In this document: piece by piece, positions 1 through 64,000 of the stretch | Layout: every line of letters starts with the position of its first letter | How positions within the stretch are numbered: position 1 is the first letter of the stretch | NCBI GenBank assembly: GCA_944381495.1 | Contig: CALWLJ010000001.1 | Coordinates: 170,042-234,041 of the forward strand | Source of the DNA: an uncultured Mediterraneibacter sp. | Lineage (GTDB): Bacteria; Bacillota; Clostridia; Lachnospirales; Lachnospiraceae | Direction: 5' to 3' | Length of the DNA: 64,000 bases | Translations under genes and position numbers: made by a program | The notes under the pieces: model-generated | Told to the model about the DNA's origin: nothing | The model's database searches: none | The model's input: the letters and a program-made list of their open reading frames with translations, nothing else

Positions 1-1057
1 CTTTGGCGTATGCCAGAGTGAGTTTGCGCTGGAGTCTAACATTAATCTGCTGGCGGAAATGGTGGGGATATCCCCCTGGGAAATCCGTTACCGTAACGCT
101 ATTGAGCCGGGAAAGGTGCTTCCAAACGGACAGATCGCCGACTGTTCCACAGCTCTTAAGGAGACGCTGCTTGCGGTGAAGGATGCTTATGAAAGCAATC
201 CTGGCAGAGCCGGCATTGCCTGTGCCATGAAAAATGCAGGCGTGGGCGTAGGACTTCCGGACAAAGGCAGGGCAAAGCTGATCGTCCATGACGGCAAGGT
301 AGAACTGTACAGCGCAGCCTCTGACATCGGGCAGGGGTGTGCTACCGTATTTGTCCAGATGGTGGCGGAAACGACAGGACTTGGCAGGGAAAAGATCAGA
401 AATATGGGGGCAAACTCCGAGGTAGCTCCGGACTCCGGCACTACGTCTGGTTCCCGGCAGACGCTGATCACCGGCGAGGCGGTCCGGATGGCTGCGTCGG
501 ATCTGAATGAGGAGCTTCAAAAAGCAGAAGGAGATCTGTCCAAACTGGAAGGCAGAGAGTTTTTTGCAGAGTTCTTCGATCCTACAGATAAGCTGGGAGC
601 GGATGTGCCGTATCCCAAGAGCCATGTAGCTTATGGCTTTGCCACACACGTGGTCATACTGGATGATGAAGGCAGGGTAAAAGAAGTGTATGCGGCACAT
701 GACTCCGGAAAAGTGGTCAATCCCATTTCCATTCAGGGACAGATCGAAGGCGGCGTGCTCATGGGGCTGGGATATGCCCTGACAGAGGATTTCCCGCTAA
801 AAGACTCTGTGCCTCAGGCAAGGTACGGCACTCTGGGACTGTTGAGAGCGCCCCAGATTCCGGATATCCATGCTATTTATGTGGAAAAGAAGGAACTCCT
901 GCCTTTCGCCTATGGAGCCAAGGGGATCGGTGAGATTGCAACAATCCCGACAGCTCCGGCAGTGCAGGGAGCATACTATGCCATGGATCATGTGCTTCGC
1001 ACGAAACTGCCCATGGAGAACACATATTATTCAAAGAAACGGAAGGCAGTGAAATAA
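1..1057 (+). CDS. Xanthine dehydrogenase-type molybdenum hydroxylase, C-terminal part of large subunit (5' truncated)
   Basis: The reading frame is open from base 2 (first complete codon), so the gene enters from the left and only about 351 C-terminal residues are visible. The family binds the molybdopterin cofactor and hydroxylates purines or related heterocycles in the cytoplasm. Visible family features are the GVCQSEFALE segment at the very start, a Gly-rich DIGQG segment, a PDSGTTSGSRQT segment, and near the C-terminus the stretch GIGEIATIPTAP, which contains the position of the catalytic glutamate. The stop TAA overlaps an ATG by one base, and the next gene carries a ModE-like domain followed by modABC, which supports a Mo enzyme. 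The exact substrate (xanthine, nicotinate or other) cannot be told, nor whether the enzyme is of the selenium-dependent type. Confidence 0.88.
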   Translation, partial: FGVCQSEFALESNINLLAEMVGISPWEIRYRNAIEPGKVLPNGQIADCSTALKETLLAVKDAYESNPGRAGIACAMKNAGVGVGLPDKGRAKLIVHDGKVELYSAASDIGQGCATVFVQMVAETTGLGREKIRNMGANSEVAPDSGTTSGSRQTLITGEAVRMAASDLNEELQKAEGDLSKLEGREFFAEFFDPTDKLGADVPYPKSHVAYGFATHVVILDDEGRVKEVYAAHDSGKVVNPISIQGQIEGGVLMGLGYALTEDFPLKDSVPQARYGTLGLLRAPQIPDIHAIYVEKKELLPFAYGAKGIGEIATIPTAPAVQGAYYAMDHVLRTKLPMENTYYSKKRKAVK

Positions 1058-1080
1058 TGTTGGAAAAGGAGGCGGCACAA

Positions 1081-2013
1081 ATGAGGACCGGAGCAGTGAT
1101 CGCTGCTGCAGGGAGACCGGGAGGATACAGCAGTTATGACGGCCTGGAACATATCAAAGGGAGCAGCATGGTCAGAAGGATGATCAGTACTTTCCGGCGG
1201 GCCGGCGTAGAAGATATTGTAATTGTAACCGGATATAGAGCGGAAGAAACGGAAAAGGATCTTGTGAAACTTGGAGCTGTCTTTTTGAGGATGGACAATT
1301 ATGAGGATGAACAGATGCTTGACTTTGCTGTCCGGGGAATTTCCTATCTGGCGGATACCTGTGACAGGATCTTTTTCTGTCCGGCGGATGTGCCCCTCTT
1401 TTCTGAGAAAACTGTAAGAGAGATGATGGATCGCGCCAGCCCGGTAGTGATCCCGGTGTGCGGAGGAAGAAAAGGGCATCCGGTCCTTATCGACGCCGGA
1501 CTGAGCGGGAGGATTGCGTCTTATGTCGGAGAAAGAGGGCTGAAAGGAGCTCTGGATGATTCCGGCGCGGAGCCCGTCTTTGTTCAGGTGGATGACAGAG
1601 GCGTACTGGCTGCCGCCGGGAAAGATCCCGGTTTTGAAGATAAAGCCCGGTATGAGTGTCCTGCCCGGATCTATCCGAAAGTAAAGGTGCAGCTTGTCAG
1701 AAATGTACCGTTTTTCGGTCCCGGGATGATGGTAATCTTAAAACAGATACAGATTCTGGGAAATGTCCGCGAGGCCTGTGAGAAAGCCGGCATGTCCTAC
1801 AGCAAGGGATGGTCGCTGATACATACGGCTGAAAAGGAATTAGGCTGGGTGATCGTAGAACGCAGTCCCGGAGGAAAATATGGAGGAACGGCCCGGGTCA
1901 GTGAGAAAGGGCTGCTGCTCATGAACTGCTATGAGCAGCTGGAACGGGAACTGGCGGAAGAGGCGGAGAAAAAATACAATGAGATTTTCGGGGAAAGCGG
2001 CCTGGATCTTTGA
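1081..2013 (+). CDS. MobA/MocA-like nucleotidyltransferase domain fused to a ModE-type DNA-binding domain
   Basis: About 310 residues. The start is placed at ATG 1081 because AGGAGG at 1067-1072 lies 8 nt upstream; an earlier in-frame ATG at 1057 overlaps the preceding stop but has no such site. Residues 1-200 resemble MobA/MocA nucleotidyltransferases (GAVIAAAGR, CPADVPLF, GRKGHPVLI). However, the usual RMG-x-x-K part of the nucleotide loop is replaced by GGYSSYDGLEHIKG, so activity is doubtful. Residues from about 210 on match the ModE N-terminal winged helix (FFGPGM, GMSYSKGW, GGKYGGTARVSEKG). The usual molybdate-binding MOP domain of ModE is absent. Lying between a Mo enzyme and modABC, it is probably the local molybdenum or cofactor regulator. 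Family assignment is firm; the sensor role of the first domain is inference. Confidence 0.8.
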   Translation: MRTGAVIAAAGRPGGYSSYDGLEHIKGSSMVRRMISTFRRAGVEDIVIVTGYRAEETEKDLVKLGAVFLRMDNYEDEQMLDFAVRGISYLADTCDRIFFCPADVPLFSEKTVREMMDRASPVVIPVCGGRKGHPVLIDAGLSGRIASYVGERGLKGALDDSGAEPVFVQVDDRGVLAAAGKDPGFEDKARYECPARIYPKVKVQLVRNVPFFGPGMMVILKQIQILGNVREACEKAGMSYSKGWSLIHTAEKELGWVIVERSPGGKYGGTARVSEKGLLLMNCYEQLERELAEEAEKKYNEIFGESGLDL

Positions 2014-2027
2014 AGCAGATGCTTTTC

Positions 2028-2071
2028 CCGATTCTTTTTTGAAGGACGATTGTTTTTCAAAAAATAATCGG
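2028..2071. promoter_or_regulatory. Inverted repeat with a third half site, candidate ModE-like operator
   Basis: Two 16-base arms, 2028-2043 and 2056-2071, are inverted copies with 15 of 16 positions matching. A further half site CGATTGTTTTT at 2047-2057 repeats the left arm 18 bp downstream and also pairs with 2060-2070 (10 of 11). The right arm lies between the -35 and -10 boxes of the modA promoter. The adjacent upstream gene encodes a ModE-type DNA-binding domain, so an autogenous operator is the natural reading. The stem is AT-rich and could alternatively be a weak terminator. Confidence 0.5.
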
Positions 2072-2078
2072 TTATACT
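2050..2078 (+). promoter_or_regulatory. Sigma-A type promoter of modABC
   Basis: TTGTTT at 2050-2055 and TATACT at 2073-2078 are separated by 17 nt, about 40 nt before the modA start. The boxes overlap the inverted repeats described at 2028-2071. Confidence 0.6.
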
Positions 2079-2116
2079 GGATCTATAGAACTGGCGGGGA
2101 GAGGAGGAGCTGTATT

Positions 2117-3016
2117 ATGAAAAGAAAGATTCTGGCAGCCATGCTGGCAGCGGTGATGGTCCTGTCTGCGGCTGGATGCTCCGGCGGAGAGAATGACGCA
2201 GATAAGGCAGCCATGTCTGATCATCCGGAAGATCAGATGTCAGCAGAAGACGAGGATACGGCGGAAGAGACGGAGATCCAGGTGTTTATCGCAGCAAGTC
2301 TGAATACGGTAATGACAGAACTGGCGGATATGTACAGCGAGGAACATCCGGAGGTGAAGATCACATATAATGCAGACAGCTCCGGCACACTGCTCACTCA
2401 GATCAAGGAGGGGTATGAGTGTGACATCTTTTTCTCTGCCGCACAGAAGCAGATGGATGATCTGGAGGCGGACGGGCTTATGGTAGAGGGGACGAGAGCC
2501 AACGTAGTAAACAACCAGGTCGTGGTCATTACACGGAAGGACAGCGGAACTGCAGTTACCGGACTGGAAAATATTGGTGATGCAGAGAGCATTGCGCTGG
2601 CAGGAGGCAGTGTTCCGGTGGGACGTTATACAAGGCAGGCGCTGATCAGTCTTGGGATCCTGCCTGAAAGGGATGATCCCGCATCTGTAACAACAGAAGA
2701 GGTCTCAGAGGCTCTTGGCGGGGTTGAGATCAGTGAACAGGATAACGTGAGCAAGGTTCTTACTGCTGTTGTAGAGGGGGCATGTGAAGTGGGGACGACT
2801 TACTATTCAGATACATATGGATATGAGGATGATCTGGATATCCTTCAGACCGTCAGCTATGACCTGACTGGAGACGTGATTTATCCCATTGCCCGGGTGG
2901 TAAATGAAGAAGCAGATGACGCTCAGAATGCAGCTGCGGCTGAGTTCCTTGAATTTATTTTGTCTGATGAGGCAAAGACAGTTTTTGATTCCTACTATTT
3001 TGATACAGATGTTTAG
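2117..3016 (+). CDS. modA: Molybdate ABC transporter, substrate-binding lipoprotein
   Basis: 299 residues, anchored outside the membrane, capturing molybdate (possibly tungstate) for ModBC. Start ATG 2117 is preceded by a GGGGAGAGGAGG ribosome site; a longer in-frame extension upstream would overlap the previous gene and lacks a site. The N-terminus is a lipoprotein signal: MKRK, a hydrophobic stretch, then SAAGCSGG with the lipobox Cys. An acidic linker rich in E and D follows, then the typical ModA opening VFIAASLNTVMTELADMY and an NADSSGTL segment that usually contacts the oxyanion. Length fits the family. modB follows after 38 nt and modC after that, so all three form one operon. Confidence in ModA is high. 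Confidence 0.92.
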   Translation: MKRKILAAMLAAVMVLSAAGCSGGENDADKAAMSDHPEDQMSAEDEDTAEETEIQVFIAASLNTVMTELADMYSEEHPEVKITYNADSSGTLLTQIKEGYECDIFFSAAQKQMDDLEADGLMVEGTRANVVNNQVVVITRKDSGTAVTGLENIGDAESIALAGGSVPVGRYTRQALISLGILPERDDPASVTTEEVSEALGGVEISEQDNVSKVLTAVVEGACEVGTTYYSDTYGYEDDLDILQTVSYDLTGDVIYPIARVVNEEADDAQNAAAAEFLEFILSDEAKTVFDSYYFDTDV

Positions 3017-3054
3017 AAACGGCTGTGGTTAACTGAACAGGAGAGGAGAACACG

Positions 3055-3759
3055 ATGGATGAGATCATTCGGATAGCGGAAGGGCTGGACTGGAGTCCAC
3101 TTTTCATTTCATTAAAAACAGGGATCGTTGCAACAGTCATCTCATTTTTTCTCGGGATCTTTGCGGCGCGGAAGGTTGTAAAAGTTTCACCTGGGAAAAA
3201 AGCAGTGATTGATGGGATTCTGACACTTCCAATGGTGCTTCCTCCTACAGTAGCCGGATTTTTTCTTCTCCTGCTGTTCAGCAGAAGGAGACCTCTGGGG
3301 GCGTTTCTGTTTGATGAATTCGGGTTTAAAGTGGTCCAGACATGGCTGGGGTGTGTGATCGCAGCGACGGTTATTGCCTTTCCGCTTATGTACCGGAATG
3401 CGCGGGCTGCCATGGAGCAGATTGATCCTAATCTTGTCTATGCAGGGCGCACGCTGGGGATGTCTGATATCCAGATTTTCTGGAAGGTCGTTGTGCCTTC
3501 GGCAGGACCAGGTATCGCTTCCGGTACGATTCTTACATTCGCAAGGGCGCTGGGAGAGTACGGGGCCACATCTATGCTGGCAGGGAATATACCGGGGAAG
3601 ACAGGCACCATTTCGCAAAAGATCGCCATGGTCATACAGGATGGAGATTACGTGACTGCAGGAATCTGGGTAGCGGTTGTGATGGTGATCGCCTTTATAG
3701 TTATTTTCCTGATGAATCTGATCTCTGGAAAGAAAATGAAAAATATAGGGAGATGGTAG
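3055..3759 (+). CDS. modB: Molybdate ABC transporter permease
   Basis: 234 residues, an integral membrane protein with about five hydrophobic segments. It forms the channel for molybdate and couples to the ATPase ModC. The EAA-loop region that docks on the ATPase is visible as GRTLGMSDIQIFWKVVVPSAGPGI, and the ModB-like segments LTLPMVLPPTVAGF and ARALGEYGATSMLAGNIPG are present. The start ATG follows GGAGAGGAGAAC. The gene lies between modA and modC, with its stop only 3 nt before the modC start region, which implies coupled translation. Confidence 0.93.
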   Translation: MDEIIRIAEGLDWSPLFISLKTGIVATVISFFLGIFAARKVVKVSPGKKAVIDGILTLPMVLPPTVAGFFLLLLFSRRRPLGAFLFDEFGFKVVQTWLGCVIAATVIAFPLMYRNARAAMEQIDPNLVYAGRTLGMSDIQIFWKVVVPSAGPGIASGTILTFARALGEYGATSMLAGNIPGKTGTISQKIAMVIQDGDYVTAGIWVAVVMVIAFIVIFLMNLISGKKMKNIGRW

Positions 3760-3762
3760 GAG

Positions 3763-4896
3763 TTGTCTATAACTGTTGAGATTTATAAGAAACTGGATAA
3801 TTTCTCGCTGGACATTTCCTTTCAGAGCCAATCCCGCAGGATCGGTATATTGGGGGCGTCCGGCTGCGGAAAAAGCATGACGCTGAAAAGCATTGCAGGT
3901 ATAGTGACTCCGGACGAGGGCAGGATCGTGATAGAAGACAGAATTCTGTTTGACCAGTCCGGCAGGATCGATGTGAAGCCTCAGAAGCGGAATGTAGGAT
4001 ATCTTTTTCAGAATTATGCTCTGTTTCCGACTATGACTGTAGAAAAAAATATTGCTGCAGGATTAAAGGGGAGCAGAAAGGAAAAAGCCGAACGGGTAAG
4101 TCAGATGGTGAATAAGTTCCGGTTAAACGGCCTGGAAAAGAGACTTCCGGGACAACTTTCGGGCGGTCAGCAGCAGCGAGTTGCTCTGGCCCGTATTATG
4201 GCCTATGAACCGGATGTGATCCTGCTGGACGAACCCTTTTCAGCCCTGGACATGTTCTTGAAAGATCAGGTCCAGCGGGAGATGAACGATCTGCTGGAGG
4301 ATTATAAGGGAACAGTGATCCTCGTGTCTCATAACCGGGATGAAGTATATCGGTTCAGTGAAGAGCTGCTTGTCATAGATCAGGGCAGGATCGCTGCATC
4401 CGGTCCGACCGAACAGCTTTTCCGTGATCCGGTAAGCAGGGAGGCGGCCCGCCTGACCGGATGCAAAAATTTCTCCAGGATCCGGAAAATGGATGAACAT
4501 ACCCTTTGGGCTGCAGACTGGGGGATCCGTCTTCATATGAATAAAAAAATTCCTGACTATGCAGCCTGTATCGGTTACCGTGCCCACGATTTCATACCGG
4601 TCTGGGGAGAACGGGGGAACAATATGATACGATTCGATCTGGAAAACAGTGCGGCGCTGCCTTTTGAGCATAATTACTATATACGGCCGGAGCGTAAGAG
4701 CAGCGGCTGCAATGGACTTGGAAAAAAAGAAGATGATGAGCGGGGAAACGGGAGACACCGCACAGAACAGGGCAGTTCCTACGCGGAGAATGTAATCTGC
4801 TGGTTTGTGCAGAGGGATAGAGAGACAGAAGTGGCGGAAAAGGGCCTTCCGGATTACCTTTTCTTTAATGAGGATAAGATCCTGTTTCTGAAATAA
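3763..4896 (+). CDS. modC: Molybdate ABC transporter ATP-binding protein
   Basis: 377 residues read from TTG 3763. The ATPase domain fills residues 1-220: Walker A GASGCGKS, Q-loop LFQNYALF, signature LSGGQQQR, Walker B VILLDEP and the switch His in LVSHNRD. The C-terminal 150 residues only loosely recall the MOP/TOBE region of ModC and contain a charged, low-complexity stretch (about 310-350, RKSSGCNGLGKKEDDERG), so molybdate-dependent gating there is uncertain. The start is odd: AGGAG (3758-3762) touches the TTG directly, whereas a GGGAG 10 nt upstream or an ATA codon at 3769 would have better spacing. ModC proteins usually begin close to this point, so the error is a few residues at most. 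Confidence 0.88.
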   Translation: MSITVEIYKKLDNFSLDISFQSQSRRIGILGASGCGKSMTLKSIAGIVTPDEGRIVIEDRILFDQSGRIDVKPQKRNVGYLFQNYALFPTMTVEKNIAAGLKGSRKEKAERVSQMVNKFRLNGLEKRLPGQLSGGQQQRVALARIMAYEPDVILLDEPFSALDMFLKDQVQREMNDLLEDYKGTVILVSHNRDEVYRFSEELLVIDQGRIAASGPTEQLFRDPVSREAARLTGCKNFSRIRKMDEHTLWAADWGIRLHMNKKIPDYAACIGYRAHDFIPVWGERGNNMIRFDLENSAALPFEHNYYIRPERKSSGCNGLGKKEDDERGNGRHRTEQGSSYAENVICWFVQRDRETEVAEKGLPDYLFFNEDKILFLK

Positions 4897-4931
4897 GACG
4901 GAGCAGAGACCGGGATCATGAAGCAGAACAG

Positions 4932-4986
4932 ACAGAAGGGAAAGAAGCGGGTTTTGTGCCTGGGCTTCTTTCCCTTCTGTTATTTT
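4932..4986 (+). terminator. Rho-independent terminator of the mod operon
   Basis: A perfect 17-bp stem, 4932-4948 with 4964-4980, loop 15 nt, followed by TATTTTCC. It lies 35 nt after the modC stop. Confidence 0.85.
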
Positions 4987-5017
4987 CCGGGGAATGGTCA
5001 AAATTGTGTAAAAAACA

Positions 5018-5046
5018 TTTACAAGCGGCAGAGTCTGGTATATAAT
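5018..5046 (+). promoter_or_regulatory. Sigma-A promoter of the MATE exporter gene
   Basis: TTTACA (5018-5023) and a perfect TATAAT (5041-5046) with 17-nt spacing, 33 nt before the start codon. Confidence 0.8.
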
Positions 5047-5078
5047 GAGCACTCGTAAAATGAGAGAGGTGCTCTGAA

Positions 5079-6458
5079 ATGAAAACGGTTCAGAAAGATA
5101 TGACATCGGGAAGCCCGATGAAGATGATATTCTGGTTTACATTTCCTATTTTCATCGGAAATGTTTTCCAGCAGTTTTACAATATGGCGGACGCCGTTAT
5201 CGTTGGAAAGTTTGTAGGAACAAAGGCATTGGCGGCAGTGGGAAGCACCGGGACGATCATGTTTCTGATCAATGGATTTGTCATTGGAATGACGGCCGGA
5301 TTTACGGTGCTGACTGCTCAGAAATTCGGCGCCGGGGATATGAAGGCTATGAGAAAAAGCGTAACAGGAGCTGCGCTGTTATCGCTTGTAGTGGGACTAA
5401 TACTTACAGTGCTGTTCATGGTATTTATGAAACCATTGCTGTTGCTGATGAATACACCGGATGATATTTTCAGAGATGCGTATGCGTATATTATGATCAT
5501 CAGCGGCGGGATCCTTGCTCAGATGTTGTATAATCTGCTGGCCAGTATACTCCGGGCTCTGGGAGACAGTAAAGTGCCACTGTACTTTCTGATCCTGTCC
5601 GCCTTTCTGAATATTGTGCTGGATCTGGTCTTTGTGATTGTTTTTCACATGGGTGCAGCTGGTGCAGCTGTGGCAACTATCATATCCCAGGGAATATCCG
5701 GTCTTCTCTGCCTGCTCTATATTGCCAGAAAAGTGCCGGTGCTGTCTATGGTAAAAGAGGACTGGAGTCCAAGAAAAGAACTGCTGGCTGTCCAGCTGCG
5801 GATCGGTATTCCAATGGCGCTGCAGTATTCTATCACCGCTATCGGAACCATGATGGTCCAGTCATCCCTGAATATCCTTGGGTCTACTCTGGTTGCCGCA
5901 TATACCGCAGCAGGCAAGATTGAACAGGTAGTGACTCAGGCATATGTTGCCATGGGAACGACAATGGCTACCTATGGCGCTCAGAATATGGGGGCTGGAG
6001 ATGTACCAAGGATCCGGCAGGGATTCAAAGCATGTACGATCATCGGAGTGATCTACTCTCTGATCGCAGCGGCGCTTGTAATGACGGTGGGAAAATACAT
6101 GACCTATCTTTTTGTGTCAGATGATGTATCGCTGATCATGGATTCAGTGGATATTTATCTGAAATGTGTAGGAATGTTCTTTATTCCTTTGACGATCGTA
6201 AATGTTTACCGCAATGGTATACAGGGGCTGGGGTATGGGCTTCTGCCCATGACGGCAGGAATCGCAGAATTGATCGGAAGAGGAGTGGTTGCTCTGATCG
6301 CAGCGCAGAAGCGCAGTTATCTGGGGGTATGTCTTGCCAGCCCGGCGGCATGGGTTCTTGCAGGTGCCCTCCTGATCGTGATGTATTATTACATAATGAA
6401 TCATGACATGAAAAAAATATTCCGCGGATCTTCCGGGAATATGGATAAAGAACAATGA
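5079..6458 (+). CDS. MATE family multidrug/Na+ antiporter
   Basis: 459 residues with about twelve hydrophobic helices in two similar halves, as in the MATE (DinF/NorM) exporters that use a Na+ or H+ gradient to expel cationic drugs or metabolites. The N-terminus SPMKMIFWFTFPIFIGNVFQQFYNM and the motif VGKFVGTKALAAVGS are characteristic of the Clostridia members; the second half opens with RIGIPMALQYSITAIG. Ribosome site AGAGAGG lies before ATG 5079. It is a single-gene unit with its own strong promoter and is unrelated to the mod operon. The substrate cannot be predicted from sequence. Confidence 0.9.
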   Translation: MKTVQKDMTSGSPMKMIFWFTFPIFIGNVFQQFYNMADAVIVGKFVGTKALAAVGSTGTIMFLINGFVIGMTAGFTVLTAQKFGAGDMKAMRKSVTGAALLSLVVGLILTVLFMVFMKPLLLLMNTPDDIFRDAYAYIMIISGGILAQMLYNLLASILRALGDSKVPLYFLILSAFLNIVLDLVFVIVFHMGAAGAAVATIISQGISGLLCLLYIARKVPVLSMVKEDWSPRKELLAVQLRIGIPMALQYSITAIGTMMVQSSLNILGSTLVAAYTAAGKIEQVVTQAYVAMGTTMATYGAQNMGAGDVPRIRQGFKACTIIGVIYSLIAAALVMTVGKYMTYLFVSDDVSLIMDSVDIYLKCVGMFFIPLTIVNVYRNGIQGLGYGLLPMTAGIAELIGRGVVALIAAQKRSYLGVCLASPAAWVLAGALLIVMYYYIMNHDMKKIFRGSSGNMDKEQ

Positions 6459-6600
6459 TCTGAAGTTTAGGCGAAGTCCAATGACCGTACACACAGGCTG
6501 TATGCACAGCCATCGTCTTCTTTGTTGATGATTATATACTAGCAGGGAATTGTGAAGTGCCTGTGACATGATTTGGAAGAATTTTTAAAGATTATAAAAA

Positions 6601-6640
6601 GAGAATGAAATTCTCCGGAAGATTCCGGAGAATTTCGTTT
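6601..6640. terminator. Bidirectional terminator between convergent genes
   Basis: Inverted repeat GAAATTCTCCGGAA (6607-6620) with its complement (6623-6636). On the minus strand it is followed by CATTCTCTTTTTAT, a usable U-rich tail. On the plus strand the tail is short. Confidence 0.55.
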
Positions 6641-6669
6641 ATAAGAGGGGAAAAATTACGTGCAAGAAA

Positions 6670-6981
6670 TCATTTCTGGCTGTTTACTGTGTGCATGGTC
6701 TCCTGTGAAGCGGTAAGCCAGCGCTCTTTCTCAGCATCAAACTTTTCAAGGAGCCATGCTATTGCCTGGTCCATTCCCTCATCTGATAGAGGGAAAACGG
6801 CACTTTCCTTTTCTTTGTCAGGTGTGTCTTCGAAACACCAGGGTTCAGGATAGATATAAACTGTAAAAGTAGTGCTGTTTTTGCCGTCGTCGCCTCTAAA
6901 AAAATATCTCATTCCGTAGTGACTTCCTGAAAAAGGTTCCTTTTTTAATCCTCCGAAAGGAATTAATTTCTTATCTATCAT
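6670..6981 (-). CDS. Small soluble protein of unknown function
   Basis: 103 residues starting MIDKKLIPFGGLKKEPFSG. The start at 6981 is chosen because AGGAAAGAGGAC lies just upstream on the minus strand; the frame could open earlier, but those codons lack a ribosome site. No signal peptide or membrane helix. The middle reads like a small beta-rich fold (GSHYGMRYFFRG, TTFTVYIYPEPWCFEDTP), and the C-terminal third is helical and acidic (GMDQAIAWLLEKFDAEKERW). I do not recognise the family. It converges on the MATE gene and lies just upstream of the orphan binding lipoprotein, on the same strand. No function is proposed. Confidence 0.7.
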   Translation of the reverse strand: MIDKKLIPFGGLKKEPFSGSHYGMRYFFRGDDGKNSTTFTVYIYPEPWCFEDTPDKEKESAVFPLSDEGMDQAIAWLLEKFDAEKERWLTASQETMHTVNSQK

Positions 6982-7087
6982 TAAAATGTCCTCTTTCCTG
7001 TGCTGAGTATTTTTTGCTATGACTATTATAGCGGAAAATGGTTTATGCATCCAGTGCAAATTATTTGTTTACAGCTTTATCTCAAAT

Positions 7088-8098
7088 TCATTTTGCTGCT
7101 TTTTCTGCAAACTCTGTCGTTACGAGATCCGTGTAGGGCGCCCGATTCGACAGTTCTCCGGCACTTTCCAGAATATCCTGGAGCAGGTCAAAACTGCTTT
7201 CCTCGAAGATCAGATCTGCCTTCCATGTATCCTGGTCATAGTACCGTTTGACGATAGTTATAATGGTGTCAAGATCTGTTTCCGGGAATTGGGGTTCTAT
7301 GATTTTCGCTATATCATCGGGAGTGTGGGCCTGAACATAGTCCATACCCTTCTGCAATGCATTGGTAAAGCCCTGAATAATATCCGGATTTTTCTCTATA
7401 TAACTTTTCCGGGCACTGAAAGCGGTATATGGAACATAGCCGCTGTCCTCGCCGAGAGAAGCCACAACATAGCCTTTCCCTTCTGATTCAAGCGTGGTGG
7501 CACCAGGCTCAAATTCAACTGTAAAATCTCCCTGGCCTTCGGAAAATGCTGCTGCAGTGGAGCCGAAGTCTATATTCTGATTGATCTCAAGATCTGTTTC
7601 GGGATTGATTCCGTTTTGCTTCAGTATAAATTCAAAAACCATCTCGGGCATCCCGCCTTTACGTCCCCCAAGAACAAGATTGCCTTTCAGATCCTCCCAT
7701 TTAAAGTCAGGCATCTCTTCACGTGCTACAAGAAAATTGCCGGCCCGCTGGGTGAGCTGGGCAAAGTTTACTACATAGTCTTCTGCGCCCTCGTTATAAG
7801 TGTAGATAGAAGCCTCGGATCCCATGAAGCCGATTTCCGCTTCGCCTGAGATGACGGCGGTCATTGTCTTGTCAGCGCCAAAACCACAGACCAGATTCAG
7901 CGCTATCCCTTCATCCTCAAAATATCCTTCTTCTATAGCCACATACATCGGCGCATAAAAGATTGAGTGGGCAACCTCATTCAAGGTAACTTTTGTAAGA
8001 TCTTTTTCTTCTGTTGTATCCGATCCGCCGGAGCAGCCTGCAAGAAGAGAAACAGACAAGACGGCGGTAAGCAGAATGTTGAAGATACGCTTTTTCAT
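7088..8098 (-). CDS. ABC transporter substrate-binding lipoprotein, NMT1/ThiY-like
   Basis: 336 residues. A lipoprotein signal is evident: MKKRIFNILLTAVLSVSLLAGC, with the lipobox Cys at residue 22. The body begins KVTLNEVAHSIFYAPMYVAIEEGYFEDEGI, the usual opening of NMT1/THI5-type binding proteins that capture pyrimidine-precursor, alkanesulfonate or related small molecules. The ribosome site GGAGGA precedes ATG 8098. No permease or ATPase gene adjoins it, so it is an orphan that must dock with a transporter elsewhere or act as a sensor. The ligand is not predictable; the assignment as a periplasmic-binding fold protein is firm. Confidence 0.85.
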   Translation of the reverse strand: MKKRIFNILLTAVLSVSLLAGCSGGSDTTEEKDLTKVTLNEVAHSIFYAPMYVAIEEGYFEDEGIALNLVCGFGADKTMTAVISGEAEIGFMGSEASIYTYNEGAEDYVVNFAQLTQRAGNFLVAREEMPDFKWEDLKGNLVLGGRKGGMPEMVFEFILKQNGINPETDLEINQNIDFGSTAAAFSEGQGDFTVEFEPGATTLESEGKGYVVASLGEDSGYVPYTAFSARKSYIEKNPDIIQGFTNALQKGMDYVQAHTPDDIAKIIEPQFPETDLDTIITIVKRYYDQDTWKADLIFEESSFDLLQDILESAGELSNRAPYTDLVTTEFAEKAAK

Positions 8099-8184
8099 AT
8101 TTTCCTCCGGTCAATAACTATATTAAAGTTCTTTATAGTATATGAACAGCGGAATAAAAAGGTTCTCTGCCGCACATATCGCGT

Positions 8185-8222
8185 AAAAAGAAAGGATACC
8201 GCTGCGGGCATCCTTTCTTTTT
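8185..8222 (-). terminator. Terminator of the zinc-ribbon gene
   Basis: A 13-bp stem (8185-8197 with 8210-8222) whose minus-strand tail is TTTTTACGC, 25 nt beyond the stop of the gene ending at 8247. Confidence 0.8.
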
Positions 8223-8246
8223 ATCTCAAATAAGTCTTAGCATAAT

Positions 8247-9548
8247 TTAATTATCGTGTTCTTCTTCAAATGGATCATCGTAATCCTCGTCTTCCTCGTC
8301 ATAGTCATCGCCGCCCCGGGATGCTATTGCAAGAATCAGTGAAAGTACTGCGAGTACTGCACTGGCTATGGCGCTTATGAGAAGCTGCATATCAGCCCCT
8401 CGCTGAAGGAATGCTACAACCGTGCTGCCAAGATAGAACAGCATCGGAAGGAGGAAGGCAAATATAGTATTTCTGTTCTGAAGGATCAGATACAGGATAG
8501 CAGCTACAAGCATACAGAGGGCGAGTATAATATATGTAGTACCGGAAGCTGATCCATCGGATCCACCGTTGAGTCCCGTTACAAATCCCTTGTAGATGAA
8601 GAAAGCAAATCCAGCAAGAGAGAGGATACCCAGAATTATGCGGACTGCCTTAAATCTGGGAATATCATCATAATCCTCATCATCGTAGTCGTCTTCTTCA
8701 ATTTCCGGTTCGGGTTCCGGCTTTTTCTTTCGAAGTTCCTCTTTTTTTGGAGACTTCTTTTTAACAGCTTCCTTTTTCGCAGATTCGTCTTCTTCTGCTG
8801 CTTTTCTGGCAGCGCTTTTTTTCGATACAGGTCTTTTTGGTGTCTCATCATCCGTATCGGAATGACTCTTTGCTTTTCTCGTGACAGGTTTCTTGTGTGT
8901 TTCTGTCGCTGCCTCTTCTTCCGGGTGAACTCTCTTCTTTTTGACCGGCTTTTTCTTTTCGCCTGCAGCGAGCATATCTTCATACCCCTTGCGGACCGCT
9001 TTTTCTTTTTTCGCGCGGACGTGTTCCGGAGGAATGTTTCCATAACGCTGTTCTTCTTCAGTGGTTTCATGAGATGCATTATGTTCCTGGGGGTGTTCGG
9101 ACCGCTTTTTAACCGGCTTTTTCCCTGAGACAGGCACCTTCTTTTTTAACGGCTCTGCAGAGCCGTTGTCGGAAGACTCCGGGATTTCTCTGGATGCGGC
9201 GTCTGTTTTTGGCTTTTTAACATGCTTCTGGACCGGTCTGTCTTCTGACTGTCTGGATGCTTTTGTTTTACCGGCGGATTCTGCACTTTGTTTTTTTACA
9301 GGTTTTACAGGAGCCTTTTCTGCAGCCTGAACAGGAGGTTTTTCCGATACTTTTCCGGCAGACTCTGCCTTTTTCTCCTCGGCTGCTTTCCTGGCTGCCA
9401 TTTTTTTGGCACGCTGTTTATCGAGATTCCACTGCTTTTTACAATCGCGGCAGATCGCATATTCATTAAAGATCGGATCACCATTTTCGCTGGTGCCGAC
9501 CTGTTTTTTCTGCAGTTCGACATCTTTCCCGCATATTGGACACTTCAT
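8247..9548 (-). CDS. Zinc-ribbon, Lys/Glu-rich linker and multi-helix membrane protein, function unknown
   Basis: 433 residues with three clear parts. Residues 1-45 hold a four-cysteine zinc-ribbon (CPICGK then CRDCKKQW). Residues 50-290 are a low-complexity, highly charged linker made of K, E, P, A and S, with repeated KKPVKKK-like runs. Residues 300-415 contain four hydrophobic segments (VRIILGILSLAGFAFFIYKG, YIILALCMLVAAILYLIL, TIFAFLLPMLFYLGSTVV, LLISAIASAVLAVLSLILAI). The C-terminus is acidic (DDYDEEDEDYDDPFEEEHDN). Ribosome site GAGAGGAG precedes the ATG. It is a single-gene unit. The linker's repetitiveness suggests fast length change. I recognise no function. Confidence 0.75.
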   Translation of the reverse strand: MKCPICGKDVELQKKQVGTSENGDPIFNEYAICRDCKKQWNLDKQRAKKMAARKAAEEKKAESAGKVSEKPPVQAAEKAPVKPVKKQSAESAGKTKASRQSEDRPVQKHVKKPKTDAASREIPESSDNGSAEPLKKKVPVSGKKPVKKRSEHPQEHNASHETTEEEQRYGNIPPEHVRAKKEKAVRKGYEDMLAAGEKKKPVKKKRVHPEEEAATETHKKPVTRKAKSHSDTDDETPKRPVSKKSAARKAAEEDESAKKEAVKKKSPKKEELRKKKPEPEPEIEEDDYDDEDYDDIPRFKAVRIILGILSLAGFAFFIYKGFVTGLNGGSDGSASGTTYIILALCMLVAAILYLILQNRNTIFAFLLPMLFYLGSTVVAFLQRGADMQLLISAIASAVLAVLSLILAIASRGGDDYDEEDEDYDDPFEEEHDN

Positions 9549-9694
9549 AGCTTTATACTCCTCTCTTTGCTGTGAAACTGAATTTACAACATGTTTATTA
9601 TAGCATCATGATTCGTAGAGGACAATGGAAAAATGCAAGATAAAGTCGAATTTTGCAGGATCATGGTTACCATTCATTCGTTCTCAAATAGACG

Positions 9695-9803
9695 CCGTAG
9701 CGGAGCTGTGTCACCCCGGCGGCCACGTTCGCGTTCGGAACATAGCTCGGCGGCCGCATAAAGCCGCAAAGGGCGCGGCTTAAGTACCGGCGCTCTGCTA
9801 CGG
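9695..9803. repeat. GC-rich structured intergenic element bounded by an inverted repeat
   Basis: CCGTAGCGGAGC at 9695-9706 and its inverted copy at 9792-9803 (11 of 12 match) enclose about 85 bp that is visibly more GC-rich than its surroundings. It holds further internal complementarity such as GCGGC/GCCGC and GGCGGCC. The right arm contains the stop codon of the 76-residue gene on the minus strand, so it is that gene's 3' untranslated structure or an inserted repeat. The rest of 9549-9694 shows nothing clear. Confidence 0.45.
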
Positions 9804-10028
9804 TTTCGTCTTGTTTCCCTTTTCTCCTTTATGGATCTCGGAGGACAACGGACGGAAGCGGTAAACGTCATTGTAGGATTCAAGTTCTGCCTCGGATTCC
9901 GGGAGTGAAGGAATCAGTCCGGTAAAATCAGTGGTAGATGCGGCATTGGAGAGATAATCATAGCTGTCAATTATGCTATTATTGGATTTCCTGTCATCGG
10001 GCATTTCTGCGCTGCTTTTCTTTTTCAT
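9798..10028 (-). CDS. Small acidic protein with DFTGLIP motif, function unknown
   Basis: 76 residues; start ATG 10028 with GAGGTGA 7 nt upstream on the minus strand (in-frame codons farther up have no site). The sequence is hydrophilic: a basic N-terminus MKKKSSAEMP, then SIIDSYDYLSNAASTTDFTGLIPSLPESEAELESYNDVYRF, given here in pieces: DYLSNAAS, TDFTGLIPS, ESEAELESYND. From memory, unverified, similar short Clostridia proteins carry a TD(C/F)TGLIP core, which would make it a conserved peptide rather than a chance frame. No signal peptide. Its role is unknown; a signalling or modified-peptide precursor is only a guess. Confidence 0.6.
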   Translation of the reverse strand: MKKKSSAEMPDDRKSNNSIIDSYDYLSNAASTTDFTGLIPSLPESEAELESYNDVYRFRPLSSEIHKGEKGNKTKP

Positions 10029-10396
10029 TATAATCACCTCGTGTAAAACGCAGTGACAAATAATCACTGGTTGTTTCGTTGTTGCTGTATTCATATTACC
10101 CGTTTCTTTCACATACTATTCGGGAAAATAAAGGGGAAACGATTAAAAAAATATTTCTATTGTAGAGATTATCTGTATTTCGGAGTATAATGAACAACGG
10201 ATTCTGTAACAAAGAGACTGGCTTTTTCGTGCTTTTTATAAAATGGAGATTTATAAAATGATGTCAATTCACATTACAGAGCTTACAGAAGTGTTTATGT
10301 CAGAAATGAAGGAGAAAAACCGGAGGTGAAATCGTCTCGGATGTAATCCGTAGGATATCGGTCATGAACATTGTTTAGAAACAGGAGGAGGAAAAA
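10029..10396. other. Intergenic region with weak promoter and long leader before the PHP gene
   Basis: 368 bases between divergent genes. A perfect TATAAT sits at 10186-10191, but the nearest -35 match, TTGTAG at 10160-10165, is 20 nt away, so the promoter call is weak. The leader to the PHP gene is then about 200 nt and carries the short frame at 10258-10329. No recognisable riboswitch fold was seen. Confidence 0.4.
10258..10329 (+). CDS. Possible 23-residue small protein or leader peptide
   Basis: ATG ATG TCA ... to TGA encodes MMSIHITELTEVFMSEMKEK plus NRR. TGGAGA at 10244-10249 gives a usable ribosome site about 9 nt before the start. The peptide is an amphipathic helix former. It lies in the long leader upstream of the PHP phosphoesterase, whose own ribosome site is 60 nt later. 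The frame is short enough to arise by chance. Confidence 0.3.
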   Translation: MMSIHITELTEVFMSEMKEKNRR

Positions 10397-11122
10397 ATGA
10401 AATTTATTGCAGATACCCATTCACATACACTTGCCAGTGGACATGCCTACAGTACTATAACAGAAATGGCTGCGGCTGCGGCTCAGAAGGGGCTTCAGGC
10501 CCTTGCCATTACGGAACACGCACCGGAGATGCCGGGAACATGCGGATTGTTTTATTTTCAGAATCTGGATGTGGTGCCCAGAAATATAAAAGGAATCCAG
10601 CTGCTGATGGGAGCAGAGGTGAATATTATGGATCCTGATGGCAATATAGACCTGCCGGAGAAGACCTGCCGGGATCTGGATATTGTTGTCGCCAGTATCC
10701 ATCCGCCGTGCTATGGACTGGATCACACCGAAGCGGAAAATACGCAAGCGTATGTGGAAGCAATGAAAAAACCATATATTAATGTAATAGGTCATCCGGA
10801 TGACGGCAGATTTCCTTTTGATTATGAAGTGCTGGTGAAGACTGCAAAAGAAACGGGAACACTTCTTGAGTTGAATAACTCTTCCCTCAGGCCGCAGAGC
10901 AGCAGAAAGGGAACACGGGAAAATATGCTTACCATGCTTGAGCTGTGCAGACAGTATGAGGTTCCGATCACTACAGGCAGCGACGCTCATGTAAATGTGG
11001 ATGCGGGGAATTTCACACGAGTGGAAGAAATTCTGAAATACTGCAGTTTTCCGGAAGAGTTAGTTGTTACTACTGATTTTGAAAAGTTGAAACCATTTTT
11101 AAATCTCTATAAAACACTATAA
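10397..11122 (+). CDS. PHP-domain phosphoesterase, YcdX-like
   Basis: 241 residues; AGGAGGAG before ATG 10397. This is a cytosolic metal-dependent hydrolase of the PHP superfamily; the YcdX-like members have phosphatase activity with three bound metals. Metal ligands are visible in order: DTHSHT at the N-terminus, ITEHAPEMPG, GAEVNIMDPDG, ASIHPPCYG, VIGHPDDGRFPFD and GSDAHVNVDAG. Length fits the YcdX subgroup rather than the longer HisK histidinol phosphatases. It stands alone, 70 nt before a YerC-type regulator gene in the same direction. The physiological substrate is unknown. Confidence 0.88.
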   Translation: MKFIADTHSHTLASGHAYSTITEMAAAAAQKGLQALAITEHAPEMPGTCGLFYFQNLDVVPRNIKGIQLLMGAEVNIMDPDGNIDLPEKTCRDLDIVVASIHPPCYGLDHTEAENTQAYVEAMKKPYINVIGHPDDGRFPFDYEVLVKTAKETGTLLELNNSSLRPQSSRKGTRENMLTMLELCRQYEVPITTGSDAHVNVDAGNFTRVEEILKYCSFPEELVVTTDFEKLKPFLNLYKTL

Positions 11123-11192
11123 AGTGGTGGACTTTAAAAGTTTAGTGTGCTAAAATGTAAAGGCGGCTAAGCTGAAAAGGAGATTGGTGAGT

Positions 11193-11498
11193 ATGAGCAA
11201 GAAAATAAGGACAGAAGCAGTGGATTATCTTTTTAAAGCAATCCTCAGTCTGGAAAATAAAGAAGAATGTTATACTTTTTTTGAAGATATCTGTACAATC
11301 AATGAACTTCTTTCCCTGTCACAGAGATTAGAAGTTGCGCGTATGCTTAGAGAACAAAAGACTTATCTTGAGATTGCCGAGAAAACCGGTGCTTCCACGG
11401 CAACGATCAGCAGGGTAAACCGCTCCCTCAATTATGGGAATGACGGCTATGATATGGTATTTGAGAGATTAAACAAAGCTGAAGAAAAAAAAGAATGA
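11193..11498 (+). CDS. YerC/YecD-type TrpR-like transcriptional regulator
   Basis: 101 residues, helical, with the TrpR-superfamily helix-turn-helix: EICTINELLSLSQRLEVARML-like first part (here DICTINELLSLSQRLE) and the recognition segment YLEIAEKTGASTATISRVNR. Start ATG 11193 is 10 nt from AGGAG; in-frame GTG 11187 and TTG 11184 are alternatives lying closer to that site. The family binds operators as a dimer; in Bacilli the gene stands next to pcrB-pcrA. Here pcrA lies less than 1 kb downstream, separated by one opposing gene, so the neighbourhood is partly conserved. Confidence 0.88.
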   Translation: MSKKIRTEAVDYLFKAILSLENKEECYTFFEDICTINELLSLSQRLEVARMLREQKTYLEIAEKTGASTATISRVNRSLNYGNDGYDMVFERLNKAEEKKE

Positions 11499-11551
11499 CA
11501 ATCGCAGTCTGTTTTCTTAAGCAGATGATTTGGTTAAAGGTTCATAATATG

Positions 11552-11593
11552 AAAGAAGCGCACCTGACAGTATGCAGAGATGCGCTTCTTTTT
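11552..11593 (+). terminator. Terminator between convergent genes
   Basis: An 11-bp stem AAAGAAGCGCA (11552-11562) with its complement at 11581-11591, followed by TT. On the minus strand the tail is poorer, but it may serve both genes. Confidence 0.7.
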
Positions 11594-11600
11594 GGAAGCT

Positions 11601-12206
11601 TCAGTTTTCCGTTTTCTTTTCGGAAAGTTCGTCCAGTATCTTTTCCACCATCATTTTCTTCAGATATACATCTAGACTAAGGCTGCACAGAAATGCAAAG
11701 AGCTGCAGTTCGTCTTTTTCCCCGCTGTCCGGCAGATCCGGAAATGCAGTCATCGCCCTTTCATAAACTTCTTTAATGTTGTCCTTCAAAGGTTCGATCT
11801 GCTCTTTGCCCCGTCTGCATATTTCTTCGTAGACAGAGGCCAGATCAGTCTCCCTTTCCCCGGAGAAATATTTTTCTTTTAAAGGCCTTAAAATTGTTTC
11901 GATATCCTTTATGGAAAGAATATTCTTATAATAATAGATAAAAATGAGCATCAGGACATGTTCGCGGGTATATTTCTTCTTTACCGGCGGCGGAAGAAGA
12001 TGATTCTTCGTGTAGTTATTGATCATCGTCTTCGTCAGAACTTTGTCGTCCTCATACCTCTTTGCAGATGAGAGATGGTCATCCATAAAAGTTGTTACCT
12101 GATCCATGTACAGATCGATGTTGGGAATTTCCTCCGGCCGGATATAGTCAATCTTTGAGAGGCTTTCCAGTATACTGTTTAATATATCATTTGTATCAAT
12201 TGTCAT
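11601..12206 (-). CDS. DUF1836-family putative regulator (YkrK-like)
   Basis: 201 residues, mostly helical, no membrane segment. The central part YEDDKVLTKTMINNYTKNHLLPPPVKKKYTREHVL has the look of a MerR-like winged helix recognition segment and is the hallmark of DUF1836 proteins; after it come LIFIYYYKNILSIKDIETIL and an acidic helical tail. A weak ribosome site GGGGTGA precedes ATG 12206. It converges with the YerC-type gene and diverges from pcrA. DNA binding is likely from family resemblance; targets are unknown. Confidence 0.8.
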   Translation of the reverse strand: MTIDTNDILNSILESLSKIDYIRPEEIPNIDLYMDQVTTFMDDHLSSAKRYEDDKVLTKTMINNYTKNHLLPPPVKKKYTREHVLMLIFIYYYKNILSIKDIETILRPLKEKYFSGERETDLASVYEEICRRGKEQIEPLKDNIKEVYERAMTAFPDLPDSGEKDELQLFAFLCSLSLDVYLKKMMVEKILDELSEKKTEN

Positions 12207-12370
12207 ATTATCACCCCAATATATTTATTATATAGTAATAAAAACCAGATGACAAGTGTACAGTAAAGTTTTCCGCATGTGTGTACAATAACTTTTCTGC
12301 CATTGACAATCCCAGCCCGGTGGCAGATAATGAAAGTCAGACAAAAACAGGAAGAGAACAGGAGAGACCT

Positions 12371-14647
12371 ATGAGCATTTATGATACATTGAATGAGCCT
12401 CAGAGAGAGGCGGTGTTTTATACAGACGGCCCGTTGCTGATCCTGGCGGGGGCTGGTTCTGGGAAAACACGTGTGCTGACCCACCGGATCGCGTATCTGA
12501 TCGAAGAGCGCGGGGTAAATCCGTGGAATATCCTTGCTATTACATTTACCAATAAAGCGGCGGATGAGATGCGCCAGAGAGTGGACCGTCTTGTGAGTTT
12601 TGGCGCGGAGAGCATCTGGGTGAGCACCTTTCACTCCGCCTGCGTCCGGATCCTCAGGCGTTTTATCGACAGGCTGGGGTATGAGAACCGTTTTACCATC
12701 TATGATACGGATGATCAGAAGACACTGATCAGAGAGGTGTGTCGGAAACTGGATGTGGATACGAAGGTTTTCAGAGAGCGCAGTCTGCTGGCGGCAATTT
12801 CATCTGCAAAAAATGAGATGATCATGCCGGATGAGTTTGAATTGAATGCTGCGGGAGATTTTTCAAAACAGAAAATTGCAAAAGTCTATCGTGAATACGA
12901 GACGCAGCTGAAGGCTAACAATGCCCTGGACTTTGACGATCTGCTTGTAAAGACAGTGCAGCTGCTGGAGACACAGCCGGATGTGCTGGAAAATTATCAG
13001 GAAAGGTTTCGTTATATCATGGTAGATGAGTACCAGGATACGAACACGGTACAGTTCCGTCTGGTAAGACTTCTTGCGGGCAAATACCGCAACCTTTGTG
13101 TTGTAGGAGATGATGATCAGTCTATTTACAAATTTCGCGGAGCAAATATCAGAAATATTCTGGATTTTGAACATGAATTTCCGGACGCCCGGGTCATTAA
13201 ACTGGAGCAGAACTACCGATCTACAGGGAATATTCTCAATGCGGCCAATGGAGTGATTTCCAATAACAGAGGGCGTAAGGAAAAGACGCTCTGGACAGAC
13301 AACGGAGAGGGAGAAAAGGTGCAGCTGCGTCAGTTTGATACTGCCTACGACGAGGCGGATTTTATTGCTGATGACATCCGGCGCGAGGTTGAGAACGGAG
13401 CAGCGTATAATGATCATGCCGTACTTTACCGGACCAATGCTCAGTCACGAATGTTTGAGGAAAAATTTATTGCCATGAATATTCCTTATAAAATTGTAGG
13501 CGGTATTAATTTTTATGCCCGCAGAGAAATAAAAGATATTCTGGCTTATCTGAAGACGGTGGACAACGGCCGTGACGATCTTGCCGTCCGGAGGATTATT
13601 AACGTACCTAAAAGAGGAATCGGACTGACAACCATCAATCGAATCCAGGAGTCGGCGGATGAGAGGGGAATCGGATTCTATGAAGCACTGTTGGCGCCGG
13701 AACTGATACCGGGCGTGGGCAGGAGTTCCGCTAAGCTGGATTCTTTTGCTGCTCTGATCGAATATTTCAAAGGCAGAGCCCAAGAGGAAAGTATTTCCGA
13801 TCTGCTTCGTGAGATCATTGAAAAGACCGGATATGTGGAGAATCTGGAGGCTGATGACAAAGAAGACGCAGAGGCAAGAGTCCAGAACATTGATGAGCTT
13901 GTCAATAAAGCAGCGGCCTATGAGGAAGACTGCCAGGACCGTGGAGAACAGGCCCGGCTCAGCGGCTTTCTGGAAGAAATCGCTCTGGTGGCAGATATCG
14001 ACAGTCTTGATGAGGAACAGGATTATGTGGTATTGATGACGCTTCACAGTGCAAAAGGTCTTGAGTTCCCTCACGTATATCTGGCGGGGATGGAGGATGG
14101 TCTGTTTCCCAGTTATATGACGATCACATCCGATAATGAAGAAGATCTGGAGGAAGAACGAAGACTCTGCTATGTGGGAATTACCCGTGCAGAACAGAAG
14201 CTGACTCTGACCTGTGCAAGAAGGAGAATGGTACGAGGCGAGACCCAGTATAATAAGATTTCCCGTTTCATCAAGGAGATCCCCCGGGAACTGATTGATA
14301 CCGGACATAAAAAGATTAAGGAAGGCCAGGATATCCCGGTTCAGAATACATATGCCCATGCAAAACAGGCATTCCGGACCCAGGCATTTGCAGGTATCGG
14401 CAACCGGACTGCAGCTGGCACGGGCAGTCAGCCTTTTTCTGTCCTTCAGAAGGGCAGTCAGCTGACAGCTCAGAAAGGCGGAAAACTGGGATATGAAGTA
14501 GGTGATCGGGTTCGCCATGTGAAGTTCGGTGAAGGTACTGTACTTGACATCAAAGAAGGCGGAAGAGATCATGAGGTTACTGTAGATTTTGACGGCGTTG
14601 GTGTAAGAAAGATGTTTGCCATGTTTGCCAGACTGGTTAAAGTTTGA
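12371..14647 (+). CDS. pcrA: ATP-dependent DNA helicase PcrA/UvrD
   Basis: 758 residues from ATG 12371, which has AGGAGA 6 nt upstream and gives the standard beginning MSIYDTLNEPQREAVFYTDG; a longer frame from 12281 has no site. This superfamily 1A 3'-5' helicase acts in repair, replication restart and plasmid replication. Motifs: Walker A GAGSGKT, Ia ITFTNKAADEMR, II VDEYQDTN, III VVGDDDQSIYKFRGA, IV LEQNYRSTGNI, V VVLMTLHSAKGLEF, VI EERRLCYVGITRA. The C-terminus ends with the RNA-polymerase-binding Tudor-like module VGDRVRHVKFGEGTVLDI. Complete and typical. Confidence 0.96.
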   Translation: MSIYDTLNEPQREAVFYTDGPLLILAGAGSGKTRVLTHRIAYLIEERGVNPWNILAITFTNKAADEMRQRVDRLVSFGAESIWVSTFHSACVRILRRFIDRLGYENRFTIYDTDDQKTLIREVCRKLDVDTKVFRERSLLAAISSAKNEMIMPDEFELNAAGDFSKQKIAKVYREYETQLKANNALDFDDLLVKTVQLLETQPDVLENYQERFRYIMVDEYQDTNTVQFRLVRLLAGKYRNLCVVGDDDQSIYKFRGANIRNILDFEHEFPDARVIKLEQNYRSTGNILNAANGVISNNRGRKEKTLWTDNGEGEKVQLRQFDTAYDEADFIADDIRREVENGAAYNDHAVLYRTNAQSRMFEEKFIAMNIPYKIVGGINFYARREIKDILAYLKTVDNGRDDLAVRRIINVPKRGIGLTTINRIQESADERGIGFYEALLAPELIPGVGRSSAKLDSFAALIEYFKGRAQEESISDLLREIIEKTGYVENLEADDKEDAEARVQNIDELVNKAAAYEEDCQDRGEQARLSGFLEEIALVADIDSLDEEQDYVVLMTLHSAKGLEFPHVYLAGMEDGLFPSYMTITSDNEEDLEEERRLCYVGITRAEQKLTLTCARRRMVRGETQYNKISRFIKEIPRELIDTGHKKIKEGQDIPVQNTYAHAKQAFRTQAFAGIGNRTAAGTGSQPFSVLQKGSQLTAQKGGKLGYEVGDRVRHVKFGEGTVLDIKEGGRDHEVTVDFDGVGVRKMFAMFARLVKV

Positions 14648-14759
14648 TGTCTGATTATTATTCGGATACTCTGAAAACCAAATCGGAAACGAACAGCAGG
14701 AGGCTGTGAAATTTCACTTAAGAATTTGACACAAATCAGTAGTAATCTGAAAATGATAG

Positions 14760-14768
14760 TGGTATAAT
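14760..14768 (+). promoter_or_regulatory. Extended -10 promoter of the small membrane protein gene
   Basis: TGG followed by a perfect TATAAT (14763-14768) makes an extended -10 element; no good -35 at 16-18 nt. A TTGACA at 14726-14731 is 31 nt upstream and too far to pair. Start codon 46 nt downstream. Confidence 0.5.
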
Positions 14769-14814
14769 AACAGAAAGTAACCGCCGCCTGAGGGTGGGGA
14801 AAGGACGTGTAGAT

Positions 14815-15057
14815 ATGAACAAAAAAATAGAAGACCTGATCGCTGAATCAAAATTAACAGAACTGCTGAAGAAAAATGATGCCGAGAAACAGAAGAATAC
14901 GGTGATCTGGATCCTGGCGATCATCGGAGCGGTCGCAGCGGTGGCGGCTATTGCATATGCAGTATACCGCTTCTTTACACCGGATTATCTGGAAGATTTT
15001 GAAGATGATTTTGATGATGATTTCGACGACTACTTTAACGAGGATGATCAGGTTTAA
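14815..15057 (+). CDS. Small single-pass membrane protein with acidic tail (DUF4366-like)
   Basis: 80 residues. A hydrophilic helical N-terminus (IEDLIAESKLTELLKKND) is followed by one membrane helix (VIWILAIIGAVAAVAAIAYAV) and a very acidic C-terminus of D, E, F and Y. Start ATG 14815 follows AAGGA with 9-nt spacing. It resembles the DUF4366-type small proteins common in Lachnospiraceae; this is from memory and unverified. It has its own promoter and terminator. Function unknown. Confidence 0.7.
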   Translation: MNKKIEDLIAESKLTELLKKNDAEKQKNTVIWILAIIGAVAAVAAIAYAVYRFFTPDYLEDFEDDFDDDFDDYFNEDDQV

Positions 15058-15084
15058 AGACTGGTCAGTATGAAAGAAACAGAA

Positions 15085-15129
15085 TACAGGCAGGATGTGG
15101 TGAAAAACTGCACCCTGTCTGTTTTATTC
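15085..15129 (+). terminator. Terminator of the small membrane protein gene
   Basis: ACAGGCAGG (15086-15094) pairs with CCTGTCTGT (15114-15122, one G-T pair), followed by TTTATTC. Confidence 0.7.
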
Positions 15130-15245
15130 TCGCGAGCAGTGAGCTGAGAGGATATGCCAGTATGTCCGTTTGGCGACTGCCGCGAGGTCGTTTTGTGCCG
15201 GCGGCACATATTCAGCGCCGACTGATGAGCAGCGCAGACCTAATA

Positions 15246-15299
15246 CCCCCGATGCATGCATCGCTGCTGATTTGATGCCCCGTATGCATACATCGGGGG
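15246..15299 (+). promoter_or_regulatory. Long hairpin in the leader of the RlmD-like gene
   Basis: CCCCCGATGCATGCAT (15246-15261) is complementary to 15284-15299 with one mismatch; loop 22 nt. It ends 11 nt before the GGGAGG ribosome site. There is no U-run, so it is either an attenuator-like structure, an RNA-processing site or a repeat. The preceding 15130-15245 is GC-rich with smaller complementary segments such as GTGCC/GGCAC at 15196-15208. Confidence 0.45.
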
Positions 15300-15320
15300 C
15301 TTTGACTGTGGGAGGAAAAC

Positions 15321-16685
15321 ATGAAAAAAGGTATGGTTTATGAAGGAACGATCAGCCGGGTGGATTTTCCTAACAAGGGGATTGTCTACATCCCTGAAGA
15401 GGACAGGTATGTCACAGTGAAAAACGGAATACCCGGTCAGAAGATCCGTTTTGTAATAAATAAATTCAAAAAAGGAAATGCTGAAGGACGACTTCTTGAA
15501 GTGCTGGAGAAGTCTCCGCTGGAGACAAGAGAGCCGGTGTGCAGTATATTTCCGGCCTGTGGGGGATGCATGTACCAGACTATGCCCTATGAAGAGCAGA
15601 TCAGGATGAAGGAAGGTCAGATCCGTCGGATCATGGACGAAGCCGTACATGGGGAATATATTTTTGAAGGTGTAAAATCCAGTCCGAAGGAATTTGGATA
15701 TCGGAATAAGATGGAGTTCTCGTTTGGTGATGAGTATAAAGACGGCCCTCTTTCTCTGGGACTTCACAAAAAAGGCAGCACTTATGATATCCTGACTGCG
15801 TCAGACTGCAGACTGGTCCATGAGGATATGAACAAAATCCTTATATGTGTCCTGGAATATTTTCAAAAGAGGAACGTCTGTTATTACAGGAAAATGCAGC
15901 ATGAAGGTTACCTCCGTCATCTGCTGCTCAGGCGCGGTGATACGACGGGAGAAATTCTGGTCAGCCTGGTGACTACTTCCCAGGAAAAGCATGATCTGCA
16001 TCCCCTTGTGGAACAGCTCCTGGGCCTGGCACTGGAAGGAAAAATAGTGGGGATTCTTCATATTATTAATGATTCCCTTGCAGATGTAGTACAGAGTGAT
16101 GAGACAAGGATCCTCTGGGGGAGAGACTACTTTTATGAGAAAATCCTGGATCTGGAGTTTAAGATCACACCATTTTCCTTCTTTCAGCCTAATTCCCGGG
16201 GCGCAGAGGTACTCTATGCGACTGTGCGGGAATATATCGGCGATATTCGGGATATGACGGTTTTTGATCTGTTCAGCGGCACCGGCACTATTAGCCAGGT
16301 GCTGGCGCCTGTGGCAAAACAGGTGGTAGGAGTGGAGATTGTGGAAGAGGCAGTAGAAGCTGCAAAGGAAAATGCCGCAAGAAACGGTATTTCCAACTGC
16401 AAATTCATAGCAGGCGATGTATTTCAGGTGTTGGATCAGATTAAGGAAAAGCCAGATGTGATTGTCCTGGATCCACCCAGGGACGGCATCCATCCAAGGG
16501 CTTTACCTAAGATACTGGATTACGGCGTGGAACGGATCGTGTATATCTCCTGCAAGATGACAAGCCTGGCAAGAGATCTGGAGATGATACAGGCAAAAGG
16601 ATACCGGGTGGAGAAGATGACGGCAGTGGATCAATTCTGTGAGACGGTGCATTGCGAAGTGATCGCTTCCATTTTACGTGTATAA
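15321..16685 (+). CDS. 23S rRNA (uracil-C5)-methyltransferase, RlmD/TrmA family
   Basis: 454 residues; GGGAGG before ATG 15321. SAM-dependent methylation of a uridine in rRNA (or tRNA). Domain order: an N-terminal TRAM-like RNA-binding barrel (residues 5-60), a Cys cluster CSIFPACGGCMYQ matching the 4Fe-4S site, a central RNA domain, then the Rossmann methylase with FDLFSGTGTIS (SAM), VLDPPRDG (motif IV) and the catalytic cysteine in VYISCKMTSLARDL, where most relatives have SCNP. The catalytic-base Glu region EVIASILRV ends the protein. Bacterial paralogs of this family target U1939, U747 or tRNA U54, and which one applies cannot be judged by eye. Confidence 0.88.
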   Translation: MKKGMVYEGTISRVDFPNKGIVYIPEEDRYVTVKNGIPGQKIRFVINKFKKGNAEGRLLEVLEKSPLETREPVCSIFPACGGCMYQTMPYEEQIRMKEGQIRRIMDEAVHGEYIFEGVKSSPKEFGYRNKMEFSFGDEYKDGPLSLGLHKKGSTYDILTASDCRLVHEDMNKILICVLEYFQKRNVCYYRKMQHEGYLRHLLLRRGDTTGEILVSLVTTSQEKHDLHPLVEQLLGLALEGKIVGILHIINDSLADVVQSDETRILWGRDYFYEKILDLEFKITPFSFFQPNSRGAEVLYATVREYIGDIRDMTVFDLFSGTGTISQVLAPVAKQVVGVEIVEEAVEAAKENAARNGISNCKFIAGDVFQVLDQIKEKPDVIVLDPPRDGIHPRALPKILDYGVERIVYISCKMTSLARDLEMIQAKGYRVEKMTAVDQFCETVHCEVIASILRV

Positions 16686-16926
16686 TAATGGCGCAGAGTT
16701 CTTTGCGAAAAGATTTTTGGAGAATATCCGGGGAAAAGGGATGCTTGACCGGATGTGAAATGACAAAGAAAAAGCATTCGGATTTTCAGTTAATCCAGAG
16801 ATTTATGATCCCTGTTTTGGATATTTTGTGATACATATAAATAAAAGGAAGGGTTATATATTATCTGCATATGTGTTACAATCAATTTTAGCAAGCGGGC
16901 ACAGTCCCGGAATGGAGCGTGAATTC

Positions 16927-17403
16927 ATGACAGAAGAAAGAAAAGTAAGTGATTCAATTGTAGAGACTGTTCATTTGATCCGTCCAAACCATATGAATGC
17001 TGCTGGGCGGCTTTTTGGCGGAATGCTGATGCAGTGGCTGGACGAGGTGGCGGGGCTGGTTGCAAAACGTCATACCAGATCCAATGTTATTACAGCATCT
17101 GTGGATAATCTCAGATTTATTCATGGCGCATATGACGGAGAGATGGTTGTTATCATAGGAAAGGCCACTTATGTGGGAAACACATCTATGGAAGTGCGGG
17201 TTGATACCTATGTAGAGAATCTGAAAGACGGGATGAGACATCCCATTAACCGGGCTTACTTTACTATGGTTGCTTTGGATGAAAACGACAGACCGAAAAG
17301 GGTGCCAAGGCTTATTCTGGAGACAGAGGCGGAAAAAGGAGAGTGGGAGGCAGCTGAGAAGCGCCGCCAGATGCGTATGCAGAGGAAAGCAGAGGGATTC
17401 TGA
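16927..17403 (+). CDS. Hotdog-fold acyl-CoA thioesterase (YciA/BACH type)
   Basis: 158 residues from ATG 16927, with GGAG 9 nt upstream; the frame extends farther but without a site. Cytosolic hydrolase of acyl-CoA. The hotdog signature is clear: HLIRPNHMNAAGRLFGGMLMQWLDEVAGLVAKRH, in which the N-x-x-GxxxGG segment and the Asp of WLDE form the active site, then TASVDNLRFIHG. The C-terminus is a basic helix. A promoter with an extended -10 (TGT before TACAAT at 16877-16882) lies 45 nt upstream. The 240 nt before the start show nothing else. Chain-length preference is unknown. Confidence 0.87.
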   Translation: MTEERKVSDSIVETVHLIRPNHMNAAGRLFGGMLMQWLDEVAGLVAKRHTRSNVITASVDNLRFIHGAYDGEMVVIIGKATYVGNTSMEVRVDTYVENLKDGMRHPINRAYFTMVALDENDRPKRVPRLILETEAEKGEWEAAEKRRQMRMQRKAEGF

Positions 17404-17426
17404 TATACGCTCCGCGAGGATGCGCA

Positions 17427-17497
17427 GGGATTCGGGGATGTATTATGTCAGCTAAAGCTGACCCGAATCCCGCGCCAAGACTCGCAAGCAAGTCTTG
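17427..17497. repeat. Two strong hairpins in the intergenic region after the thioesterase gene
   Basis: GGGATTCGGG (17427-17436) pairs with 17462-17471 around an inner stem GTCAGCT/AGCTGAC (17447-17453 and 17456-17462). A second stem CAAGACT/AGTCTTG spans 17476-17482 and 17491-17497. With the terminator next door this gives three stems in about 120 nt, more than termination needs. Confidence 0.5.
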
Positions 17498-17508
17498 AAT
17501 TATGAGCA

Positions 17509-17548
17509 GGACTTCCGGAAATGGCTGAAATTTCCGGAAGTCCTTTTG
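17509..17548. terminator. Bidirectional terminator between convergent genes
   Basis: Perfect 14-bp stem (17509-17522 with 17530-17543), 7-nt loop, TTTTG tail on the plus strand; it separates the thioesterase gene from the convergent gene ending at 17561. Confidence 0.8.
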
Positions 17549-17560
17549 TCTTGGTGAGTT

Positions 17561-17845
17561 TCAGGAGCCGTGTCTGCGGAAGATGGAATCTGTCATTTTA
17601 AGCATCCGGTCAATCTGTTCCTGCTCTTCTTTGGGTTTACCTTCTTTTAATATATCGAGGATCAGAGAAACCTCATCCGGTGAAAAACGGAGTCCCTGTT
17701 TGTTGGCACCTGTGATCAGCGCCATCATGACAGGAACCAGGTCGCGGCCTGATTTCCCGGCGGTTTTTGACGCAGCCATACGTATCAGCTCAAGTTTTGC
17801 CGGATCAATGTTCTCCATGGCAGGATTGTTCATCCATTCGTTCAT
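17561..17845 (-). CDS. Unknown helical protein, second gene of an overlapping pair
   Basis: 94 residues starting MNEWMNNPAMENIDPAKLELI. The ATG at 17845 is 9 nt after AAGGAG; an in-frame ATG at 17854 touches that site and is unlikely. The protein is short, helical and soluble (IRMAASKTAGKSGRDLVPVMMALI, LRFSPDEVSLILDILKEG). Its first 41 nt overlap the end of the upstream gene in another frame, so translation is coupled. The partner contains the related wording LSPEQQEML and LDPEKQGIIDMI, hinting that both share a helical module. No known function. Confidence 0.75.
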   Translation of the reverse strand: MNEWMNNPAMENIDPAKLELIRMAASKTAGKSGRDLVPVMMALITGANKQGLRFSPDEVSLILDILKEGKPKEEQEQIDRMLKMTDSIFRRHGS

Positions 17846-18518
17846 TTTGTTCATCTCCTTTTTTCATATTATTATAATCATCGGTAATCGAGAAAGTAGA
17901 ATTCCATGTTTCGTTCGGTTCAGCCTGCTCGAATTGTTCTTTTTGAGAATCCGGACCGATAGAGGCGTCCGGGGCGTCTGCTGCAGGCTGCGCGTCTGGA
18001 ACGTGAGCTTTGAGTGAATTATTCTGCTGCGGATCATCTTGAGTCTGTTCGCCTGAAGTGCCGGCATTTCCATGCTCTCCGGTAAAAATATCGGAATATT
18101 CCCGGAGCATTTCCTGTTGTTCGGGAGACAGCATAGAAGCAGCCAGATCCATTGGATTCAAACTGCTGCCGTCCATAGTTCCTTTCATCATTTCCGCCAT
18201 TTCCAGCATACTCTTCATATTGATAATCATATCAATTATCCCCTGCTTTTCGGGATCGAGATACGGGCGGATGACTTCCAGAATACCAGGAGATGTAAGA
18301 GAACCGTTATCTTCCGGAAGCATCTGAGCATGGAGGCTGCTTTTTTGGCTGGTGAAAAGACGTATTGTTCTCTGCAGCTCCAGAAATTTACAACAGGCCC
18401 CAATAGTTTTTTGAGCAGATTCTGACAGATATGGAATAAGAGCCTTTATAATCTGAAGCTCAGGTGACGAGACCAGTTCATCGAAAGGCGTCATAGGCGT
18501 TGACAGTTTATTTCCCAT
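17805..18518 (-). CDS. Unknown helical protein, first gene of an overlapping pair
   Basis: 237 residues from ATG 18518 with GGAGGA upstream on the minus strand; the frame opens earlier, but only this start has a ribosome site. Residues 1-150 are helical: PELQIIKALIPYLSESAQKTIGACCKFLELQRTI, then Met-rich helices around residues 105-145 (IIDMIINMKSMLEMAEMMKG). Residues 160-237 are a hydrophilic, Q/P/D-rich tail. No signal peptide or true membrane helix. It overlaps the 94-residue gene. I do not recognise it; it may be one of the Clostridia sporulation-associated unknowns, but that is a guess. Confidence 0.75.
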   Translation of the reverse strand: MGNKLSTPMTPFDELVSSPELQIIKALIPYLSESAQKTIGACCKFLELQRTIRLFTSQKSSLHAQMLPEDNGSLTSPGILEVIRPYLDPEKQGIIDMIINMKSMLEMAEMMKGTMDGSSLNPMDLAASMLSPEQQEMLREYSDIFTGEHGNAGTSGEQTQDDPQQNNSLKAHVPDAQPAADAPDASIGPDSQKEQFEQAEPNETWNSTFSITDDYNNMKKGDEQNERMDEQSCHGEH

Positions 18519-18663
18519 AAAAATTCCTCCGGCCTGGATTCTTTTCGGAAAAATGCAGCAGTATAAGGCGGAGGCCATGCCGTGTAAGATATGGCAGAAA
18601 CCGTCTCCTTCTCAGATATATATGAGGCGCAGAATGAATTTATGATTGGAGGAAAGAATATAA

Positions 18664-18708
18664 ATGACACTGTTTGGAGGAAAGCATAATATATTGAAAA
18701 GAGACTGA
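18664..18708 (+). CDS. Possible 14-residue leader peptide
   Basis: ATG 18664 to TGA 18708 encodes MTLFGGKHNILKRD. GGAGGAAAG lies about 11 nt upstream. The stop is 1 nt before an in-frame ATG (18710) of the next gene. The stretch TTGGAGGAAAG occurs twice here, once before and once inside the frame. Chance is a real alternative. Confidence 0.2.
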   Translation: MTLFGGKHNILKRD

Positions 18709-18727
18709 TATGGAAAGGATGAAAATA

Positions 18728-18916
18728 ATGTCGAGAAAACTGGTCATTGATGGAAACGCCGTGTATGAGATTGATGAAGACTGCATGCTCAGGCAGAGGC
18801 TTGACCGTAAAGAGAATACAGATGACGCAGGAAAAGAACAAAGGAAAGGTCCCTGCGAGCAGAAAGAAAATACTAGCTGTTATAAAAGAAACGACAGTCA
18901 TTTCAGAAATGAATAA
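18728..18916 (+). CDS. Small conserved-looking protein, function unknown
   Basis: 62 residues from ATG 18728 (AAAGGA 9 nt upstream; ATG 18710 is an alternative). The N-terminal half is ordered, KLVIDGNAVYEIDEDCMLRQRL, and looks conserved; the C-terminal half is charged and includes two cysteines (GPCEQKENTSCYKRND). No signal peptide. I associate VIDGNA-YEID-type short proteins with Lachnospiraceae genomes, from memory only. It stands alone between unknown genes. Confidence 0.55.
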   Translation: MSRKLVIDGNAVYEIDEDCMLRQRLDRKENTDDAGKEQRKGPCEQKENTSCYKRNDSHFRNE

Positions 18917-18940
18917 GGCTTAGAAGATTTTATTGATGTT

Positions 18941-18977
18941 AAAAAGGGTGCCCGGCATTTCTGCCGTACACCCTTCT
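18941..18977 (-). terminator. Terminator of the cysteine-rich gene
   Basis: AAGGGTG (18944-18950) pairs with CACCCTT (18969-18975), with an inner GGCA/TGCC stem. Read on the minus strand it ends CCCTTTTTAAC. It can also serve the convergent 62-residue gene. Confidence 0.75.
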
Positions 18978-19022
18978 CTGCTGAATATCATGCATTCAGT
19001 TTCAATATGATTAGACTGTCAA

Positions 19023-19235
19023 TCAGCAGCCACATCCGTTATTTCCGAAACCGCCGCAGCAGCACAGAAGCAGGATGATCCACAGACAGCTGTCATTGCC
19101 GCAGCCGTTTCCGCCGAAAGTATTTCCGCCGCATCCGCCGCAGCAGCACAGAAGCAGAATGATCCACAGGCAGGAAGACATACTGTTTCCATTTTCACAT
19201 CCACATCCACAGTTTGTAGCAGTTAAATCACTCAT
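19023..19235 (-). CDS. Cysteine/glycine-rich mini-protein with an internal duplication
   Basis: 70 residues, 15 of them Cys. Ribosome site GGAGGATTTAAC before the ATG. The 14-residue segment SCLWIILLLCCCGG occurs twice, at 21-34 and 49-62; the matching DNA (19051-19089 and 19135-19173) is nearly identical at an 84-bp offset, so the duplication is recent or kept alike. Each copy is a short hydrophobic helix capped by Cys, between CGCGC-like ends. Proteins of this type are often labelled chorion-class high-cysteine proteins in Clostridia, an annotation by composition only. It could be membrane-associated, metal-binding or a cross-linked coat component; nothing in the sequence decides this. Confidence 0.7.
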   Translation of the reverse strand: MSDLTATNCGCGCENGNSMSSCLWIILLLCCCGGCGGNTFGGNGCGNDSCLWIILLLCCCGGFGNNGCGC

Positions 19236-19297
19236 GTTAAATCCTCCATTTGGGTTTATTTACAGTTTTATATTATGCCTGCGCCGGAAAAATGTGC

Positions 19298-19386
19298 TTT
19301 GGGGACGTAGTTAAATTGAATTTTGCTACGTCCCCGATTGAGTTTCAGGGTGTCCCGGATTGGATTTTGCCCTGTCCCCAAATGGA
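19298..19386 (-). repeat. Left array of 22-bp GGGAC repeats (inverted copy)
   Basis: Read on the minus strand this is three units: two 22-bp units each beginning GGGAC, then a terminal unit forming a hairpin GGGGACGTAG / CTACGTCCCC (19301-19310 with 19326-19335). It is the inverted counterpart of the array at 20353-20458 on the other side of the subtilase gene. It looks like REP-type sequence. Confidence 0.75.
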
Positions 19387-19433
19387 AACAATTGCTTGTT
19401 CGTAGAATATCTTAATTGAAAAAGGATAATTTT

Positions 19434-20351
19434 ATGAGATGGGTAAAGAAAGCGATTGGTTATTGGTGTGATGATATAATGGGTGAAAAATATTTAGGCA
19501 AAGGCATTGGCGTAGGTGTTCTGGATACGGGGATTGTCATGCATCCGGACCTGCGGGGAAGAATGCGTGATTTCAAAGATTTTACGCGTAACGGGCAGCG
19601 GACATGTTATGATGATAGCGGACACGGAACTCATGTGGCAGGAATACTGGCAGGAGACGGGAGGGCATCGCGGGAAATTTACTCTGGAATAGCACCTGAT
19701 GCGGAACTTTTTGTTGGAAAAGTGCTGGATCATTGTGGAAATGGAAATGTGGAGGATGTGCTAAAAGGCATACAATGGATGCTGTCGTTGAAAACGGAAA
19801 AAAACTTGAAAATTGTTAATATTTCAGTGGGGGCGCAGCCAGATCTTGAAGAAGAACAAAAGCAGAAATTTCTGGACGCTGTCGATGAAATGTGGGATGC
19901 TGGACTCGTTGTTATTGTTTCAGCAGGAAATTACGGACCATCCGAGGGAACTGTTGCGGTCCCGGGCAACAGCCGAAAAGTAATAACTGTAGGGGTGCCT
20001 GATTCTTTCCAACATAACGGGTATAGCGGGAAGTTTAGAAAGAAGCCTGATTACTCTGGCAGGGGGCCTACCCGTGAATGTATCATGAAACCGGACGTTT
20101 TTGCACCGGGTACTGGTATTGTCAGCTGTAATAGTCGATTTTCCGGAAAAGGAGAACCATTTTATGTGATGAAAAGTGGGACTTCAATGGCAACCCCAGT
20201 AGTATCGGGGGCAATAGCATGTCTTTTGTCAAAATGCCCTGATATGACAAATGTAGAGGTAAAACTCCGGTTACGCGAAACCTGTATAAAATATCCTGGA
20301 ACAGAGGCGGGATGGGGATTGCTGAATGTAGAAAAACTAATGAATGCTTAA
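19434..20351 (+). CDS. Intracellular subtilisin-like serine protease (S8)
   Basis: 305 residues from ATG 19434, with AAAGGA 8 nt upstream; a TTG at 19416 is in frame but lacks a site. The subtilase triad is complete: Asp31 (VLDTGI), His64 (DSGHGTHVAG), Ser251 (SGTSMATP), with oxyanion Asn166 (SAGNYG). There is no signal peptide and no long propeptide, and the size matches intracellular subtilisins, which degrade cytosolic proteins. The gene is visibly more A/T-rich in codon choice than ffh next door. It is enclosed by inverted arrays of 22-bp repeats on both sides, which suggests acquisition as a unit. No immunity or substrate gene adjoins it, so its target is unknown. Confidence 0.9.
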   Translation: MRWVKKAIGYWCDDIMGEKYLGKGIGVGVLDTGIVMHPDLRGRMRDFKDFTRNGQRTCYDDSGHGTHVAGILAGDGRASREIYSGIAPDAELFVGKVLDHCGNGNVEDVLKGIQWMLSLKTEKNLKIVNISVGAQPDLEEEQKQKFLDAVDEMWDAGLVVIVSAGNYGPSEGTVAVPGNSRKVITVGVPDSFQHNGYSGKFRKKPDYSGRGPTRECIMKPDVFAPGTGIVSCNSRFSGKGEPFYVMKSGTSMATPVVSGAIACLLSKCPDMTNVEVKLRLRETCIKYPGTEAGWGLLNVEKLMNA

Positions 20352-20352
20352 A

Positions 20353-20458
20353 AAGGGACAGGGCAAAATTCGATTTGGGACACAGTGAATCACGATTTGG
20401 GACATACTGAATTTCGATTTGGGACGTAGTGAAATTCGATTTTACTACGTCCCCAAAT
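20353..20458 (+). repeat. Right array of 22-bp GGGAC repeats
   Basis: Three tandem 22-bp units starting GGGACAGGGC (20355), GGGACACAGT (20377) and GGGACATACT (20399), then a terminal unit GGGACGTAGT (20421) ending in ACTACGTCCCC (20444-20454) to make a hairpin. Units share the ending CGATTT. It is the inverted match of 19298-19386 with one extra unit. It begins 3 nt after the subtilase stop and ends 18 nt before the ylxM promoter. Confidence 0.78.
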
Positions 20459-20475
20459 ATGTAAAGAAAAAAACC

Positions 20476-20504
20476 TTGACACCTCTTTGCCTTTCGTGTA
20501 TGAT
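20476..20504 (+). promoter_or_regulatory. Strong sigma-A promoter of ylxM-ffh
   Basis: Perfect TTGACA (20476-20481), 17-nt spacer, TATGAT (20499-20504). The start codon of ylxM is only 16 nt downstream, so the leader is about 10 nt. Confidence 0.85.
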
Positions 20505-20520
20505 AGCAAAGGTGACAACA

Positions 20521-20871
20521 ATGAATGAGATTTTAGAGCAGGCATTACTGTATGATTTCTACGGCGAACTTCTCACGGATCATCAGAAGGACGTCTACGA
20601 ACAGTTTATCCTGGATGATCTTTCTCTCAGCGAGATCGCGGAGATGAAGGGGATCAGCCGCCAGGGCGTGCACGATCTGGTGCGCCGCTGCCAGAAGACG
20701 CTGGAGGGATATGAGTCGAAGCTGCATCTGGTAGAGAAGTTCCTCTCAATAAAGGAGAAGGTGGGCAGGATCGATCAGATTCTTGAGGAGTGTGAAGCAC
20801 AGAAAGCTGAGCCGTCAGAGATCGTAAGGCGTGTCCGGGAGATTTCGGATACGATCATAGAGGAGTTGTAG
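20521..20871 (+). CDS. ylxM: YlxM-type SRP-associated helix-turn-helix protein
   Basis: 116 residues from ATG 20521, with AAAGGTGA just upstream; a longer frame from 20419 would overlap the promoter and repeat array. A sigma-70 region-4-like HTH is visible (DDLSLSEIAEMKGISRQGVHDLVRRCQKTLE). YlxM/p13 proteins are encoded next to ffh and are thought to affect SRP function or expression. The stop is one base before the ffh ATG, so the two are coupled. Confidence 0.92.
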   Translation: MNEILEQALLYDFYGELLTDHQKDVYEQFILDDLSLSEIAEMKGISRQGVHDLVRRCQKTLEGYESKLHLVEKFLSIKEKVGRIDQILEECEAQKAEPSEIVRRVREISDTIIEEL

Positions 20872-20872
20872 A

Positions 20873-22228
20873 ATGGCATTTGACAGTTTAACAGAAAAAC
20901 TTCAGAATGTGTTTAAGAACCTGCGCAGCAAAGGGCGTCTTACAGAAGACGATGTGAAGACAGCGCTGAAAGAGGTGCGGATGGCGCTTCTGGAAGCGGA
21001 CGTTAACTTCAAGGTCGTCAAGAGCTTTATTAAGGACGTGCAGGAGCGGGCAATCGGACAGGATGTCATGAACGGACTGAATCCGGGCCAGATGGTGATC
21101 AAGATCGTAAACGAAGAGCTGATCCGTCTGATGGGCTCTGAGACGACAGAGATCAAGCTTCAGCCGGGAAGCGCCATGACGGTTATCATGATGGCAGGTC
21201 TTCAGGGCGCCGGTAAGACCACAACTACGGCAAAACTGGCCGGAAAGTTCAAGCTGAAAGGCAAGAAGCCGCTGCTTGTAGCCTGTGATGTTTACCGTCC
21301 CGCGGCGATCAAACAGCTGCAGATCAACGGCGAGAAGCAGGGCGTGGAAGTATTCGCCATGGGTGACAAGAACAAACCTGCGGACATTGCCAGAGCTGCT
21401 GTGGAACACGCGGCGAAGAATGGAAATAATATCGTGATTCTTGATACTGCCGGCCGTCTTCATATTGACGAGGATATGATGGCCGAGCTGCAGGAGATCA
21501 AGGAGGCCGTGACCGTTCATCAGACCATACTTGTGGTAGATGCAATGACCGGACAGGACGCGGTAAATGTTGCCGGAACATTTAATGATAAGATTGGTAT
21601 TGACGGCGTGATCGTCACGAAGCTGGATGGTGACACGAGAGGCGGTGCGGCCCTTTCCATCCGTGCAGTGACAGGAAGGCCGATACTATATGTAGGTATG
21701 GGAGAGAAGCTTTCGGATTTGGAGCAGTTTTATCCGGACCGGATGGCTTCCCGTATCCTTGGCATGGGCGATGTGCTGACCCTGATCGAGAAGGCCGGGG
21801 CGGAGATCGACGAAGACAAGGCCAAACAGATGGCCGACAAGATGAAGAAGGCCCAGTTTGATTTTGACGACTATCTTGAAAGCATGGAACAGATGCGCAA
21901 GATGGGCGGGCTCTCGGGGATCATGAGTATGATGCCCGGACTTGGAAACATGGGCGCCAAGATGCCGGATCTCGATTCGGAGGAAAATGAAAAGAAGATG
22001 GCAAGAATGGAAGCCATGATTCATTCCATGACTCCCGAGGAGAGAAGAAACCCGGATCTGCTGAATCCTTCCAGAAAACACCGCATTGCAAAAGGGGCGG
22101 GCGTGGATATTGCGGAGGTAAACCGTATGGTGAAGCAGTTCAATGAGTCCAGGAAGATGATGAAGAAACTTCCCGGTATGATGGGCGGCAAAGGTGGCAA
22201 GAGGGGCAGATTCAAACTCCCCTTTTAA
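20873..22228 (+). CDS. ffh: Signal recognition particle GTPase Ffh
   Basis: 451 residues: N domain (1-90), G domain with GLQGAGKTTTTAKLA (P-loop), DVYRPAA (G2 region), ILDTAGR (G3), TKLDGDTRGG (G4) and the closing GMGEKLSDLEQF. The Met-rich M domain from about 300 on (MADKMKKAQFDFDDYLESMEQMRKMGG) binds 4.5S RNA and signal peptides, and the tail is basic. It directs nascent membrane and secreted proteins to the translocon. Ribosome site GAGGAG lies within the end of ylxM. Complete and typical. Confidence 0.97.
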   Translation: MAFDSLTEKLQNVFKNLRSKGRLTEDDVKTALKEVRMALLEADVNFKVVKSFIKDVQERAIGQDVMNGLNPGQMVIKIVNEELIRLMGSETTEIKLQPGSAMTVIMMAGLQGAGKTTTTAKLAGKFKLKGKKPLLVACDVYRPAAIKQLQINGEKQGVEVFAMGDKNKPADIARAAVEHAAKNGNNIVILDTAGRLHIDEDMMAELQEIKEAVTVHQTILVVDAMTGQDAVNVAGTFNDKIGIDGVIVTKLDGDTRGGAALSIRAVTGRPILYVGMGEKLSDLEQFYPDRMASRILGMGDVLTLIEKAGAEIDEDKAKQMADKMKKAQFDFDDYLESMEQMRKMGGLSGIMSMMPGLGNMGAKMPDLDSEENEKKMARMEAMIHSMTPEERRNPDLLNPSRKHRIAKGAGVDIAEVNRMVKQFNESRKMMKKLPGMMGGKGGKRGRFKLPF

Positions 22229-22333
22229 CACATAGATGATGCCGGAGCCGGCGGCAGATATTTACACGATAAGATCCATCTCCGGCCGATGGATGCAGCT
22301 AAAAAATAAGAAATTCAAACAGAGGTGGAAAAA

Positions 22334-22579
22334 ATGGCAGTAAAGATCAGATTAAGAAGAATGGGACAGAAGAAAGCTCCTTTTTATAGAATCGTGGTAG
22401 CTGATTCCAGATCCCCGAGAGACGGAAGATTCATTGAGGAAATCGGAACATATGATCCGAATCAGGATCCCAGCGTGTTCAAGGTAGATGAAGAGGCAGC
22501 AAAGAGATGGCTCAACAACGGTGCACAGCCTACAGAAGTTGTAGGAAAAATCTTCAAGGCAGCAGGTATCGAGAAATAA
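22334..22579 (+). CDS. rpsP: 30S ribosomal protein S16
   Basis: 81 residues, [26 protein letters not shown] at the start, given by ATG 22334; GAGGTGG lies 5 nt before. The in-frame GTG at 22325 is part of the ribosome site and not the start. S16 is an early assembly protein of the small subunit. It lies between ffh and khpA in the standard Firmicutes order. Confidence 0.97.
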
Positions 22580-22604
22580 GATGTCTTCGCGGAGGTGCGC
22601 GTAA

Positions 22605-22832
22605 ATGAAAGATTTAGTTGAAGTTATCGCAAAAGCCCTTGTTGATCATCCGGACGAAGTATCTGTAAATGAGAAACAGGATGGTAAGACGACTGTTCTT
22701 GAACTTCATGTTGCGGAAGGAGATATGGGCAAGGTGATCGGCAAACAGGGACGCATCGCAAAAGCAATCCGTTCCGTTGTGAAAGCTGCGGCAGCAAAAG
22801 AAGATAAAAAAGTTGTTGTCGATATTGTTTAG
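22605..22832 (+). CDS. khpA: KH-domain RNA-binding protein KhpA
   Basis: 75 residues, almost all a single KH domain; the GKVIGKQGRIAKAIR segment is the conserved GxxG loop that contacts RNA. KhpA pairs with KhpB in related bacteria and influences cell division and elongation through RNA binding. GGAGG 7 nt before ATG. It ends at a terminator, closing the rpsP part of the block. Confidence 0.95.
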   Translation: MKDLVEVIAKALVDHPDEVSVNEKQDGKTTVLELHVAEGDMGKVIGKQGRIAKAIRSVVKAAAAKEDKKVVVDIV

Positions 22833-22841
22833 CATCGGATG

Positions 22842-22888
22842 AAAAGGGACAGCCTCCATAACTGTGGAGTGTCTGCCCTTTTCTTTTA
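22842..22888 (+). terminator. Terminator after khpA
   Basis: AAAAGGG (22842-22848) with CCCTTTT (22876-22882), an inner CTCCA/TGGAG stem, and a CTTTTA tail. Confidence 0.8.
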
Positions 22889-22955
22889 CCATCCGTGCAA
22901 TCTGACGGTGGTGTCAATTGAAAAATTAACGGATAAATGATCGGGAGATAATAGA

Positions 22956-23462
22956 ATGGAACAGTTTTTGCAGGTGGGAGTCATCTCATCTACCCATGGG
23001 ATCCGGGGCGAGGTCAAGGTATTTCCAACTACAGATGATGCCGCAAGGTTCAAGAAGCTGAAAAAGGTGTTCCTGGATACCGGCAGGGACCGGATGGAAC
23101 TGGAGATACAGTCTGTACGTTTTTTTAAACAGTTTGTCATCGTGAAGTTTAAAGGGATCGACAACATTAATGATATCGAAAAATACCGCGGGAAAAGCCT
23201 GACAGTTCCCCGGCAGGACGCAGTAAAGCTGGAAAAGGATGAATACTATATTGCTGACCTGATCGGGATGGATGTATTCACGGATGAAGGTCATTTCGGC
23301 ACATTGAAAGACGTCATGGAGACAGGGGCCAACGAAGTATATATTATTGATTCTGACGCTCACGGCGAGGTTCTTGTTCCCGCTATCCGACAGTGCATCC
23401 TGGATGTTGATGTGGAAGGCGGCAAGATGCAGATCCGTCTGCTTGACGGCCTGATTTCGTAA
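22956..23462 (+). CDS. rimM: 16S rRNA processing protein RimM
   Basis: 168 residues. The N-terminal RimM barrel begins QVGVISSTHGIRGEVKVFP, and a PRC-barrel follows (YYIADLIGMDVFTDEG). It binds S19 and assists maturation of the 30S head. The order rimM-trmD-rplS is conserved. Ribosome site GGGAGATAATAGA precedes ATG 22956. Confidence 0.96.
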   Translation: MEQFLQVGVISSTHGIRGEVKVFPTTDDAARFKKLKKVFLDTGRDRMELEIQSVRFFKQFVIVKFKGIDNINDIEKYRGKSLTVPRQDAVKLEKDEYYIADLIGMDVFTDEGHFGTLKDVMETGANEVYIIDSDAHGEVLVPAIRQCILDVDVEGGKMQIRLLDGLIS

Positions 23463-23498
23463 GTCTCAGCGGGTCCTGAACAGAAGGAGAGGTTATTT

Positions 23499-24257
23499 TT
23501 GAATTTTCATATTCTTACATTATTTCCGGAAATGGTCCTGAACGGACTGAATACAAGCATTATCGGACGGGCGGTAAATGCAGGACGGCTGTCTATCGAT
23601 GCTGTGAATATCCGGGATTATGCATTTAACAAGCATCAGAGCGTGGATGATTATCCCTATGGCGGAGGAGCGGGAATGCTTATGCAGGCGGAACCGGTCT
23701 ATCTTGCCTATGAGGCTGTGGCTGAGAAGATCCGTGCCAGATCCGGGGAACAGACAAAGCCACGTGTTGTCTATCTTTCTCCTCAGGGAAGTGTATTTAA
23801 CCAGAATATGGCCCGGGAGCTGGCGCTTGAGGAGGACCTGATCCTTCTCTGCGGCCATTATGAGGGGATTGACGAGCGGGTTCTGGAAGAGATTGTGACA
23901 GATTACGTGTCGATCGGAGATTATGTGCTTACAGGAGGCGAGCTGCCTGCCATGGTTATGGTGGACGCTATTTCCCGTATGGTGCCTGGCGTCCTGCACA
24001 ATGATGTATCTGCCGAGTTTGAGTCCTTTCAGGACAATCTGCTTGAATATCCGCAGTATTCCAGACCGGAGGAGTGGCATGGGAAAAAAGTTCCGCCGGT
24101 ACTCCTGTCCGGACATCATGCAAATATAGAAAAATGGCGGCGGGAGCAGTCCATTCTGCGTACCAGAGAGCGGAGACCGGATCTGCTGGAGAAATGTGAA
24201 TTGACAGAGAAAGAGAAGCAATGGCTTCAGGATCTGGAGCAGGAAACGGAAAAATAG
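23499..24257 (+). CDS. trmD: tRNA (guanine-N1)-methyltransferase TrmD
   Basis: 252 residues from a TTG start at 23499, with AGGAGAGG 7 nt upstream; no ATG fits the conserved N-terminus NFHILTLFPEM. It methylates G37 of tRNAs next to the anticodon and prevents frameshifting. The SPOUT knot is evident: DYPYGGGAGMLM, LCGHYEGIDERV, YVLTGGELPAM. Typical length. Confidence 0.96.
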   Translation: MNFHILTLFPEMVLNGLNTSIIGRAVNAGRLSIDAVNIRDYAFNKHQSVDDYPYGGGAGMLMQAEPVYLAYEAVAEKIRARSGEQTKPRVVYLSPQGSVFNQNMARELALEEDLILLCGHYEGIDERVLEEIVTDYVSIGDYVLTGGELPAMVMVDAISRMVPGVLHNDVSAEFESFQDNLLEYPQYSRPEEWHGKKVPPVLLSGHHANIEKWRREQSILRTRERRPDLLEKCELTEKEKQWLQDLEQETEK

Positions 24258-24280
24258 CGAATAAAAATTTGACTCGGCTC

Positions 24281-24309
24281 TTGCCAACAGCATGAAATTA
24301 TGGTAAACT
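24281..24309 (+). promoter_or_regulatory. Promoter and leader of rplS
   Basis: TTGCCA (24281-24286), 17-nt spacer, TAAACT (24304-24309) preceded by TGG, an extended -10. The leader of about 75 nt to rplS could hold an L19 autoregulatory structure, but I cannot fold it confidently. Confidence 0.65.
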
Positions 24310-24391
24310 ACAACAGTTGTGAAAAGAAGAGCGATGGTCCTCTGGCACGAATATGTGTTAAGAACGTCAAATATGAAGGAGGTCACACAAA

Positions 24392-24739
24392 ATGAATGAA
24401 ATAATCAAGAAGATTGAGGCTGAGCAGCTCAAAGAAAATGCTCCGGTATTCAACGTAGGTGATACGGTAAGAGTACACGCAAAGATCAAAGAGGGAAACC
24501 GCGAGAGGATCCAGGTTTTCGAAGGAACTGTTCTTAAGAAACAGGGCGGCGGAGCAAGAGAGACATTTACAGTAAGAAAGACATCCAACGGAATCGGAGT
24601 TGAGAAAACATGGCCGCTTCACTCTCCTCATGTTGAGAAGGTGGAAGTTGTCCGCAGAGGTAAGGTAAGAAGAGCAAAACTGAACTACCTGAGAAAACGC
24701 GTTGGAAAAGCTGCAAAGGTAAAAGAGTTAGTAAAATAG
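24392..24739 (+). CDS. rplS: 50S ribosomal protein L19
   Basis: 115 residues, beginning [20 protein letters not shown]; conserved [22 protein letters not shown] and the basic C-terminus [20 protein letters not shown]. It sits at the interface of the two subunits. AAGGAGG 11 nt before ATG. It has its own promoter and terminator. Confidence 0.97.
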
Positions 24740-24749
24740 TAACGATGAG

Positions 24750-24786
24750 AGAGGGACAATTACAGAACTGTAGTTTGTCCCTTTTC
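24750..24786 (+). terminator. Terminator of rplS
   Basis: AGGGACAA (24752-24759) pairs with TTGTCCCT (24775-24782), with extra pairing inside, followed by TTTCTG. Confidence 0.85.
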
Positions 24787-24857
24787 TGTTAAGGATAAAG
24801 CTGTCATTCTGACACTCGGCCGGGTGAGAAATGACAGATAAGTATCGGGGAGGCTAT

Positions 24858-25526
24858 ATGCAGGATTTAAATTTCCGAAGAAAGCGGAGAAGATCGTCAA
24901 ACAGGCCTGCAAAGCAGGGAAGAAAAACGTCGGGAACGAGAAAACTGAAGTTTGATGATGGAAGGGGAAAACTGCGTTTTGAAAGGCGTGTGCGTCCTGG
25001 TAAAGGTGCGGTAAGAGTGGCTGTTATCTGGCTTGTTCAGATAGTCCTTGTATGCGCGGCTGCTTTTTTCCTTGTCTTTTTGTTTGGATACCGGGTCAGC
25101 AATGCGGGCGATTCGATGAGTCCGGCGCTTGGCAACGGGGATGTTGTCCTGGTCAATCGTCTGATCTATAAGTTTAAGTCGCCGTCCAGGGGAGATATTA
25201 TTGTTTTTCGAGAGAGTGACAATACCCATTATTCGATCAAGAGAGTAGCGGGACTTCCGGGAGAAACAGTACAGATTGTGGACGGAAGTCTCTGTATTAA
25301 CGGGGAGCCTGTTACAGATCAGATTTATGTATCTGACATTGAATACGCAGGTGTCGCGTCCGAGCCGGTAGAGCTTGGAAAGGATGAGTTTTTTGTGATT
25401 GGCGATAATGATACGTCTAGCGACGACAGCAGGATCGCTGATATTGGAAATGTACAGAGGGATGAGATTTTCGGAGAAGCCTGGTTTGTGGCGGACTCGA
25501 AGGATAATTTTGGATTTATTGACTGA
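24858..25526 (+). CDS. lepB: Type I signal peptidase with a very basic cytoplasmic extension
   Basis: 222 residues from ATG 24858, with GGGGAGG 4 nt upstream (ATG 24831 is the alternative). About 50 N-terminal residues are crowded with Arg and Lys (NFRRKRRRSSNRPAKQGRK), longer than usual, before a single membrane helix. The outer domain has the catalytic serine in GDSMSPALGNGD and the lysine base in YSIKRVAGLPGE, with the GDND box near the end. It removes signal peptides of exported proteins. A second signal peptidase gene lies 0.9 kb downstream; the pair flanks rbgA. Confidence 0.92.
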   Translation: MQDLNFRRKRRRSSNRPAKQGRKTSGTRKLKFDDGRGKLRFERRVRPGKGAVRVAVIWLVQIVLVCAAAFFLVFLFGYRVSNAGDSMSPALGNGDVVLVNRLIYKFKSPSRGDIIVFRESDNTHYSIKRVAGLPGETVQIVDGSLCINGEPVTDQIYVSDIEYAGVASEPVELGKDEFFVIGDNDTSSDDSRIADIGNVQRDEIFGEAWFVADSKDNFGFID

Positions 25527-25572
25527 TCAAGACCGGCGGATGACATGCCGGAAATGACTGGAGGGAGAGAAT

Positions 25573-26457
25573 ATGCATTTTCAGTGGTATCCGGGACATA
25601 TGACAAAGGCCCGGCGGATGATGCAGGAAAACATAAAACTGATCGATCTTATCATAGAACTTGTAGATGCCCGGATTCCGGTGAGCAGCCGGAACCCGGA
25701 CATTGACGAACTGGGGAAAAATAAGGCAAGGCTGATCCTGCTCAATAAAGCGGATCTGGCAGAGGAAAAAGCAAATGACATATGGGTGGAATATTTTAAG
25801 AAAAAGGGGTATTCTGCAGTAAAGGTAAACTCCAGAAAGGGAGGCGGGATCAAATCTATTCAGGGTGTGATCCAGGAAGCCTGCAGGGAAAAGATGGAGC
25901 GTGACCGGAAAAGAGGAATTCTGAACCGTCCTGTACGTGCCATGGTGGTGGGAATCCCAAATGTGGGAAAATCTACTTTTATCAATTCTATGGCAGGAAA
26001 GGCCTGTGCGAAGACAGGAAACAAACCAGGCGTGACAAAAGGAAAGCAGTGGATCCGGCTGAACAAGAATGTGGAACTTCTGGACACCCCCGGTATTCTG
26101 TGGCCCAAGTTTGAAGATCAGCAGGTGGGACTTAAGCTTGCATTTATCGGATCTATCAAGGATGAGATTCTGCAGACAGAGGAACTTTCAGCAGAACTGA
26201 TCCGGGTACTGGACAGCCGTTATCCCGGAACGGTTGAGGATAAATATACGGTTCCTTTATCGGAAGATGCTTACGAGACACTGGGCAATATCGCCCGGAG
26301 CCGTCACTGTCTGGTAAGAGGAAGTGAACTGGATACGGAGAAAGCGGCTGGAATACTGCTGGATGACTTCCGGAACGGACGGCTTGGCAGAATTACTCTG
26401 GAGACGCCTGAGGATTTTGAAGCCGGGGCGGCAGGTCAGGAAGTGAGCGAAGAATGA
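25573..26457 (+). CDS. rbgA: Ribosome biogenesis GTPase RbgA (YlqF)
   Basis: 294 residues with the permuted GTPase motif order of this family: G4 LNKADLAEE first, then G1 GIPNVGKSTF and G3 LLDTPGILWP. It begins MHFQWYPGHMTKARRMM, the typical RbgA N-terminus. It acts in late assembly of the 50S subunit. The stop overlaps the start of the next gene by four bases (ATGA). Confidence 0.96.
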   Translation: MHFQWYPGHMTKARRMMQENIKLIDLIIELVDARIPVSSRNPDIDELGKNKARLILLNKADLAEEKANDIWVEYFKKKGYSAVKVNSRKGGGIKSIQGVIQEACREKMERDRKRGILNRPVRAMVVGIPNVGKSTFINSMAGKACAKTGNKPGVTKGKQWIRLNKNVELLDTPGILWPKFEDQQVGLKLAFIGSIKDEILQTEELSAELIRVLDSRYPGTVEDKYTVPLSEDAYETLGNIARSRHCLVRGSELDTEKAAGILLDDFRNGRLGRITLETPEDFEAGAAGQEVSEE

Positions 26458-26990
26458 AAAGCATCCTGAAAGAACTGATGGGATGGCTGCTCTACATTAT
26501 TCTGATTGTTGGTGCAGCTTATCTGATTGTTACTTTTGTGGGACAGAGAACGCAGGTCAGCGGCTCCTCCATGGAGACAACATTGTCAGACGGAGATCAG
26601 CTGATCGTGGACAAGATATCATACCGGTTCCGGGATCCGAAACGATATGATATTGTCGTGTTCCCATATCAGTATGAACCAAACACATTCTATATCAAAA
26701 GGATTATCGGGCTGCCCGGGGAGACGGTGCAGATTATTGACGGTTATGTCTACATAGACGGTGAGCAGCTGGACGAACACTATGGAAATGAACTTATGAA
26801 AGATCCGGGAATCGCTGCAGATCCGGTTACGCTCGGCGACGATGAATACTTCGTCCTGGGAGATAACAGGAATAACAGCAAGGACAGCCGGGCGGTCAAT
26901 GTGGGGCCGATTCACAGGAAGGACCTCCTGGGTCGGGCGTGGATCCGGATATGGCCGCTGGATTCGATGGGTATGATCCGGCATGAATAG
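26454..26990 (+). CDS. lepB: Type I signal peptidase, second copy
   Basis: 178 residues, standard form: short N-terminus, membrane helix (WLLYIILIVGAAYLIVTFVG), catalytic serine in SGSSMETTL, lysine in YIKRIIGLPGE, GDNRNNSKDSR box. It overlaps rbgA by 4 nt. It is shorter than the first copy and lacks its Arg-rich tail. The two may share the same substrates or divide them. Confidence 0.95.
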   Translation: MKSILKELMGWLLYIILIVGAAYLIVTFVGQRTQVSGSSMETTLSDGDQLIVDKISYRFRDPKRYDIVVFPYQYEPNTFYIKRIIGLPGETVQIIDGYVYIDGEQLDEHYGNELMKDPGIAADPVTLGDDEYFVLGDNRNNSKDSRAVNVGPIHRKDLLGRAWIRIWPLDSMGMIRHE

Positions 26991-27070
26991 AGAAGGGGTT
27001 TGTGCGGAAAACGGTGCTGCGGCGGTAAGTTCCAAATAGGTTGGACCGTTATAAGAGCAGGGAGAGCAGA

Positions 27071-27829
27071 ATGGGAAAAAGTATAGCACAGATTAGAGAA
27101 GAGTTTGAGCAGTCCGGCCAATCCGGATGGCAGGATCTGTATGAAAAATATGGCGCAGATGACAGAGCGGGGGTGAAGAAGCTGATTGCATCCTTTAGAA
27201 AACGGGAGGAGAAGCTTCAGGAAGAGCGACACCGTCTGTGGGAAATGAGCAGCTATGAACGGAAATACAGTGACTTTAAGCTCATCTGCGGAATTGATGA
27301 AGCAGGACGTGGCCCTCTGGCGGGGCCTGTGGTGGCGGGAGCTGTAATCCTGCCGAAAAGCTGTGAGATCCTTTATCTGAATGATTCAAAAAAGCTTTCC
27401 CCTGCCCGGAGAGAAGAACTCTATGATGAGATCATGGAGAAGGCAGCAGCGGTTGGAATCGGTATGATCGGACCTGCCAGGATTGATGAAATCAATATTC
27501 TTCAGGCTACTTATGAGGCTATGCGGAAAGCTATATCGCAGCTGGATCCTTCGCCGGATCTTCTGTTAAATGATGCGGTTACGATTCCAGATATTCCATT
27601 CCGGCAGGTGCCGATCATCAAAGGAGATGCCAAAAGTGTCTCCATTGCTGCGGCGAGTATTATAGCAAAGGTGACCAGGGACCGGCTGATGCTACAGTAT
27701 GACGAACTGTTTCCTGAGTATGGATTTGCGCGGCATAAGGGATACGGTTCAAAAGAGCATATTGATGCGATTCGGCGTCTTGGGCCGACGCTTATCCACA
27801 GAAAATCATTTATAAAGAATTTTGTCTGA
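27071..27829 (+). CDS. rnhB: Ribonuclease HII
   Basis: 252 residues from ATG 27071 (GGGAG 6 nt upstream). It cleaves RNA in RNA-DNA hybrids and removes single ribonucleotides. An N-terminal helical extension of about 70 residues is followed by the catalytic domain: CGIDEAGRGPLAGP with Asp and Glu, LNDSKKLS, DAVTIP and ITRDR-like KVTRDRLM, then GYGSKEH. The catalytic acidic residues are present. Confidence 0.96.
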   Translation: MGKSIAQIREEFEQSGQSGWQDLYEKYGADDRAGVKKLIASFRKREEKLQEERHRLWEMSSYERKYSDFKLICGIDEAGRGPLAGPVVAGAVILPKSCEILYLNDSKKLSPARREELYDEIMEKAAAVGIGMIGPARIDEINILQATYEAMRKAISQLDPSPDLLLNDAVTIPDIPFRQVPIIKGDAKSVSIAAASIIAKVTRDRLMLQYDELFPEYGFARHKGYGSKEHIDAIRRLGPTLIHRKSFIKNFV

Positions 27830-27833
27830 CCGG

Positions 27834-27863
27834 AATCCCCGCAGTCTGCTGCGGGGATTTTTG
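27834..27863 (+). terminator. Terminator of rnhB
   Basis: AATCCCCGCAG (27834-27844) with its exact complement (27849-27859), loop of four, TTTT tail. It ends the lepB-rbgA-lepB-rnhB unit. Confidence 0.9.
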
Positions 27864-27970
27864 TCAGACAGCCCAAGGGCGGATCTCGGTATTGCTCCGG
27901 ACAGGGGAAAGGGAGCTTCTCCTGCTGGCTGATAGAGCAGAGAGATAATTTCGGGAAGGAAATATAGAAA

Positions 27971-28324
27971 ATGAAGACAGATAACAGGCGTTCCACCGGC
28001 GCTGCATATGAAAAGGCGGCAGGATATTATCTGGAGCAGCTGGGATATGAGATACTGGAATACAATTACAGATGCCGGAGAGGAGAAATAGATATAGTTG
28101 CAAAGGATGGTGATTATCTGGTATTCTGTGAAGTGAAGTACCGTACCGATAGCCGGAAGGGCGGTCCGCTGGAAGCGGTAGGCACAAAAAAGCAGAATGT
28201 GATCTTTCGATGCGCTCTGTACTATCTGACGGAAAAGCATCTGGAAGAAGTGCCCTGCCGGTTTGACGTGATCGGCATAGAAGGCACCCGGATCACACAT
28301 ATTAAGGATGCATTTTCCGGGTAG
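27971..28324 (+). CDS. yraN: UPF0102 family nuclease-like protein YraN
   Basis: 117 residues. It resembles Holliday-junction-resolvase-type nucleases: GAAYEKAAGYYLEQLGYEILEYNYRCRRGEIDIVAKDG, where the E and the GEIDIV aspartate plus FCEVKYR are the PD-(D/E)XK active-site positions. The role is not established. A weak GGAAGGAAA site precedes ATG. It follows the rnhB terminator, so a separate promoter is expected; none is obvious. Confidence 0.93.
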   Translation: MKTDNRRSTGAAYEKAAGYYLEQLGYEILEYNYRCRRGEIDIVAKDGDYLVFCEVKYRTDSRKGGPLEAVGTKKQNVIFRCALYYLTEKHLEEVPCRFDVIGIEGTRITHIKDAFSG

Positions 28325-28362
28325 AGAAATACAAGTAAACGTATGAAATCAGGAGGAAAAAG

Positions 28363-29211
28363 ATGAGTCTTGGGCTAATGTACAAGGATAACAGACATAT
28401 TTTTAACGAAATCTGCGGAGAGACGCCTTATCTGGAATATCCTCTTTTCAGAAGTACCGGCATTGTGAAAAACGGGTTCTCCACCCGACTTGGCGGGGTG
28501 AGCAGAGGGTGCTGGTCTTCTCTGAATCTCAGTTTTGACCGGGGGGACGACCCGGAGGCAGTGAGGGAGAATTTCCGAAGGATTGGAGCTGCCATGGGAG
28601 TTCAGCCTGAAGACATGGTACTATCAAAACAGACCCACACGACAAATGTGCGTGTTATGACAGAACAGGATCGTGGAAAGGGGATCACCCGCGAACGAGA
28701 TTATACAGATGTAGACGGGATGATCACCAATGTGCCCGGGCTTTGTCTCGTTACATCATATGCAGACTGTGTTCCGTTGTATTTTGTGGATCCGGTAAAG
28801 AAAGCTATCGGCCTGAGTCATTCGGGATGGAGGGGAACTGTCGGAAAGATCGGAAAAGAAACTGTGCGGATGATGGAAACGGAATATGGCTCGGATCCGG
28901 CGGATATCCTGGCCGCTGTGGGGCCGTCCGTGTGCATGGACTGTTATGAAGTGAGCGAGGATGTGATTCGGAGATTCCAGGAAGCGTTTGACGAAGAATT
29001 CTGGCCGGAGCTGTTTTATAGAAAGCCTGAGGGCAAATATCAACTGGATCTGTGGAAGGCGAATGAAATAATTTTTCTTGAATCAGGGATCCTTCCGGAA
29101 CATATGGCAGTAACAAATGTATGTACTCACTGTAACAGCCGGATCCTTTACTCTCACAGATCCTCCGGCGACAGGAGAGGAAATCTGTGCGCATTTCTTG
29201 CATTAAAATAA
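28363..29211 (+). CDS. pgeF: Purine nucleoside phosphorylase, laccase-domain family (PgeF/YfiH)
   Basis: 282 residues; AGGAGG before ATG 28363. The zinc site residues are present: KQTHTT, YADCVPLYF and SHSGWRGTVGK. The N-terminal part has the GFSTRLGGVS signature. Members were long called polyphenol oxidases or laccases and include purine nucleoside phosphorylases and peptidoglycan-editing enzymes; which activity holds here is not decided by sequence. Confidence 0.92.
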   Translation: MSLGLMYKDNRHIFNEICGETPYLEYPLFRSTGIVKNGFSTRLGGVSRGCWSSLNLSFDRGDDPEAVRENFRRIGAAMGVQPEDMVLSKQTHTTNVRVMTEQDRGKGITRERDYTDVDGMITNVPGLCLVTSYADCVPLYFVDPVKKAIGLSHSGWRGTVGKIGKETVRMMETEYGSDPADILAAVGPSVCMDCYEVSEDVIRRFQEAFDEEFWPELFYRKPEGKYQLDLWKANEIIFLESGILPEHMAVTNVCTHCNSRILYSHRSSGDRRGNLCAFLALK

Positions 29212-29304
29212 TGCCGGGGACAAAGGATCATGGGTTTCAGGCATACATGAAATGAAGCATAATCTGCAGCATTATGAGAAAAGTAAAAGGAGAGGTGGAA
29301 TAAA

Positions 29305-30252
29305 ATGTTAAAGATGAATGGCTTAATCCGTATCATACCCCTCGCTGCTTCCACAGCAGGGACGGGTACGACTCAGCAGACGGTAAATGATGTGATTGAT
29401 TCCGCCACACAGGTGACCGCAGAAGCCGGTCAGGAGGTCAATCAGTTTGTAAAGTTTTTCCAGGACAATATCCCCAATATTATTGCCTTTGGCATCCGGG
29501 TTCTTCTGGCTCTTGTGTTTTTCTTTATTGGAGGCAAACTGATCGGCTGGCTCAGAAAGATTGTCAGGAGATCTATGGAGCGGGCCAATGCGGATACAGG
29601 AGTATGTCAGTTCGTTGATTCTATTCTAAAATTTGGTTTGTATGCACTCCTTGTTTTCATGATCGCCATCCGGTTTGGCGTGGAGTCCTCGTCGGTTGCT
29701 GCGTTGATCGCATCAGCAGGTGTTGCCATCGGTCTTGCTGTTCAGGGAAGTATCTCCAATTTTGCAGGAGGCATACTGATTCTGATACTGAAGCCATTTG
29801 TTGTGGGAGATTATATTGTAGTAAACGGGGAGAGCCTGGAAGGAACCGTGAAGGAGATTCAGATATTCTACACGAAGCTTGCCACCGTGGATAACCAGAG
29901 AGTTGTTGTGCCGAACAGTATCCTGACAGAAAACAGTCTGACAAACGTGACGGCAAGACCGGAGCGCCAGCTGGATCTCAAAGTAGGAATTTCCTATGAT
30001 TCAGATCTGAAAAAGGCAAAGAGTCTGATCGAAAATATGCTTCATACAGATGAACATATCATCCAGGATGAAGAAATAAAAGTTTTTGTGGACTCCCTTG
30101 CCGACAGTGCTGTTGTGATCGGTCTTCGTGCGTGGGTATCAACGGACCAGTACTGGGCGACCAGATGGAAACTGCTGGAACAGATCAAGCTGACTTTTGA
30201 TGAGGAGGGCATCGAGATCCCTTATAATCAGCTTACCGTACACATGAAATAA
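29305..30252 (+). CDS. mscS: Small-conductance mechanosensitive channel MscS
   Basis: 315 residues. About 60 N-terminal residues with an STAGTGTTQQT stretch precede the membrane part. The pore helix region is recognised in VAALIASAGVAIGLAVQGSISNFAGG, followed by the cytoplasmic beta domain (KPFVVGDYIVVNG, VVVPNSILTENSLTNVT) and the C-terminal domain. It opens on membrane stretch to release solutes in hypo-osmotic shock. GGAGAGGTGG precedes ATG 29305; the first half of the N-terminus could be a short extra helix or cytosolic tail. Confidence 0.93.
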   Translation: MLKMNGLIRIIPLAASTAGTGTTQQTVNDVIDSATQVTAEAGQEVNQFVKFFQDNIPNIIAFGIRVLLALVFFFIGGKLIGWLRKIVRRSMERANADTGVCQFVDSILKFGLYALLVFMIAIRFGVESSSVAALIASAGVAIGLAVQGSISNFAGGILILILKPFVVGDYIVVNGESLEGTVKEIQIFYTKLATVDNQRVVVPNSILTENSLTNVTARPERQLDLKVGISYDSDLKKAKSLIENMLHTDEHIIQDEEIKVFVDSLADSAVVIGLRAWVSTDQYWATRWKLLEQIKLTFDEEGIEIPYNQLTVHMK

Positions 30253-30258
30253 CCGGGA

Positions 30259-30744
30259 TTATTCTTCTTCGAATTCAATCCCTTTCTGAGCGAGGAACTT
30301 TCTGGCCATATCATCCCATGCATGTTCCAGAGAACGGTCCATGGAAAATGACTTAAATGAGGTACCGGTCACACAGGTCAGGCGGGTCCCGTCAAAACGG
30401 ATATTCAGATAGAGCCCCTGTACGCTTTCCGGAACAATGGACGGGGTGCTCTTCTGGATCGTCCGTTCTATATTCTGCCGTGAGAGACTGAAAACAAAGC
30501 GAAAGCTCAGAGGTGTTTTCTTTCCACGAATGAGAAAATAACAGTAATCTTTTACCGCTTTCCAATAAGAGTATTCTTCCGTTTCTTCGTCAGTATCAAA
30601 AAAAGCTTTATGAATGGATCCATCGATTGAAAATGTGTTAAAGGTGATGATTTCTCCTTCGATAAACCAGAAATTATCAAAGGTTTCTGAACGGAGAAGC
30701 TGTGACATGAATTTTTTTACATTCGTCAGAGTGAGTGCTATCAT
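30259..30744 (-). CDS. DUF5721-like protein, function unknown
   Basis: 161 residues from ATG 30744, with GGAGG upstream on the minus strand (the frame is open ten more codons without a site). It starts MIALTLTNVKKFMSQLLRSETFDNF and continues with FIEGEIITFNTFSIDG. I recall this opening from the DUF5721 family in Lachnospiraceae. A soluble mixed alpha/beta protein with no catalytic motif I can name. It converges on mscS; the two stops are only 6 nt apart. Confidence 0.75.
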   Translation of the reverse strand: MIALTLTNVKKFMSQLLRSETFDNFWFIEGEIITFNTFSIDGSIHKAFFDTDEETEEYSYWKAVKDYCYFLIRGKKTPLSFRFVFSLSRQNIERTIQKSTPSIVPESVQGLYLNIRFDGTRLTCVTGTSFKSFSMDRSLEHAWDDMARKFLAQKGIEFEEE

Positions 30745-30843
30745 AGTAAAAACCTCCGGAATCTTTCTTGCCATACTGCCTTTACAGGCTGACAGAGAGG
30801 ATCAGTATCCAGACCATTGTAGCACAAAACACGCCGGCCGTCA

Positions 30844-30872
30844 TTGACTTTTACGTGTAAAAAAAGTATTAT
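30844..30872 (+). promoter_or_regulatory. Promoter for a probably leaderless transcript
   Basis: TTGACT (30844-30849), 17-nt spacer, TATTAT (30867-30872). The start codon of the next gene is at 30882, so transcription should start within about 3 nt of the ATG. Confidence 0.7.
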
Positions 30873-30881
30873 AAATTTATT

Positions 30882-31637
30882 ATGAAGAAACTGAATCGAA
30901 AGAGAAAAAGAAGGATAATCATATACATTCTGTTTATTATTCTGGTGCTTCTTGTTGTTTTTGCCGTGCGTATGGTCCGTCGGCTTACTTCTCCCGGAGT
31001 GGATACTTCTGCCGGTATAGAATATATGAAAAATGCCGAAGCAGACGATATTACTTCCATTGAACAGAAGATCAGCCAGCTGGAATCTCAGGAGAACAGC
31101 GGAGAGGATACCCGGAATGCAAAGGACAAGTTTGCCGGTACGGTTGTGATGGGAGATTCTGTGACTGCAGGATTTACAGACTATGACGTGCTTAACGCAT
31201 CAAGCGTAGTATCCAGAATCGGTGCGCCGCTGGATGATCTGGATGAACAGGTTGAGCAGGTAAAAGGACTTGCGCCCCGGATTATTTTTCTTGCGCTTGG
31301 CAGGGACGATATTCTCGCGGGAGATGACGACACGGAAACATTTGTGGAAAAATATACTTCACTGGTGGAAACATTGAAGAAAGAAGTACCGGATGCACAT
31401 ATTTTTGTAAACTCCTTATTTCCGGCTCTGGATTCTGCGGACAGCAGTGCGTCAGCCATTCAGAATCTGTCCTCTTATAATGAAGCGCTTGAGCAGATCT
31501 GCGACAGACAGCAGATTGGCTTTATTGACGAAACGGGAATCCTTGATGAAAAATATTATGAAGAAGACGGCGTCCATTTTACGGAAGAGTTTTATTCCGT
31601 CTGGGCGGATTATATGGCGGAGGTGGCTGCGTTATGA
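30882..31637 (+). CDS. Membrane-anchored SGNH/GDSL hydrolase
   Basis: 251 residues. A basic start (MKKLNRKRKRRIII) leads into one membrane helix (YILFIILVLLVVFAV), then an outer domain with the block I serine VVMGDSVTAGF, LALGRDD (block III-like) and the final DGVHFTEEF with the catalytic His. Such enzymes de-esterify or transfer acyl groups on surface glycans. There is no ribosome site before ATG 30882 and the promoter lies directly upstream, so the mRNA may be leaderless. It overlaps the next gene by four bases (ATGA). With DUF4358, MBOAT and DHHW-type genes it forms an O-acylation operon. Confidence 0.85.
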   Translation: MKKLNRKRKRRIIIYILFIILVLLVVFAVRMVRRLTSPGVDTSAGIEYMKNAEADDITSIEQKISQLESQENSGEDTRNAKDKFAGTVVMGDSVTAGFTDYDVLNASSVVSRIGAPLDDLDEQVEQVKGLAPRIIFLALGRDDILAGDDDTETFVEKYTSLVETLKKEVPDAHIFVNSLFPALDSADSSASAIQNLSSYNEALEQICDRQQIGFIDETGILDEKYYEEDGVHFTEEFYSVWADYMAEVAAL

Positions 31638-32221
31638 CAGAGACGAAAAAGGAAACTGCCGATGCGGGACTTTCCGGTATGATACATGATGGCGGGGATT
31701 CATATTTATCCGGGAAAGAACCCCGGAATGGAAGTGCGGGACATAGTCATGCCGGCCTTTTCGGCCTGATGAGGTATGCTGCGGCAGTTCTGATCATCGT
31801 ATATATCGTGTTTCTTATGTTTCAGACAAGTGTCAGCAGCAGGTCTTTTGATACAGTAGCTTCAGCAGTGAAGGATTCCCTGGCTTCTTCGAATCTGGCA
31901 GAACGGGACGGACAGAGATTTAAACGGAATTTCGGACTGAACAGTGCTGATTTTGACGGTGTGCTGTATTATTCTTCGGAGTCTGTCATGTCTGCAGAGG
32001 AGGTTCTTCTCGTTAAAGTGAAAAGCGCCTCACAGATCCGGGCAGTGACCGAAGCAATCGAGGAGCGGATCGCTGCCAGAACAGACGCGTTTGAGGAATA
32101 TGCTCCGGATCAGGCGAAGATCCTGGAGGATGCGCAGTTGTCAGTGAGAGGCAGATTTGTTTTTTATGCTGCTTCACCGGATGGGGCAAAGTACCGGGAA
32201 GTATTTGACAGCAGTCTTTAA
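31634..32221 (+). CDS. DUF4358-like single-pass membrane protein
   Basis: 195 residues. A 40-residue hydrophilic tail precedes one membrane helix (YAAAVLIIVYIVFLMFQTSV), then an outer domain FDTVASAVKDSLASSNLAERDGQRFKRNFG, YYSSESVMSAEEVLLVKV and a helical RAVTEAIEERI. I place it in DUF4358 from the domain after the helix; this is from memory. The family often neighbours surface-polymer O-acylation genes. Its start overlaps the SGNH hydrolase gene. Molecular role unknown. Confidence 0.75.
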   Translation: MTETKKETADAGLSGMIHDGGDSYLSGKEPRNGSAGHSHAGLFGLMRYAAAVLIIVYIVFLMFQTSVSSRSFDTVASAVKDSLASSNLAERDGQRFKRNFGLNSADFDGVLYYSSESVMSAEEVLLVKVKSASQIRAVTEAIEERIAARTDAFEEYAPDQAKILEDAQLSVRGRFVFYAASPDGAKYREVFDSSL

Positions 32222-32274
32222 ACGGTATCATGTGAAGAGTCCGTTTAGAAAATCCACAGGAAGGAAAAGGGAGA

Positions 32275-33693
32275 ATGGTATTCAGCAGTGTTACATTTTT
32301 ATTCTTTTTTCTGCCGGTTGTGCTGGCGGTTTATTATTTGGCGCCGGAAAGGGCGAAGAATCCAATCCTGCTTCTTGCAAGTATTCTGTTCTATGCATGG
32401 GGAGAGCCTGTCTATGTGATCCTTCTGATTCTTTCCATTATCTTTAACTATTTCTGCGGACGGGAGATTGACGCGGATTCGGAAAATCCTGCAAGGGCAA
32501 AACGAAGCCTTATTGCCGCTGTAGCTTTTAATGTGCTGATTCTGTTTTTTTTCAAATATTACGGGTTTGTTCTGGAGATTATAAATTCGCTGGTTTCAGA
32601 GGAGATTGCTTATCGGGAACTGGCTCTGCCGGTAGGAATTTCCTTTTATACTTTTCAGGAAATTTCTTATCTGGTGGATATATACAGGAAAAAAGTACAT
32701 GCTCAGAAAAATGTCGTGAATTTTGCCCTTTACATCGCTATGTTTCCGCAGCTGGTGGCAGGCCCGATCATCCGGTATGGCGATATCGAGATGCAGCTGA
32801 CCGGGAGAAAGATTTCTATCCGGAAGGTAGGACAGGGGGCGGCGCTGTTTGTTTTCGGACTGGCCAAGAAGGTATTGCTTGCTGATTCTGTCGGAAAGAT
32901 ATTTGAACAGATTTCCGCAAGTCCTGCAGGCAGTCTTTCTGCTCTGACCGCCTGGATCGGCTGCATTTCTTTTGCGTTTCAGATTTATTTTGATTTCAGC
33001 GGCTATTCCGATATGGCCATTGGTCTGGGGAGAATGTTCGGATTTGAATTCCGGAAAAATTTTGACCATCCGTATGTGGCGAAAAGTGTCTCGGAGTTCT
33101 GGAGAAGATGGCATATTTCGCTGACCTCCTGGTTCCGGGAGTATGTGTATATTCCACTTGGCGGAAGTCATTGCAGTGCGTCTGAAAATATCAGAAATCT
33201 CCTCATTGTCTGGCTCCTGACAGGCATGTGGCATGGCGCGGCATGGAATTACATTGTATGGGGCGTTTACTATGGCGTGATCCTTGTGATGGAGAAATAT
33301 GTATGGGGTGCTTCGGTGGATCAGATGCCCCGGGCAGTGCGACATATTTACACGATAGTCATTGTTCTGGTGGGGTGGGTCTTTTTCTTCAGCCCCAGTC
33401 TGGGATATGCACTGCGCTATCTGGCGGCAATGGTCGGCGGCGGCGCCGGAATCGCGGATATGGAAGGATGGTTCATACTTACAAGCCACTGGCTCCTGTA
33501 TCTGGCAGCGCTGCTTTGTTCTTCCAGAGCAGGGCATATGGTCTTTCGGAAGGCGATCGGAGCTTTCGGAGTGATCGGAAACGCCAGACTGAAATATGTG
33601 GCAGGGACAGTAGCCTATATGGCTGTCTTTGTAGTCTCTGCAGCATATCTTGTTACGGAAGGATACAGTACATTCATTTATTTCAGATTCTAG
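32275..33693 (+). CDS. MBOAT family O-acyltransferase (DltB/AlgI/PatA-like)
   Basis: 472 residues, about eleven membrane helices. The opening MVFSSVTFLFFFLPVVLAVYYL and the DFSGYSDMAIGLGRMFGF segment are hallmarks; the catalytic histidine is in LLTGMWHGAAWNYI. It carries acyl (usually acetyl) groups across the membrane to a polysaccharide acceptor together with an SGNH/DHHW partner, which is the next gene. GGAAAAGGGAGA precedes ATG. Eight nucleotides separate it from the partner gene. Acceptor polymer unknown. Confidence 0.92.
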   Translation: MVFSSVTFLFFFLPVVLAVYYLAPERAKNPILLLASILFYAWGEPVYVILLILSIIFNYFCGREIDADSENPARAKRSLIAAVAFNVLILFFFKYYGFVLEIINSLVSEEIAYRELALPVGISFYTFQEISYLVDIYRKKVHAQKNVVNFALYIAMFPQLVAGPIIRYGDIEMQLTGRKISIRKVGQGAALFVFGLAKKVLLADSVGKIFEQISASPAGSLSALTAWIGCISFAFQIYFDFSGYSDMAIGLGRMFGFEFRKNFDHPYVAKSVSEFWRRWHISLTSWFREYVYIPLGGSHCSASENIRNLLIVWLLTGMWHGAAWNYIVWGVYYGVILVMEKYVWGASVDQMPRAVRHIYTIVIVLVGWVFFFSPSLGYALRYLAAMVGGGAGIADMEGWFILTSHWLLYLAALLCSSRAGHMVFRKAIGAFGVIGNARLKYVAGTVAYMAVFVVSAAYLVTEGYSTFIYFRF

Positions 33694-33701
33694 GTGGGAT
33701 A

Positions 33702-34859
33702 ATGGATAAGAAGAAAAAAAAGAAGGGGTACGCGGAAGCACTGCTCGGAATGGTCTTCCTGCTGTTCCTGTTTATTATTATGATAATCAATCTTATTGTG
33801 CCTGACAGCAGTATATCTGAGGAGGAAAACCGTGTGCTTTCCTCGGGGCCTGCATTCAGCTTGAATAATATACTGTCGGGAACGTTTATGGAACAGGTTG
33901 AAGAATACGCAAGCGATCAGTTTGCAGGAAGAAATATTCTCCGCAGACTAAAGGTCGGTGTGGACATGCTGGGAGGAGTCCGACAGGAAGGCGATGTTTA
34001 TATCGGCAGCGATGGACAGCTGCTGGAAGAAATCAAAGTCCCGGAGCAGGAAAATCTGCAGGCAAATCTGGATGCGATCCGGCAGTTTACGGAGGATTAT
34101 CCAGATCTGACGGTCAATATGATTCTTGTGCCTGATGCGGCAAATATTCTCAGCGGAAGTCTGCCTGCACTGGCCGCGGTGGAAAATCAGAGCCAGCTGA
34201 TCAGTATGGTGAAAAACGGTCTTGCTGATTCTGTTGGATGGATTGATGCGTCTTCTGTATTGAACAGGCACAGGAGTGAGAAGATATACTATAAGACTGA
34301 CCGATACTGGACTGCGCTGGGCGCCTTTTATACCTTCCAGGAAGCTGCTCCGGCTCTGGGAATCAGTGAGGATGTTTCAGATAAATATGTTTCCTACACT
34401 GTATCCGGCAGCTTCAATGGATCTCTTGCAGCCAGGAGCGGGGCGTGTCTGGATGAAAAGGAGACAATTGAGATCTATGCGCCTACCCAGGGGGATGATG
34501 ATGTGATCGTAGATTACGTGGATGAAGGAAAGAGAACTTCATCGCTTTATGATTCTGCCTGCCTGGAAGGAAGAAATCAGTATGAAGTATATCTTGGCGG
34601 TGATACTTCTCTTCTTGATATCCGGACGGTATCAACAAGCCAGAAGCGGATCCTTGTGGTCAAAGATTCTTTCGCAAACTGCTTTATCCCGTTGCTGGCG
34701 CCATATTTCCGGGAAATCGTGGTAGTTGATCCAAGATATTACAGCGGAACGATCGAAGATATTATGGCCACATATAAGATTACGGATACACTGTTCCTTT
34801 ACAGCGGGAATGGTTTCTTTACAGATAACAGTATAAGCGGAGTGTTTACAGGTGAGTAA
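33702..34859 (+). CDS. DHHW-type (AlgJ/AlgX-like) acyltransferase partner with altered motif
   Basis: 385 residues from ATG 33702, AGGTGG just upstream overlapping the MBOAT stop. A Lys-rich start, one membrane helix (MVFLLFLFIIMIINLIV), then an outer SGNH-like domain. Typical features: EEENRVLSSGPAFS, YASDQFAGRNILRRLK and, near the end, VVKDSFANCFIPLLAPYF. The family's DHHWT signature reads DRYWT here (KTDRYWTALGAF), so both histidines are missing. Either the activity is lost or this branch uses other residues. Its GAGTAA end overlaps the GTG of the next gene by 8 nt. Confidence 0.85.
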   Translation: MDKKKKKKGYAEALLGMVFLLFLFIIMIINLIVPDSSISEEENRVLSSGPAFSLNNILSGTFMEQVEEYASDQFAGRNILRRLKVGVDMLGGVRQEGDVYIGSDGQLLEEIKVPEQENLQANLDAIRQFTEDYPDLTVNMILVPDAANILSGSLPALAAVENQSQLISMVKNGLADSVGWIDASSVLNRHRSEKIYYKTDRYWTALGAFYTFQEAAPALGISEDVSDKYVSYTVSGSFNGSLAARSGACLDEKETIEIYAPTQGDDDVIVDYVDEGKRTSSLYDSACLEGRNQYEVYLGGDTSLLDIRTVSTSQKRILVVKDSFANCFIPLLAPYFREIVVVDPRYYSGTIEDIMATYKITDTLFLYSGNGFFTDNSISGVFTGE

Positions 34860-35637
34860 CAGGATCAGAGATGAGTTTTTGCAGAAACAGGAGCCGGTAA
34901 GGCTGAATAAATATTTAAGTGAGGCAGGAATCTGTTCCCGCCGGGAGGCGGACCGGCTGATCGAAAGCGGCAGAGTCAGTGTGGACGGCAGGAGAGCAGA
35001 TACCGGCATGAAAGTGATGCCGGGGCAGGTTGTACGGGTAGGCAAGAAAATCATATCCAGACAGGATGATATGATTGTCCTGGCGGTGAACAAGCCGAGA
35101 GGGATTGTATGTACAGAGGACAGGCGGGAAAGAGACAGCATTGTCCGTTTTCTGAACTATCCGGTGAGAGTGACTTATGTGGGCAGACTTGATAAGGATT
35201 CCCGGGGGCTGCTTCTTATGACAAATAACGGTGATATTATCAACCGGATGATGCGTGCGGCAAATCATCATGAGAAAGAATACCGGGTCACAGTGGATCA
35301 TGAGATCACAGATGATTTCCTGAGAAGGATGTCGGAAGGCGTTCATATTCTAGACACAGTCACAAGGCCGTGCAAGGTGGAAAAGATCGGCAAATATACG
35401 TTTTCTATTATTCTGACACAGGGACTGAACCGTCAGATCCGCCGGATGTGCGACGCACTTGGATATCAGGTGAGAGATCTGGTCCGTGTGCGTATCATGA
35501 ATATCCGTCTCGGATCTCTCAGAGAGGGGGCTTACCGGAGACTTTCGGATGCTGAACTGAACGAACTCTATGAGCTGATACGGGATTCCAGTGGAGCTCC
35601 GGCGGCATATGAAGCGCCGGACAGGCAGAAAAACTGA
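34852..35637 (+). CDS. Pseudouridine synthase with S4 domain (RluF/RluB-like)
   Basis: 261 residues from a GTG at 34852, which overlaps the preceding stop; there is no in-frame ATG before the conserved part. It contains an S4 RNA-binding domain (VRLNKYLSEAGICSRREADRLIESGRVSVDG), then the catalytic core with Asp in YVGRLDKDSRGLLLMTNN and the RQIRRMCDALGY motif. It isomerises uridine in rRNA; the specificity resembles RluF/RluB, but this is not proven. It probably rides on the surface-polymer operon transcript by overlap. Confidence 0.9.
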   Translation: MSNRIRDEFLQKQEPVRLNKYLSEAGICSRREADRLIESGRVSVDGRRADTGMKVMPGQVVRVGKKIISRQDDMIVLAVNKPRGIVCTEDRRERDSIVRFLNYPVRVTYVGRLDKDSRGLLLMTNNGDIINRMMRAANHHEKEYRVTVDHEITDDFLRRMSEGVHILDTVTRPCKVEKIGKYTFSIILTQGLNRQIRRMCDALGYQVRDLVRVRIMNIRLGSLREGAYRRLSDAELNELYELIRDSSGAPAAYEAPDRQKN

Positions 35638-35659
35638 AAATGAACAGCAGGAGGAGACT

Positions 35660-37615
35660 ATGGAGGATAAAATGAAACGAATGCGGGAGCTGGTCGAGCT
35701 CCTGAACCGCGCTCGGCGTGCGTATGAACAGGAAGATAAGGAGATCATGAGCAATTATGAATATGATCGTCTGTATGATGAGCTTCAGGGGCTGGAACAG
35801 GAGCTGAATACGACTCTTGCTTCCAGCCCTACTGTTCAGGTGGGATATGAAGTGCTCAGTGAACTGCCGAAAGAGCGGCATGAAAGACCGATGCTGTCTC
35901 TGGACAAGACGAAGGATGTGGAAAGACTGAAGGAATTCCTGGGAGACCAGAAAGCGATGATCTCCTGGAAACTGGACGGCCTTACGATCGTTCTTACCTA
36001 CAGGAACGGAGAAATGGAAAAAGCTGTCACAAGAGGAAACGGAGAAGTCGGGGAGGTTATTACCGGAAATGCCCGGATGTTTAAAAATCTGCCCCTCAGG
36101 ATTCCCTATACCGGAGAGCTGGTACTCCGCGGAGAAGCCGTGATCGGATATAAGGATTTTGAACGGATCAACGAAGAAATCGGTGATGCGGATGCAAAAT
36201 ATAAGAATCCCAGAAACCTGTGCAGCGGTTCTGTCCGTCAGCTTAACAATGAGATCACTGCGAAGAGAAACGTCCGTTTTTATGCATTTACGCTTGTCAG
36301 AGCGGAAAATGTGGACTTCCATAACTCCAGAAGCGTTCAGATGGACTGGCTTGCCGGGCAGGGCTTTGACGTTGTTGAGCATCATCCGGTTACACGGGAT
36401 ACGATCGAAGAGGAAGTGAAATGGTTTGCAGATCATATAAGCGGAAATGATGTGCCGTCCGATGGATTGGTGCTTGTCTATGACGATATTGCCTATGGGG
36501 AATCGCTTGGTACGACAGCCAAGTTCCCAAGGGATTCCTTCGCGTTTAAATGGGCGGACGAGATCCGTGAGACGACACTACTTGAAATAGAGTGGAGTCC
36601 CTCCAGAACCGGTTTGATCAATCCGGTTGCGGTATTTGAACCGGTGGAGCTGGAAGGAACGACGGTCAGCCGGGCAAGCGTTCATAATATCAGTATCATG
36701 GAAGAGCTGGAGCTGGGAGTGGGAGACCGGATCCAGGTCTATAAAGCGAATATGATCATCCCTCAGATCGCTGAAAATCTGACCCGGAGCGGTGTAAAGG
36801 ATATTCCGGAAGTCTGTCCCGTCTGCGGCGGCGCGACAAGGATTGCCATGGAAAACGAAACGAAGACACTGTACTGCACCAATCCCAGATGTCAGGCAAA
36901 GCACGTGAAGGCATTTGCTCTGTTTGCCAGCAGAGATGCGATGAATATTGAAGGGCTCTCCGAGGCAACTCTTGAGAAATTCATCATGCATGGATTTGTA
37001 AAAAAATTTACAGATATCTTCCATCTTGACCGTTATGCAGATGAAATCCAGAGTCTGGACGGATTTGGAGAGAAGTCATATCAAAACCTTCAGGAGAGCA
37101 TCCGCAATGCCAGAGTGACCACTCTGCCCAGACTGGTTTACAGTCTGGGGATCCCTAATATCGGGATTGCCAATGCCAGAATGATCTGTCAGGCACTGGG
37201 AAATGATCCGAAACGGATAGAGGAAGCTACCGAGGAGGAGCTTAACGAGATATCCGGTGTTGGAGACGTTATAGCCAAAACTTTTGTGGAATATTTCGCA
37301 GATGAGGAGAACAGAGAGACGTTTGAAAGTCTTCTGAAAGAAGTGGAAATTCCCGAGGAAGAGGAGCCGGAAGGCGGGAAAAATCTTGAGGGACTTACTT
37401 TTGTGATCACCGGAAGTCTGGAGCATTATTCAAACCGCAGCGAGCTGAAAGGGGAGATTGAAAAAAGAGGAGGAAAGGTTACGGGAAGCGTGACTTCGAA
37501 GACGGATTATCTGATCAATAATGATGTGAATTCCACTTCTTCCAAGAACAGGAAGGCAAGGGAACTGGATATTCCGATTATCTCGGAGGAAGATTTCATG
37601 AAAATGATGGAGTAA
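35660..37615 (+). CDS. ligA: NAD-dependent DNA ligase LigA
   Basis: 651 residues from ATG 35660 (GGAGGAG upstream; an in-frame longer opening has no site). Domain order Ia-adenylation-OB-zinc finger-HhH-BRCT. The adenylated lysine is in SWKLDGLTIVLTYRNG; CPVCGG and CTNPRCQAKH give the four-cysteine zinc finger; NISIMEEL and AKFPRDSFAFKW are ligase motifs; the BRCT domain starts at GLTFVITGSLEHYSNRSEL. It seals nicks using NAD. The active-site wording SWKLDG differs slightly from the usual KIDG but keeps K, D and G. Complete. Confidence 0.95.
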   Translation: MEDKMKRMRELVELLNRARRAYEQEDKEIMSNYEYDRLYDELQGLEQELNTTLASSPTVQVGYEVLSELPKERHERPMLSLDKTKDVERLKEFLGDQKAMISWKLDGLTIVLTYRNGEMEKAVTRGNGEVGEVITGNARMFKNLPLRIPYTGELVLRGEAVIGYKDFERINEEIGDADAKYKNPRNLCSGSVRQLNNEITAKRNVRFYAFTLVRAENVDFHNSRSVQMDWLAGQGFDVVEHHPVTRDTIEEEVKWFADHISGNDVPSDGLVLVYDDIAYGESLGTTAKFPRDSFAFKWADEIRETTLLEIEWSPSRTGLINPVAVFEPVELEGTTVSRASVHNISIMEELELGVGDRIQVYKANMIIPQIAENLTRSGVKDIPEVCPVCGGATRIAMENETKTLYCTNPRCQAKHVKAFALFASRDAMNIEGLSEATLEKFIMHGFVKKFTDIFHLDRYADEIQSLDGFGEKSYQNLQESIRNARVTTLPRLVYSLGIPNIGIANARMICQALGNDPKRIEEATEEELNEISGVGDVIAKTFVEYFADEENRETFESLLKEVEIPEEEEPEGGKNLEGLTFVITGSLEHYSNRSELKGEIEKRGGKVTGSVTSKTDYLINNDVNSTSSKNRKARELDIPIISEEDFMKMME

Positions 37616-37633
37616 AAGAGAGGCAGGGAAGGC

Positions 37634-39181
37634 GTGAATTTTAGAACACGGAAAATGAAAGAAAAACTACTGGAAAAACTGAATGAAACTTTGAAAGCGG
37701 TACTGCCCATTATCGGGATCGTGCTTGTGCTGTGCTTTACAATAGCACCTCTTGAACCGGGAATTCTGCTGGCATTTCTGATGGGGGCGGTGCTTCTGAT
37801 CGCGGGAATGATGTTCTTTACCCTTGGAGTAGAGATGTCTATGACGCCCATCGGAGAAAATGTGGGAACTTGTATGACCCAGACGAAGAAACTGTGGATC
37901 ATGGTTCTGCTCAGCTTTATCCTCGGCTTTATTGTTACTTTATCAGAGCCAGATCTTCAGGTGCTGGCAGAACAGGTCCCTTCAGTGCCTAATATGGTTT
38001 TGGTACTGTCGGTTGCCTTTGGCGTGGGGCTGTTCCTCGTATCGTCGCTGCTTAGGATTATGTTTAACATTACTCTGGCACATATGCTGATCGGCCTTTA
38101 CATTATTGTGTTTGCTCTTGCGTTTCTGGCGCCGGGAGATTTTATCGCGGTGGCCTTTGATGCCGGCGGCGTGACTACAGGTCCAATGACGGTCCCTTTT
38201 ATCATGGCGCTCGGTATCGGTATATCTGCGATCCGAAGCGATGAACGAGCAGAAGACGACAGTTTCGGTCTGGTTGCTCTTTCGTCTGTAGGTCCGATCC
38301 TCTCAGTTCTTGTACTGAGCCTGATCTACCATCCGGAAAATGTGGAATATGTGCCTGACAGTATTCCTGATATCAGTAATTCCGTTGAACTCTGGAAACT
38401 GTTCATGGAAGAACTCCCGGCATACATGAGAGAGATGGCGGTGTCGCTGCTTCCTATCATTGTGTTCTTCGTGATCTTCCAGATCATCTTCCGCAGGATG
38501 CAGAAAAGGATGCTCATCAAGATCGCAGTCGGTATGGTATATACTTACGCCGGTCTTGTCCTTTTTCTGACTGGCGTGAATGTAGGATTTATGCCTGCGG
38601 GTAATTATCTGGGGCAGGTGATCGCGGATAATCCTTATAAATGGGTGATCGTTCCTATCGGCATGATCATTGGATATTTCATCGTAAAAGCCGAGCCGGC
38701 GGTTTTTGTCCTGACAAGACAGGTAGAGGATATTACATCCGGAACGATCACATCAGGCGCTATGAGTCTGAGCCTTTCTATCGGCGTGGCGGTTTCCCTG
38801 GGACTTGCCATGATCCGGGTGCTGACCGGAATCTCTATTTTCTGGTTCATCATTCCTGGTTATGCTGCCGCTCTGATTCTTTCATTTTTTGTGCCGAAAA
38901 TATTTACGGCAATTGCCTTTGACTCCGGCGGTGTGGCTTCCGGTCCTATGACAGCCACCTTTCTCCTGCCCTTTGCCATGGGCGCCTGCGTGAGTGTTGG
39001 AGGAAATATCGTAACGGATGCATTTGGTGTTGTGGCGATGGTAGCTATGACGCCTCTGATCACGATCCAGATACTTGGTCTGGTATTTGAAATCAATTCC
39101 AGAAGAGCAGAGAAGGCAGAGTCTGCAAAAGCGGCGGATACTTTCAGACAGCTTCCGGATAATGAGATCATTGAACTTTAG
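37634..39181 (+). CDS. DUF1538 membrane protein, two-repeat transporter-like
   Basis: 515 residues (GTG 37634; in-frame ATG 37655 is an alternative). About 12 hydrophobic helices arranged as two similar halves; the same motif returns in each: AFDAGGVTTGPMTVPFIMA and AFDSGGVASGPMTATFLLP. This matches DUF1538 as I know it. Duplicated halves with a conserved D-x-GG-x-x-GPMT loop suggest a transporter or channel with a pseudo-symmetric binding site. The PII-like gene follows after 16 nt, and that pairing is typical of ligand-gated membrane transport. Substrate unknown. Confidence 0.85.
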   Translation: MNFRTRKMKEKLLEKLNETLKAVLPIIGIVLVLCFTIAPLEPGILLAFLMGAVLLIAGMMFFTLGVEMSMTPIGENVGTCMTQTKKLWIMVLLSFILGFIVTLSEPDLQVLAEQVPSVPNMVLVLSVAFGVGLFLVSSLLRIMFNITLAHMLIGLYIIVFALAFLAPGDFIAVAFDAGGVTTGPMTVPFIMALGIGISAIRSDERAEDDSFGLVALSSVGPILSVLVLSLIYHPENVEYVPDSIPDISNSVELWKLFMEELPAYMREMAVSLLPIIVFFVIFQIIFRRMQKRMLIKIAVGMVYTYAGLVLFLTGVNVGFMPAGNYLGQVIADNPYKWVIVPIGMIIGYFIVKAEPAVFVLTRQVEDITSGTITSGAMSLSLSIGVAVSLGLAMIRVLTGISIFWFIIPGYAAALILSFFVPKIFTAIAFDSGGVASGPMTATFLLPFAMGACVSVGGNIVTDAFGVVAMVAMTPLITIQILGLVFEINSRRAEKAESAKAADTFRQLPDNEIIEL

Positions 39182-39197
39182 TATGAGGTGACAGGTT

Positions 39198-39881
39198 ATG
39201 AGTGGAATAAATATGATGATGTCTATCACAAAGAGATCAACAGGAAAGAAGCTGCTGGAATTTTATGAAGAGAACGGGCTGACTGCAGTTCTCTGCACTC
39301 TTGCAAAGGGAACGGCGGCAAGTGAGACTTTGGATTATTTCGGACTTGAGGTGACGGAGAAGATCGTAATGATGTCTGTGGTGACGGACAGCACATGGAA
39401 GAAGGTAAAGCGCACACTGGAAGATGATTTTCAGATTGATGTTCCCGGAACAGGAATTGGGTTTCTTGTTCCTCTCTCAAGCATAGGCGGAAAAAAAGTG
39501 CTGCAGTTTATGACGGACGGGCAGCAGGTTGATAAAATAGAAGAGGAGAGTGTGATGAAAGATACGAAATATGAACTGATCGTTGTAATCGCAAATCATG
39601 GATACAGTGAAGAAGTAATGGATGCCGCCAGAGCGCAGGGCGCCGGTGGAGGTACTGTGATCCATGCGAGAGGAACCGGACTTGAGAAGGCGGAAAAATT
39701 TCTTGGTGTATCGATTGCAGATGAGAAAGAGATTATTTACATTGTGGCGAAGTCAGAAGACAAAAATCCGATCATGAAATCCATCATGGAAAATGCGGGA
39801 TTGTCCAGTAAAGCGAAATCTGTTGTTTTCTCAATGCCGGTGACGGATACGGCGGGACTCAGACTTCGGGAGGTGCAGTGA
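39198..39881 (+). CDS. PII-like signalling protein with two domains
   Basis: 227 residues; GAGGTGAC before ATG 39198. Two PII-type ferredoxin-like halves: residues 5-115 (ITKRSTGKKLLEFYEENGL, IDVPGTGIGFLVPLSS) and 120-227 (YELIVVIANHGYSEEVMDAARAQGAGGGTVIHARGTG), the latter with the GGGTVIHARG loop characteristic of PII relatives. It likely binds a nucleotide or small ligand and gates the DUF1538 protein encoded just before. It lacks the classical uridylylation Tyr loop of GlnB. Ends at a hairpin. Confidence 0.87.
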   Translation: MSGINMMMSITKRSTGKKLLEFYEENGLTAVLCTLAKGTAASETLDYFGLEVTEKIVMMSVVTDSTWKKVKRTLEDDFQIDVPGTGIGFLVPLSSIGGKKVLQFMTDGQQVDKIEEESVMKDTKYELIVVIANHGYSEEVMDAARAQGAGGGTVIHARGTGLEKAEKFLGVSIADEKEIIYIVAKSEDKNPIMKSIMENAGLSSKAKSVVFSMPVTDTAGLRLREVQ

Positions 39882-39924
39882 AATATCCGCAATACGGTTC
39901 CGGTATAGCTGGATATTTCATTTC
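39879..39924 (+). terminator. Terminator of the DUF1538-PII operon
   Basis: TGAAATATCC (39879-39888) pairs with GGATATTTCA (39911-39920), tail TTTC; the stem includes the stop codon of the PII-like gene. Confidence 0.6.
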
Positions 39925-39981
39925 GACACATCTGAAAGTAATGAGACAGAACAGAGCCTCAGGCATTTAGAAAATGTTTAT

Positions 39982-40010
39982 TTGTATAACAATGCTATCT
40001 GTACTATAAT
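39982..40010 (+). promoter_or_regulatory. Promoter of the clpX gene
   Basis: TTGTAT (39982-39987), 17-nt spacer, perfect TATAAT (40005-40010); ATG 33 nt downstream. Confidence 0.75.
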
Positions 40011-40042
40011 GAGGTAAAAGCGTAAAAGAAGGGATAGTACTT

Positions 40043-41521
40043 ATGTCAGATCATGATTTCATAATATTAGATGAAGAGAATACGAACGGGGAAGACAAGA
40101 GCAGCCGTGATACAGCCGGGAACGAGGAGAAGAAAGAGGTCAGCGCTTCCGGAAAAAGCAGTGAAAAGAAAGAGGATGAAGACCGGTATGAGAAGGTCTG
40201 CTTTATCTGCCACCGTCCGGAGAGCGTGACAGGGAGAATGATCGATCTGCCAAATCATATTACGGTGTGTCCGGACTGTATGCAGAGAAGTTTTGACGCT
40301 ATGACAAATGGTTCAATCGATATGAACCGCCTGATGAATATGCCGGGTGTACAGTTCCTGAATATGTCAGATCTTGAAAACATGCAGCCGCGGCAGCAGA
40401 AGATTAAAAAGAAAAAGGAAAAGCCGAAGGAGTATCATAAGCTGAATATCAAAGATATTCCGGCGCCTCATAAGATCAAGGCAAAGCTGGACGAATATGT
40501 AGTCGGACAGGAATACGCTAAGAAAGCCATGTCTGTAGCAGTATATAATCATTATAAACGTGTGGCTACAGATACGATGGATGATATTGAGATTGAAAAG
40601 TCCAATATGCTTATGATCGGACCTACGGGAAGCGGAAAAACATATCTCGTTAAGACGCTTGCCAGACTTCTGGATGTGCCGCTGGCGATCACAGACGCCA
40701 CATCGCTGACAGAAGCCGGATACATAGGCGATGATATTGAAAGCGTGGTTTCCAAGCTGCTGGCTGCGGCGGACAATGATGTGGAGCGGGCTGAGCAGGG
40801 GATCATTTTTATCGATGAAATCGATAAGATCGCGAAAAAACGGAATTCCAATCAGAGGGACGTAAGCGGCGAATCGGTGCAGCAGGGAATGCTCAAGCTG
40901 CTGGAAGGAAGCGAAGTGGAAGTCCCGGTAGGGGCGAACAGCAAGAATGCCATGGTGCCTCTTACAACGGTTAATACGAAAAACATCCTTTTTATCTGCG
41001 GAGGAGCTTTTCCGGATCTGGAGGAGATCATCAAGGAGCGCCTTCAGAAGAAGACATCGATGGGATTTAATGCTGAGCTGAAGGATCAGTTTGAGCATGA
41101 CAAGGATCTGCTTTCCAAGGTTACGGTAGAGGATCTGAGAAAATTCGGCATGATCCCTGAGTTTCTGGGACGTCTTCCGATTATTTTCACTCTCAAGGGA
41201 CTTGATAAGGACATGCTTGTGAAGATATTAAAGGAGCCCAGGAATGCCATACTGAAACAATATCAGAAGCTTCTCGCGCTGGATGAGGTAAAACTGGAAT
41301 TTGATGATGGCGCCCTGGAAGCCATAGCGGAAAAAGCAATGGAAAAAGATACGGGAGCCCGTGCTCTGCGTGCCATTATTGAGGAGTTCATGCTTGATAT
41401 CATGTATGAGATTCCAAAGGATGACAGTATCGGCCAGGTGACGATCACAAGAGAATATATAGAGGGGACCGGCGGTCCGATCATACAGCTGAGAGGACAG
41501 GTAGTTCCGCGGCTGGGATAA
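40043..41521 (+). CDS. clpX: ClpX-type AAA+ unfoldase
   Basis: 492 residues, longer than usual ClpX (about 420) because of a 50-residue acidic, low-complexity N-terminus before the zinc finger (CFICH and CPDC). AAA+ motifs: Walker A GPTGSGKTYLVKTLA, pore loop AGYIGDD, Walker B IIFIDEIDKI, sensor region with EFLGRLPII. The ClpP-docking loop reads SMGFNAE where ClpX has IGF. It unfolds tagged proteins for ClpP. No clpP or tig lies nearby; it has its own promoter and terminator, so it may be a second, specialised ClpX rather than the housekeeping copy. Confidence 0.92.
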   Translation: MSDHDFIILDEENTNGEDKSSRDTAGNEEKKEVSASGKSSEKKEDEDRYEKVCFICHRPESVTGRMIDLPNHITVCPDCMQRSFDAMTNGSIDMNRLMNMPGVQFLNMSDLENMQPRQQKIKKKKEKPKEYHKLNIKDIPAPHKIKAKLDEYVVGQEYAKKAMSVAVYNHYKRVATDTMDDIEIEKSNMLMIGPTGSGKTYLVKTLARLLDVPLAITDATSLTEAGYIGDDIESVVSKLLAAADNDVERAEQGIIFIDEIDKIAKKRNSNQRDVSGESVQQGMLKLLEGSEVEVPVGANSKNAMVPLTTVNTKNILFICGGAFPDLEEIIKERLQKKTSMGFNAELKDQFEHDKDLLSKVTVEDLRKFGMIPEFLGRLPIIFTLKGLDKDMLVKILKEPRNAILKQYQKLLALDEVKLEFDDGALEAIAEKAMEKDTGARALRAIIEEFMLDIMYEIPKDDSIGQVTITREYIEGTGGPIIQLRGQVVPRLG

Positions 41522-41528
41522 AAATCAA

Positions 41529-41605
41529 AAAGGGGACAGATACCTTTTCCTGCGAATCCAGAATATTCTGAGAGCGGTGGGGAAAAGTATCTGTCCCTCT
41601 TTCTT
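41529..41605. terminator. Bidirectional terminator built on a GGGACA hairpin
   Basis: Left arm 41533-41550 and right arm 41581-41597 are complementary over most of their length, with an inner palindrome CAGAATATTCTG (41559-41570). Tails are U-rich both ways (CTCTTTCTT and CCCCTTTTTGATTTT). It separates clpX and the convergent subtilase-like gene. Confidence 0.85.
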
Positions 41606-43310
41606 ACAGCTGCCGCATTACTTCAAAGGTATTGTACAGGTTCAGCTGGCCGTAGCCCCATTCCCGGTTTGGATATTCCATTGTGCGGGGGCGTACTGCT
41701 CCAAGAATCAGCAGACTTTTGATCTGGTAGGAGTCAATTCCCGGTACCTTCTGATCGTAAATGAGCCATTCCAGCATCAGCGCCACGGCTCCTGCTGTCA
41801 CTGCGGAAGAGATGCACGAGCCGGAACGGACGGCAAAACGTCCACCCGGAAGCGCTCCTCTGATATTGATCCCCGGCGCTGTGATGTTTGGATTTATGCG
41901 CTGCGTGCGGGTATATCCTCTGCCGGATGCCTGGGCTGTCCCCTCTGTATTCCCGTCGTAATACGAGACGATGACAGGGCTGTTTGTGTTGGCCGGACTT
42001 GTCAGGGTAAAATAGGGGTCCGATTCCAGAAAATATACTTCGCCGCTGAGAAATTCTGTAAGCGGAAGCCACATATGGAACGTGCCTTCTCCAAGGGTAA
42101 GAGGCTCGACGACGATCCTCCAGATTCCCGGAGCCGGCGTATCAAAGCGAAAGAAGACAAGTTCGGAGTTGCTTTTTTCTACAAGCAGCCGATAATCCAG
42201 TGTAACTTTTGTCTTTTCAAAGAGAAAGTCCAGTTCAGCTTCAGCTCCGACCCGGAATGGAATGCGGGAAGTATTTTCACCAGACGGAGAGATGATTGAA
42301 ATAGAGAGGACATTGGGGATTTCCGTCCAGAGTTCAAGGGAAAAACCGCTGACATTCTCACCTACGCGGATCTCCACTGTTTTTGTATCAGATGTATTTT
42401 CAATCCTGCTGTAATAGTGATGACGTTTATCTGCCTCATTTCCTGTGCCTGCAACTGTGATCCGGTTTGGTTTTGTGCTGTAGCCTTCTATAAGGTAAGG
42501 AAATGGAAGAGTTCCAACATGACCGCCCATGCTGGTGCCGAATGTGATGCAGATGACAAGCGGCAGCTTGAGCCGGTCAGCCAGGTCGTTTAAATACTTC
42601 AGCCCGAGCATAAGATCCGTTTCCTGACAGCATACAGTATCTCTTGGAATAAAATAATAATCTTTCAGGTACTGCTTTGCCTGTTTCAGTTTTACCATGG
42701 CAATAGATGCTTCCGGAGCCGCACCAAGAAACTGTTCTTCCGGAACGGCAGAACCGGCGGCAAGACTGGCGGCAAATGTACCATGCCCTGTTTCATCTAC
42801 AGATGGGACAAGAGAAAGAGGATCTGTACTTTTAAGCGCTTCGTTGATATTTTCTTCTGTGTACTCACTTCCGTAGTCAAAACCTTCCGGGGGTATTCCT
42901 GATTGAACAGTCTGATCCCAGATTGCGGCAATCCGGGTGGAACCGTCTATTTTGCGAAAAATCTCGTTTTCAAAGTCAATGCCGCTGTCCAGAAATCCGA
43001 TCAGCACGCCTTGCCCTTTCAGTTGTAGTGTAGGATAATTCTGGATCGGCAGGATTCCCGCCTGGTTCAGTGTCTCCATGCTCATAGGTGCATAGCATTT
43101 CGGAATGGAATTATACGAAAAGCGGGACAGGGCAATCGGTTCGGCGATTTCTTTCGGCAGATAGATACACCTGTAGTCAAACCCGGCATTCTGCGTACAT
43201 GGATCGCCCTGGATCAAACGATCGAAAAAGGGTGTCCTGACATGATCTCCGATAAAGTCCCGGTAGTCTTCTGACAGGATTTGTTCCCGGCATGTAATAG
43301 TATCTGGCAT
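41604..43310 (-). CDS. Csp-like subtilase with cysteine at the nucleophile position
   Basis: 568 residues; GGAG 9 nt before ATG 43310. The S8 fold is recognised from Asp108 (IGFLDSGID), His176 (DETGHGTFAASLAAG) and the segment FAVRSGSCISSAVTAGAVAL. In that segment residue 499, which aligns to the catalytic serine of SGTSMATP-type motifs, is Cys (codon TGC at 41814-41816). A long insertion (about 290-430) between the His and Ser regions is a jelly-roll-like domain, as in Csp germination proteins. There is no signal peptide. In related spore formers some Csp proteins are inactive pseudoproteases. This one could be a pseudoprotease or a thiol variant. Confidence 0.85.
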   Translation of the reverse strand: MPDTITCREQILSEDYRDFIGDHVRTPFFDRLIQGDPCTQNAGFDYRCIYLPKEIAEPIALSRFSYNSIPKCYAPMSMETLNQAGILPIQNYPTLQLKGQGVLIGFLDSGIDFENEIFRKIDGSTRIAAIWDQTVQSGIPPEGFDYGSEYTEENINEALKSTDPLSLVPSVDETGHGTFAASLAAGSAVPEEQFLGAAPEASIAMVKLKQAKQYLKDYYFIPRDTVCCQETDLMLGLKYLNDLADRLKLPLVICITFGTSMGGHVGTLPFPYLIEGYSTKPNRITVAGTGNEADKRHHYYSRIENTSDTKTVEIRVGENVSGFSLELWTEIPNVLSISIISPSGENTSRIPFRVGAEAELDFLFEKTKVTLDYRLLVEKSNSELVFFRFDTPAPGIWRIVVEPLTLGEGTFHMWLPLTEFLSGEVYFLESDPYFTLTSPANTNSPVIVSYYDGNTEGTAQASGRGYTRTQRINPNITAPGINIRGALPGGRFAVRSGSCISSAVTAGAVALMLEWLIYDQKVPGIDSYQIKSLLILGAVRPRTMEYPNREWGYGQLNLYNTFEVMRQL

Positions 43311-43406
43311 AGCTGCAGCTCCGATTTACTGTTATATATTTCTTTAAACTATATGATGGGGGCGAGAAAATAACGCTTAAAAAAATATAAATTAATTTTC
43401 AATGTG

Positions 43407-43434
43407 TTGAAGTTGAAGGATTATAGGTTATAAT
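43407..43434 (+). promoter_or_regulatory. Promoter of the zinc-ribbon/lspA-like unit
   Basis: TTGAAG (43407-43412), 16-nt spacer, perfect TATAAT (43429-43434). Confidence 0.65.
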
Positions 43435-43519
43435 GGAGATATGTCGAAAGCAGTGTATCTGCGGATGGTTCCGCAAAGGCATCTGTCAGCAGAATACACG
43501 CAGAAGGGAGAAGATTAGG

Positions 43520-44128
43520 ATGAAAGATTTCTGGGAAGACCTTGGAAAAAGAATTGGTGAAACAGCAGAGACAATGACGAATAAAGCGGGAGAGGCAATT
43601 GAAATCCAGCGCCTCAAGAGCCAGGTAAGAGCAATGGCGCGGGAAAATGCCGTGGATCTTATGTCTCTTGGCAGGATGATCTACGACCGTTTTAAAGACG
43701 GCGAAGAAGTAGAGGAAGCGGCAAAAGGTATTTGTGAGGCGATACGTACCCGTGAGGAGAATATGAACGGCTATGAGAAGAAAATCGCCAGGATCAAGGG
43801 TGCGGCAGAATGTTCAAACTGCGGGAAGATGGTGGCAAAGGATATGCTTTTCTGCCCTTATTGCGGAGAAAAGGTGAATTCCTCTGTGTTTGACGATGCG
43901 GAATCAGAAGGATCCGATGAGGCTGCCGATATTTTTGCAGATGAAGAGGAATATGCTTATGGAGAAAAGCTGAAGGAGGCTGCTGAAGAATGTGCGGATA
44001 CTGTGAAAGACAAAGCAGCAGATGTACTGGACAAGGCAGCTGAGAAGATGGGGGAAGCCGCGGATAAAATGGAAGAAACTGCCGATAAGATAAAAAATGA
44101 AAAGACAGCAGAAGACGAAGCGGAATAG
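43520..44128 (+). CDS. Coiled-coil protein with central zinc-ribbon, function unknown
   Basis: 202 residues from ATG 43520 (GAAGGGAG about 9 nt upstream; a longer frame from 43433 has no site). The first 95 residues form an amphipathic helix (EDLGKRIGETAETMTNKAGEAIEIQRLK). A zinc-ribbon follows at about 98-115 (CSNCGKM, FCPYCGE). The last third is an acidic helical stretch with repeats such as AADVLDKAAEKMGEAADKMEE, resembling apolipoprotein-like or LEA-like sequence. No membrane segment. The LspA-like gene starts 27 nt later. Function unknown. Confidence 0.75.
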   Translation: MKDFWEDLGKRIGETAETMTNKAGEAIEIQRLKSQVRAMARENAVDLMSLGRMIYDRFKDGEEVEEAAKGICEAIRTREENMNGYEKKIARIKGAAECSNCGKMVAKDMLFCPYCGEKVNSSVFDDAESEGSDEAADIFADEEEYAYGEKLKEAAEECADTVKDKAADVLDKAAEKMGEAADKMEETADKIKNEKTAEDEAE

Positions 44129-44155
44129 AGCAGCTTCAACGGAAATGGAAGCAAA

Positions 44156-44659
44156 GTGAGGTTTATAAAAGCAGATATGAAAATAGGAAAGTTATGGTTT
44201 CTTGGCGGCGCAGCCGGATTGTTTTCTCTGGATCAGATTATGAAGTCCTATGCAGAACAGAATCTGGATAAGGGGGAAGAAAAATATCTGACGGATAAGG
44301 TTGTCCTTCGAAGAGTTCACAACAAAGGTATGTGCCTGAATCTGCTTGATGGCCAGCCAGAGACAGTGAAAACTCTTTCACTGGCGGCGACAATTGTGCT
44401 GACTGTCCTTCAGATTCCGCTTATTTTTACAAAAGGGCGTTTCTGGAAGAAAATGGGATTCGAATTTCTGCTTTCCGGTGCCTGGAGCAATACATTTGAC
44501 CGGGCAGCAAGAGGGCATGTGGTAGACTACATCGGCTTTAAAACGGAAAACGAAAAGGTATCGCAGGTTACATACAACCTGGGTGATTTCTTCATTGCGG
44601 CCGGAAGCGTGATTCTGGTGCTTACAGCATTATTCTCCGGCAGCAAAGCTGAGGACTGA
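44156..44659 (+). CDS. LspA-like lipoprotein signal peptidase homolog
   Basis: 167 residues from GTG 44156 (TGGAAG 4 nt upstream; ATG 44177 is possible but poorly spaced). Four membrane helices. The two aspartates that form the aspartic-protease site of LspA are recognisable: SNTFDRAARGHVVDYIGF and TYNLGDFFIAAG. The usual TGAAF-type segment is RVHNKGMCLNLL. Divergent from standard LspA, so it may be a second lipoprotein signal peptidase or a related membrane aspartyl protease. It is probably coupled to the preceding zinc-ribbon gene. Confidence 0.75.
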   Translation: MRFIKADMKIGKLWFLGGAAGLFSLDQIMKSYAEQNLDKGEEKYLTDKVVLRRVHNKGMCLNLLDGQPETVKTLSLAATIVLTVLQIPLIFTKGRFWKKMGFEFLLSGAWSNTFDRAARGHVVDYIGFKTENEKVSQVTYNLGDFFIAAGSVILVLTALFSGSKAED

Positions 44660-44719
44660 ACTTCCATGTCTGTACATGGTTCTGGCATGCATGCTGTATG
44701 ATACATTGATAGTATGCAT

Positions 44720-44748
44720 TTTACAGGCGGGATAAAATGTGCTATGAT
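44720..44748 (+). promoter_or_regulatory. Promoter of nudC
   Basis: TTTACA (44720-44725), 17-nt spacer, TATGAT (44743-44748); ATG 36 nt downstream. Confidence 0.75.
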
Positions 44749-44783
44749 AGACAGGAATTTTAGTTCAGACAGGAGAGATACAA

Positions 44784-45620
44784 ATGATACAGGACATACA
44801 GCCTCATCATTATAATAACCAGTATCGGCCCGTACCGCCGGATCCGGACTGTTATGCGATGTATTATGAGCCTCATACAGCGATGCTCAGAAAGACTCCG
44901 GAGGGAATTGAGTTTCCCAGATTTCGGGATCTGGAACGGCTGAATGAAGAGATATATGACGAGAGTATATATCTCTTTACCATTGACGAGGAACGCTATT
45001 ATCTGGTACAGGATATCAACCGGGCTCCGCTGTCTCCTTTTACAATGGAGAATACAGAGATCTTTCGGGAAGCGGAACCCAGGTATCTTTCTTTTGCAGG
45101 AATTACAGGCTATCAGCTTCACAACTGGTATGAAAGCCATAAATACTGTGGAAGATGCGGACATATTATGAAGCGGGACGGGAAGGAACGGATGCTCTAC
45201 TGTGAAGCGTGTCACAATATGGAGTTTCCTAAGATCTGCCCGGCGGTTATTATCGGCGTCACAGATGGGAACCGTATTCTTATGTCAAAATATGCGGGAA
45301 GGGCATATAAGAAATATGCGCTGCTGGCAGGATTTACCGAGATTGGCGAGACGGTGGAGGAAACAGTGGCCCGTGAGGTAATGGAGGAGGTCGGACTCAA
45401 AGTCAAAAATATCCGCTATTATAAATCACAGCCCTGGTCTTTCAGCGATACCCTTCTTATGGGATTTTACTGTGACCTGGACGGTGACGGAGCGATTACA
45501 CTGGACCGGGAAGAACTGGCTCTTGCAGAATGGTTTGACCGGGAGGATATTCCGGATCATATGTCTACAGAGAGTCTGACGAACGAGATGATAATGAAAT
45601 TTAAAAACGGAGAAGTATAG
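44784..45620 (+). CDS. nudC: NAD(H) pyrophosphatase NudC
   Basis: 278 residues; AGGAGAG upstream. An N-terminal domain (1-115) is followed by a four-cysteine zinc-ribbon (CGRCGH, CEACHN), the Nudix box GFTEIGETVEETVAREVMEEVGL with all key acidic residues, and the NudC-specific SQPW motif (YKSQPWSF). It hydrolyses NADH to NMNH and AMP and can remove NAD caps from RNA. Complete. Confidence 0.94.
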   Translation: MIQDIQPHHYNNQYRPVPPDPDCYAMYYEPHTAMLRKTPEGIEFPRFRDLERLNEEIYDESIYLFTIDEERYYLVQDINRAPLSPFTMENTEIFREAEPRYLSFAGITGYQLHNWYESHKYCGRCGHIMKRDGKERMLYCEACHNMEFPKICPAVIIGVTDGNRILMSKYAGRAYKKYALLAGFTEIGETVEETVAREVMEEVGLKVKNIRYYKSQPWSFSDTLLMGFYCDLDGDGAITLDREELALAEWFDREDIPDHMSTESLTNEMIMKFKNGEV

Positions 45621-45632
45621 GAGGAAACATAG

Positions 45633-46055
45633 ATGAGAGCAGAATTTGATGACAGCCTTGTAACAGGAAACGAGATGATTGACGGACAGCACAGAGAACT
45701 GATTGATAAGATCAACAAGCTTCTGGACAGCTGTGAGACAAGTAAGGATAAAGTCGTTGCGGTTCAGACGCTGGATTACCTTGCTGATTATACGGAGTTC
45801 CATTTCGGCGAGGAGGAAAAGCTTCAGGAATCTATCGGATATCCGGGAATCAATGAGCACAAGAAAGAGCATGATAAGCTTCGTCAGGTGGTAAAAGATC
45901 TTTACAATATGCTTGAGGAGGAAGAAGGTCCGTCGGCGGCGTTTGTAGAGCAGGTAAATGTCAATGTGATCGAATGGCTTTACAGACACATTAAGGGATT
46001 TGACCGCTCTGTAGCAGAGTACAAATTTATGAACGAGAGCAGCGAAAGACTGTAA
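45633..46055 (+). CDS. Bacteriohemerythrin, oxygen-binding di-iron protein
   Basis: 140 residues with the standard iron ligands in order: DGQHRELI, EFHFGEEEKL, NEHKKEHDKL and YRHIKGFD. A four-helix bundle binding O2 at a di-iron site, used for oxygen storage or sensing in anaerobes. It follows nudC after 12 nt with AGGAGG overlapping that gap, so both are probably cotranscribed. A long-loop terminator follows. Confidence 0.95.
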   Translation: MRAEFDDSLVTGNEMIDGQHRELIDKINKLLDSCETSKDKVVAVQTLDYLADYTEFHFGEEEKLQESIGYPGINEHKKEHDKLRQVVKDLYNMLEEEEGPSAAFVEQVNVNVIEWLYRHIKGFDRSVAEYKFMNESSERL

Positions 46056-46126
46056 GACCTGTATTGTCCTTCTGCAAATGCAGGGGGAGCCGTACCGTGA
46101 CATGTCCGACCTGCAAACAGATAACA

Positions 46127-46205
46127 AGCCATACAGATAAGTTTTCCGGCATTCATATAACAAATGAATGATTGAACGGTCAACATATCTGTATGGCCTT
46201 TTTAA
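46127..46205. terminator. Terminator with a long loop, convergent with pepT
   Basis: AGCCATACAGATA (46127-46139) pairs with TATCTGTATGGC (46186-46197) and is followed by CTTTTTAATA. The 46-nt loop contains another small palindrome, CATTCAT/ATGAATG. On the minus strand it ends pepT. Confidence 0.75.
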
Positions 46206-46225
46206 TAATCTGCAGTATTTTGAAT

Positions 46226-47464
46226 TCAGCTTTGTCTGCCTGTTCCCTGGCGAGAATAAATTTTTACCAGTTCAATGGCAACGTTACATGCAGCCTCCAT
46301 CCCTTCAGCGGTGATGTGCTCATATGGGCCATGATACCCATGACCGCCTGTTCCCAGATTAGGGCAGGGCAGTCCTTTGAAGCTGAGCTGAGCTCCGTCT
46401 GTGCCCCCGCGGATAGGCAGGATCAGAGGTTCGATCCCCACATTCCGGCATGCTTGTTCTGCATTTTCAATCAAGTGCATGGATCCTGCAATAATCTCAG
46501 CCATATTCCGATACTGGTCGGTAATGGTCAGAGTCACAGTCCCCCGGCCGTATTTCTGATTCATCGCTTTTACAATATCGTGCAGTTTCTGTTTCCTTTT
46601 CTCGAAAGAATCTGCCTGGTGATCCCGGACAATGTAGCGCAGGACCGCTTCGGCCACATCGCCCTTCATATCTGTCAGATGATAGAAACCTTCATATCCT
46701 TCTGTATCACGCGGTGTTTCCTGAGGAGGCAGCAGGGAATTGATTTCCATGGCCACAAGAGAAGCGTTTACCATGATGTCTTTTGCAGAACCGGGGTGGA
46801 CATTTACACCGGTAATCTTAAATTCTGCACGGCATGCGTTGAAATTCTCATACTGGATTTCTCCTTCTGTATCTCCGTCGAGAGTATAGGCAAAATCAGC
46901 GCCGAATTCTTCGAGGTCAAAATTGGATGCGCCCAGGCCGATCTCTTCATCGGGTGTGAAGGCTATTGCTACCGGTCCGTGAGGAATCTCTTCTTCCATA
47001 AGCCGTTCTGCCATGGTCATGATCTCGGCGATCCCCGCCTTATCATCGGCGCCCAGAATTGTGGTTCCGTCACTTGTAATGAGCGTACGCCCTTTCAGAC
47101 CGGACAGATGCGGGAACTGTTCCGGAGAAAGTACGCGTCCGCTGTCTCCAAGGGGGAGGTCCCGCCCGTCATAATCGCTGTGGACTACCGGTATGATACG
47201 GTGATCGCAGAAGTCAGACACAGTGTCCATGTGTGCGATGAAGCCGATAACCGGACGGTCCTCATAGCCGGGGGAAGGCGGAATATGAGCATAAAGATAA
47301 CATTTAGTATTTACTTTGACATCCGTGATCCCCATAGTAAATAATTCCCGGTGGAGATGCCATGCAAGTTCAAACTGGCATGCGCTGGAGGGAACGGAGC
47401 TGCTCTCCTCATCGCTGGGAGTACGGATCGTTACATATTTCAAAAGTCTGTCGCAACAGTTCAT
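46226..47464 (-). CDS. pepT: Peptidase T (tripeptide aminopeptidase)
   Basis: 412 residues; AAGGAGAAAACTGAA before ATG 47464. M20-family dizinc peptidase. Metal and catalytic segments: GFIAHMDTVSDF, LGADDKAGIAEI, FTPDEEIGLGA, YTLDGDTEGE and, near the end, LGTGGHGYHGPYEH. It starts MNCCDRLLKYVTIRTPSDE. It removes the N-terminal residue of tripeptides in the cytoplasm. Ends at the shared terminator. Confidence 0.95.
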   Translation of the reverse strand: MNCCDRLLKYVTIRTPSDEESSSVPSSACQFELAWHLHRELFTMGITDVKVNTKCYLYAHIPPSPGYEDRPVIGFIAHMDTVSDFCDHRIIPVVHSDYDGRDLPLGDSGRVLSPEQFPHLSGLKGRTLITSDGTTILGADDKAGIAEIMTMAERLMEEEIPHGPVAIAFTPDEEIGLGASNFDLEEFGADFAYTLDGDTEGEIQYENFNACRAEFKITGVNVHPGSAKDIMVNASLVAMEINSLLPPQETPRDTEGYEGFYHLTDMKGDVAEAVLRYIVRDHQADSFEKRKQKLHDIVKAMNQKYGRGTVTLTITDQYRNMAEIIAGSMHLIENAEQACRNVGIEPLILPIRGGTDGAQLSFKGLPCPNLGTGGHGYHGPYEHITAEGMEAACNVAIELVKIYSRQGTGRQS

Positions 47465-47597
47465 TTCAGTTTTCTCCTTTATTCATTGTCTGATTCTCCC
47501 TAATATATCCGTTAACTGTCTTCTGCATTCCCGCCAGCAACGAGTCAAACGGACATGCTTGTATCGGGGACTCTGACTTTAGACGGATAATAGAATC

Positions 47598-48860
47598 CTA
47601 GTCGTGATAAACAATATTTCCGCCGCACAGGGTCATCTTGACCTTGCCGTACAGATCCCATCCGGTAAATGGGGTGTTGGAGGATTGGGAAAGATAGCTT
47701 TCCGGTTTCCACTGCTCTTCCGGATCAAAGACGACAAGATCAGCTGGGCAGCCCGGACGGATACTGCCGCAGGGCAAGTGATAGAGTCTGGCAGGATTGA
47801 CAGTCATTTTCTCAAGCAGCTGCATCATGGACAGATGTCCTGGACGCACCAGTGAAGTAATACCCAGAGCAAGAGAGGTCTCAAGTCCGGTAATTCCGCT
47901 TGGCGCAGCAGTGATGGAGCGCTCTTTTTCTTCCTTACTGTGCGGAGCATGGTCTGTGGCGATAATATCAACTGTGCCGTCTGCAAGACCGCGGATAATA
48001 GCCTGCCTGTCTTCCTCTGTACGGAGCGGCGGATTCATTTTCGCCAGAGTGCCGTATTTGAGGACAGCGTCTTCCGTGAGAGTAAAATGGTGAGGTGTTG
48101 CCTCGGCGTGAAGTCTGGCTCCGAGAGACCGGAATATCCTGACCAGCTCAACAGAACGTCCGGAACTGATATGCTGGATCACAACATGAGCTCCGGAGCG
48201 GAGGGCAAGCATGCAGTCCCGCGCGACCAGCGACTCCTCTGCAATAGCCGGTGAACCATATATTCCCAGCCTGTCAGATACAGGGCCGTGATTGATGCCG
48301 TTATTTTTAATAAACGAGGGATCTTCTTCGTGGAGACTGATGGGAACGTCAAGTTCTCCGGCCTTTACCATGGCTTTATATAGAAAAGCAGCATCCCGAA
48401 GAGGAATTCCGTCGTCGGTAAAACCACAGGCACCTGCGGCTTTCAGCGCCTCCATATCGGTCAGTTCCATCCCTTTGAGTCCTGTTGATACACTGGCCGC
48501 CTGGTAAACGTGAATTGCTTCCTTTTCTGCCTTGGCAAGATTCTCAGTAAGCACCGGGACGGAGTCGATCACCGGAGAGGTATTTGCCATACATATGACA
48601 GAAGTAAACCCTCCTTTTGCAGCGGCAAGAGCTCCGGTGTGGATCGTCTCCTTGTAAGTAAATCCAGGATCACGGAAATGCACATGGGTGTCTACCAGTC
48701 CCGGGGCAACGGTGAGCCCGGAAACGTCAATCGTTTGCTCCCCTTGAGTTTCAGGAAGATTTTCCCCTGTTTCAGTGATCAGACCGTTCTGGATACGGAG
48801 ATCAGATATGCCGCAGAATCCGGAATCCGGATCCATGATCAATCCATTCTTTATAATCAT
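47598..48860 (-). CDS. pyrC: Dihydroorotase
   Basis: 420 residues from ATG 48860, AAGGAGG 9 nt upstream on the minus strand; an upstream extension in frame lacks a site. Zinc amidohydrolase forming dihydroorotate in pyrimidine synthesis. Signatures: DTHVHFRDPGFTYKETI, SLHEEDPSF, VIQHISS, HAEATPHHF, IIATDHAPHSKEEK. The other pyr genes are absent nearby, so it is a stand-alone pyrC. No clear terminator follows. Confidence 0.95.
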   Translation of the reverse strand: MIIKNGLIMDPDSGFCGISDLRIQNGLITETGENLPETQGEQTIDVSGLTVAPGLVDTHVHFRDPGFTYKETIHTGALAAAKGGFTSVICMANTSPVIDSVPVLTENLAKAEKEAIHVYQAASVSTGLKGMELTDMEALKAAGACGFTDDGIPLRDAAFLYKAMVKAGELDVPISLHEEDPSFIKNNGINHGPVSDRLGIYGSPAIAEESLVARDCMLALRSGAHVVIQHISSGRSVELVRIFRSLGARLHAEATPHHFTLTEDAVLKYGTLAKMNPPLRTEEDRQAIIRGLADGTVDIIATDHAPHSKEEKERSITAAPSGITGLETSLALGITSLVRPGHLSMMQLLEKMTVNPARLYHLPCGSIRPGCPADLVVFDPEEQWKPESYLSQSSNTPFTGWDLYGKVKMTLCGGNIVYHD

Positions 48861-48961
48861 TGCAATAGCCTCCTTATTATTTTTACTTAGTATAACCTGA
48901 TTGAGAGATCCATTCAATATAGAAAATCTGTCGCCCGGTTTTGCTGCCGGGAAATATAAAG

Positions 48962-49002
48962 ACCGGGAGGACCGGTGCATTTCTGCAGCCGGCCCTCCCG
49001 GA
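48962..49002 (-). terminator. Terminator of the phosphofructokinase gene
   Basis: Long GC-rich stem, CCGGGAGG and CCGG pairing with their complements around a GAAA-type loop; on the minus strand the tail is TCTTTATATTT. Confidence 0.8.
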
Positions 49003-49014
49003 GGAGGAGTATGC

Positions 49015-50247
49015 TTAAATCTGTCTGAACAGGTGACGGGGGATACCGTCTACCATGATGGGAGATACATCTCCCTGGATCAGCGGGCGGACATAATTGA
49101 CAAATTCATCTGTTACATAGGTGCCTTCCTCATTGACCCATTCGCGGGGAACAAGTTTTTCATCGTTGGCAATCTTATGGACATCTTTGACTTCAGTTCC
49201 GCTCTGATAAGGATCATCGGACAGTCGTTTCAGCACGACCATCTTACCAGAGTCTCCTTCATCAGCCGCCTTGACCGCCGCGCCTCCGACCTGAGAAGCT
49301 TCCAGAATATCAATACGTGACGCGCAGTGTGATGCAGAGCGCTGAAGAGAGCTCAATTCTATAGAGCGAGTCTTGCATCCGATTTCTCCGGCAATGTAGC
49401 TGGCGAGATAATTTGCTGTTCCTGAGAGCTGCTTGTGTCCGAACGCATCTACGAAATCAATGCTCTGTCCCAGTTCACATACATAGCGTCCGTCGGCAAG
49501 CCGGATCCCTTCGGATACAGCTACGACTACGGAAGGCTTCTGAGCGAGGAGCTCCTTTACTTTAGTTCCAAATGCTTCAATGTCAAATGGAAGCTCCGGG
49601 AGATAGATGAGATCAGGCCCGGCACAGTCCTCTCCTTTTGCAAGCGCTGCGGCCCCGGTGAGCCAGCCGGCATTCCGGCCCATGATCTCAACGATAGATA
49701 CCAGACCCCGTTCATATTCCAGGCAGAAACTGTCACGGATGATCTCCTTGACAGAAGTACCGATATATTTGGCTGCGCTGCCGTATCCTGGCGTATGGTC
49801 GGTCAGTGCCAGATCGTTGTCGATCGTCTTAGGGCAGCCGATAAATCTGGTCGGCTGTCCTGTTACAATAGCATAGTCGGACAGCTTCTTGATCGTGTCC
49901 ATGGAGTCATTTCCGCCGATATAGATAAATGCCTCAATGTCCAGTTTGTTCAGGATAGAAAAAATTTTCTCGTAGACCTCTCTGTCCTGATGGATCTCCG
50001 GCAGTTTGTACCGGCAGGATCCCAGAAATGCAGCAGGAGTTCTCTTCAGCAGTTCGGTGTCAAGATCATTGGTAATATATTCTGACAGATCGATATAGCG
50101 CTCCTGAAGAAAACCCTGAATCCCGTGCAGCATGCCATATACCTTTCCGGCGCCGCGGTCCTTCGCTGTTCGGTAAACTCCTGCGAGACTTGAATTGATC
50201 GCAGCGGTAGGACCGCCTGATTGTCCGACAATAACATTTCCTTTCAT
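49015..50247 (-). CDS. 6-phosphofructokinase, probably pyrophosphate-dependent
   Basis: 410 residues from ATG 50247, with GGAGG upstream. PFK fold: IVGQSGGPTAAINSSLAG, IYIGGNDSMDT, PKTIDNDLALTDHTPGYGSAAKY, GRNAGWLTG and a closing helix. The lysine of PKTIDND, in place of Gly in ATP-dependent PFKs, points to pyrophosphate as phosphate donor; the usual GGDD is GGND here. It phosphorylates fructose 6-phosphate reversibly. Single-gene unit, divergent from glf. Confidence 0.88.
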   Translation of the reverse strand: MKGNVIVGQSGGPTAAINSSLAGVYRTAKDRGAGKVYGMLHGIQGFLQERYIDLSEYITNDLDTELLKRTPAAFLGSCRYKLPEIHQDREVYEKIFSILNKLDIEAFIYIGGNDSMDTIKKLSDYAIVTGQPTRFIGCPKTIDNDLALTDHTPGYGSAAKYIGTSVKEIIRDSFCLEYERGLVSIVEIMGRNAGWLTGAAALAKGEDCAGPDLIYLPELPFDIEAFGTKVKELLAQKPSVVVAVSEGIRLADGRYVCELGQSIDFVDAFGHKQLSGTANYLASYIAGEIGCKTRSIELSSLQRSASHCASRIDILEASQVGGAAVKAADEGDSGKMVVLKRLSDDPYQSGTEVKDVHKIANDEKLVPREWVNEEGTYVTDEFVNYVRPLIQGDVSPIMVDGIPRHLFRQI

Positions 50248-50313
50248 ATAAGATACCTCCGTTATAATATTCATCTTTCAGAAACAGCCCGGTTCTGAAA
50301 AAGCTCTATTACA

Positions 50314-50342
50314 AGTTTAGTGCATAATGACTAATTTGTAAA
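50314..50342 (-). promoter_or_regulatory. Promoter of the phosphofructokinase gene
   Basis: On the minus strand TTTACA (50342-50337), 17-nt spacer, TAAACT (50319-50314). Confidence 0.75.
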
Positions 50343-50466
50343 TGGAAAAATAAAAATTATGGGCAAAATAACGAAAAGACGGGAAAGGAGAGAAAAAAAG
50401 AAAAAAAGATGATAAGATAGCTGTAACACGGCGCTCAATGCTGCCAGAATAAAGGAGAGGAATCGA

Positions 50467-51567
50467 ATGAAACAATATGATTATCTGATCGTCGGTGCAG
50501 GTCTGTACGGAGCGGTCATGGCTTATGAACTTGGGAAAAAAGGGAAAAAGTGTCTTGTGATTGATCGTAGAGACCATATTGCCGGAAATATTTACTGTGA
50601 AGATGTGGAAGGAATCCATGTCCACAAATATGGAGCTCACATTTTCCATACATCGGATCGGAAAATCTGGGACTATATGAATCAGTTCGCCGAGTTTAAC
50701 AATTATATCAATTCACCGGTTGCCGTCTACAAGGACGAGCTGTATAATCTTCCATTTAACATGAATACGTTCAGTAAGATGTGGGGGATCCGTACTCCCG
50801 CCGAAGCGAAGGAGATTATCGAAAAACAGCGGAAAGAGACAGGGATCACAGAACCAAAGAATCTGGAGGAACAGGCATTGTTCCTGGGAGGACGCGATAT
50901 TTATGAAAAGCTGATCAAGGGATATACAGAGAAGCAGTGGGGCAGAAAGTGTACAGAGCTGCCGGCGTTTATTATTAAACGTCTTCCCTTCCGGTTTATT
51001 TATGACAATAATTATTTCAACGACAGATATCAGGGAATTCCGATTGGCGGATATACCGCAATCGTGGAGAAGATGCTGGAGGGAGCGGACGTCCGGACCG
51101 GAGTTGATTTCTTTGAATTCAGGAAGGAAAATCCGGATATAGCGGAGAAGATCATATTTACCGGCATGATTGACGAATATTTTGGATATAAGCTGGGAGC
51201 TCTCGAGTACCGTTCCGTCCGTTTTGAGACAGAGGTGCTTGACTGCGAGAACTATCAGGGCAATGCAGTTGTAAACTATACGGACCGTGAAGTCCCATAT
51301 ACACGGGTGATCGAGCACAAACATTTTGAGTTTGGAAAGCAGGAGAAGACAGTTATTTCCAGAGAATATTCTTCTGAGTGGAGCGTAGGCATGGAGCCCT
51401 ATTATCCTGTAAATGACGAGAAGAACAATGCTCTTTTTGAAGAATATAAGAAACTGGCGGAAAAAGAGGAGAACGTTATTTTCGGAGGAAGACTGGGAGA
51501 TTACAAATACTACGATATGGATAAAGTAGTAGCAGCAGCTCTTGCGCGTCTGGAAGAAATGGAGTAG
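50467..51567 (+). CDS. glf: UDP-galactopyranose mutase
   Basis: 366 residues; GGAGAGG before ATG. FAD-binding N-terminus YLIVGAGLYGAVMAYELG, then KYGAHIFHTSDRKIW and the substrate loop region YTEKQWGRKCTELPAF, and the final FGGRLGDYKYYDMDKVV. It converts UDP-galactopyranose to UDP-galactofuranose for cell-surface glycans. No glycan cluster adjoins it, so it serves distant genes. The complete family length is present. Confidence 0.95.
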   Translation: MKQYDYLIVGAGLYGAVMAYELGKKGKKCLVIDRRDHIAGNIYCEDVEGIHVHKYGAHIFHTSDRKIWDYMNQFAEFNNYINSPVAVYKDELYNLPFNMNTFSKMWGIRTPAEAKEIIEKQRKETGITEPKNLEEQALFLGGRDIYEKLIKGYTEKQWGRKCTELPAFIIKRLPFRFIYDNNYFNDRYQGIPIGGYTAIVEKMLEGADVRTGVDFFEFRKENPDIAEKIIFTGMIDEYFGYKLGALEYRSVRFETEVLDCENYQGNAVVNYTDREVPYTRVIEHKHFEFGKQEKTVISREYSSEWSVGMEPYYPVNDEKNNALFEEYKKLAEKEENVIFGGRLGDYKYYDMDKVVAAALARLEEME

Positions 51568-51609
51568 TCCGGATAATTCTAAAATAATTGTAAAAAACAC
51601 AAAAATATA

Positions 51610-51638
51610 TTGCTTTTATTTTCACATTAAAGTATATT
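51610..51638 (+). promoter_or_regulatory. Promoter of the pseudokinase/Ig-protein operon
   Basis: TTGCTT (51610-51615), 17-nt spacer, TATATT (51633-51638). The leader to 51816 is about 170 nt and holds a hairpin GTGCAG-CCCGGA / TCCGGG-CTGCAC (51670-51701) without a U tail. Confidence 0.6.
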
Positions 51639-51815
51639 ATAAATACTTTTATCAGTCAGATGATTTTCAGTGCAGACCCGGATGGCGGTCCGGGGCTGCA
51701 CGATCATTAATCGGGTATACATGGATTTCCTACAGCAGTGTTCTTTAAGCATATATGAACCTGCGAACCGGACAGCGGGGGCTGGCCGTAACAGATCGCG
51801 GTCTGTGGATCGGAT

Positions 51816-53054
51816 ATGGAAGAAATGTATGAAGTCTTAAAGTTTATCGAACATGGCGCACACTGCAGACAGAGTATGGACTGCGTTCAGGGTACTCTGC
51901 TCATCAGTTGTCTGCGCGGCAATCCAGAAATAAAAAAGAATATTTTGTTTGAATGGTTCCGGCAGCTTGCACTGTGTCTGGAACAGTTTCACCGCTGCCG
52001 GAATGGACGGGCCTACCGGTATCTCAGTCCGTACAGCGTTGTTGTATCGGAAGAAGGGCTTCTCCTTCTTGATCTTGACAGCCCGGAGAACGAATTTGCA
52101 ATAAAAAGGATGCAGCACAGAGCGGTAAGAACCCGCTTTATACTTCCTGTTCAGGCAGGAGAGCAGGCTGCGGAAGCAGATATGTTTGGGCTGGGCAGGA
52201 TAATACAATTGATGCTGGCATGCTTCCGGGTTGTTCCTCCGCTGACGGGAAGAGAGGAGATGCGTCTTTTCAGATTAACAGAACGCTGCACGTCTGTTTC
52301 CGGAAAAAGATATGAGGATTTCCGGCAGGTGTTGAAGGATCTGCCGGAGGCTTCGCCGGTTTCTGAAGGCAGAAAGCGGGCGGACATTTCAGAAGATGGA
52401 AAGTTTTGGGGCAGATCCGGACAGGAAACTGCCAGAGGTCACAGAAGAGGAACAGCAGTCCTGGCCGGGATACTTGCATTAGCGCTGGCCGGAGGGATCG
52501 CTGTCGGTTTCTTTATTGAGGATGATCAGGACAGTGCTTCTGCCGGTCCAACGGAAGAAAATGAAGTTTCTGCAGCAGAAGCAGGACTTCATCAGCAGCC
52601 TACTGTAGAAGAGAGGGAGACGTTGTCAATTGAAAATGAAGAAGAAAAAGTTTTCTGCATGGAGATGGCGGAACGGGCTGTACAGGCATGGATGCTGGAA
52701 AATACGACTGTGGGAAACCAGGCGGTGATCAATTACGGATGCGAACTGGAGCGAAGTGTTTTGTTTTCTCTGGCAGCGGTTTATGAGCGGGAAGAGATGA
52801 CAGAAGAAGCTATCCTTGCTTATGAAAGACTTATTGAAATAGAAGACCAGAAGGAAAAGATTGAGAACGCCGGCATAAAAAAGATGCGTCTCGAAGCAGG
52901 GAGAGGACAGTATGCCCAGGCTTTGCTGACAGGCGATATGGTTGTGAAGAAGATTGGAACATCTCAGCAGGTGGAAGGACTTATGGATGAATACAGAAGG
53001 GTACAGAATGGGGAGGGGGAGACAGATGAACAGAGCAAAGAAACACAGGAATAA
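51816..53054 (+). CDS. Pseudokinase-like membrane protein with an outer TPR-like domain
   Basis: 412 residues (in-frame ATG 51825 is an alternative start). Residues 40-190 recall the C-lobe of a Ser/Thr kinase: FRQLALCLEQFHR, then YRYLSPYSVVV where kinases have the HRD loop, LLDLDSP in the DFG place and ADMFGLGRIIQLML like the D-x-x-x-x-G helix. The N-lobe P-loop and the catalytic Asp are missing. A membrane helix spans about 210-232 (TAVLAGILALALAGGIAVGFF). The outer part has helix pairs like TPR (ILAYERLIEIEDQKEKI). The topology recalls secretion-system pseudokinases such as EssB, an analogy only. It overlaps the next gene by 29 nt. Confidence 0.7.
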   Translation: MEEMYEVLKFIEHGAHCRQSMDCVQGTLLISCLRGNPEIKKNILFEWFRQLALCLEQFHRCRNGRAYRYLSPYSVVVSEEGLLLLDLDSPENEFAIKRMQHRAVRTRFILPVQAGEQAAEADMFGLGRIIQLMLACFRVVPPLTGREEMRLFRLTERCTSVSGKRYEDFRQVLKDLPEASPVSEGRKRADISEDGKFWGRSGQETARGHRRGTAVLAGILALALAGGIAVGFFIEDDQDSASAGPTEENEVSAAEAGLHQQPTVEERETLSIENEEEKVFCMEMAERAVQAWMLENTTVGNQAVINYGCELERSVLFSLAAVYEREEMTEEAILAYERLIEIEDQKEKIENAGIKKMRLEAGRGQYAQALLTGDMVVKKIGTSQQVEGLMDEYRRVQNGEGETDEQSKETQE

Positions 53055-55254
53055 GGACATTGTCCGGCTGTTCGGAATCGTTTTATTTTTATCCTTTATG
53101 ACTGGAAGCATGGCAGCGGATATAGCGCGGGCGGAGACTGAGATGGAAGAGCCGGCGGAAACCCGGGAGAAGCTGGCAGAGGATGATAAGGAAGAAACGG
53201 TACCAGAGGAAGAACCTTTATTAGAGGAAGAAGAGAAGAAAGAAGAGCAGATGCCGCAGAAATATGTGATGCCCGTTGTCCGTTGCCCGGATGCTTCCGG
53301 GGAAAGGAGCTGGTACAGCAGCGCGCCTGAAATAACAATATTACATTATGACAAAAATGCTGTAACTGTATATACAGCCATAAATGCCGGAAATGAGAAA
53401 AAGGAAGATACTTTGAAGATAGAAACAGCAGAGTTAGAAGATGAGAAGCGGAATGAAGAGAAGGAAGAAACAGGGATAACCAGGCTGCCGGACGGTGAGC
53501 CGGCAGCCGCAGTTCTTGATAAAGAATTCTGGAAAGAAGGGAAGAATACACTGACTGTGCGAATGGAAAGTCCGGAAGGAGAAGAATTGTTCCGGAAAGA
53601 TATTACGATCTTTCTGGACCAGAGTGATCCGGCCCAGGTGTCCCTGACTTATACCAGACCTTTGAAGGAGGGGATCCTGTATTCTGCATCAGGGTTTGCA
53701 ATCCGTGCAGAGGCGGAGGATACAGTATCGGGAGTGGAACGGATTATCTATCGGTTTGATAACGGAATAGAACAAGTAATGGAAGGCGGAGAGGGTATCA
53801 TACAGATACCGGCGGGATATGCGGGGAAAGTTTCGGCATATGCAGTGGATCATTCGGGAAGAAGCGGGGCGTCCGCAGAGTCGCCATATATAGTATGTGA
53901 AGACCAGGCTCCGGAGATCAGACTGGATGTTCCTGACGGATTTGATGCCTGGTATCGTGATAAAGTTCCGGTAGATGTATATGTAGAGGATAACAAGTCT
54001 TCCGAAGGAACGGCATCGGGAATTGCAATGGTTACCTGCTATATTAATAAGAAAATGATACTGCAGGAAACGTATGGAGTGACAGAAGAAGTCTACGATA
54101 AAACTTTGCAGTTGTCTGTATCTCCAGATGGCCAGGAAGGAATATCTGAAATTGCAGTACATGTGAAAGACCATGCCGGGAACAGCGCAGTGAAATATGG
54201 ACACATACGATTTGACACCAAAGCCCCTTCCCTGAGTATGGAGGGGGTGTATGATACACTGATCAGCAGCGGGGAGATAAAGGCGGTCTTCAAAGCGGAG
54301 GATTCCGGGCTTGCCAGTGTGTCTCTGTGTGTGGCTTACACAGACATTCGTGGGAAAAGCAGTGAGCTTATGAATATCAATACAGACGGATGGACTCAGA
54401 AAGAAAACGGAAGAACCATCGAGAAAACATTTGAAGCAGATGGAAAATATGAGTGCCGGATCACTGCGGCAGACGCGGCAGGGAACAGGACGGAACAGAC
54501 AATCAGGTTTGTTATTGATTCTGCCAGTCCCGTGATCCGCTACGTGGATCAGATGGAAGGACTTACGATTCCGTATTTCCAGTGGGATTACGGAAGAGAA
54601 GATATGATCAGAGATTTTACAGATTACTCATATCAGATCCGTTTAAATGGAAAACCATATCTTCCTGGTTCGCGTGTTACAGATGAGGGCGTTTTTCTTC
54701 TTGCGGTAAGCGCAGTGGATGCGGCAGGCAATCAAGCCCTGGCAGAGGCTGTTTTTGAAATCGACCATACTCCGCCCAGGATCATCTGGGGAGAGGAAAT
54801 GAATCAAAAAGTATATACAGAACGGGTCACGATGAGTGTGTGGGTGGATGGGGAAGGAGAAAGGCTGAGAAGGGCTGTGGTAAACGGAGAGCCCTGCAGG
54901 CTTCGCGCAGACAGCAGGATCTTTCAGTATGATATAGAAGAACCAGGGGGGTATCATGTGCAGATTTTTGCAGAAGACCTTGCCGGGAACGTTGCGGAAG
55001 AGGAGGTGACTTTTACAGTAAAAAAGAGACAGAGTTTTGTGCACAATTTCGTGAATCCTGTTATTGAAAAGGTAAAAAAGTATACAGGAAAACATACTGA
55101 TTCTTCGGAAGGAGAAGGAGGGACGGAAAAGAAAATCCGCTTTCCTGCCTGTGCGGCGGCCTTTCTTCTGACAGCTGCATCACTTGTTCCGGCAGGATAT
55201 TATATCACTAAGAAAAGAAGGGGAAATAGAGTTTTGGAAGAAAAAGATCCATAG
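53026..55254 (+). CDS. Surface-exposed membrane-anchored protein with repeated Ig-like domains
   Basis: 742 residues from ATG 53026, preceded by GGGGAGGGGGAG inside the end of the previous gene. A signal peptide (IVRLFGIVLFLSFMTGSMAADIARA) is followed by an acidic, E-rich stretch, then at least five beta-sandwich repeats, each ending in D-x-A-G-N or a similar phrase (AVDHSGRSG, VKDHAGNSA, AADAAGNRT, AVDAAGNQA, AEDLAGNVA). A C-terminal helix (FPACAAAFLLTAASLVPAGYYI) with a basic end anchors it. No LPXTG motif. It probably projects from the cell and works with the overlapping pseudokinase-like protein. Partner or ligand unknown. Confidence 0.8.
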   Translation: MNRAKKHRNKDIVRLFGIVLFLSFMTGSMAADIARAETEMEEPAETREKLAEDDKEETVPEEEPLLEEEEKKEEQMPQKYVMPVVRCPDASGERSWYSSAPEITILHYDKNAVTVYTAINAGNEKKEDTLKIETAELEDEKRNEEKEETGITRLPDGEPAAAVLDKEFWKEGKNTLTVRMESPEGEELFRKDITIFLDQSDPAQVSLTYTRPLKEGILYSASGFAIRAEAEDTVSGVERIIYRFDNGIEQVMEGGEGIIQIPAGYAGKVSAYAVDHSGRSGASAESPYIVCEDQAPEIRLDVPDGFDAWYRDKVPVDVYVEDNKSSEGTASGIAMVTCYINKKMILQETYGVTEEVYDKTLQLSVSPDGQEGISEIAVHVKDHAGNSAVKYGHIRFDTKAPSLSMEGVYDTLISSGEIKAVFKAEDSGLASVSLCVAYTDIRGKSSELMNINTDGWTQKENGRTIEKTFEADGKYECRITAADAAGNRTEQTIRFVIDSASPVIRYVDQMEGLTIPYFQWDYGREDMIRDFTDYSYQIRLNGKPYLPGSRVTDEGVFLLAVSAVDAAGNQALAEAVFEIDHTPPRIIWGEEMNQKVYTERVTMSVWVDGEGERLRRAVVNGEPCRLRADSRIFQYDIEEPGGYHVQIFAEDLAGNVAEEEVTFTVKKRQSFVHNFVNPVIEKVKKYTGKHTDSSEGEGGTEKKIRFPACAAAFLLTAASLVPAGYYITKKRRGNRVLEEKDP

Positions 55255-55583
55255 AAAGGGAGGATGCCGGGCAGCTGATCGGCTCAGCTCCCGGCATGTA
55301 TTATGAAAAAGTTTATTCAAATAACTTCTTGGCGTCTTATTTATGATTTTTGTTTTCCTTTGATGGTTATAGTATATGCGGGAGAAATGAAGAAAACATG
55401 ATAATAAAATGAAAGATTTTTAAATGATAAATGAACAAATTATGAACGCGCCGGAAGGGTGTGAACGTGGTATGTTACATTTCTGTTATATAGCTTTTTT
55501 CTGACAAAGAACAGAACAAAATGCTGTATAATATTCAAAAAGCAGCCAGGAAGTATAATCCGGCAGAAAAGGAGTAATACAAA
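55255..55583. other. Intergenic region before the Bce-like module
   Basis: 329 bases. A hairpin ATGCCGGG/CCCGGCAT (55264-55271, 55290-55297), with an inner AGCTGA/TCAGCT stem, may terminate the previous operon but lacks a U tail. A perfect TATAAT is at 55527-55532 with the nearest -35-like CTGACA 20 nt upstream (weak). TGAACG occurs twice (55443, 55462). Confidence 0.45.
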
Positions 55584-56249
55584 ATGAAAATTCTGATCGT
55601 AGAGGATGACGCGGAACTGGCCAGAGAGCTGGCGCTTCTGTGCAGAAAATGGGGATTTGAAGAGGCGCGTGTGAAAGATTTTCAAAATATCTGTGAGGAA
55701 TACCATACATCTCATGCTGATCTTATTCTGATGGATATTAATCTGCCGTATTTTGATGGGTTCTACTGGTGTGAAAAAATCCGGGAAATCTCCCGTGTTC
55801 CGGTGCTGTTTCTGTCCAGCAGGGATCAGAATGCAGATAAGATCATGGGAATGGCAGCCGGAGGAGATGATTATGTTGAGAAGCCTTTTGATCCGGAGCT
55901 CCTGCTGGTCAAGATCCGTTCCATGCTCAGAAGAACATATGAGTATACCGGGAGCGACAAGATGTATATTTCACAGGACATATATTATGAAAACGGCACT
56001 GTTGTCGGAAACGGCATGGAAAAAGAACTGACCAGGTCTGAGAATAAGATCATGTCTGTTCTTCTTTCTGACAAAGGAAATGTTGTCAGCAGAGAGCAGC
56101 TTATGCAGGCACTTTGGAATACGGATGAATTTGTTACAGACGCCTCGCTTACAGTTCTGATCTCACGTTTGAGAAACAAGCTGAGAGAAGTATCGGCAGA
56201 CAGAGAGATTATCCATACGAGGAAAGGAATCGGGTATTATATCGTATAA
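55584..56249 (+). CDS. OmpR/PhoB-family response regulator (Bce-like)
   Basis: 221 residues. Receiver domain with phospho-acceptor Asp51 (LILMDINLPYFDG), acidic EDD near the N-terminus and lysine in VEKPFDPELLL; C-terminal winged helix (ELTRSENKIMSVLLSDKG, SLTVLISRLRNKL, KGIGYYIV). AAAGGAG upstream. It is followed without gap by the histidine kinase gene, then an ABC transporter, the typical order of bacitracin/lantibiotic-resistance modules. It probably binds the phased GTNAG repeats at 57204-57239. Confidence 0.93.
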   Translation: MKILIVEDDAELARELALLCRKWGFEEARVKDFQNICEEYHTSHADLILMDINLPYFDGFYWCEKIREISRVPVLFLSSRDQNADKIMGMAAGGDDYVEKPFDPELLLVKIRSMLRRTYEYTGSDKMYISQDIYYENGTVVGNGMEKELTRSENKIMSVLLSDKGNVVSREQLMQALWNTDEFVTDASLTVLISRLRNKLREVSADREIIHTRKGIGYYIV

Positions 56250-57196
56250 TGAGAGAATATTTATCAGAGAAGAAAGGAATGATACTTGCGGCAATCCTTT
56301 TTCCCATTTTTTTCAGTATCTACTTTCTTTATCTGTGCAGTTCATGGGTATATGGGGCAGATGTTTTATATTTTGACGGGGTGTATGCCGCAGGCGTTGT
56401 GATGCTGTTTCTTGCGGATTTTCACAGATTCCGAAGGAAAAGCGGACAGAGAGAAGACATGGAGCAGGAGATGGATTGCCTGAGGAAGGAGATTGCCGTA
56501 CTGAAGGAAGAAATCATAGAGCAGAATGACTATATTACAAGATGGCTGCACGAGGTAAAGGTTCCGCTTTCTGCTCTGGAGCTGATGAATGGCAGAAACA
56601 GCGATGCGGAGCTGAAGAGAGAAATGCGTTTCTGTACAGAGCGGATTGGAATGCTGCTTCGTATTATGCTCATGTATGGGAAAATGGGCAGTATGGAAAA
56701 TGATGTTACCTTTACCGCGGTAAAACTGGAAGAGGCGGTAAGGGAAGCTGTTAAAAATCAGTCCTTTTTCCTGATACGGGCCGGATTTGAGATTAAAATG
56801 GAACTGTCCGGTCTCAGAGTTTTTACTGATCAGAGATGGCTGGTATATATGCTGGATCAGATTACGGCAAATGCGGTGAAATACCGGGCTGAGGCATCTG
56901 ACAGAGTGCCTGAGATCTTGTTCCGGGGCAGAAAAATATCAGAGGATGAGACCGAACTTATAATCAGAGATAATGGACGTGGGATTGCGTCAGAAGAGCT
57001 GCCTTACCTATTTGACCGCGGATATACCGGAGGAAATGTGAGAAATGGAGATTACCGGTCTACAGGAATGGGACTTTATTTTACCAGAAAGGCTGCAGAC
57101 CGTCTTGGAATAAAACTGGAGGTACACTCGGAGGAAGGAAAATGGACCAGTTTTGTATTTCACTTTTATAATAATCATTCTATCAGACCTGAATAA
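56249..57196 (+). CDS. Intramembrane-sensing histidine kinase (BceS-like)
   Basis: 315 residues; its ATG shares the last base of the response-regulator stop codon. Two membrane helices with almost no outer loop (ILAAILFPIFFSIYFLYLC and VYAAGVVMLFLADF), then a coiled coil, the phospho-accepting His101 (RWLHEVKVPLSALELM) and an ATPase domain with IIRDNGRGIASEELPYLFDRG and STGMGLYF. Such kinases do not sense outside signals directly but read the flux state of their BceAB transporter. Confidence 0.92.
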   Translation: MREYLSEKKGMILAAILFPIFFSIYFLYLCSSWVYGADVLYFDGVYAAGVVMLFLADFHRFRRKSGQREDMEQEMDCLRKEIAVLKEEIIEQNDYITRWLHEVKVPLSALELMNGRNSDAELKREMRFCTERIGMLLRIMLMYGKMGSMENDVTFTAVKLEEAVREAVKNQSFFLIRAGFEIKMELSGLRVFTDQRWLVYMLDQITANAVKYRAEASDRVPEILFRGRKISEDETELIIRDNGRGIASEELPYLFDRGYTGGNVRNGDYRSTGMGLYFTRKAADRLGIKLEVHSEEGKWTSFVFHFYNNHSIRPE

Positions 57197-57203
57197 CAGA
57201 AAT

Positions 57204-57266
57204 GTTAGAAAAAGTAAGGCTTTGTGAGAAGAACGTAAGGATTTAAAAAACGCCTTTTGTTAGGAT
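57204..57266 (+). promoter_or_regulatory. Phased GTNAG repeats, probable response-regulator site
   Basis: GTTAG at 57204, GTAAG at 57214, GTGAG at 57224 and GTAAG at 57235 repeat every 10-11 bp, one helical turn, as for OmpR-family dimers. A TAGGAT at 57261-57266 could be the -10 box of the transporter promoter, about 25 nt before its start codon; no good -35 is present, as expected for an activated promoter. Confidence 0.55.
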
Positions 57267-57291
57267 AAAAAAGAAAAGGAGGAGTTGCTCT

Positions 57292-58053
57292 ATGGAGAAA
57301 AAAATATTAGAGATCAGAAATCTGACAAAAGGCTTCGGCAGACGGGGCGGATATGAATATCGGGTGATTAAAGGGATAAACATGGATGTGTATTCCGGTG
57401 ACTTTATCGCAGTGATGGGCCCGAGCGGGGCGGGAAAGACAACACTGCTGAATCTTCTGTCCACGCTCGATAAACCGGATGGAGGAAGTATCATACTTGA
57501 CAGAGAGGACCTTATAAAAACGGGCAACAAACGTCTGTCGGAAATCCGAAGAGACAAGATCGGCTTTATCTTCCAGGAATATAATCTGCTCGACAATATG
57601 TCGCTGGAAGACAATATTGCGCTTCCGCTGGCTCTGAACGGGGTGAAAAGCAGGGAAGTAGAGATGCGGGTAAGAAAAATGGCGGATATGTTTGGATTGG
57701 GAGAACATCTGAAGAAGTATCCATACCAGCTTTCGGGAGGCCAGAAGCAGCGCGGAGCAAGCGCCAGGGCACTTGTGACAGAGCCGGAGATCCTGTTTGC
57801 AGACGAGCCGACTGGCGCCCTGGATTCCCGCTCAAGCAGGGAACTTCTGATGAGTCTGAAGAATGCCAATGACAGCGGAAAAGCAACGATATTAATGGTG
57901 ACTCATGACGCTTACGCGGCAAGCTATGCCAAGCAAGTATATTTCCTGGCTGACGGGCAGATCCAGTGCAGACTTGTCCGGAAAGAGGACAGAAAAGAGT
58001 TCTATGAGAAAATATTGGATCTTCAAATTTCGATGGGAGGTGAACGGGAATGA
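57292..58053 (+). CDS. Bce-type ABC transporter ATP-binding protein
   Basis: 253 residues; AAGGAGGAG before ATG. Walker A GPSGAGKTTLL, Q-loop IFQEYNLLDNM, signature QLSGGQKQRGASARAL, Walker B EILFADEPTGALDSRSS, switch His MVTHD. The QRGASARA wording is normal for this group (MacB/BceA type). It energises the next gene's permease; the two overlap by four bases (ATGA). Confidence 0.95.
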   Translation: MEKKILEIRNLTKGFGRRGGYEYRVIKGINMDVYSGDFIAVMGPSGAGKTTLLNLLSTLDKPDGGSIILDREDLIKTGNKRLSEIRRDKIGFIFQEYNLLDNMSLEDNIALPLALNGVKSREVEMRVRKMADMFGLGEHLKKYPYQLSGGQKQRGASARALVTEPEILFADEPTGALDSRSSRELLMSLKNANDSGKATILMVTHDAYAASYAKQVYFLADGQIQCRLVRKEDRKEFYEKILDLQISMGGERE

Positions 58054-59963
58054 GTCTTCTGAAACTATCCTGTTCTAATTTCAGAAGAAGCGTGCGGGAA
58101 TATGCGGTCCTGATTATTTCTCTGGCTTTTTCTGTTTTTATATTCTTTAATTTCCAGAATGTGATTTATTCGGACGCAATGGACGTTCTGGCGAATATGA
58201 ATAAAGATTATATTGATATGGTGATCCAGGCCGCATCAGTAGTGTTTTCTGTTTTCATGCTTTTCTTTACATGGTATGCTACTAATGTATTCCTGAATCA
58301 GAGGAAGAAGGAAATCGGCATTTATATATTTATGGGGCTGGACAATGCAAGGATAGGCAAGATGTATGCGCTGGAGGCCTTTTTTACAGGAGTGACAGCC
58401 TGGGCTGCCGGAACTGCCGCCGGGGCCGGTTTTTCCAAATTGTTTCAGATGCTGCTGTTAAAGATGGCGGATATCAGTGCGGACATCCGTTTCTCATTCT
58501 CTCTCAGGCCGGTCCTGATCACGGCAGGAGTATTCTGGCTGATCTATGGACTGATGATCATAAAGGGGTATCACTCCATTGTAAAAAGCAGTGTGCTTGA
58601 TCTGCTTACAGGCGCAAAAAAAGAGGAAATGAAGCCGGAAAGACCGCTGTGGGCTGCTGTTAAGTCAGTTCTTGGAACGGCTGTTCTTCTATCCGGCTAT
58701 ATCTGCTCTATGCATACAGGAGAAGAGGAAACACTGCTCTTTGTCCTGGCAGCGGTAATACTGGTCATTGTGGGCATCTATCTGCTGTATAACGGGCTTA
58801 TTCCTTTTGTAGTCCGGAAAATGTGCAGGAATAAAAATTATCTCTATCAGAAGGAACATATTCTCTGGGTAAACAGTCTGGCATATCGGATCAGGAAAAA
58901 TTTCAGGATGTATGCCATCGTAACCGTGCTGATGACTGCCGCCGTAACTGTGCTGGGAACTGCTTTTGCCATGCAGCACAGGTATGATAAAATGGTACAC
59001 TTTCAGGAAATGTATACTTATCAGGTGATCAGCTTTGGACCGGAGCTTGACCGGACAGAGATCATTCAGGGGATTGAGGAAAATAATCAGGTGGAATATT
59101 CAAATGAACTGACCATACTTGCCCTGCCCTCTGAGTACTTTGATACGATGTACACTAATGCAGGGTATGCCGTTGTATCAGAATCCCAGATCAGACAGGC
59201 TGCGGAAGAGGTGGGACTGGACTGGGATTACCCGGAGCTTGGGGAGGATCAGGCGGTGGATCTGTCCCATGTGATGATTCTGTCCCTGCTCAGCCCGGAT
59301 AAGACAACAGTCATCAACGGCAGGCAGTATGATGTACTGGCTACAGATGATACGGCATATCTGGGAGATCTGCAGAGATCAATGGATATCACTGTTCTCA
59401 GTGACAGCCAGTATGCGGAGCTGAAGCCCTATGGCTCTGAGATGAAGATCTATAATTTTAAGATTGCGGATTCGGATAAATTGGAGAAAGTAAATGCATC
59501 TGCAGATTATATCCGTTCACTCTCTCAGCAGTCGGAAGACGGGACTTACGAGGTTGGAAGCAATATTATATACCCGGAAAGTAATGAAGACAGTTATATC
59601 AGAGTAGCCTATTCTGTCTGCGTATTTATGTTCGCCACGCTGATCCTTGCGGCAGGAAGCATTATTTTTCTGAAAGTGGGGAATGATGCAAGAGAGGACA
59701 GAGAAAGATATACGATATTGAAAAAAATCGGTATCTCAGAAAAGATCCTGTGGAAATCCGCAGGAAAGGAACTAAGATTTACTTATTACTGTCCGTTTGT
59801 ACTCATGGCAGTCAATTCCATTTTTGCCATCCGCGCTCTGGGCAGCGTTATGAGAGAGGATCTCACTTATGTTAATGTGATCAGTGCGCTGTCAATCCTG
59901 ATTCTCTTTACGCTGATCTATCTGATCTCACTGAGAAATTATGGAAAACGGGCGATTGAGTGA
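58050..59963 (+). CDS. Bce-type ABC transporter permease (FtsX domains)
   Basis: 637 residues with about ten membrane helices and one large outer domain (about residues 310-510) between helices seven and eight, the organisation of BceB-like permeases that bind peptide antibiotics such as bacitracin or lantibiotics. FtsX-like segments occur around 55-190 and 520-630. It also partners the kinase as the sensor. GGAGGTGAACGGGA precedes ATG. The antibiotic recognised is not predictable. Confidence 0.93.
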   Translation: MSLLKLSCSNFRRSVREYAVLIISLAFSVFIFFNFQNVIYSDAMDVLANMNKDYIDMVIQAASVVFSVFMLFFTWYATNVFLNQRKKEIGIYIFMGLDNARIGKMYALEAFFTGVTAWAAGTAAGAGFSKLFQMLLLKMADISADIRFSFSLRPVLITAGVFWLIYGLMIIKGYHSIVKSSVLDLLTGAKKEEMKPERPLWAAVKSVLGTAVLLSGYICSMHTGEEETLLFVLAAVILVIVGIYLLYNGLIPFVVRKMCRNKNYLYQKEHILWVNSLAYRIRKNFRMYAIVTVLMTAAVTVLGTAFAMQHRYDKMVHFQEMYTYQVISFGPELDRTEIIQGIEENNQVEYSNELTILALPSEYFDTMYTNAGYAVVSESQIRQAAEEVGLDWDYPELGEDQAVDLSHVMILSLLSPDKTTVINGRQYDVLATDDTAYLGDLQRSMDITVLSDSQYAELKPYGSEMKIYNFKIADSDKLEKVNASADYIRSLSQQSEDGTYEVGSNIIYPESNEDSYIRVAYSVCVFMFATLILAAGSIIFLKVGNDAREDRERYTILKKIGISEKILWKSAGKELRFTYYCPFVLMAVNSIFAIRALGSVMREDLTYVNVISALSILILFTLIYLISLRNYGKRAIE

Positions 59964-60050
59964 CAGTACATTGAATGAGTCAGTTTACAGTGCTGATGTA
60001 AGTATGGTATTCTATGGACAGGAAAACAGCAGAGACAGAAAGGAGAACAG

Positions 60051-60560
60051 ATGTCACGGGAAGAGTTCTTACATCGGCTGGAGGATGCACTGAAAGGCAG
60101 GATAAATACAGCAGGAATCCGGAATAATCTGAACTACTATAATCAATATATTCTGGATGAAATAGGAAAAGGCAGAAGTGAGGAAGAAGTGGTTGATTCC
60201 CTTGGGGATCCATGGGCAATTGCCAGAACAATATCGGATGCAGCAGACGGAACCGATCAGGAAGTAGTATATGAGGAGAACTGGTATTCTTCAGAAGAGA
60301 AGACCGCAGGGCAAGATTACCGGAGAGAGTCCGGGAGGCAGAATCCAGGAACGGGGCGGGAGGAGCAGCCCGGTCTGCTTCATATGCTGGGATTTGACAA
60401 CTGGTGGAAAAAGCTGCTCCTGCTTCTGACAGTCGTACTGATTGTAGTGGTGGCGGTTTCGGTTATAACAGGGATTATCCGTTTCCTGGCGCCGGTTTTG
60501 ATACCGGTTGTGATCGCGCTGATATTGATCCGTTTAATCAGTGGAGGAAAGAGGAAGTGA
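60051..60560 (+). CDS. HAAS/DUF1700-type membrane protein
   Basis: 169 residues. The N-terminus MSREEFLHRLEDALKGRI with NYYNQYILDEIGKGRSEEEVVDSLGDPWAIA is the HAAS helical domain; after a hydrophilic stretch come two adjoining membrane helices (LLLLLTVVLIVVVAVSVITGI, FLAPVLIPVVIALILIRLI). Such proteins usually adjoin transporters or PadR regulators and may modulate them. It follows the Bce-like permease by 87 nt with AAAGGAG ahead and ends at a terminator. Confidence 0.85.
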   Translation: MSREEFLHRLEDALKGRINTAGIRNNLNYYNQYILDEIGKGRSEEEVVDSLGDPWAIARTISDAADGTDQEVVYEENWYSSEEKTAGQDYRRESGRQNPGTGREEQPGLLHMLGFDNWWKKLLLLLTVVLIVVVAVSVITGIIRFLAPVLIPVVIALILIRLISGGKRK

Positions 60561-60586
60561 CAGGTTATTGTTACCTGTCCTTTTTC
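60558..60586 (+). terminator. Terminator of the HAAS gene
   Basis: GACAGGT (60559-60565) with ACCTGTC (60573-60579), then CTTTTTC. Confidence 0.8.
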
Positions 60587-60601
60587 ATTTCAGAAAAAAG
60601 T

Positions 60602-60632
60602 AAAAGACCGATGGGGGAGCCATCGGTCTTTT
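60602..60632. terminator. Second terminator, symmetrical
   Basis: AAAAGACCGATGG (60602-60614) with its exact complement at 60620-60632, 5-nt loop; the stem itself supplies A-run and U-run, so it can act both ways. Confidence 0.8.
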
Positions 60633-60660
60633 GAGGGGAGTATAAATAATTAATAAGGGG

Positions 60661-60697
60661 TTGTAGAAAGTAACCTTTCTACAATAGACAGTATAAT
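60661..60697 (+). promoter_or_regulatory. Perfect palindrome overlapping a promoter, candidate operator
   Basis: TTGTAGAAAG (60661-60670), TAAC, CTTTCTACAA (60675-60684): ten-base arms without mismatch. TATAAT follows at 60692-60697, so the palindrome covers its -35 region. The leader to 60861 is then about 160 nt and AT-rich, with no other element seen. Confidence 0.5.
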
Positions 60698-60860
60698 ATA
60701 TGCAACTGGAAAAAGCAAGAAAAAAATAAAAAAACTGCGATGAATAATTACAATTTTTCAGAAGTTTAAGGGTAAAAAAGATTTTCCGGTGAAAAAATGT
60801 ATAAAAACACAGCGAAAAGAGACAATAAGACTGTACCATAAAAACAGGAGGAAATATAAG

Positions 60861-61064
60861 ATGGCAAAGAATTACAGTAACACAAACAAAAATTCAAACA
60901 CAAACAAGAATGCAAATGCAAACAAAAACGGAAGCAGCAATTCTTATTCTTCCTATGCTGATTCACAGAACAGAAATCAGAATGCTGCAAAAAACAACAG
61001 AAATAACGCGGAAAAGAACTGTGGCAGAAATATGAATGACTATGAGGAGTCGGACCGTTATTAA
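60861..61064 (+). CDS. Asparagine-rich mini-protein
   Basis: 67 residues, 21 of them Asn, with NTNKNSNTNKNANANKN at the start and NRNQNAAKNNRNN in the middle; one Cys, acidic-aromatic end DYEESDRY. Start ATG 60861 has AGGAGG 9 nt upstream, a strong site; a longer frame from 60789 has none. No signal peptide or hydrophobic segment. Likely unstructured. The good ribosome site, possible operator and terminator argue it is made. Its role is unknown; spore or stress proteins sometimes show this composition. Confidence 0.7.
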   Translation: MAKNYSNTNKNSNTNKNANANKNGSSNSYSSYADSQNRNQNAAKNNRNNAEKNCGRNMNDYEESDRY

Positions 61065-61151
61065 GCACAATCTGAGTGAAAACGGATGGCTTTTAAACGG
61101 TAAAACAGGCGGCGCTTTCTGACAGAGAAGGAGGGCCGGTTTATGGATACA

Positions 61152-61207
61152 GGGGCAGAGAAGGGTTTGAACTGAAAAAAGTTTGAACTTTACTCTGCCC
61201 TTGTTTT
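61152..61207 (+). terminator. Terminator of the Asn-rich gene
   Basis: GGGGCAGAG (61152-61160) pairs with CTCTGCCC (61193-61200), then TTGTTTTA; the loop repeats GTTTGAACT twice. A promoter for the next gene (TTGAAC 61183-61188, TATAGT 61207-61212, 18-nt spacer) overlaps it. Confidence 0.65.
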
Positions 61208-61252
61208 ATAGTAATATATACTACAGACAAAGTGTAAGGACGGAAGAGATTC

Positions 61253-62419
61253 ATGGAGAAGATGGAGTGGATCGCACCCTGTCATTTTGGTCTTGAGTCT
61301 GTGCTCAAGAAGGAGATCAGAGATCTGGGATATGAGATTTCGCAGGTAGAAGACGGGCGTGTGACTTTTTATGGCGGTATTGATGCTATGTGCAGAGCCA
61401 ATGTATTTTTGCGGACAGCAGAGAGAATTCTGCTCAAAGCAGGCAGTTTTCGGGCGGTGACATTTGATGAACTGTTTGAACAGACAAAAAAAATCCCCTG
61501 GGAGAATTATATCCCGAAGGATGGCAAGTTCTGGGTGGCGAAAGCTGCGTCAGTAAAGAGCCGGCTCTTCAGTCCGTCGGATATACAGTCTATTATGAAA
61601 AAAGCAATGGTGGAACGTCTGGGCAGCAGATATCATATCCAATGGTTTCCGGAAGACGGTGCGTCTTATCCTGTCAGAGTATTCCTTATGAAGGATATTG
61701 TTACCGTAGGAATAGATACGACGGGCGTTTCGCTTCATAAAAGGGGCTACAGACCCGAAGCAGGAAAGGCTCCGATTGCTGAAAATCTTGCGGCGGCGCT
61801 GATCATGCTGACTCCGTGGAAAGCGGACAGGATCTTCGTGGATCCGTTTTGCGGAAGCGGAACTTTTCCAATTGAAGCTGCAATGATGGCAGCTAATATT
61901 GCTCCCGGGATGAACCGTTCCTTTACGGCGGAGAACTGGACAAATCTGGCAGAAAAAAGATATTGGTATGATGCGGTGAACGAGGCCAATGACGGAATAA
62001 AGGAGGATATCGATCCAGATATTCAGGGATACGATATCGACGGGGATGTGATTCGTCTTGCGAGAAAGAGCGCGGAGGCGGCAGGAGTAGGTCATCTGAT
62101 CCATTTTCAGCGCAGAGCAGTGCAGGAACTGCGTCATCCGAAAAAATATGGTTTTATCGTGACAAACCCGCCGTATGGAGAAAGACTGGAAGAAAAAGAG
62201 AATCTGCCAAGACTTTATCGGGAGTTCGGTGAGAGTTTCCGCAGGCTGGACAGCTGGTCTGCATATATGATTACCAGCTATGAAGACGCAGAACGGTATT
62301 TTGGAAGAAAAGCAGATCGGAACAGGAAGATTTATAACGGGATGCTGAAGACATATTTCTATCAGTTCTCGGGTCCCAGACCCCCCAGGCAGAAAAGGAC
62401 AGAGGAAACAGGAAAATGA
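61253..62419 (+). CDS. THUMP-domain SAM-dependent rRNA methyltransferase (RlmL/YpsC-like)
   Basis: 388 residues. The N-terminus (1-60) and THUMP domain (60-160) bind RNA; the methylase has the SAM loop VDPFCGSGTFPIEAAMMA and the N2-guanine methylase motif IVTNPPYGERL. Members modify guanine in 23S rRNA. Weak AAGGACGGAAGAG site before ATG 61253. The stop overlaps the next gene by four bases, starting a tight three-gene run with rdgB and yfcE. Confidence 0.9.
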   Translation: MEKMEWIAPCHFGLESVLKKEIRDLGYEISQVEDGRVTFYGGIDAMCRANVFLRTAERILLKAGSFRAVTFDELFEQTKKIPWENYIPKDGKFWVAKAASVKSRLFSPSDIQSIMKKAMVERLGSRYHIQWFPEDGASYPVRVFLMKDIVTVGIDTTGVSLHKRGYRPEAGKAPIAENLAAALIMLTPWKADRIFVDPFCGSGTFPIEAAMMAANIAPGMNRSFTAENWTNLAEKRYWYDAVNEANDGIKEDIDPDIQGYDIDGDVIRLARKSAEAAGVGHLIHFQRRAVQELRHPKKYGFIVTNPPYGERLEEKENLPRLYREFGESFRRLDSWSAYMITSYEDAERYFGRKADRNRKIYNGMLKTYFYQFSGPRPPRQKRTEETGK

Positions 62420-63030
62420 AGAGAAGAATAGTATTTGCGACAGGAAATGAAAACAAGATGAAAGAAATCCATATGATTCTTTCAGACCTGGGCATGGATA
62501 TTGTGTCCATGAAACAGGCCGGAGTTGACATAGATATTGTGGAAGATGGGATGAGTTTTGAGGAAAATGCAGAAATCAAGGCTAGAGCAGTATCACGTAT
62601 TCTGACGAATGACATTGTTCTGGCAGATGATTCAGGACTTGAGATTGACTATCTTGATAAAGCGCCGGGAATTTATTCGGCCAGATTTGCCGGAGAGGAT
62701 ACATCCTATGATATTAAGAACCGGATTCTTCTTGACAGACTTGAGGGAGTGCCTGACGAAAAAAGGACTGCGCGGTTTGTCTGTGCGGTGGCGGCAGTGT
62801 TTCCGGATGGCACAACATCTGTGGTGCGGGAGACGATAGAAGGAAGGATCGCCCATGAGATTTCCGGAGAAAACGGATTTGGATATGATCCGATCTTTTA
62901 TGTGCCCGAGTATGGCTGCACTACTGCGGAGATGGACCCGGAACAGAAAAATCTTCTGAGCCACAGAGGAAAAGCACTGCGTGCCATGAGGATTCTTCTG
63001 GAGGAAAAACTCAGAGGGGAAGAGTTATGA
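62416..63030 (+). CDS. rdgB: XTP/dITP diphosphatase RdgB (HAM1 family)
   Basis: 204 residues. It removes deaminated purine triphosphates from the nucleotide pool. Signatures: FATGNENKMKEI, VLADDSGLEIDYL, APGIYSARFAG, GFGYDPIFY and the closing SHRGKALRAM. Overlaps both neighbours by four bases (ATGA). Confidence 0.96.
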   Translation: MKRRIVFATGNENKMKEIHMILSDLGMDIVSMKQAGVDIDIVEDGMSFEENAEIKARAVSRILTNDIVLADDSGLEIDYLDKAPGIYSARFAGEDTSYDIKNRILLDRLEGVPDEKRTARFVCAVAAVFPDGTTSVVRETIEGRIAHEISGENGFGYDPIFYVPEYGCTTAEMDPEQKNLLSHRGKALRAMRILLEEKLRGEEL

Positions 63031-63509
63031 GAATATTGATCGTCAGTGATACGCACGGAAGACATCAGGCCCTGGACAGGGCGCTGGAAGAAGCGGGTGC
63101 GATTGATATGTTTATACATCTGGGTGATGTAGAAGGCGGAGAAGAATACATTAATGCTGTAATTGAATGTGAGAAACATATTGTAAGAGGAAATAATGAT
63201 TTTTTCTCGGAACTTCCCCGTGAAGAAGAATTCCAGATTGGGAAATATAAAGTGTTTATTACACATGGACATGCATATTATGTTTCGCTGGATGTAGAGG
63301 ATATACGTGATGAGGGAAGGGCAAGAGGCGCTGATATCGTTATGTTCGGTCATACGCACAGGCCCTATTTTGAAAATAAGAACGGGATTATTGTATTGAA
63401 TCCGGGCAGCCTTTCCTTTCCGAGACAGGAGGGACGCAGAGGCAGTTATATGATCATGGAAACAGACGGAGCAGACCGGCTTGAATTCAGACAGCATTAT
63501 CTGGAATAA
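63027..63509 (+). CDS. YfcE-type metallophosphoesterase
   Basis: 160 residues. Metal ligands are visible as VSDTHGRHQ, HLGDVEGG, RGNNDFF, ITHGHAY and FGHTHRPYF. Small cytosolic phosphodiesterases of this kind act on unknown cyclic or phosphomonoester substrates. It overlaps rdgB by four bases; the pairing is common in Firmicutes. Confidence 0.94.
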   Translation: MRILIVSDTHGRHQALDRALEEAGAIDMFIHLGDVEGGEEYINAVIECEKHIVRGNNDFFSELPREEEFQIGKYKVFITHGHAYYVSLDVEDIRDEGRARGADIVMFGHTHRPYFENKNGIIVLNPGSLSFPRQEGRRGSYMIMETDGADRLEFRQHYLE

Positions 63510-63605
63510 AGAGTGGTTTGCACGGCTTTCTAAGAGAAGAAATATGCTGAAAATAGCGGATAAAAACGGAAAAAAGAAAAAAATGAAAAAAATTTAAAAA
63601 TATAG

Positions 63606-63634
63606 TTGACATTTCGAAATATATATAATATAAT
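63606..63634 (+). promoter_or_regulatory. Strong promoter of the tRNA operon
   Basis: Perfect TTGACA (63606-63611), 17-nt spacer, perfect TATAAT (63629-63634), in an A/T-rich tract, 45 nt before tRNA-Pro. Confidence 0.9.
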
Positions 63635-63678
63635 CATTCATGCGCTACGGGTTTGGCAGGAAAACGTAGAGAGAATAC

Positions 63679-63753
<75 letters not shown>

Positions 63754-63758
63754 TATGT

Positions 63759-63829
63759 GCGGGTGTAGTTCAATGGTAGAACACCAGCCTTCCAAGCTGG
63801 ATACGTGAGTTCGATTCTCATCACCCGCT
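63759..63829 (+). tRNA. tRNA-Gly (anticodon UCC)
   Basis: 71 nt; acceptor GCGGGTG/CACCCGC, discriminator T; anticodon stem CCAGC/GCTGG with loop CTTCCAA; T-arm GAGTTCGATTCTC. CCA not encoded. Confidence 0.97.
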
Positions 63830-63872
63830 TTTCCTGAGAAAGATCAGGAAAAGCAAATGAATATTTGCATCA

Positions 63873-63946
63873 GAGTCTGTAGCTCAGCTGGATAGAGCAA
63901 CGGCCTTCTAAGCCGTAGGTCGTGGGTTCGAATCCCCCCAGGCTCG
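63873..63946 (+). tRNA. tRNA-Arg (anticodon UCU)
   Basis: 74 nt; acceptor GAGTCTG/CAGGCTC with a T-G pair, discriminator G; anticodon stem ACGGC/GCCGT, loop CTTCTAA; T-arm with GGGTTCGAATCCC. Confidence 0.96.
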
Positions 63947-63950
63947 TTAT

Positions 63951-64000
63951 GGTGGGTATGGTGCAGTTGGTTAGCGCGCCAGATTGTGGTTCTGGATATC
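63951..64000 (+). tRNA. tRNA-His (anticodon GUG), truncated by window end
   Basis: Begins GGTGGGTA, consistent with an encoded extra 5' G; D-arm GGTGCAGTTGGTTAGCGC; anticodon stem CCAGA/TCTGG with loop TTGTGGT. The T-arm and 3' acceptor lie beyond the window. Confidence 0.92.

Follow-up and report, generated by a model that had tools for sequence, protein, structure and literature searches.

The inverted arrays of 22-bp GGGAC units that lie on both flanks of a complete S8 protease gene (19302-19378 and 20355-20453 of the window, i.e. the whole 64,000-nucleotide stretch of DNA that was analysed) are very probably RAYT element ends of the GGGAC type, present as solo copies beside a native gene. 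On this reading, for which we infer mobility of the arrays, the bracket is incidental and does not serve to move the protease. The arrays are dispersed through the genome, are associated with a RAYT transposase within the genus, and have been gained or lost at the protease. An initial annotation had proposed either a small cassette with long terminal inverted repeats, or two REP insertions of the RAYT-mobilised kind that happen to bracket a gene. The second proposal has stood: the arrays belong to a dispersed family, and the RAYT genes of relatives carry arrays on both sides. The first has not, as relatives keep the protease in place while the arrays come and go, and what seemed a possible protease cassette has become an ordinary repeat insertion beside a native gene.

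A 33-nt hairpin closes each array at its outer end (Table 1). The initial annotation had described the inverted arrays and their hairpins accurately, including the extra unit on the right: three units (starting at 20355, 20377 and 20399) versus two on the left. Complementarity between the two arms (19298-19381 and 20374-20457, 84 nt) is 74%. Upon folding as single-stranded DNA, none of 200 shuffles matched either array (z -4.6 and -3.9). Covariation within the hairpin is weak: at pairs 10-15 of 54 distinct hairpins, 247 of 324 cells are Watson-Crick, compared to a mean of 233 (sd 4, maximum 249) in 500 shuffles, and the outermost five pairs are invariant because they were fixed by the search pattern. 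The GTAG is paired within the stem GGGACGTAG/CTACGTCCC and thus does not form the unpaired tag at the foot of the palindrome that is characteristic of GTAG REPs proper. A search for intrinsic terminators gave no match at either array. The left and right array are 80% alike over 55 nt, which corresponds to the 42nd percentile of 276 array pairs within the own genome. Nothing therefore marks them as the ends of one element, and that idea was discarded as unsupported by their similarity rank.

Table 1. Features of the protease locus (positions within the window).
Feature	Position	Strand	Basis or remark
Cys/Gly-rich mini-gene, 70 aa, conserved left neighbour	19023..19235	-	adjoins the protease in 49/53 genus loci
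Left array, outer hairpin (GGGACGTAG...CTACGTCCC)	19302..19334	no strand	sequence pattern and folding
Left array, two 22-bp GGGAC units, inverted	19335..19378	-	one unit fewer than on the right
S8 subtilase gene, 305 aa, no partner gene	19434..20351	+	native to this place in the genus
Right array, three 22-bp GGGAC units	20355..20420	+	first unit 3 bp past the protease stop codon
Right array, outer hairpin	20421..20453	no strand	sequence pattern and folding
Promoter-like TTGACA-17-TATGAT ahead of ylxM	20476..20504	+	outside the array
ylxM, conserved right neighbour, then ffh	20521..20871	+	gene order in relatives

That the enclosed gene is a complete S8 protease was corroborated by a full-length match to Peptidase_S8 (Pfam, E 2e-49), and the closest solved sequences are subtilisin-like proteases. 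The mini-gene on its left has no Pfam match, and on its right promoter-like words similar to those in Table 1 precede ylxM in relatives too. The A/T-rich codon use that had been noted is reflected in a GC3 of 0.38, versus 0.63 for ffh and 0.67 for ylxM. Low GC3 might be read as a sign of recent acquisition, but this was rejected considering that the gene occurs genus-wide and has a lower GC3 than ffh in 45 of the 48 genomes in which both could be measured; the value of 0.38, found in both the own and the sister protease, is near the low end of the 53 genus values. The source genome (~3.19 Mb in 39 contigs, 91% complete assembly) holds no second close copy of the protease, the sole other match being 36% alike (E 2.5e-4). 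Mediterraneibacter is frequent among the named relatives that have the closest proteases, and the nearest of them (L207) is Candidatus Mediterraneibacter stercoripullorum, with 84% protein identity.

The S8 protease was recovered in 53 of the 58 genus genomes and, at E 1e-30, in 85 of a wider set of 117. The five genus genomes without an S8 match include G046 and G048, which are listed as 94-95% complete. Around the gene the order is well conserved: ylxM or ffh adjoins it in 49 of the 53 genus stretches, and it is co-directional with these genes in 44, inverted in 5, while 4 lack ylxM and ffh in the stretch. Judged by the mini-gene, three of the last four have the normal orientation and one is inverted. 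Among 80 named loci, a sample that overlaps with the 53, the protease is co-directional with ylxM or ffh in 60, normal by the mini-gene in 6 and inverted in 3, and 11 have no recognised neighbour. The protease has thus long been at this place, which argues against a mobile cassette. Around 1.3 kb separates it from ylxM in G041 and G056. Inversion in place, beside conserved neighbours, was observed in six of the 53 genus loci (L130, L129, L125, L117, L076 and L066; genomes G008, G022, G028, G034, G049 and G051), where the contig of G022 stops inside the protease and that of G051 at the hairpin.

The arrays are far less constant. An array was scored when a spacer contained at least three of the words GGGACA, GGGACG, TGTCCC and CGTCCC; for G030, G038 and G043, which have no ylxM in the stretch, the 200 bases past the gene were scored instead. 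This rule, which misses decayed left arrays (G007, G047) and a short right remnant (G004), identifies left arrays at 4 of the 53 loci (G000, G029, G006 and G016) and right arrays at 11. In G016, the units on the left are of a divergent type and no matching hairpin accompanies them. Parsimony on a quick S8 tree (support below 80 in 17 of 50 inner branches) gave 9 changes for the right array and 2 for the left. None of the four genomes with a left array lacks a right one, but they represent only two lineages on the tree. The initial annotation had suggested looking for one empty site spanning the whole block; spacer alignments revealed clean empty sites on each side separately: G023 has no array between the words that enclose the left array in G000, and G054 lacks the array that is present on the right in G013 and G020. 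In addition, ancestral spacer sequence persists between the left array and the protease gene. A composite transposon or cargo cassette should be present or absent as a unit, with different cargo in different copies; here, the gene occurs without arrays and each array is separately absent. The protease thus stays at the same place in relatives while the arrays vary, an outcome that had been named beforehand as contradicting a cassette. The right spacer of G004, G033, G036 and G057 carries a different insert (words like GCGCCATTCGCAAA.CCGCACT) at the same place past the protease, in G033 even twice.

Searching the own genome for the repeat, as had been suggested, placed the same array at around 30 positions. 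The left array as a query gave 58 matches (both strands, partial matches included), and the hairpin pattern gave 29 sites, versus 0 for a reversed control pattern. At least one GGGAC unit accompanies the hairpin at 24 of these sites and the remaining 5 are bare hairpins; the number of consecutive units ranges from one to four, and in L026 and L035 units flank the hairpin on both sides. A rough ORF picker flagged 1 of the 29 sites as lying inside an ORF, and the family can therefore be considered mostly extragenic. Four close pairs of arrays face outward, with hairpin spacings of 194 (L029), 195 (L027), 216 (L028) and 217 bp (L031); in a fifth, L030, both arrays have the same direction. The cores of the four outward-facing pairs are short, with words like TGCACAA...TTGTGCA, and these pairs are candidate miniature elements. 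Wider outward-facing pairs that enclose genes are found twice, around the protease (1119 bp) and in L036 (1930 bp). The arrays of the latter (L036:2893-4855, contig C10) surround argJ-like and acetyltransferase-like genes in an arg cluster, these names coming from ORF reading and not from a family search, and the two ends are 96% alike, at the 99th percentile of array pairs. Other genes between such arrays, for which the initial annotation had proposed to look, include these two and, in relatives, the RAYT genes.

A Y1 transposase search in 61 genomes yielded shorter IS200-like genes and many open frames of ~250-310 aa, and 16 loci were read. In 13 of these, all of them in relatives and together constituting all loci of a close type, arrays lie on both sides of a RAYT-type gene, the left one facing outward and the right one starting 6-7 bp past the stop codon; for L137 the script found two right units and no full hairpin. 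The close-type proteins are 255 or 256 aa long, or 272 in one case with an upstream start. The RAYT matches Pfam Y1_Tnp above cut-off and NCBIfam REP_Tyr_transpos with E 1.5e-19 and 70.4 bits, which is below the cut-off of 80, making it related to, and outside, the curated model. All 16 RAYTs, without exception, have H60, H62 and Y119, and we take Y119 to be the catalytic tyrosine. Searched with the RAYT, the PDB yielded a single match, at chance level (E 0.87). A second, more distant RAYT-like type was encountered at L133, L146 and L147 (G029:C108, G030:C53 and G007:C188), with no GGGAC arrays within 700 bp.

A RAYT match is present in 38 of the 58 genus genomes, 32 of the close type (E of 1e-57 or lower; partial in G024) and 6 of the distant type only. 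All 32 genomes with a close RAYT have at least 6 hairpins, versus 5 of the 26 without (Fisher 2e-11, kinship ignored); of these 26, 21 have at most 3 hairpins and five have 11-29 (G000, G005, G019, G021 and G054, with 11-17 in the last four). The observation that no RAYT is encoded in the window could be extended to the whole own assembly (91% complete), in which 0 candidates of the close type were found despite 29 hairpins. When the 5-kb RAYT locus of the sister was compared with this assembly, only the arrays matched (40 of 54 candidates scored). The presumed mover is therefore missing or located in unassembled DNA. At C33:15897-16122 the own genome does contain a Y1 transposase match, split in two and apparently broken. 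The own IS200-like transposases, i.e. this broken gene on C33 and one on C18 near a contig end, were considered as the mover and found unsupported, as a scripted scan of the stretches around them (L046 and L047) detected no cluster of arrays.

Outside the genus, the hairpin occurs in 7 genomes among 150 drawn from the family, and a RAYT match was obtained in 6 of 7 hairpin-bearing versus 14 of 142 hairpin-free genomes (p 1.8e-5). Of 12 RAYT loci from this wider family, six have clusters of GGGAC/GTCCC on both sides (L240, L245, L246, L247, L250 and L251), with a hairpin core that often differs (e.g. GGGACGGAGG or GGGACGTGTTC), with bare hairpins in L251 and with units that face the opposite way in L247. 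The other six showed no clusters by the GGGAC/GTCCC motif, and four of these (L241, L242, L244 and L248) are from genomes with the hairpin elsewhere. Taking one locus for each of the six outside genomes with both hairpin and RAYT, two-sided GGGAC clusters are found in 2 (L240, L250) and none in 4. Array and transposase may thus change together, a link that outside the genus is seen only in part.

The distribution of the arrays is consistent with the following scenario. In the RAYT element, an HUH/tyrosine transposase gene (IS200/IS605 superfamily) has inverted GGGAC arrays on either side, with their hairpins outermost; the two protease arrays would be separate, non-autonomous copies of the element's end structure. 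By analogy to what has been described for RAYTs and their kin (PMC8266576, PMC3116915, PMC3733652), ends that bear hairpins could be spread, as small non-autonomous units, by an HUH tyrosine transposase for which folded single strands are the substrate. In these gut bacteria the RAYT, still in this lineage or formerly in its ancestor, would recognise the single-stranded hairpin, and perhaps also the tandem GGGAC units, and copy or move single arrays into intergenic DNA. At the locus studied here, one such insertion would have occurred just past the protease stop codon and another in the spacer between mini-gene and protease.

Arrays that face outward around one gene also reproduce the layout of the RAYT element itself, and left arrays occur only where right arrays do. 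Both would fit a mobile cassette in which the arrays serve as terminal inverted repeats, the protease is cargo and the transposase acts in trans. Considering that the protease keeps its place within the genus whether arrays are present or not, that ancestral spacer is retained, that the own genome has no second close copy and that the two ends are not specially alike, such a cassette is extremely improbable. Only slightly better is the case for an invertible segment, in which recombination between the inverted arrays would flip the protease and switch its expression, and which we regard as very unlikely. Inverted repeats do flank the protease in the own genome, and the gene is inverted in place in six genus genomes. 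However, this amounts to only 2 changes on the quick S8 tree (where one of the two inverted groups joins the long branches G008 and G028, a grouping that the program warns may be false), so that the inversion looks old, unlike a switch. Moreover, a right array is found in two of the six inverted genomes and a recognised left array in none (the left side of G022 is out of view), and the complementarity of the own arrays is limited.

The arrays could also be selected regulatory elements, acting on the protease or ylxM as structures that end transcripts or bind proteins. The position of the right array directly behind the stop codon, the strong hairpin folding and the recurrence of right arrays at 11 of 53 protease loci speak for this. 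Nevertheless, neither array resembles an intrinsic terminator, most of the 53 loci do without arrays, and several relatives share a different insert at the same place, which together make selection for such a role unlikely, if less so than a cassette or a switch. The arrays may still affect mRNA ends. The reading as solo RAYT ends beside a native gene is the one we prefer.

Mediterraneibacter, together with a few further genera of its family that are Lachnospiraceae-like, can now be named as a host of a RAYT-linked repeat family with tandem modules. Given that one genus contains genomes with transposase and repeats, with repeats alone, or with neither, it is suited to testing transposase-repeat co-evolution. 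A more far-reaching proposal, to which we attach a low probability, is that of a Lachnospiraceae-wide RAYT lineage in which the ends consist of countable tandem GGGAC modules and of a hairpin that changes together with the transposase, and in which chance pairing of solo ends can give rise to composites able to invert or to carry host genes. The argJ bracket would then be a recent case.

Three known systems offer the closest comparison. The REPtron combines a RAYT (TnpA-REP) with GTAG-tagged REP palindromes (PMC3733652, PMC8266576). The system described here shares the RAYT-type protein and repeats with GTAG that are dispersed, lie mostly outside genes and form hairpins, and differs in that the GTAG lies inside the paired stem instead of forming an unpaired tag, and in that the RAYT falls below the REP_Tyr_transpos cut-off of NCBIfam. 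REPINs are REP doublets that behave as miniature non-autonomous elements (PMC3116915). The outward-facing pairs of the own genome (L027, L028, L029 and L031) resemble such two-ended elements; unlike in REPINs, their ends consist of two or three units each, their hairpin spacings form two classes separated by ~22 bp (194/195 and 216/217), and the two ends of a pair rank no higher in similarity than other array pairs (7th to 42nd percentile). The TIRtron consists of a tyrosine transposase (TIRYT) gene with long flanking terminal inverted repeats, some of which contain the motif GGGGWSAS (PMC3733652). Shared features are a Y1/HUH transposase gene that lies between inverted repeats, a string that fits GGGGWSAS (GGGGACAG, where the left array ends towards the protease), and TIR copies that also form dispersed repeat families, in dimers or clusters (PMC3733652). 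Unlike in TIRtrons, the repeats are tandem 22-bp units with an outer hairpin and the hosts are Lachnospiraceae; the words Clostridi, Firmicutes and Lachnospir do not occur in the main text of PMC3733652. Among the literature matches listed, no title concerned this GGGAC repeat in these bacteria. Several hallmarks of RAYT-associated repeats are found here: two-sided inverted repeats around a Y1 HUH gene (13 of 16 loci, in relatives), HUH histidines with a catalytic-type tyrosine, and a dispersed, mostly extragenic repeat whose abundance is tied to the transposase, the own genome with its hairpins and no RAYT found being the exception. The tandem-unit layout is not met in the available text of the related descriptions (PMC3733652, PMC8266576, PMC3116915), and the repeat family as such belongs to the REPtron/TIRtron kind.
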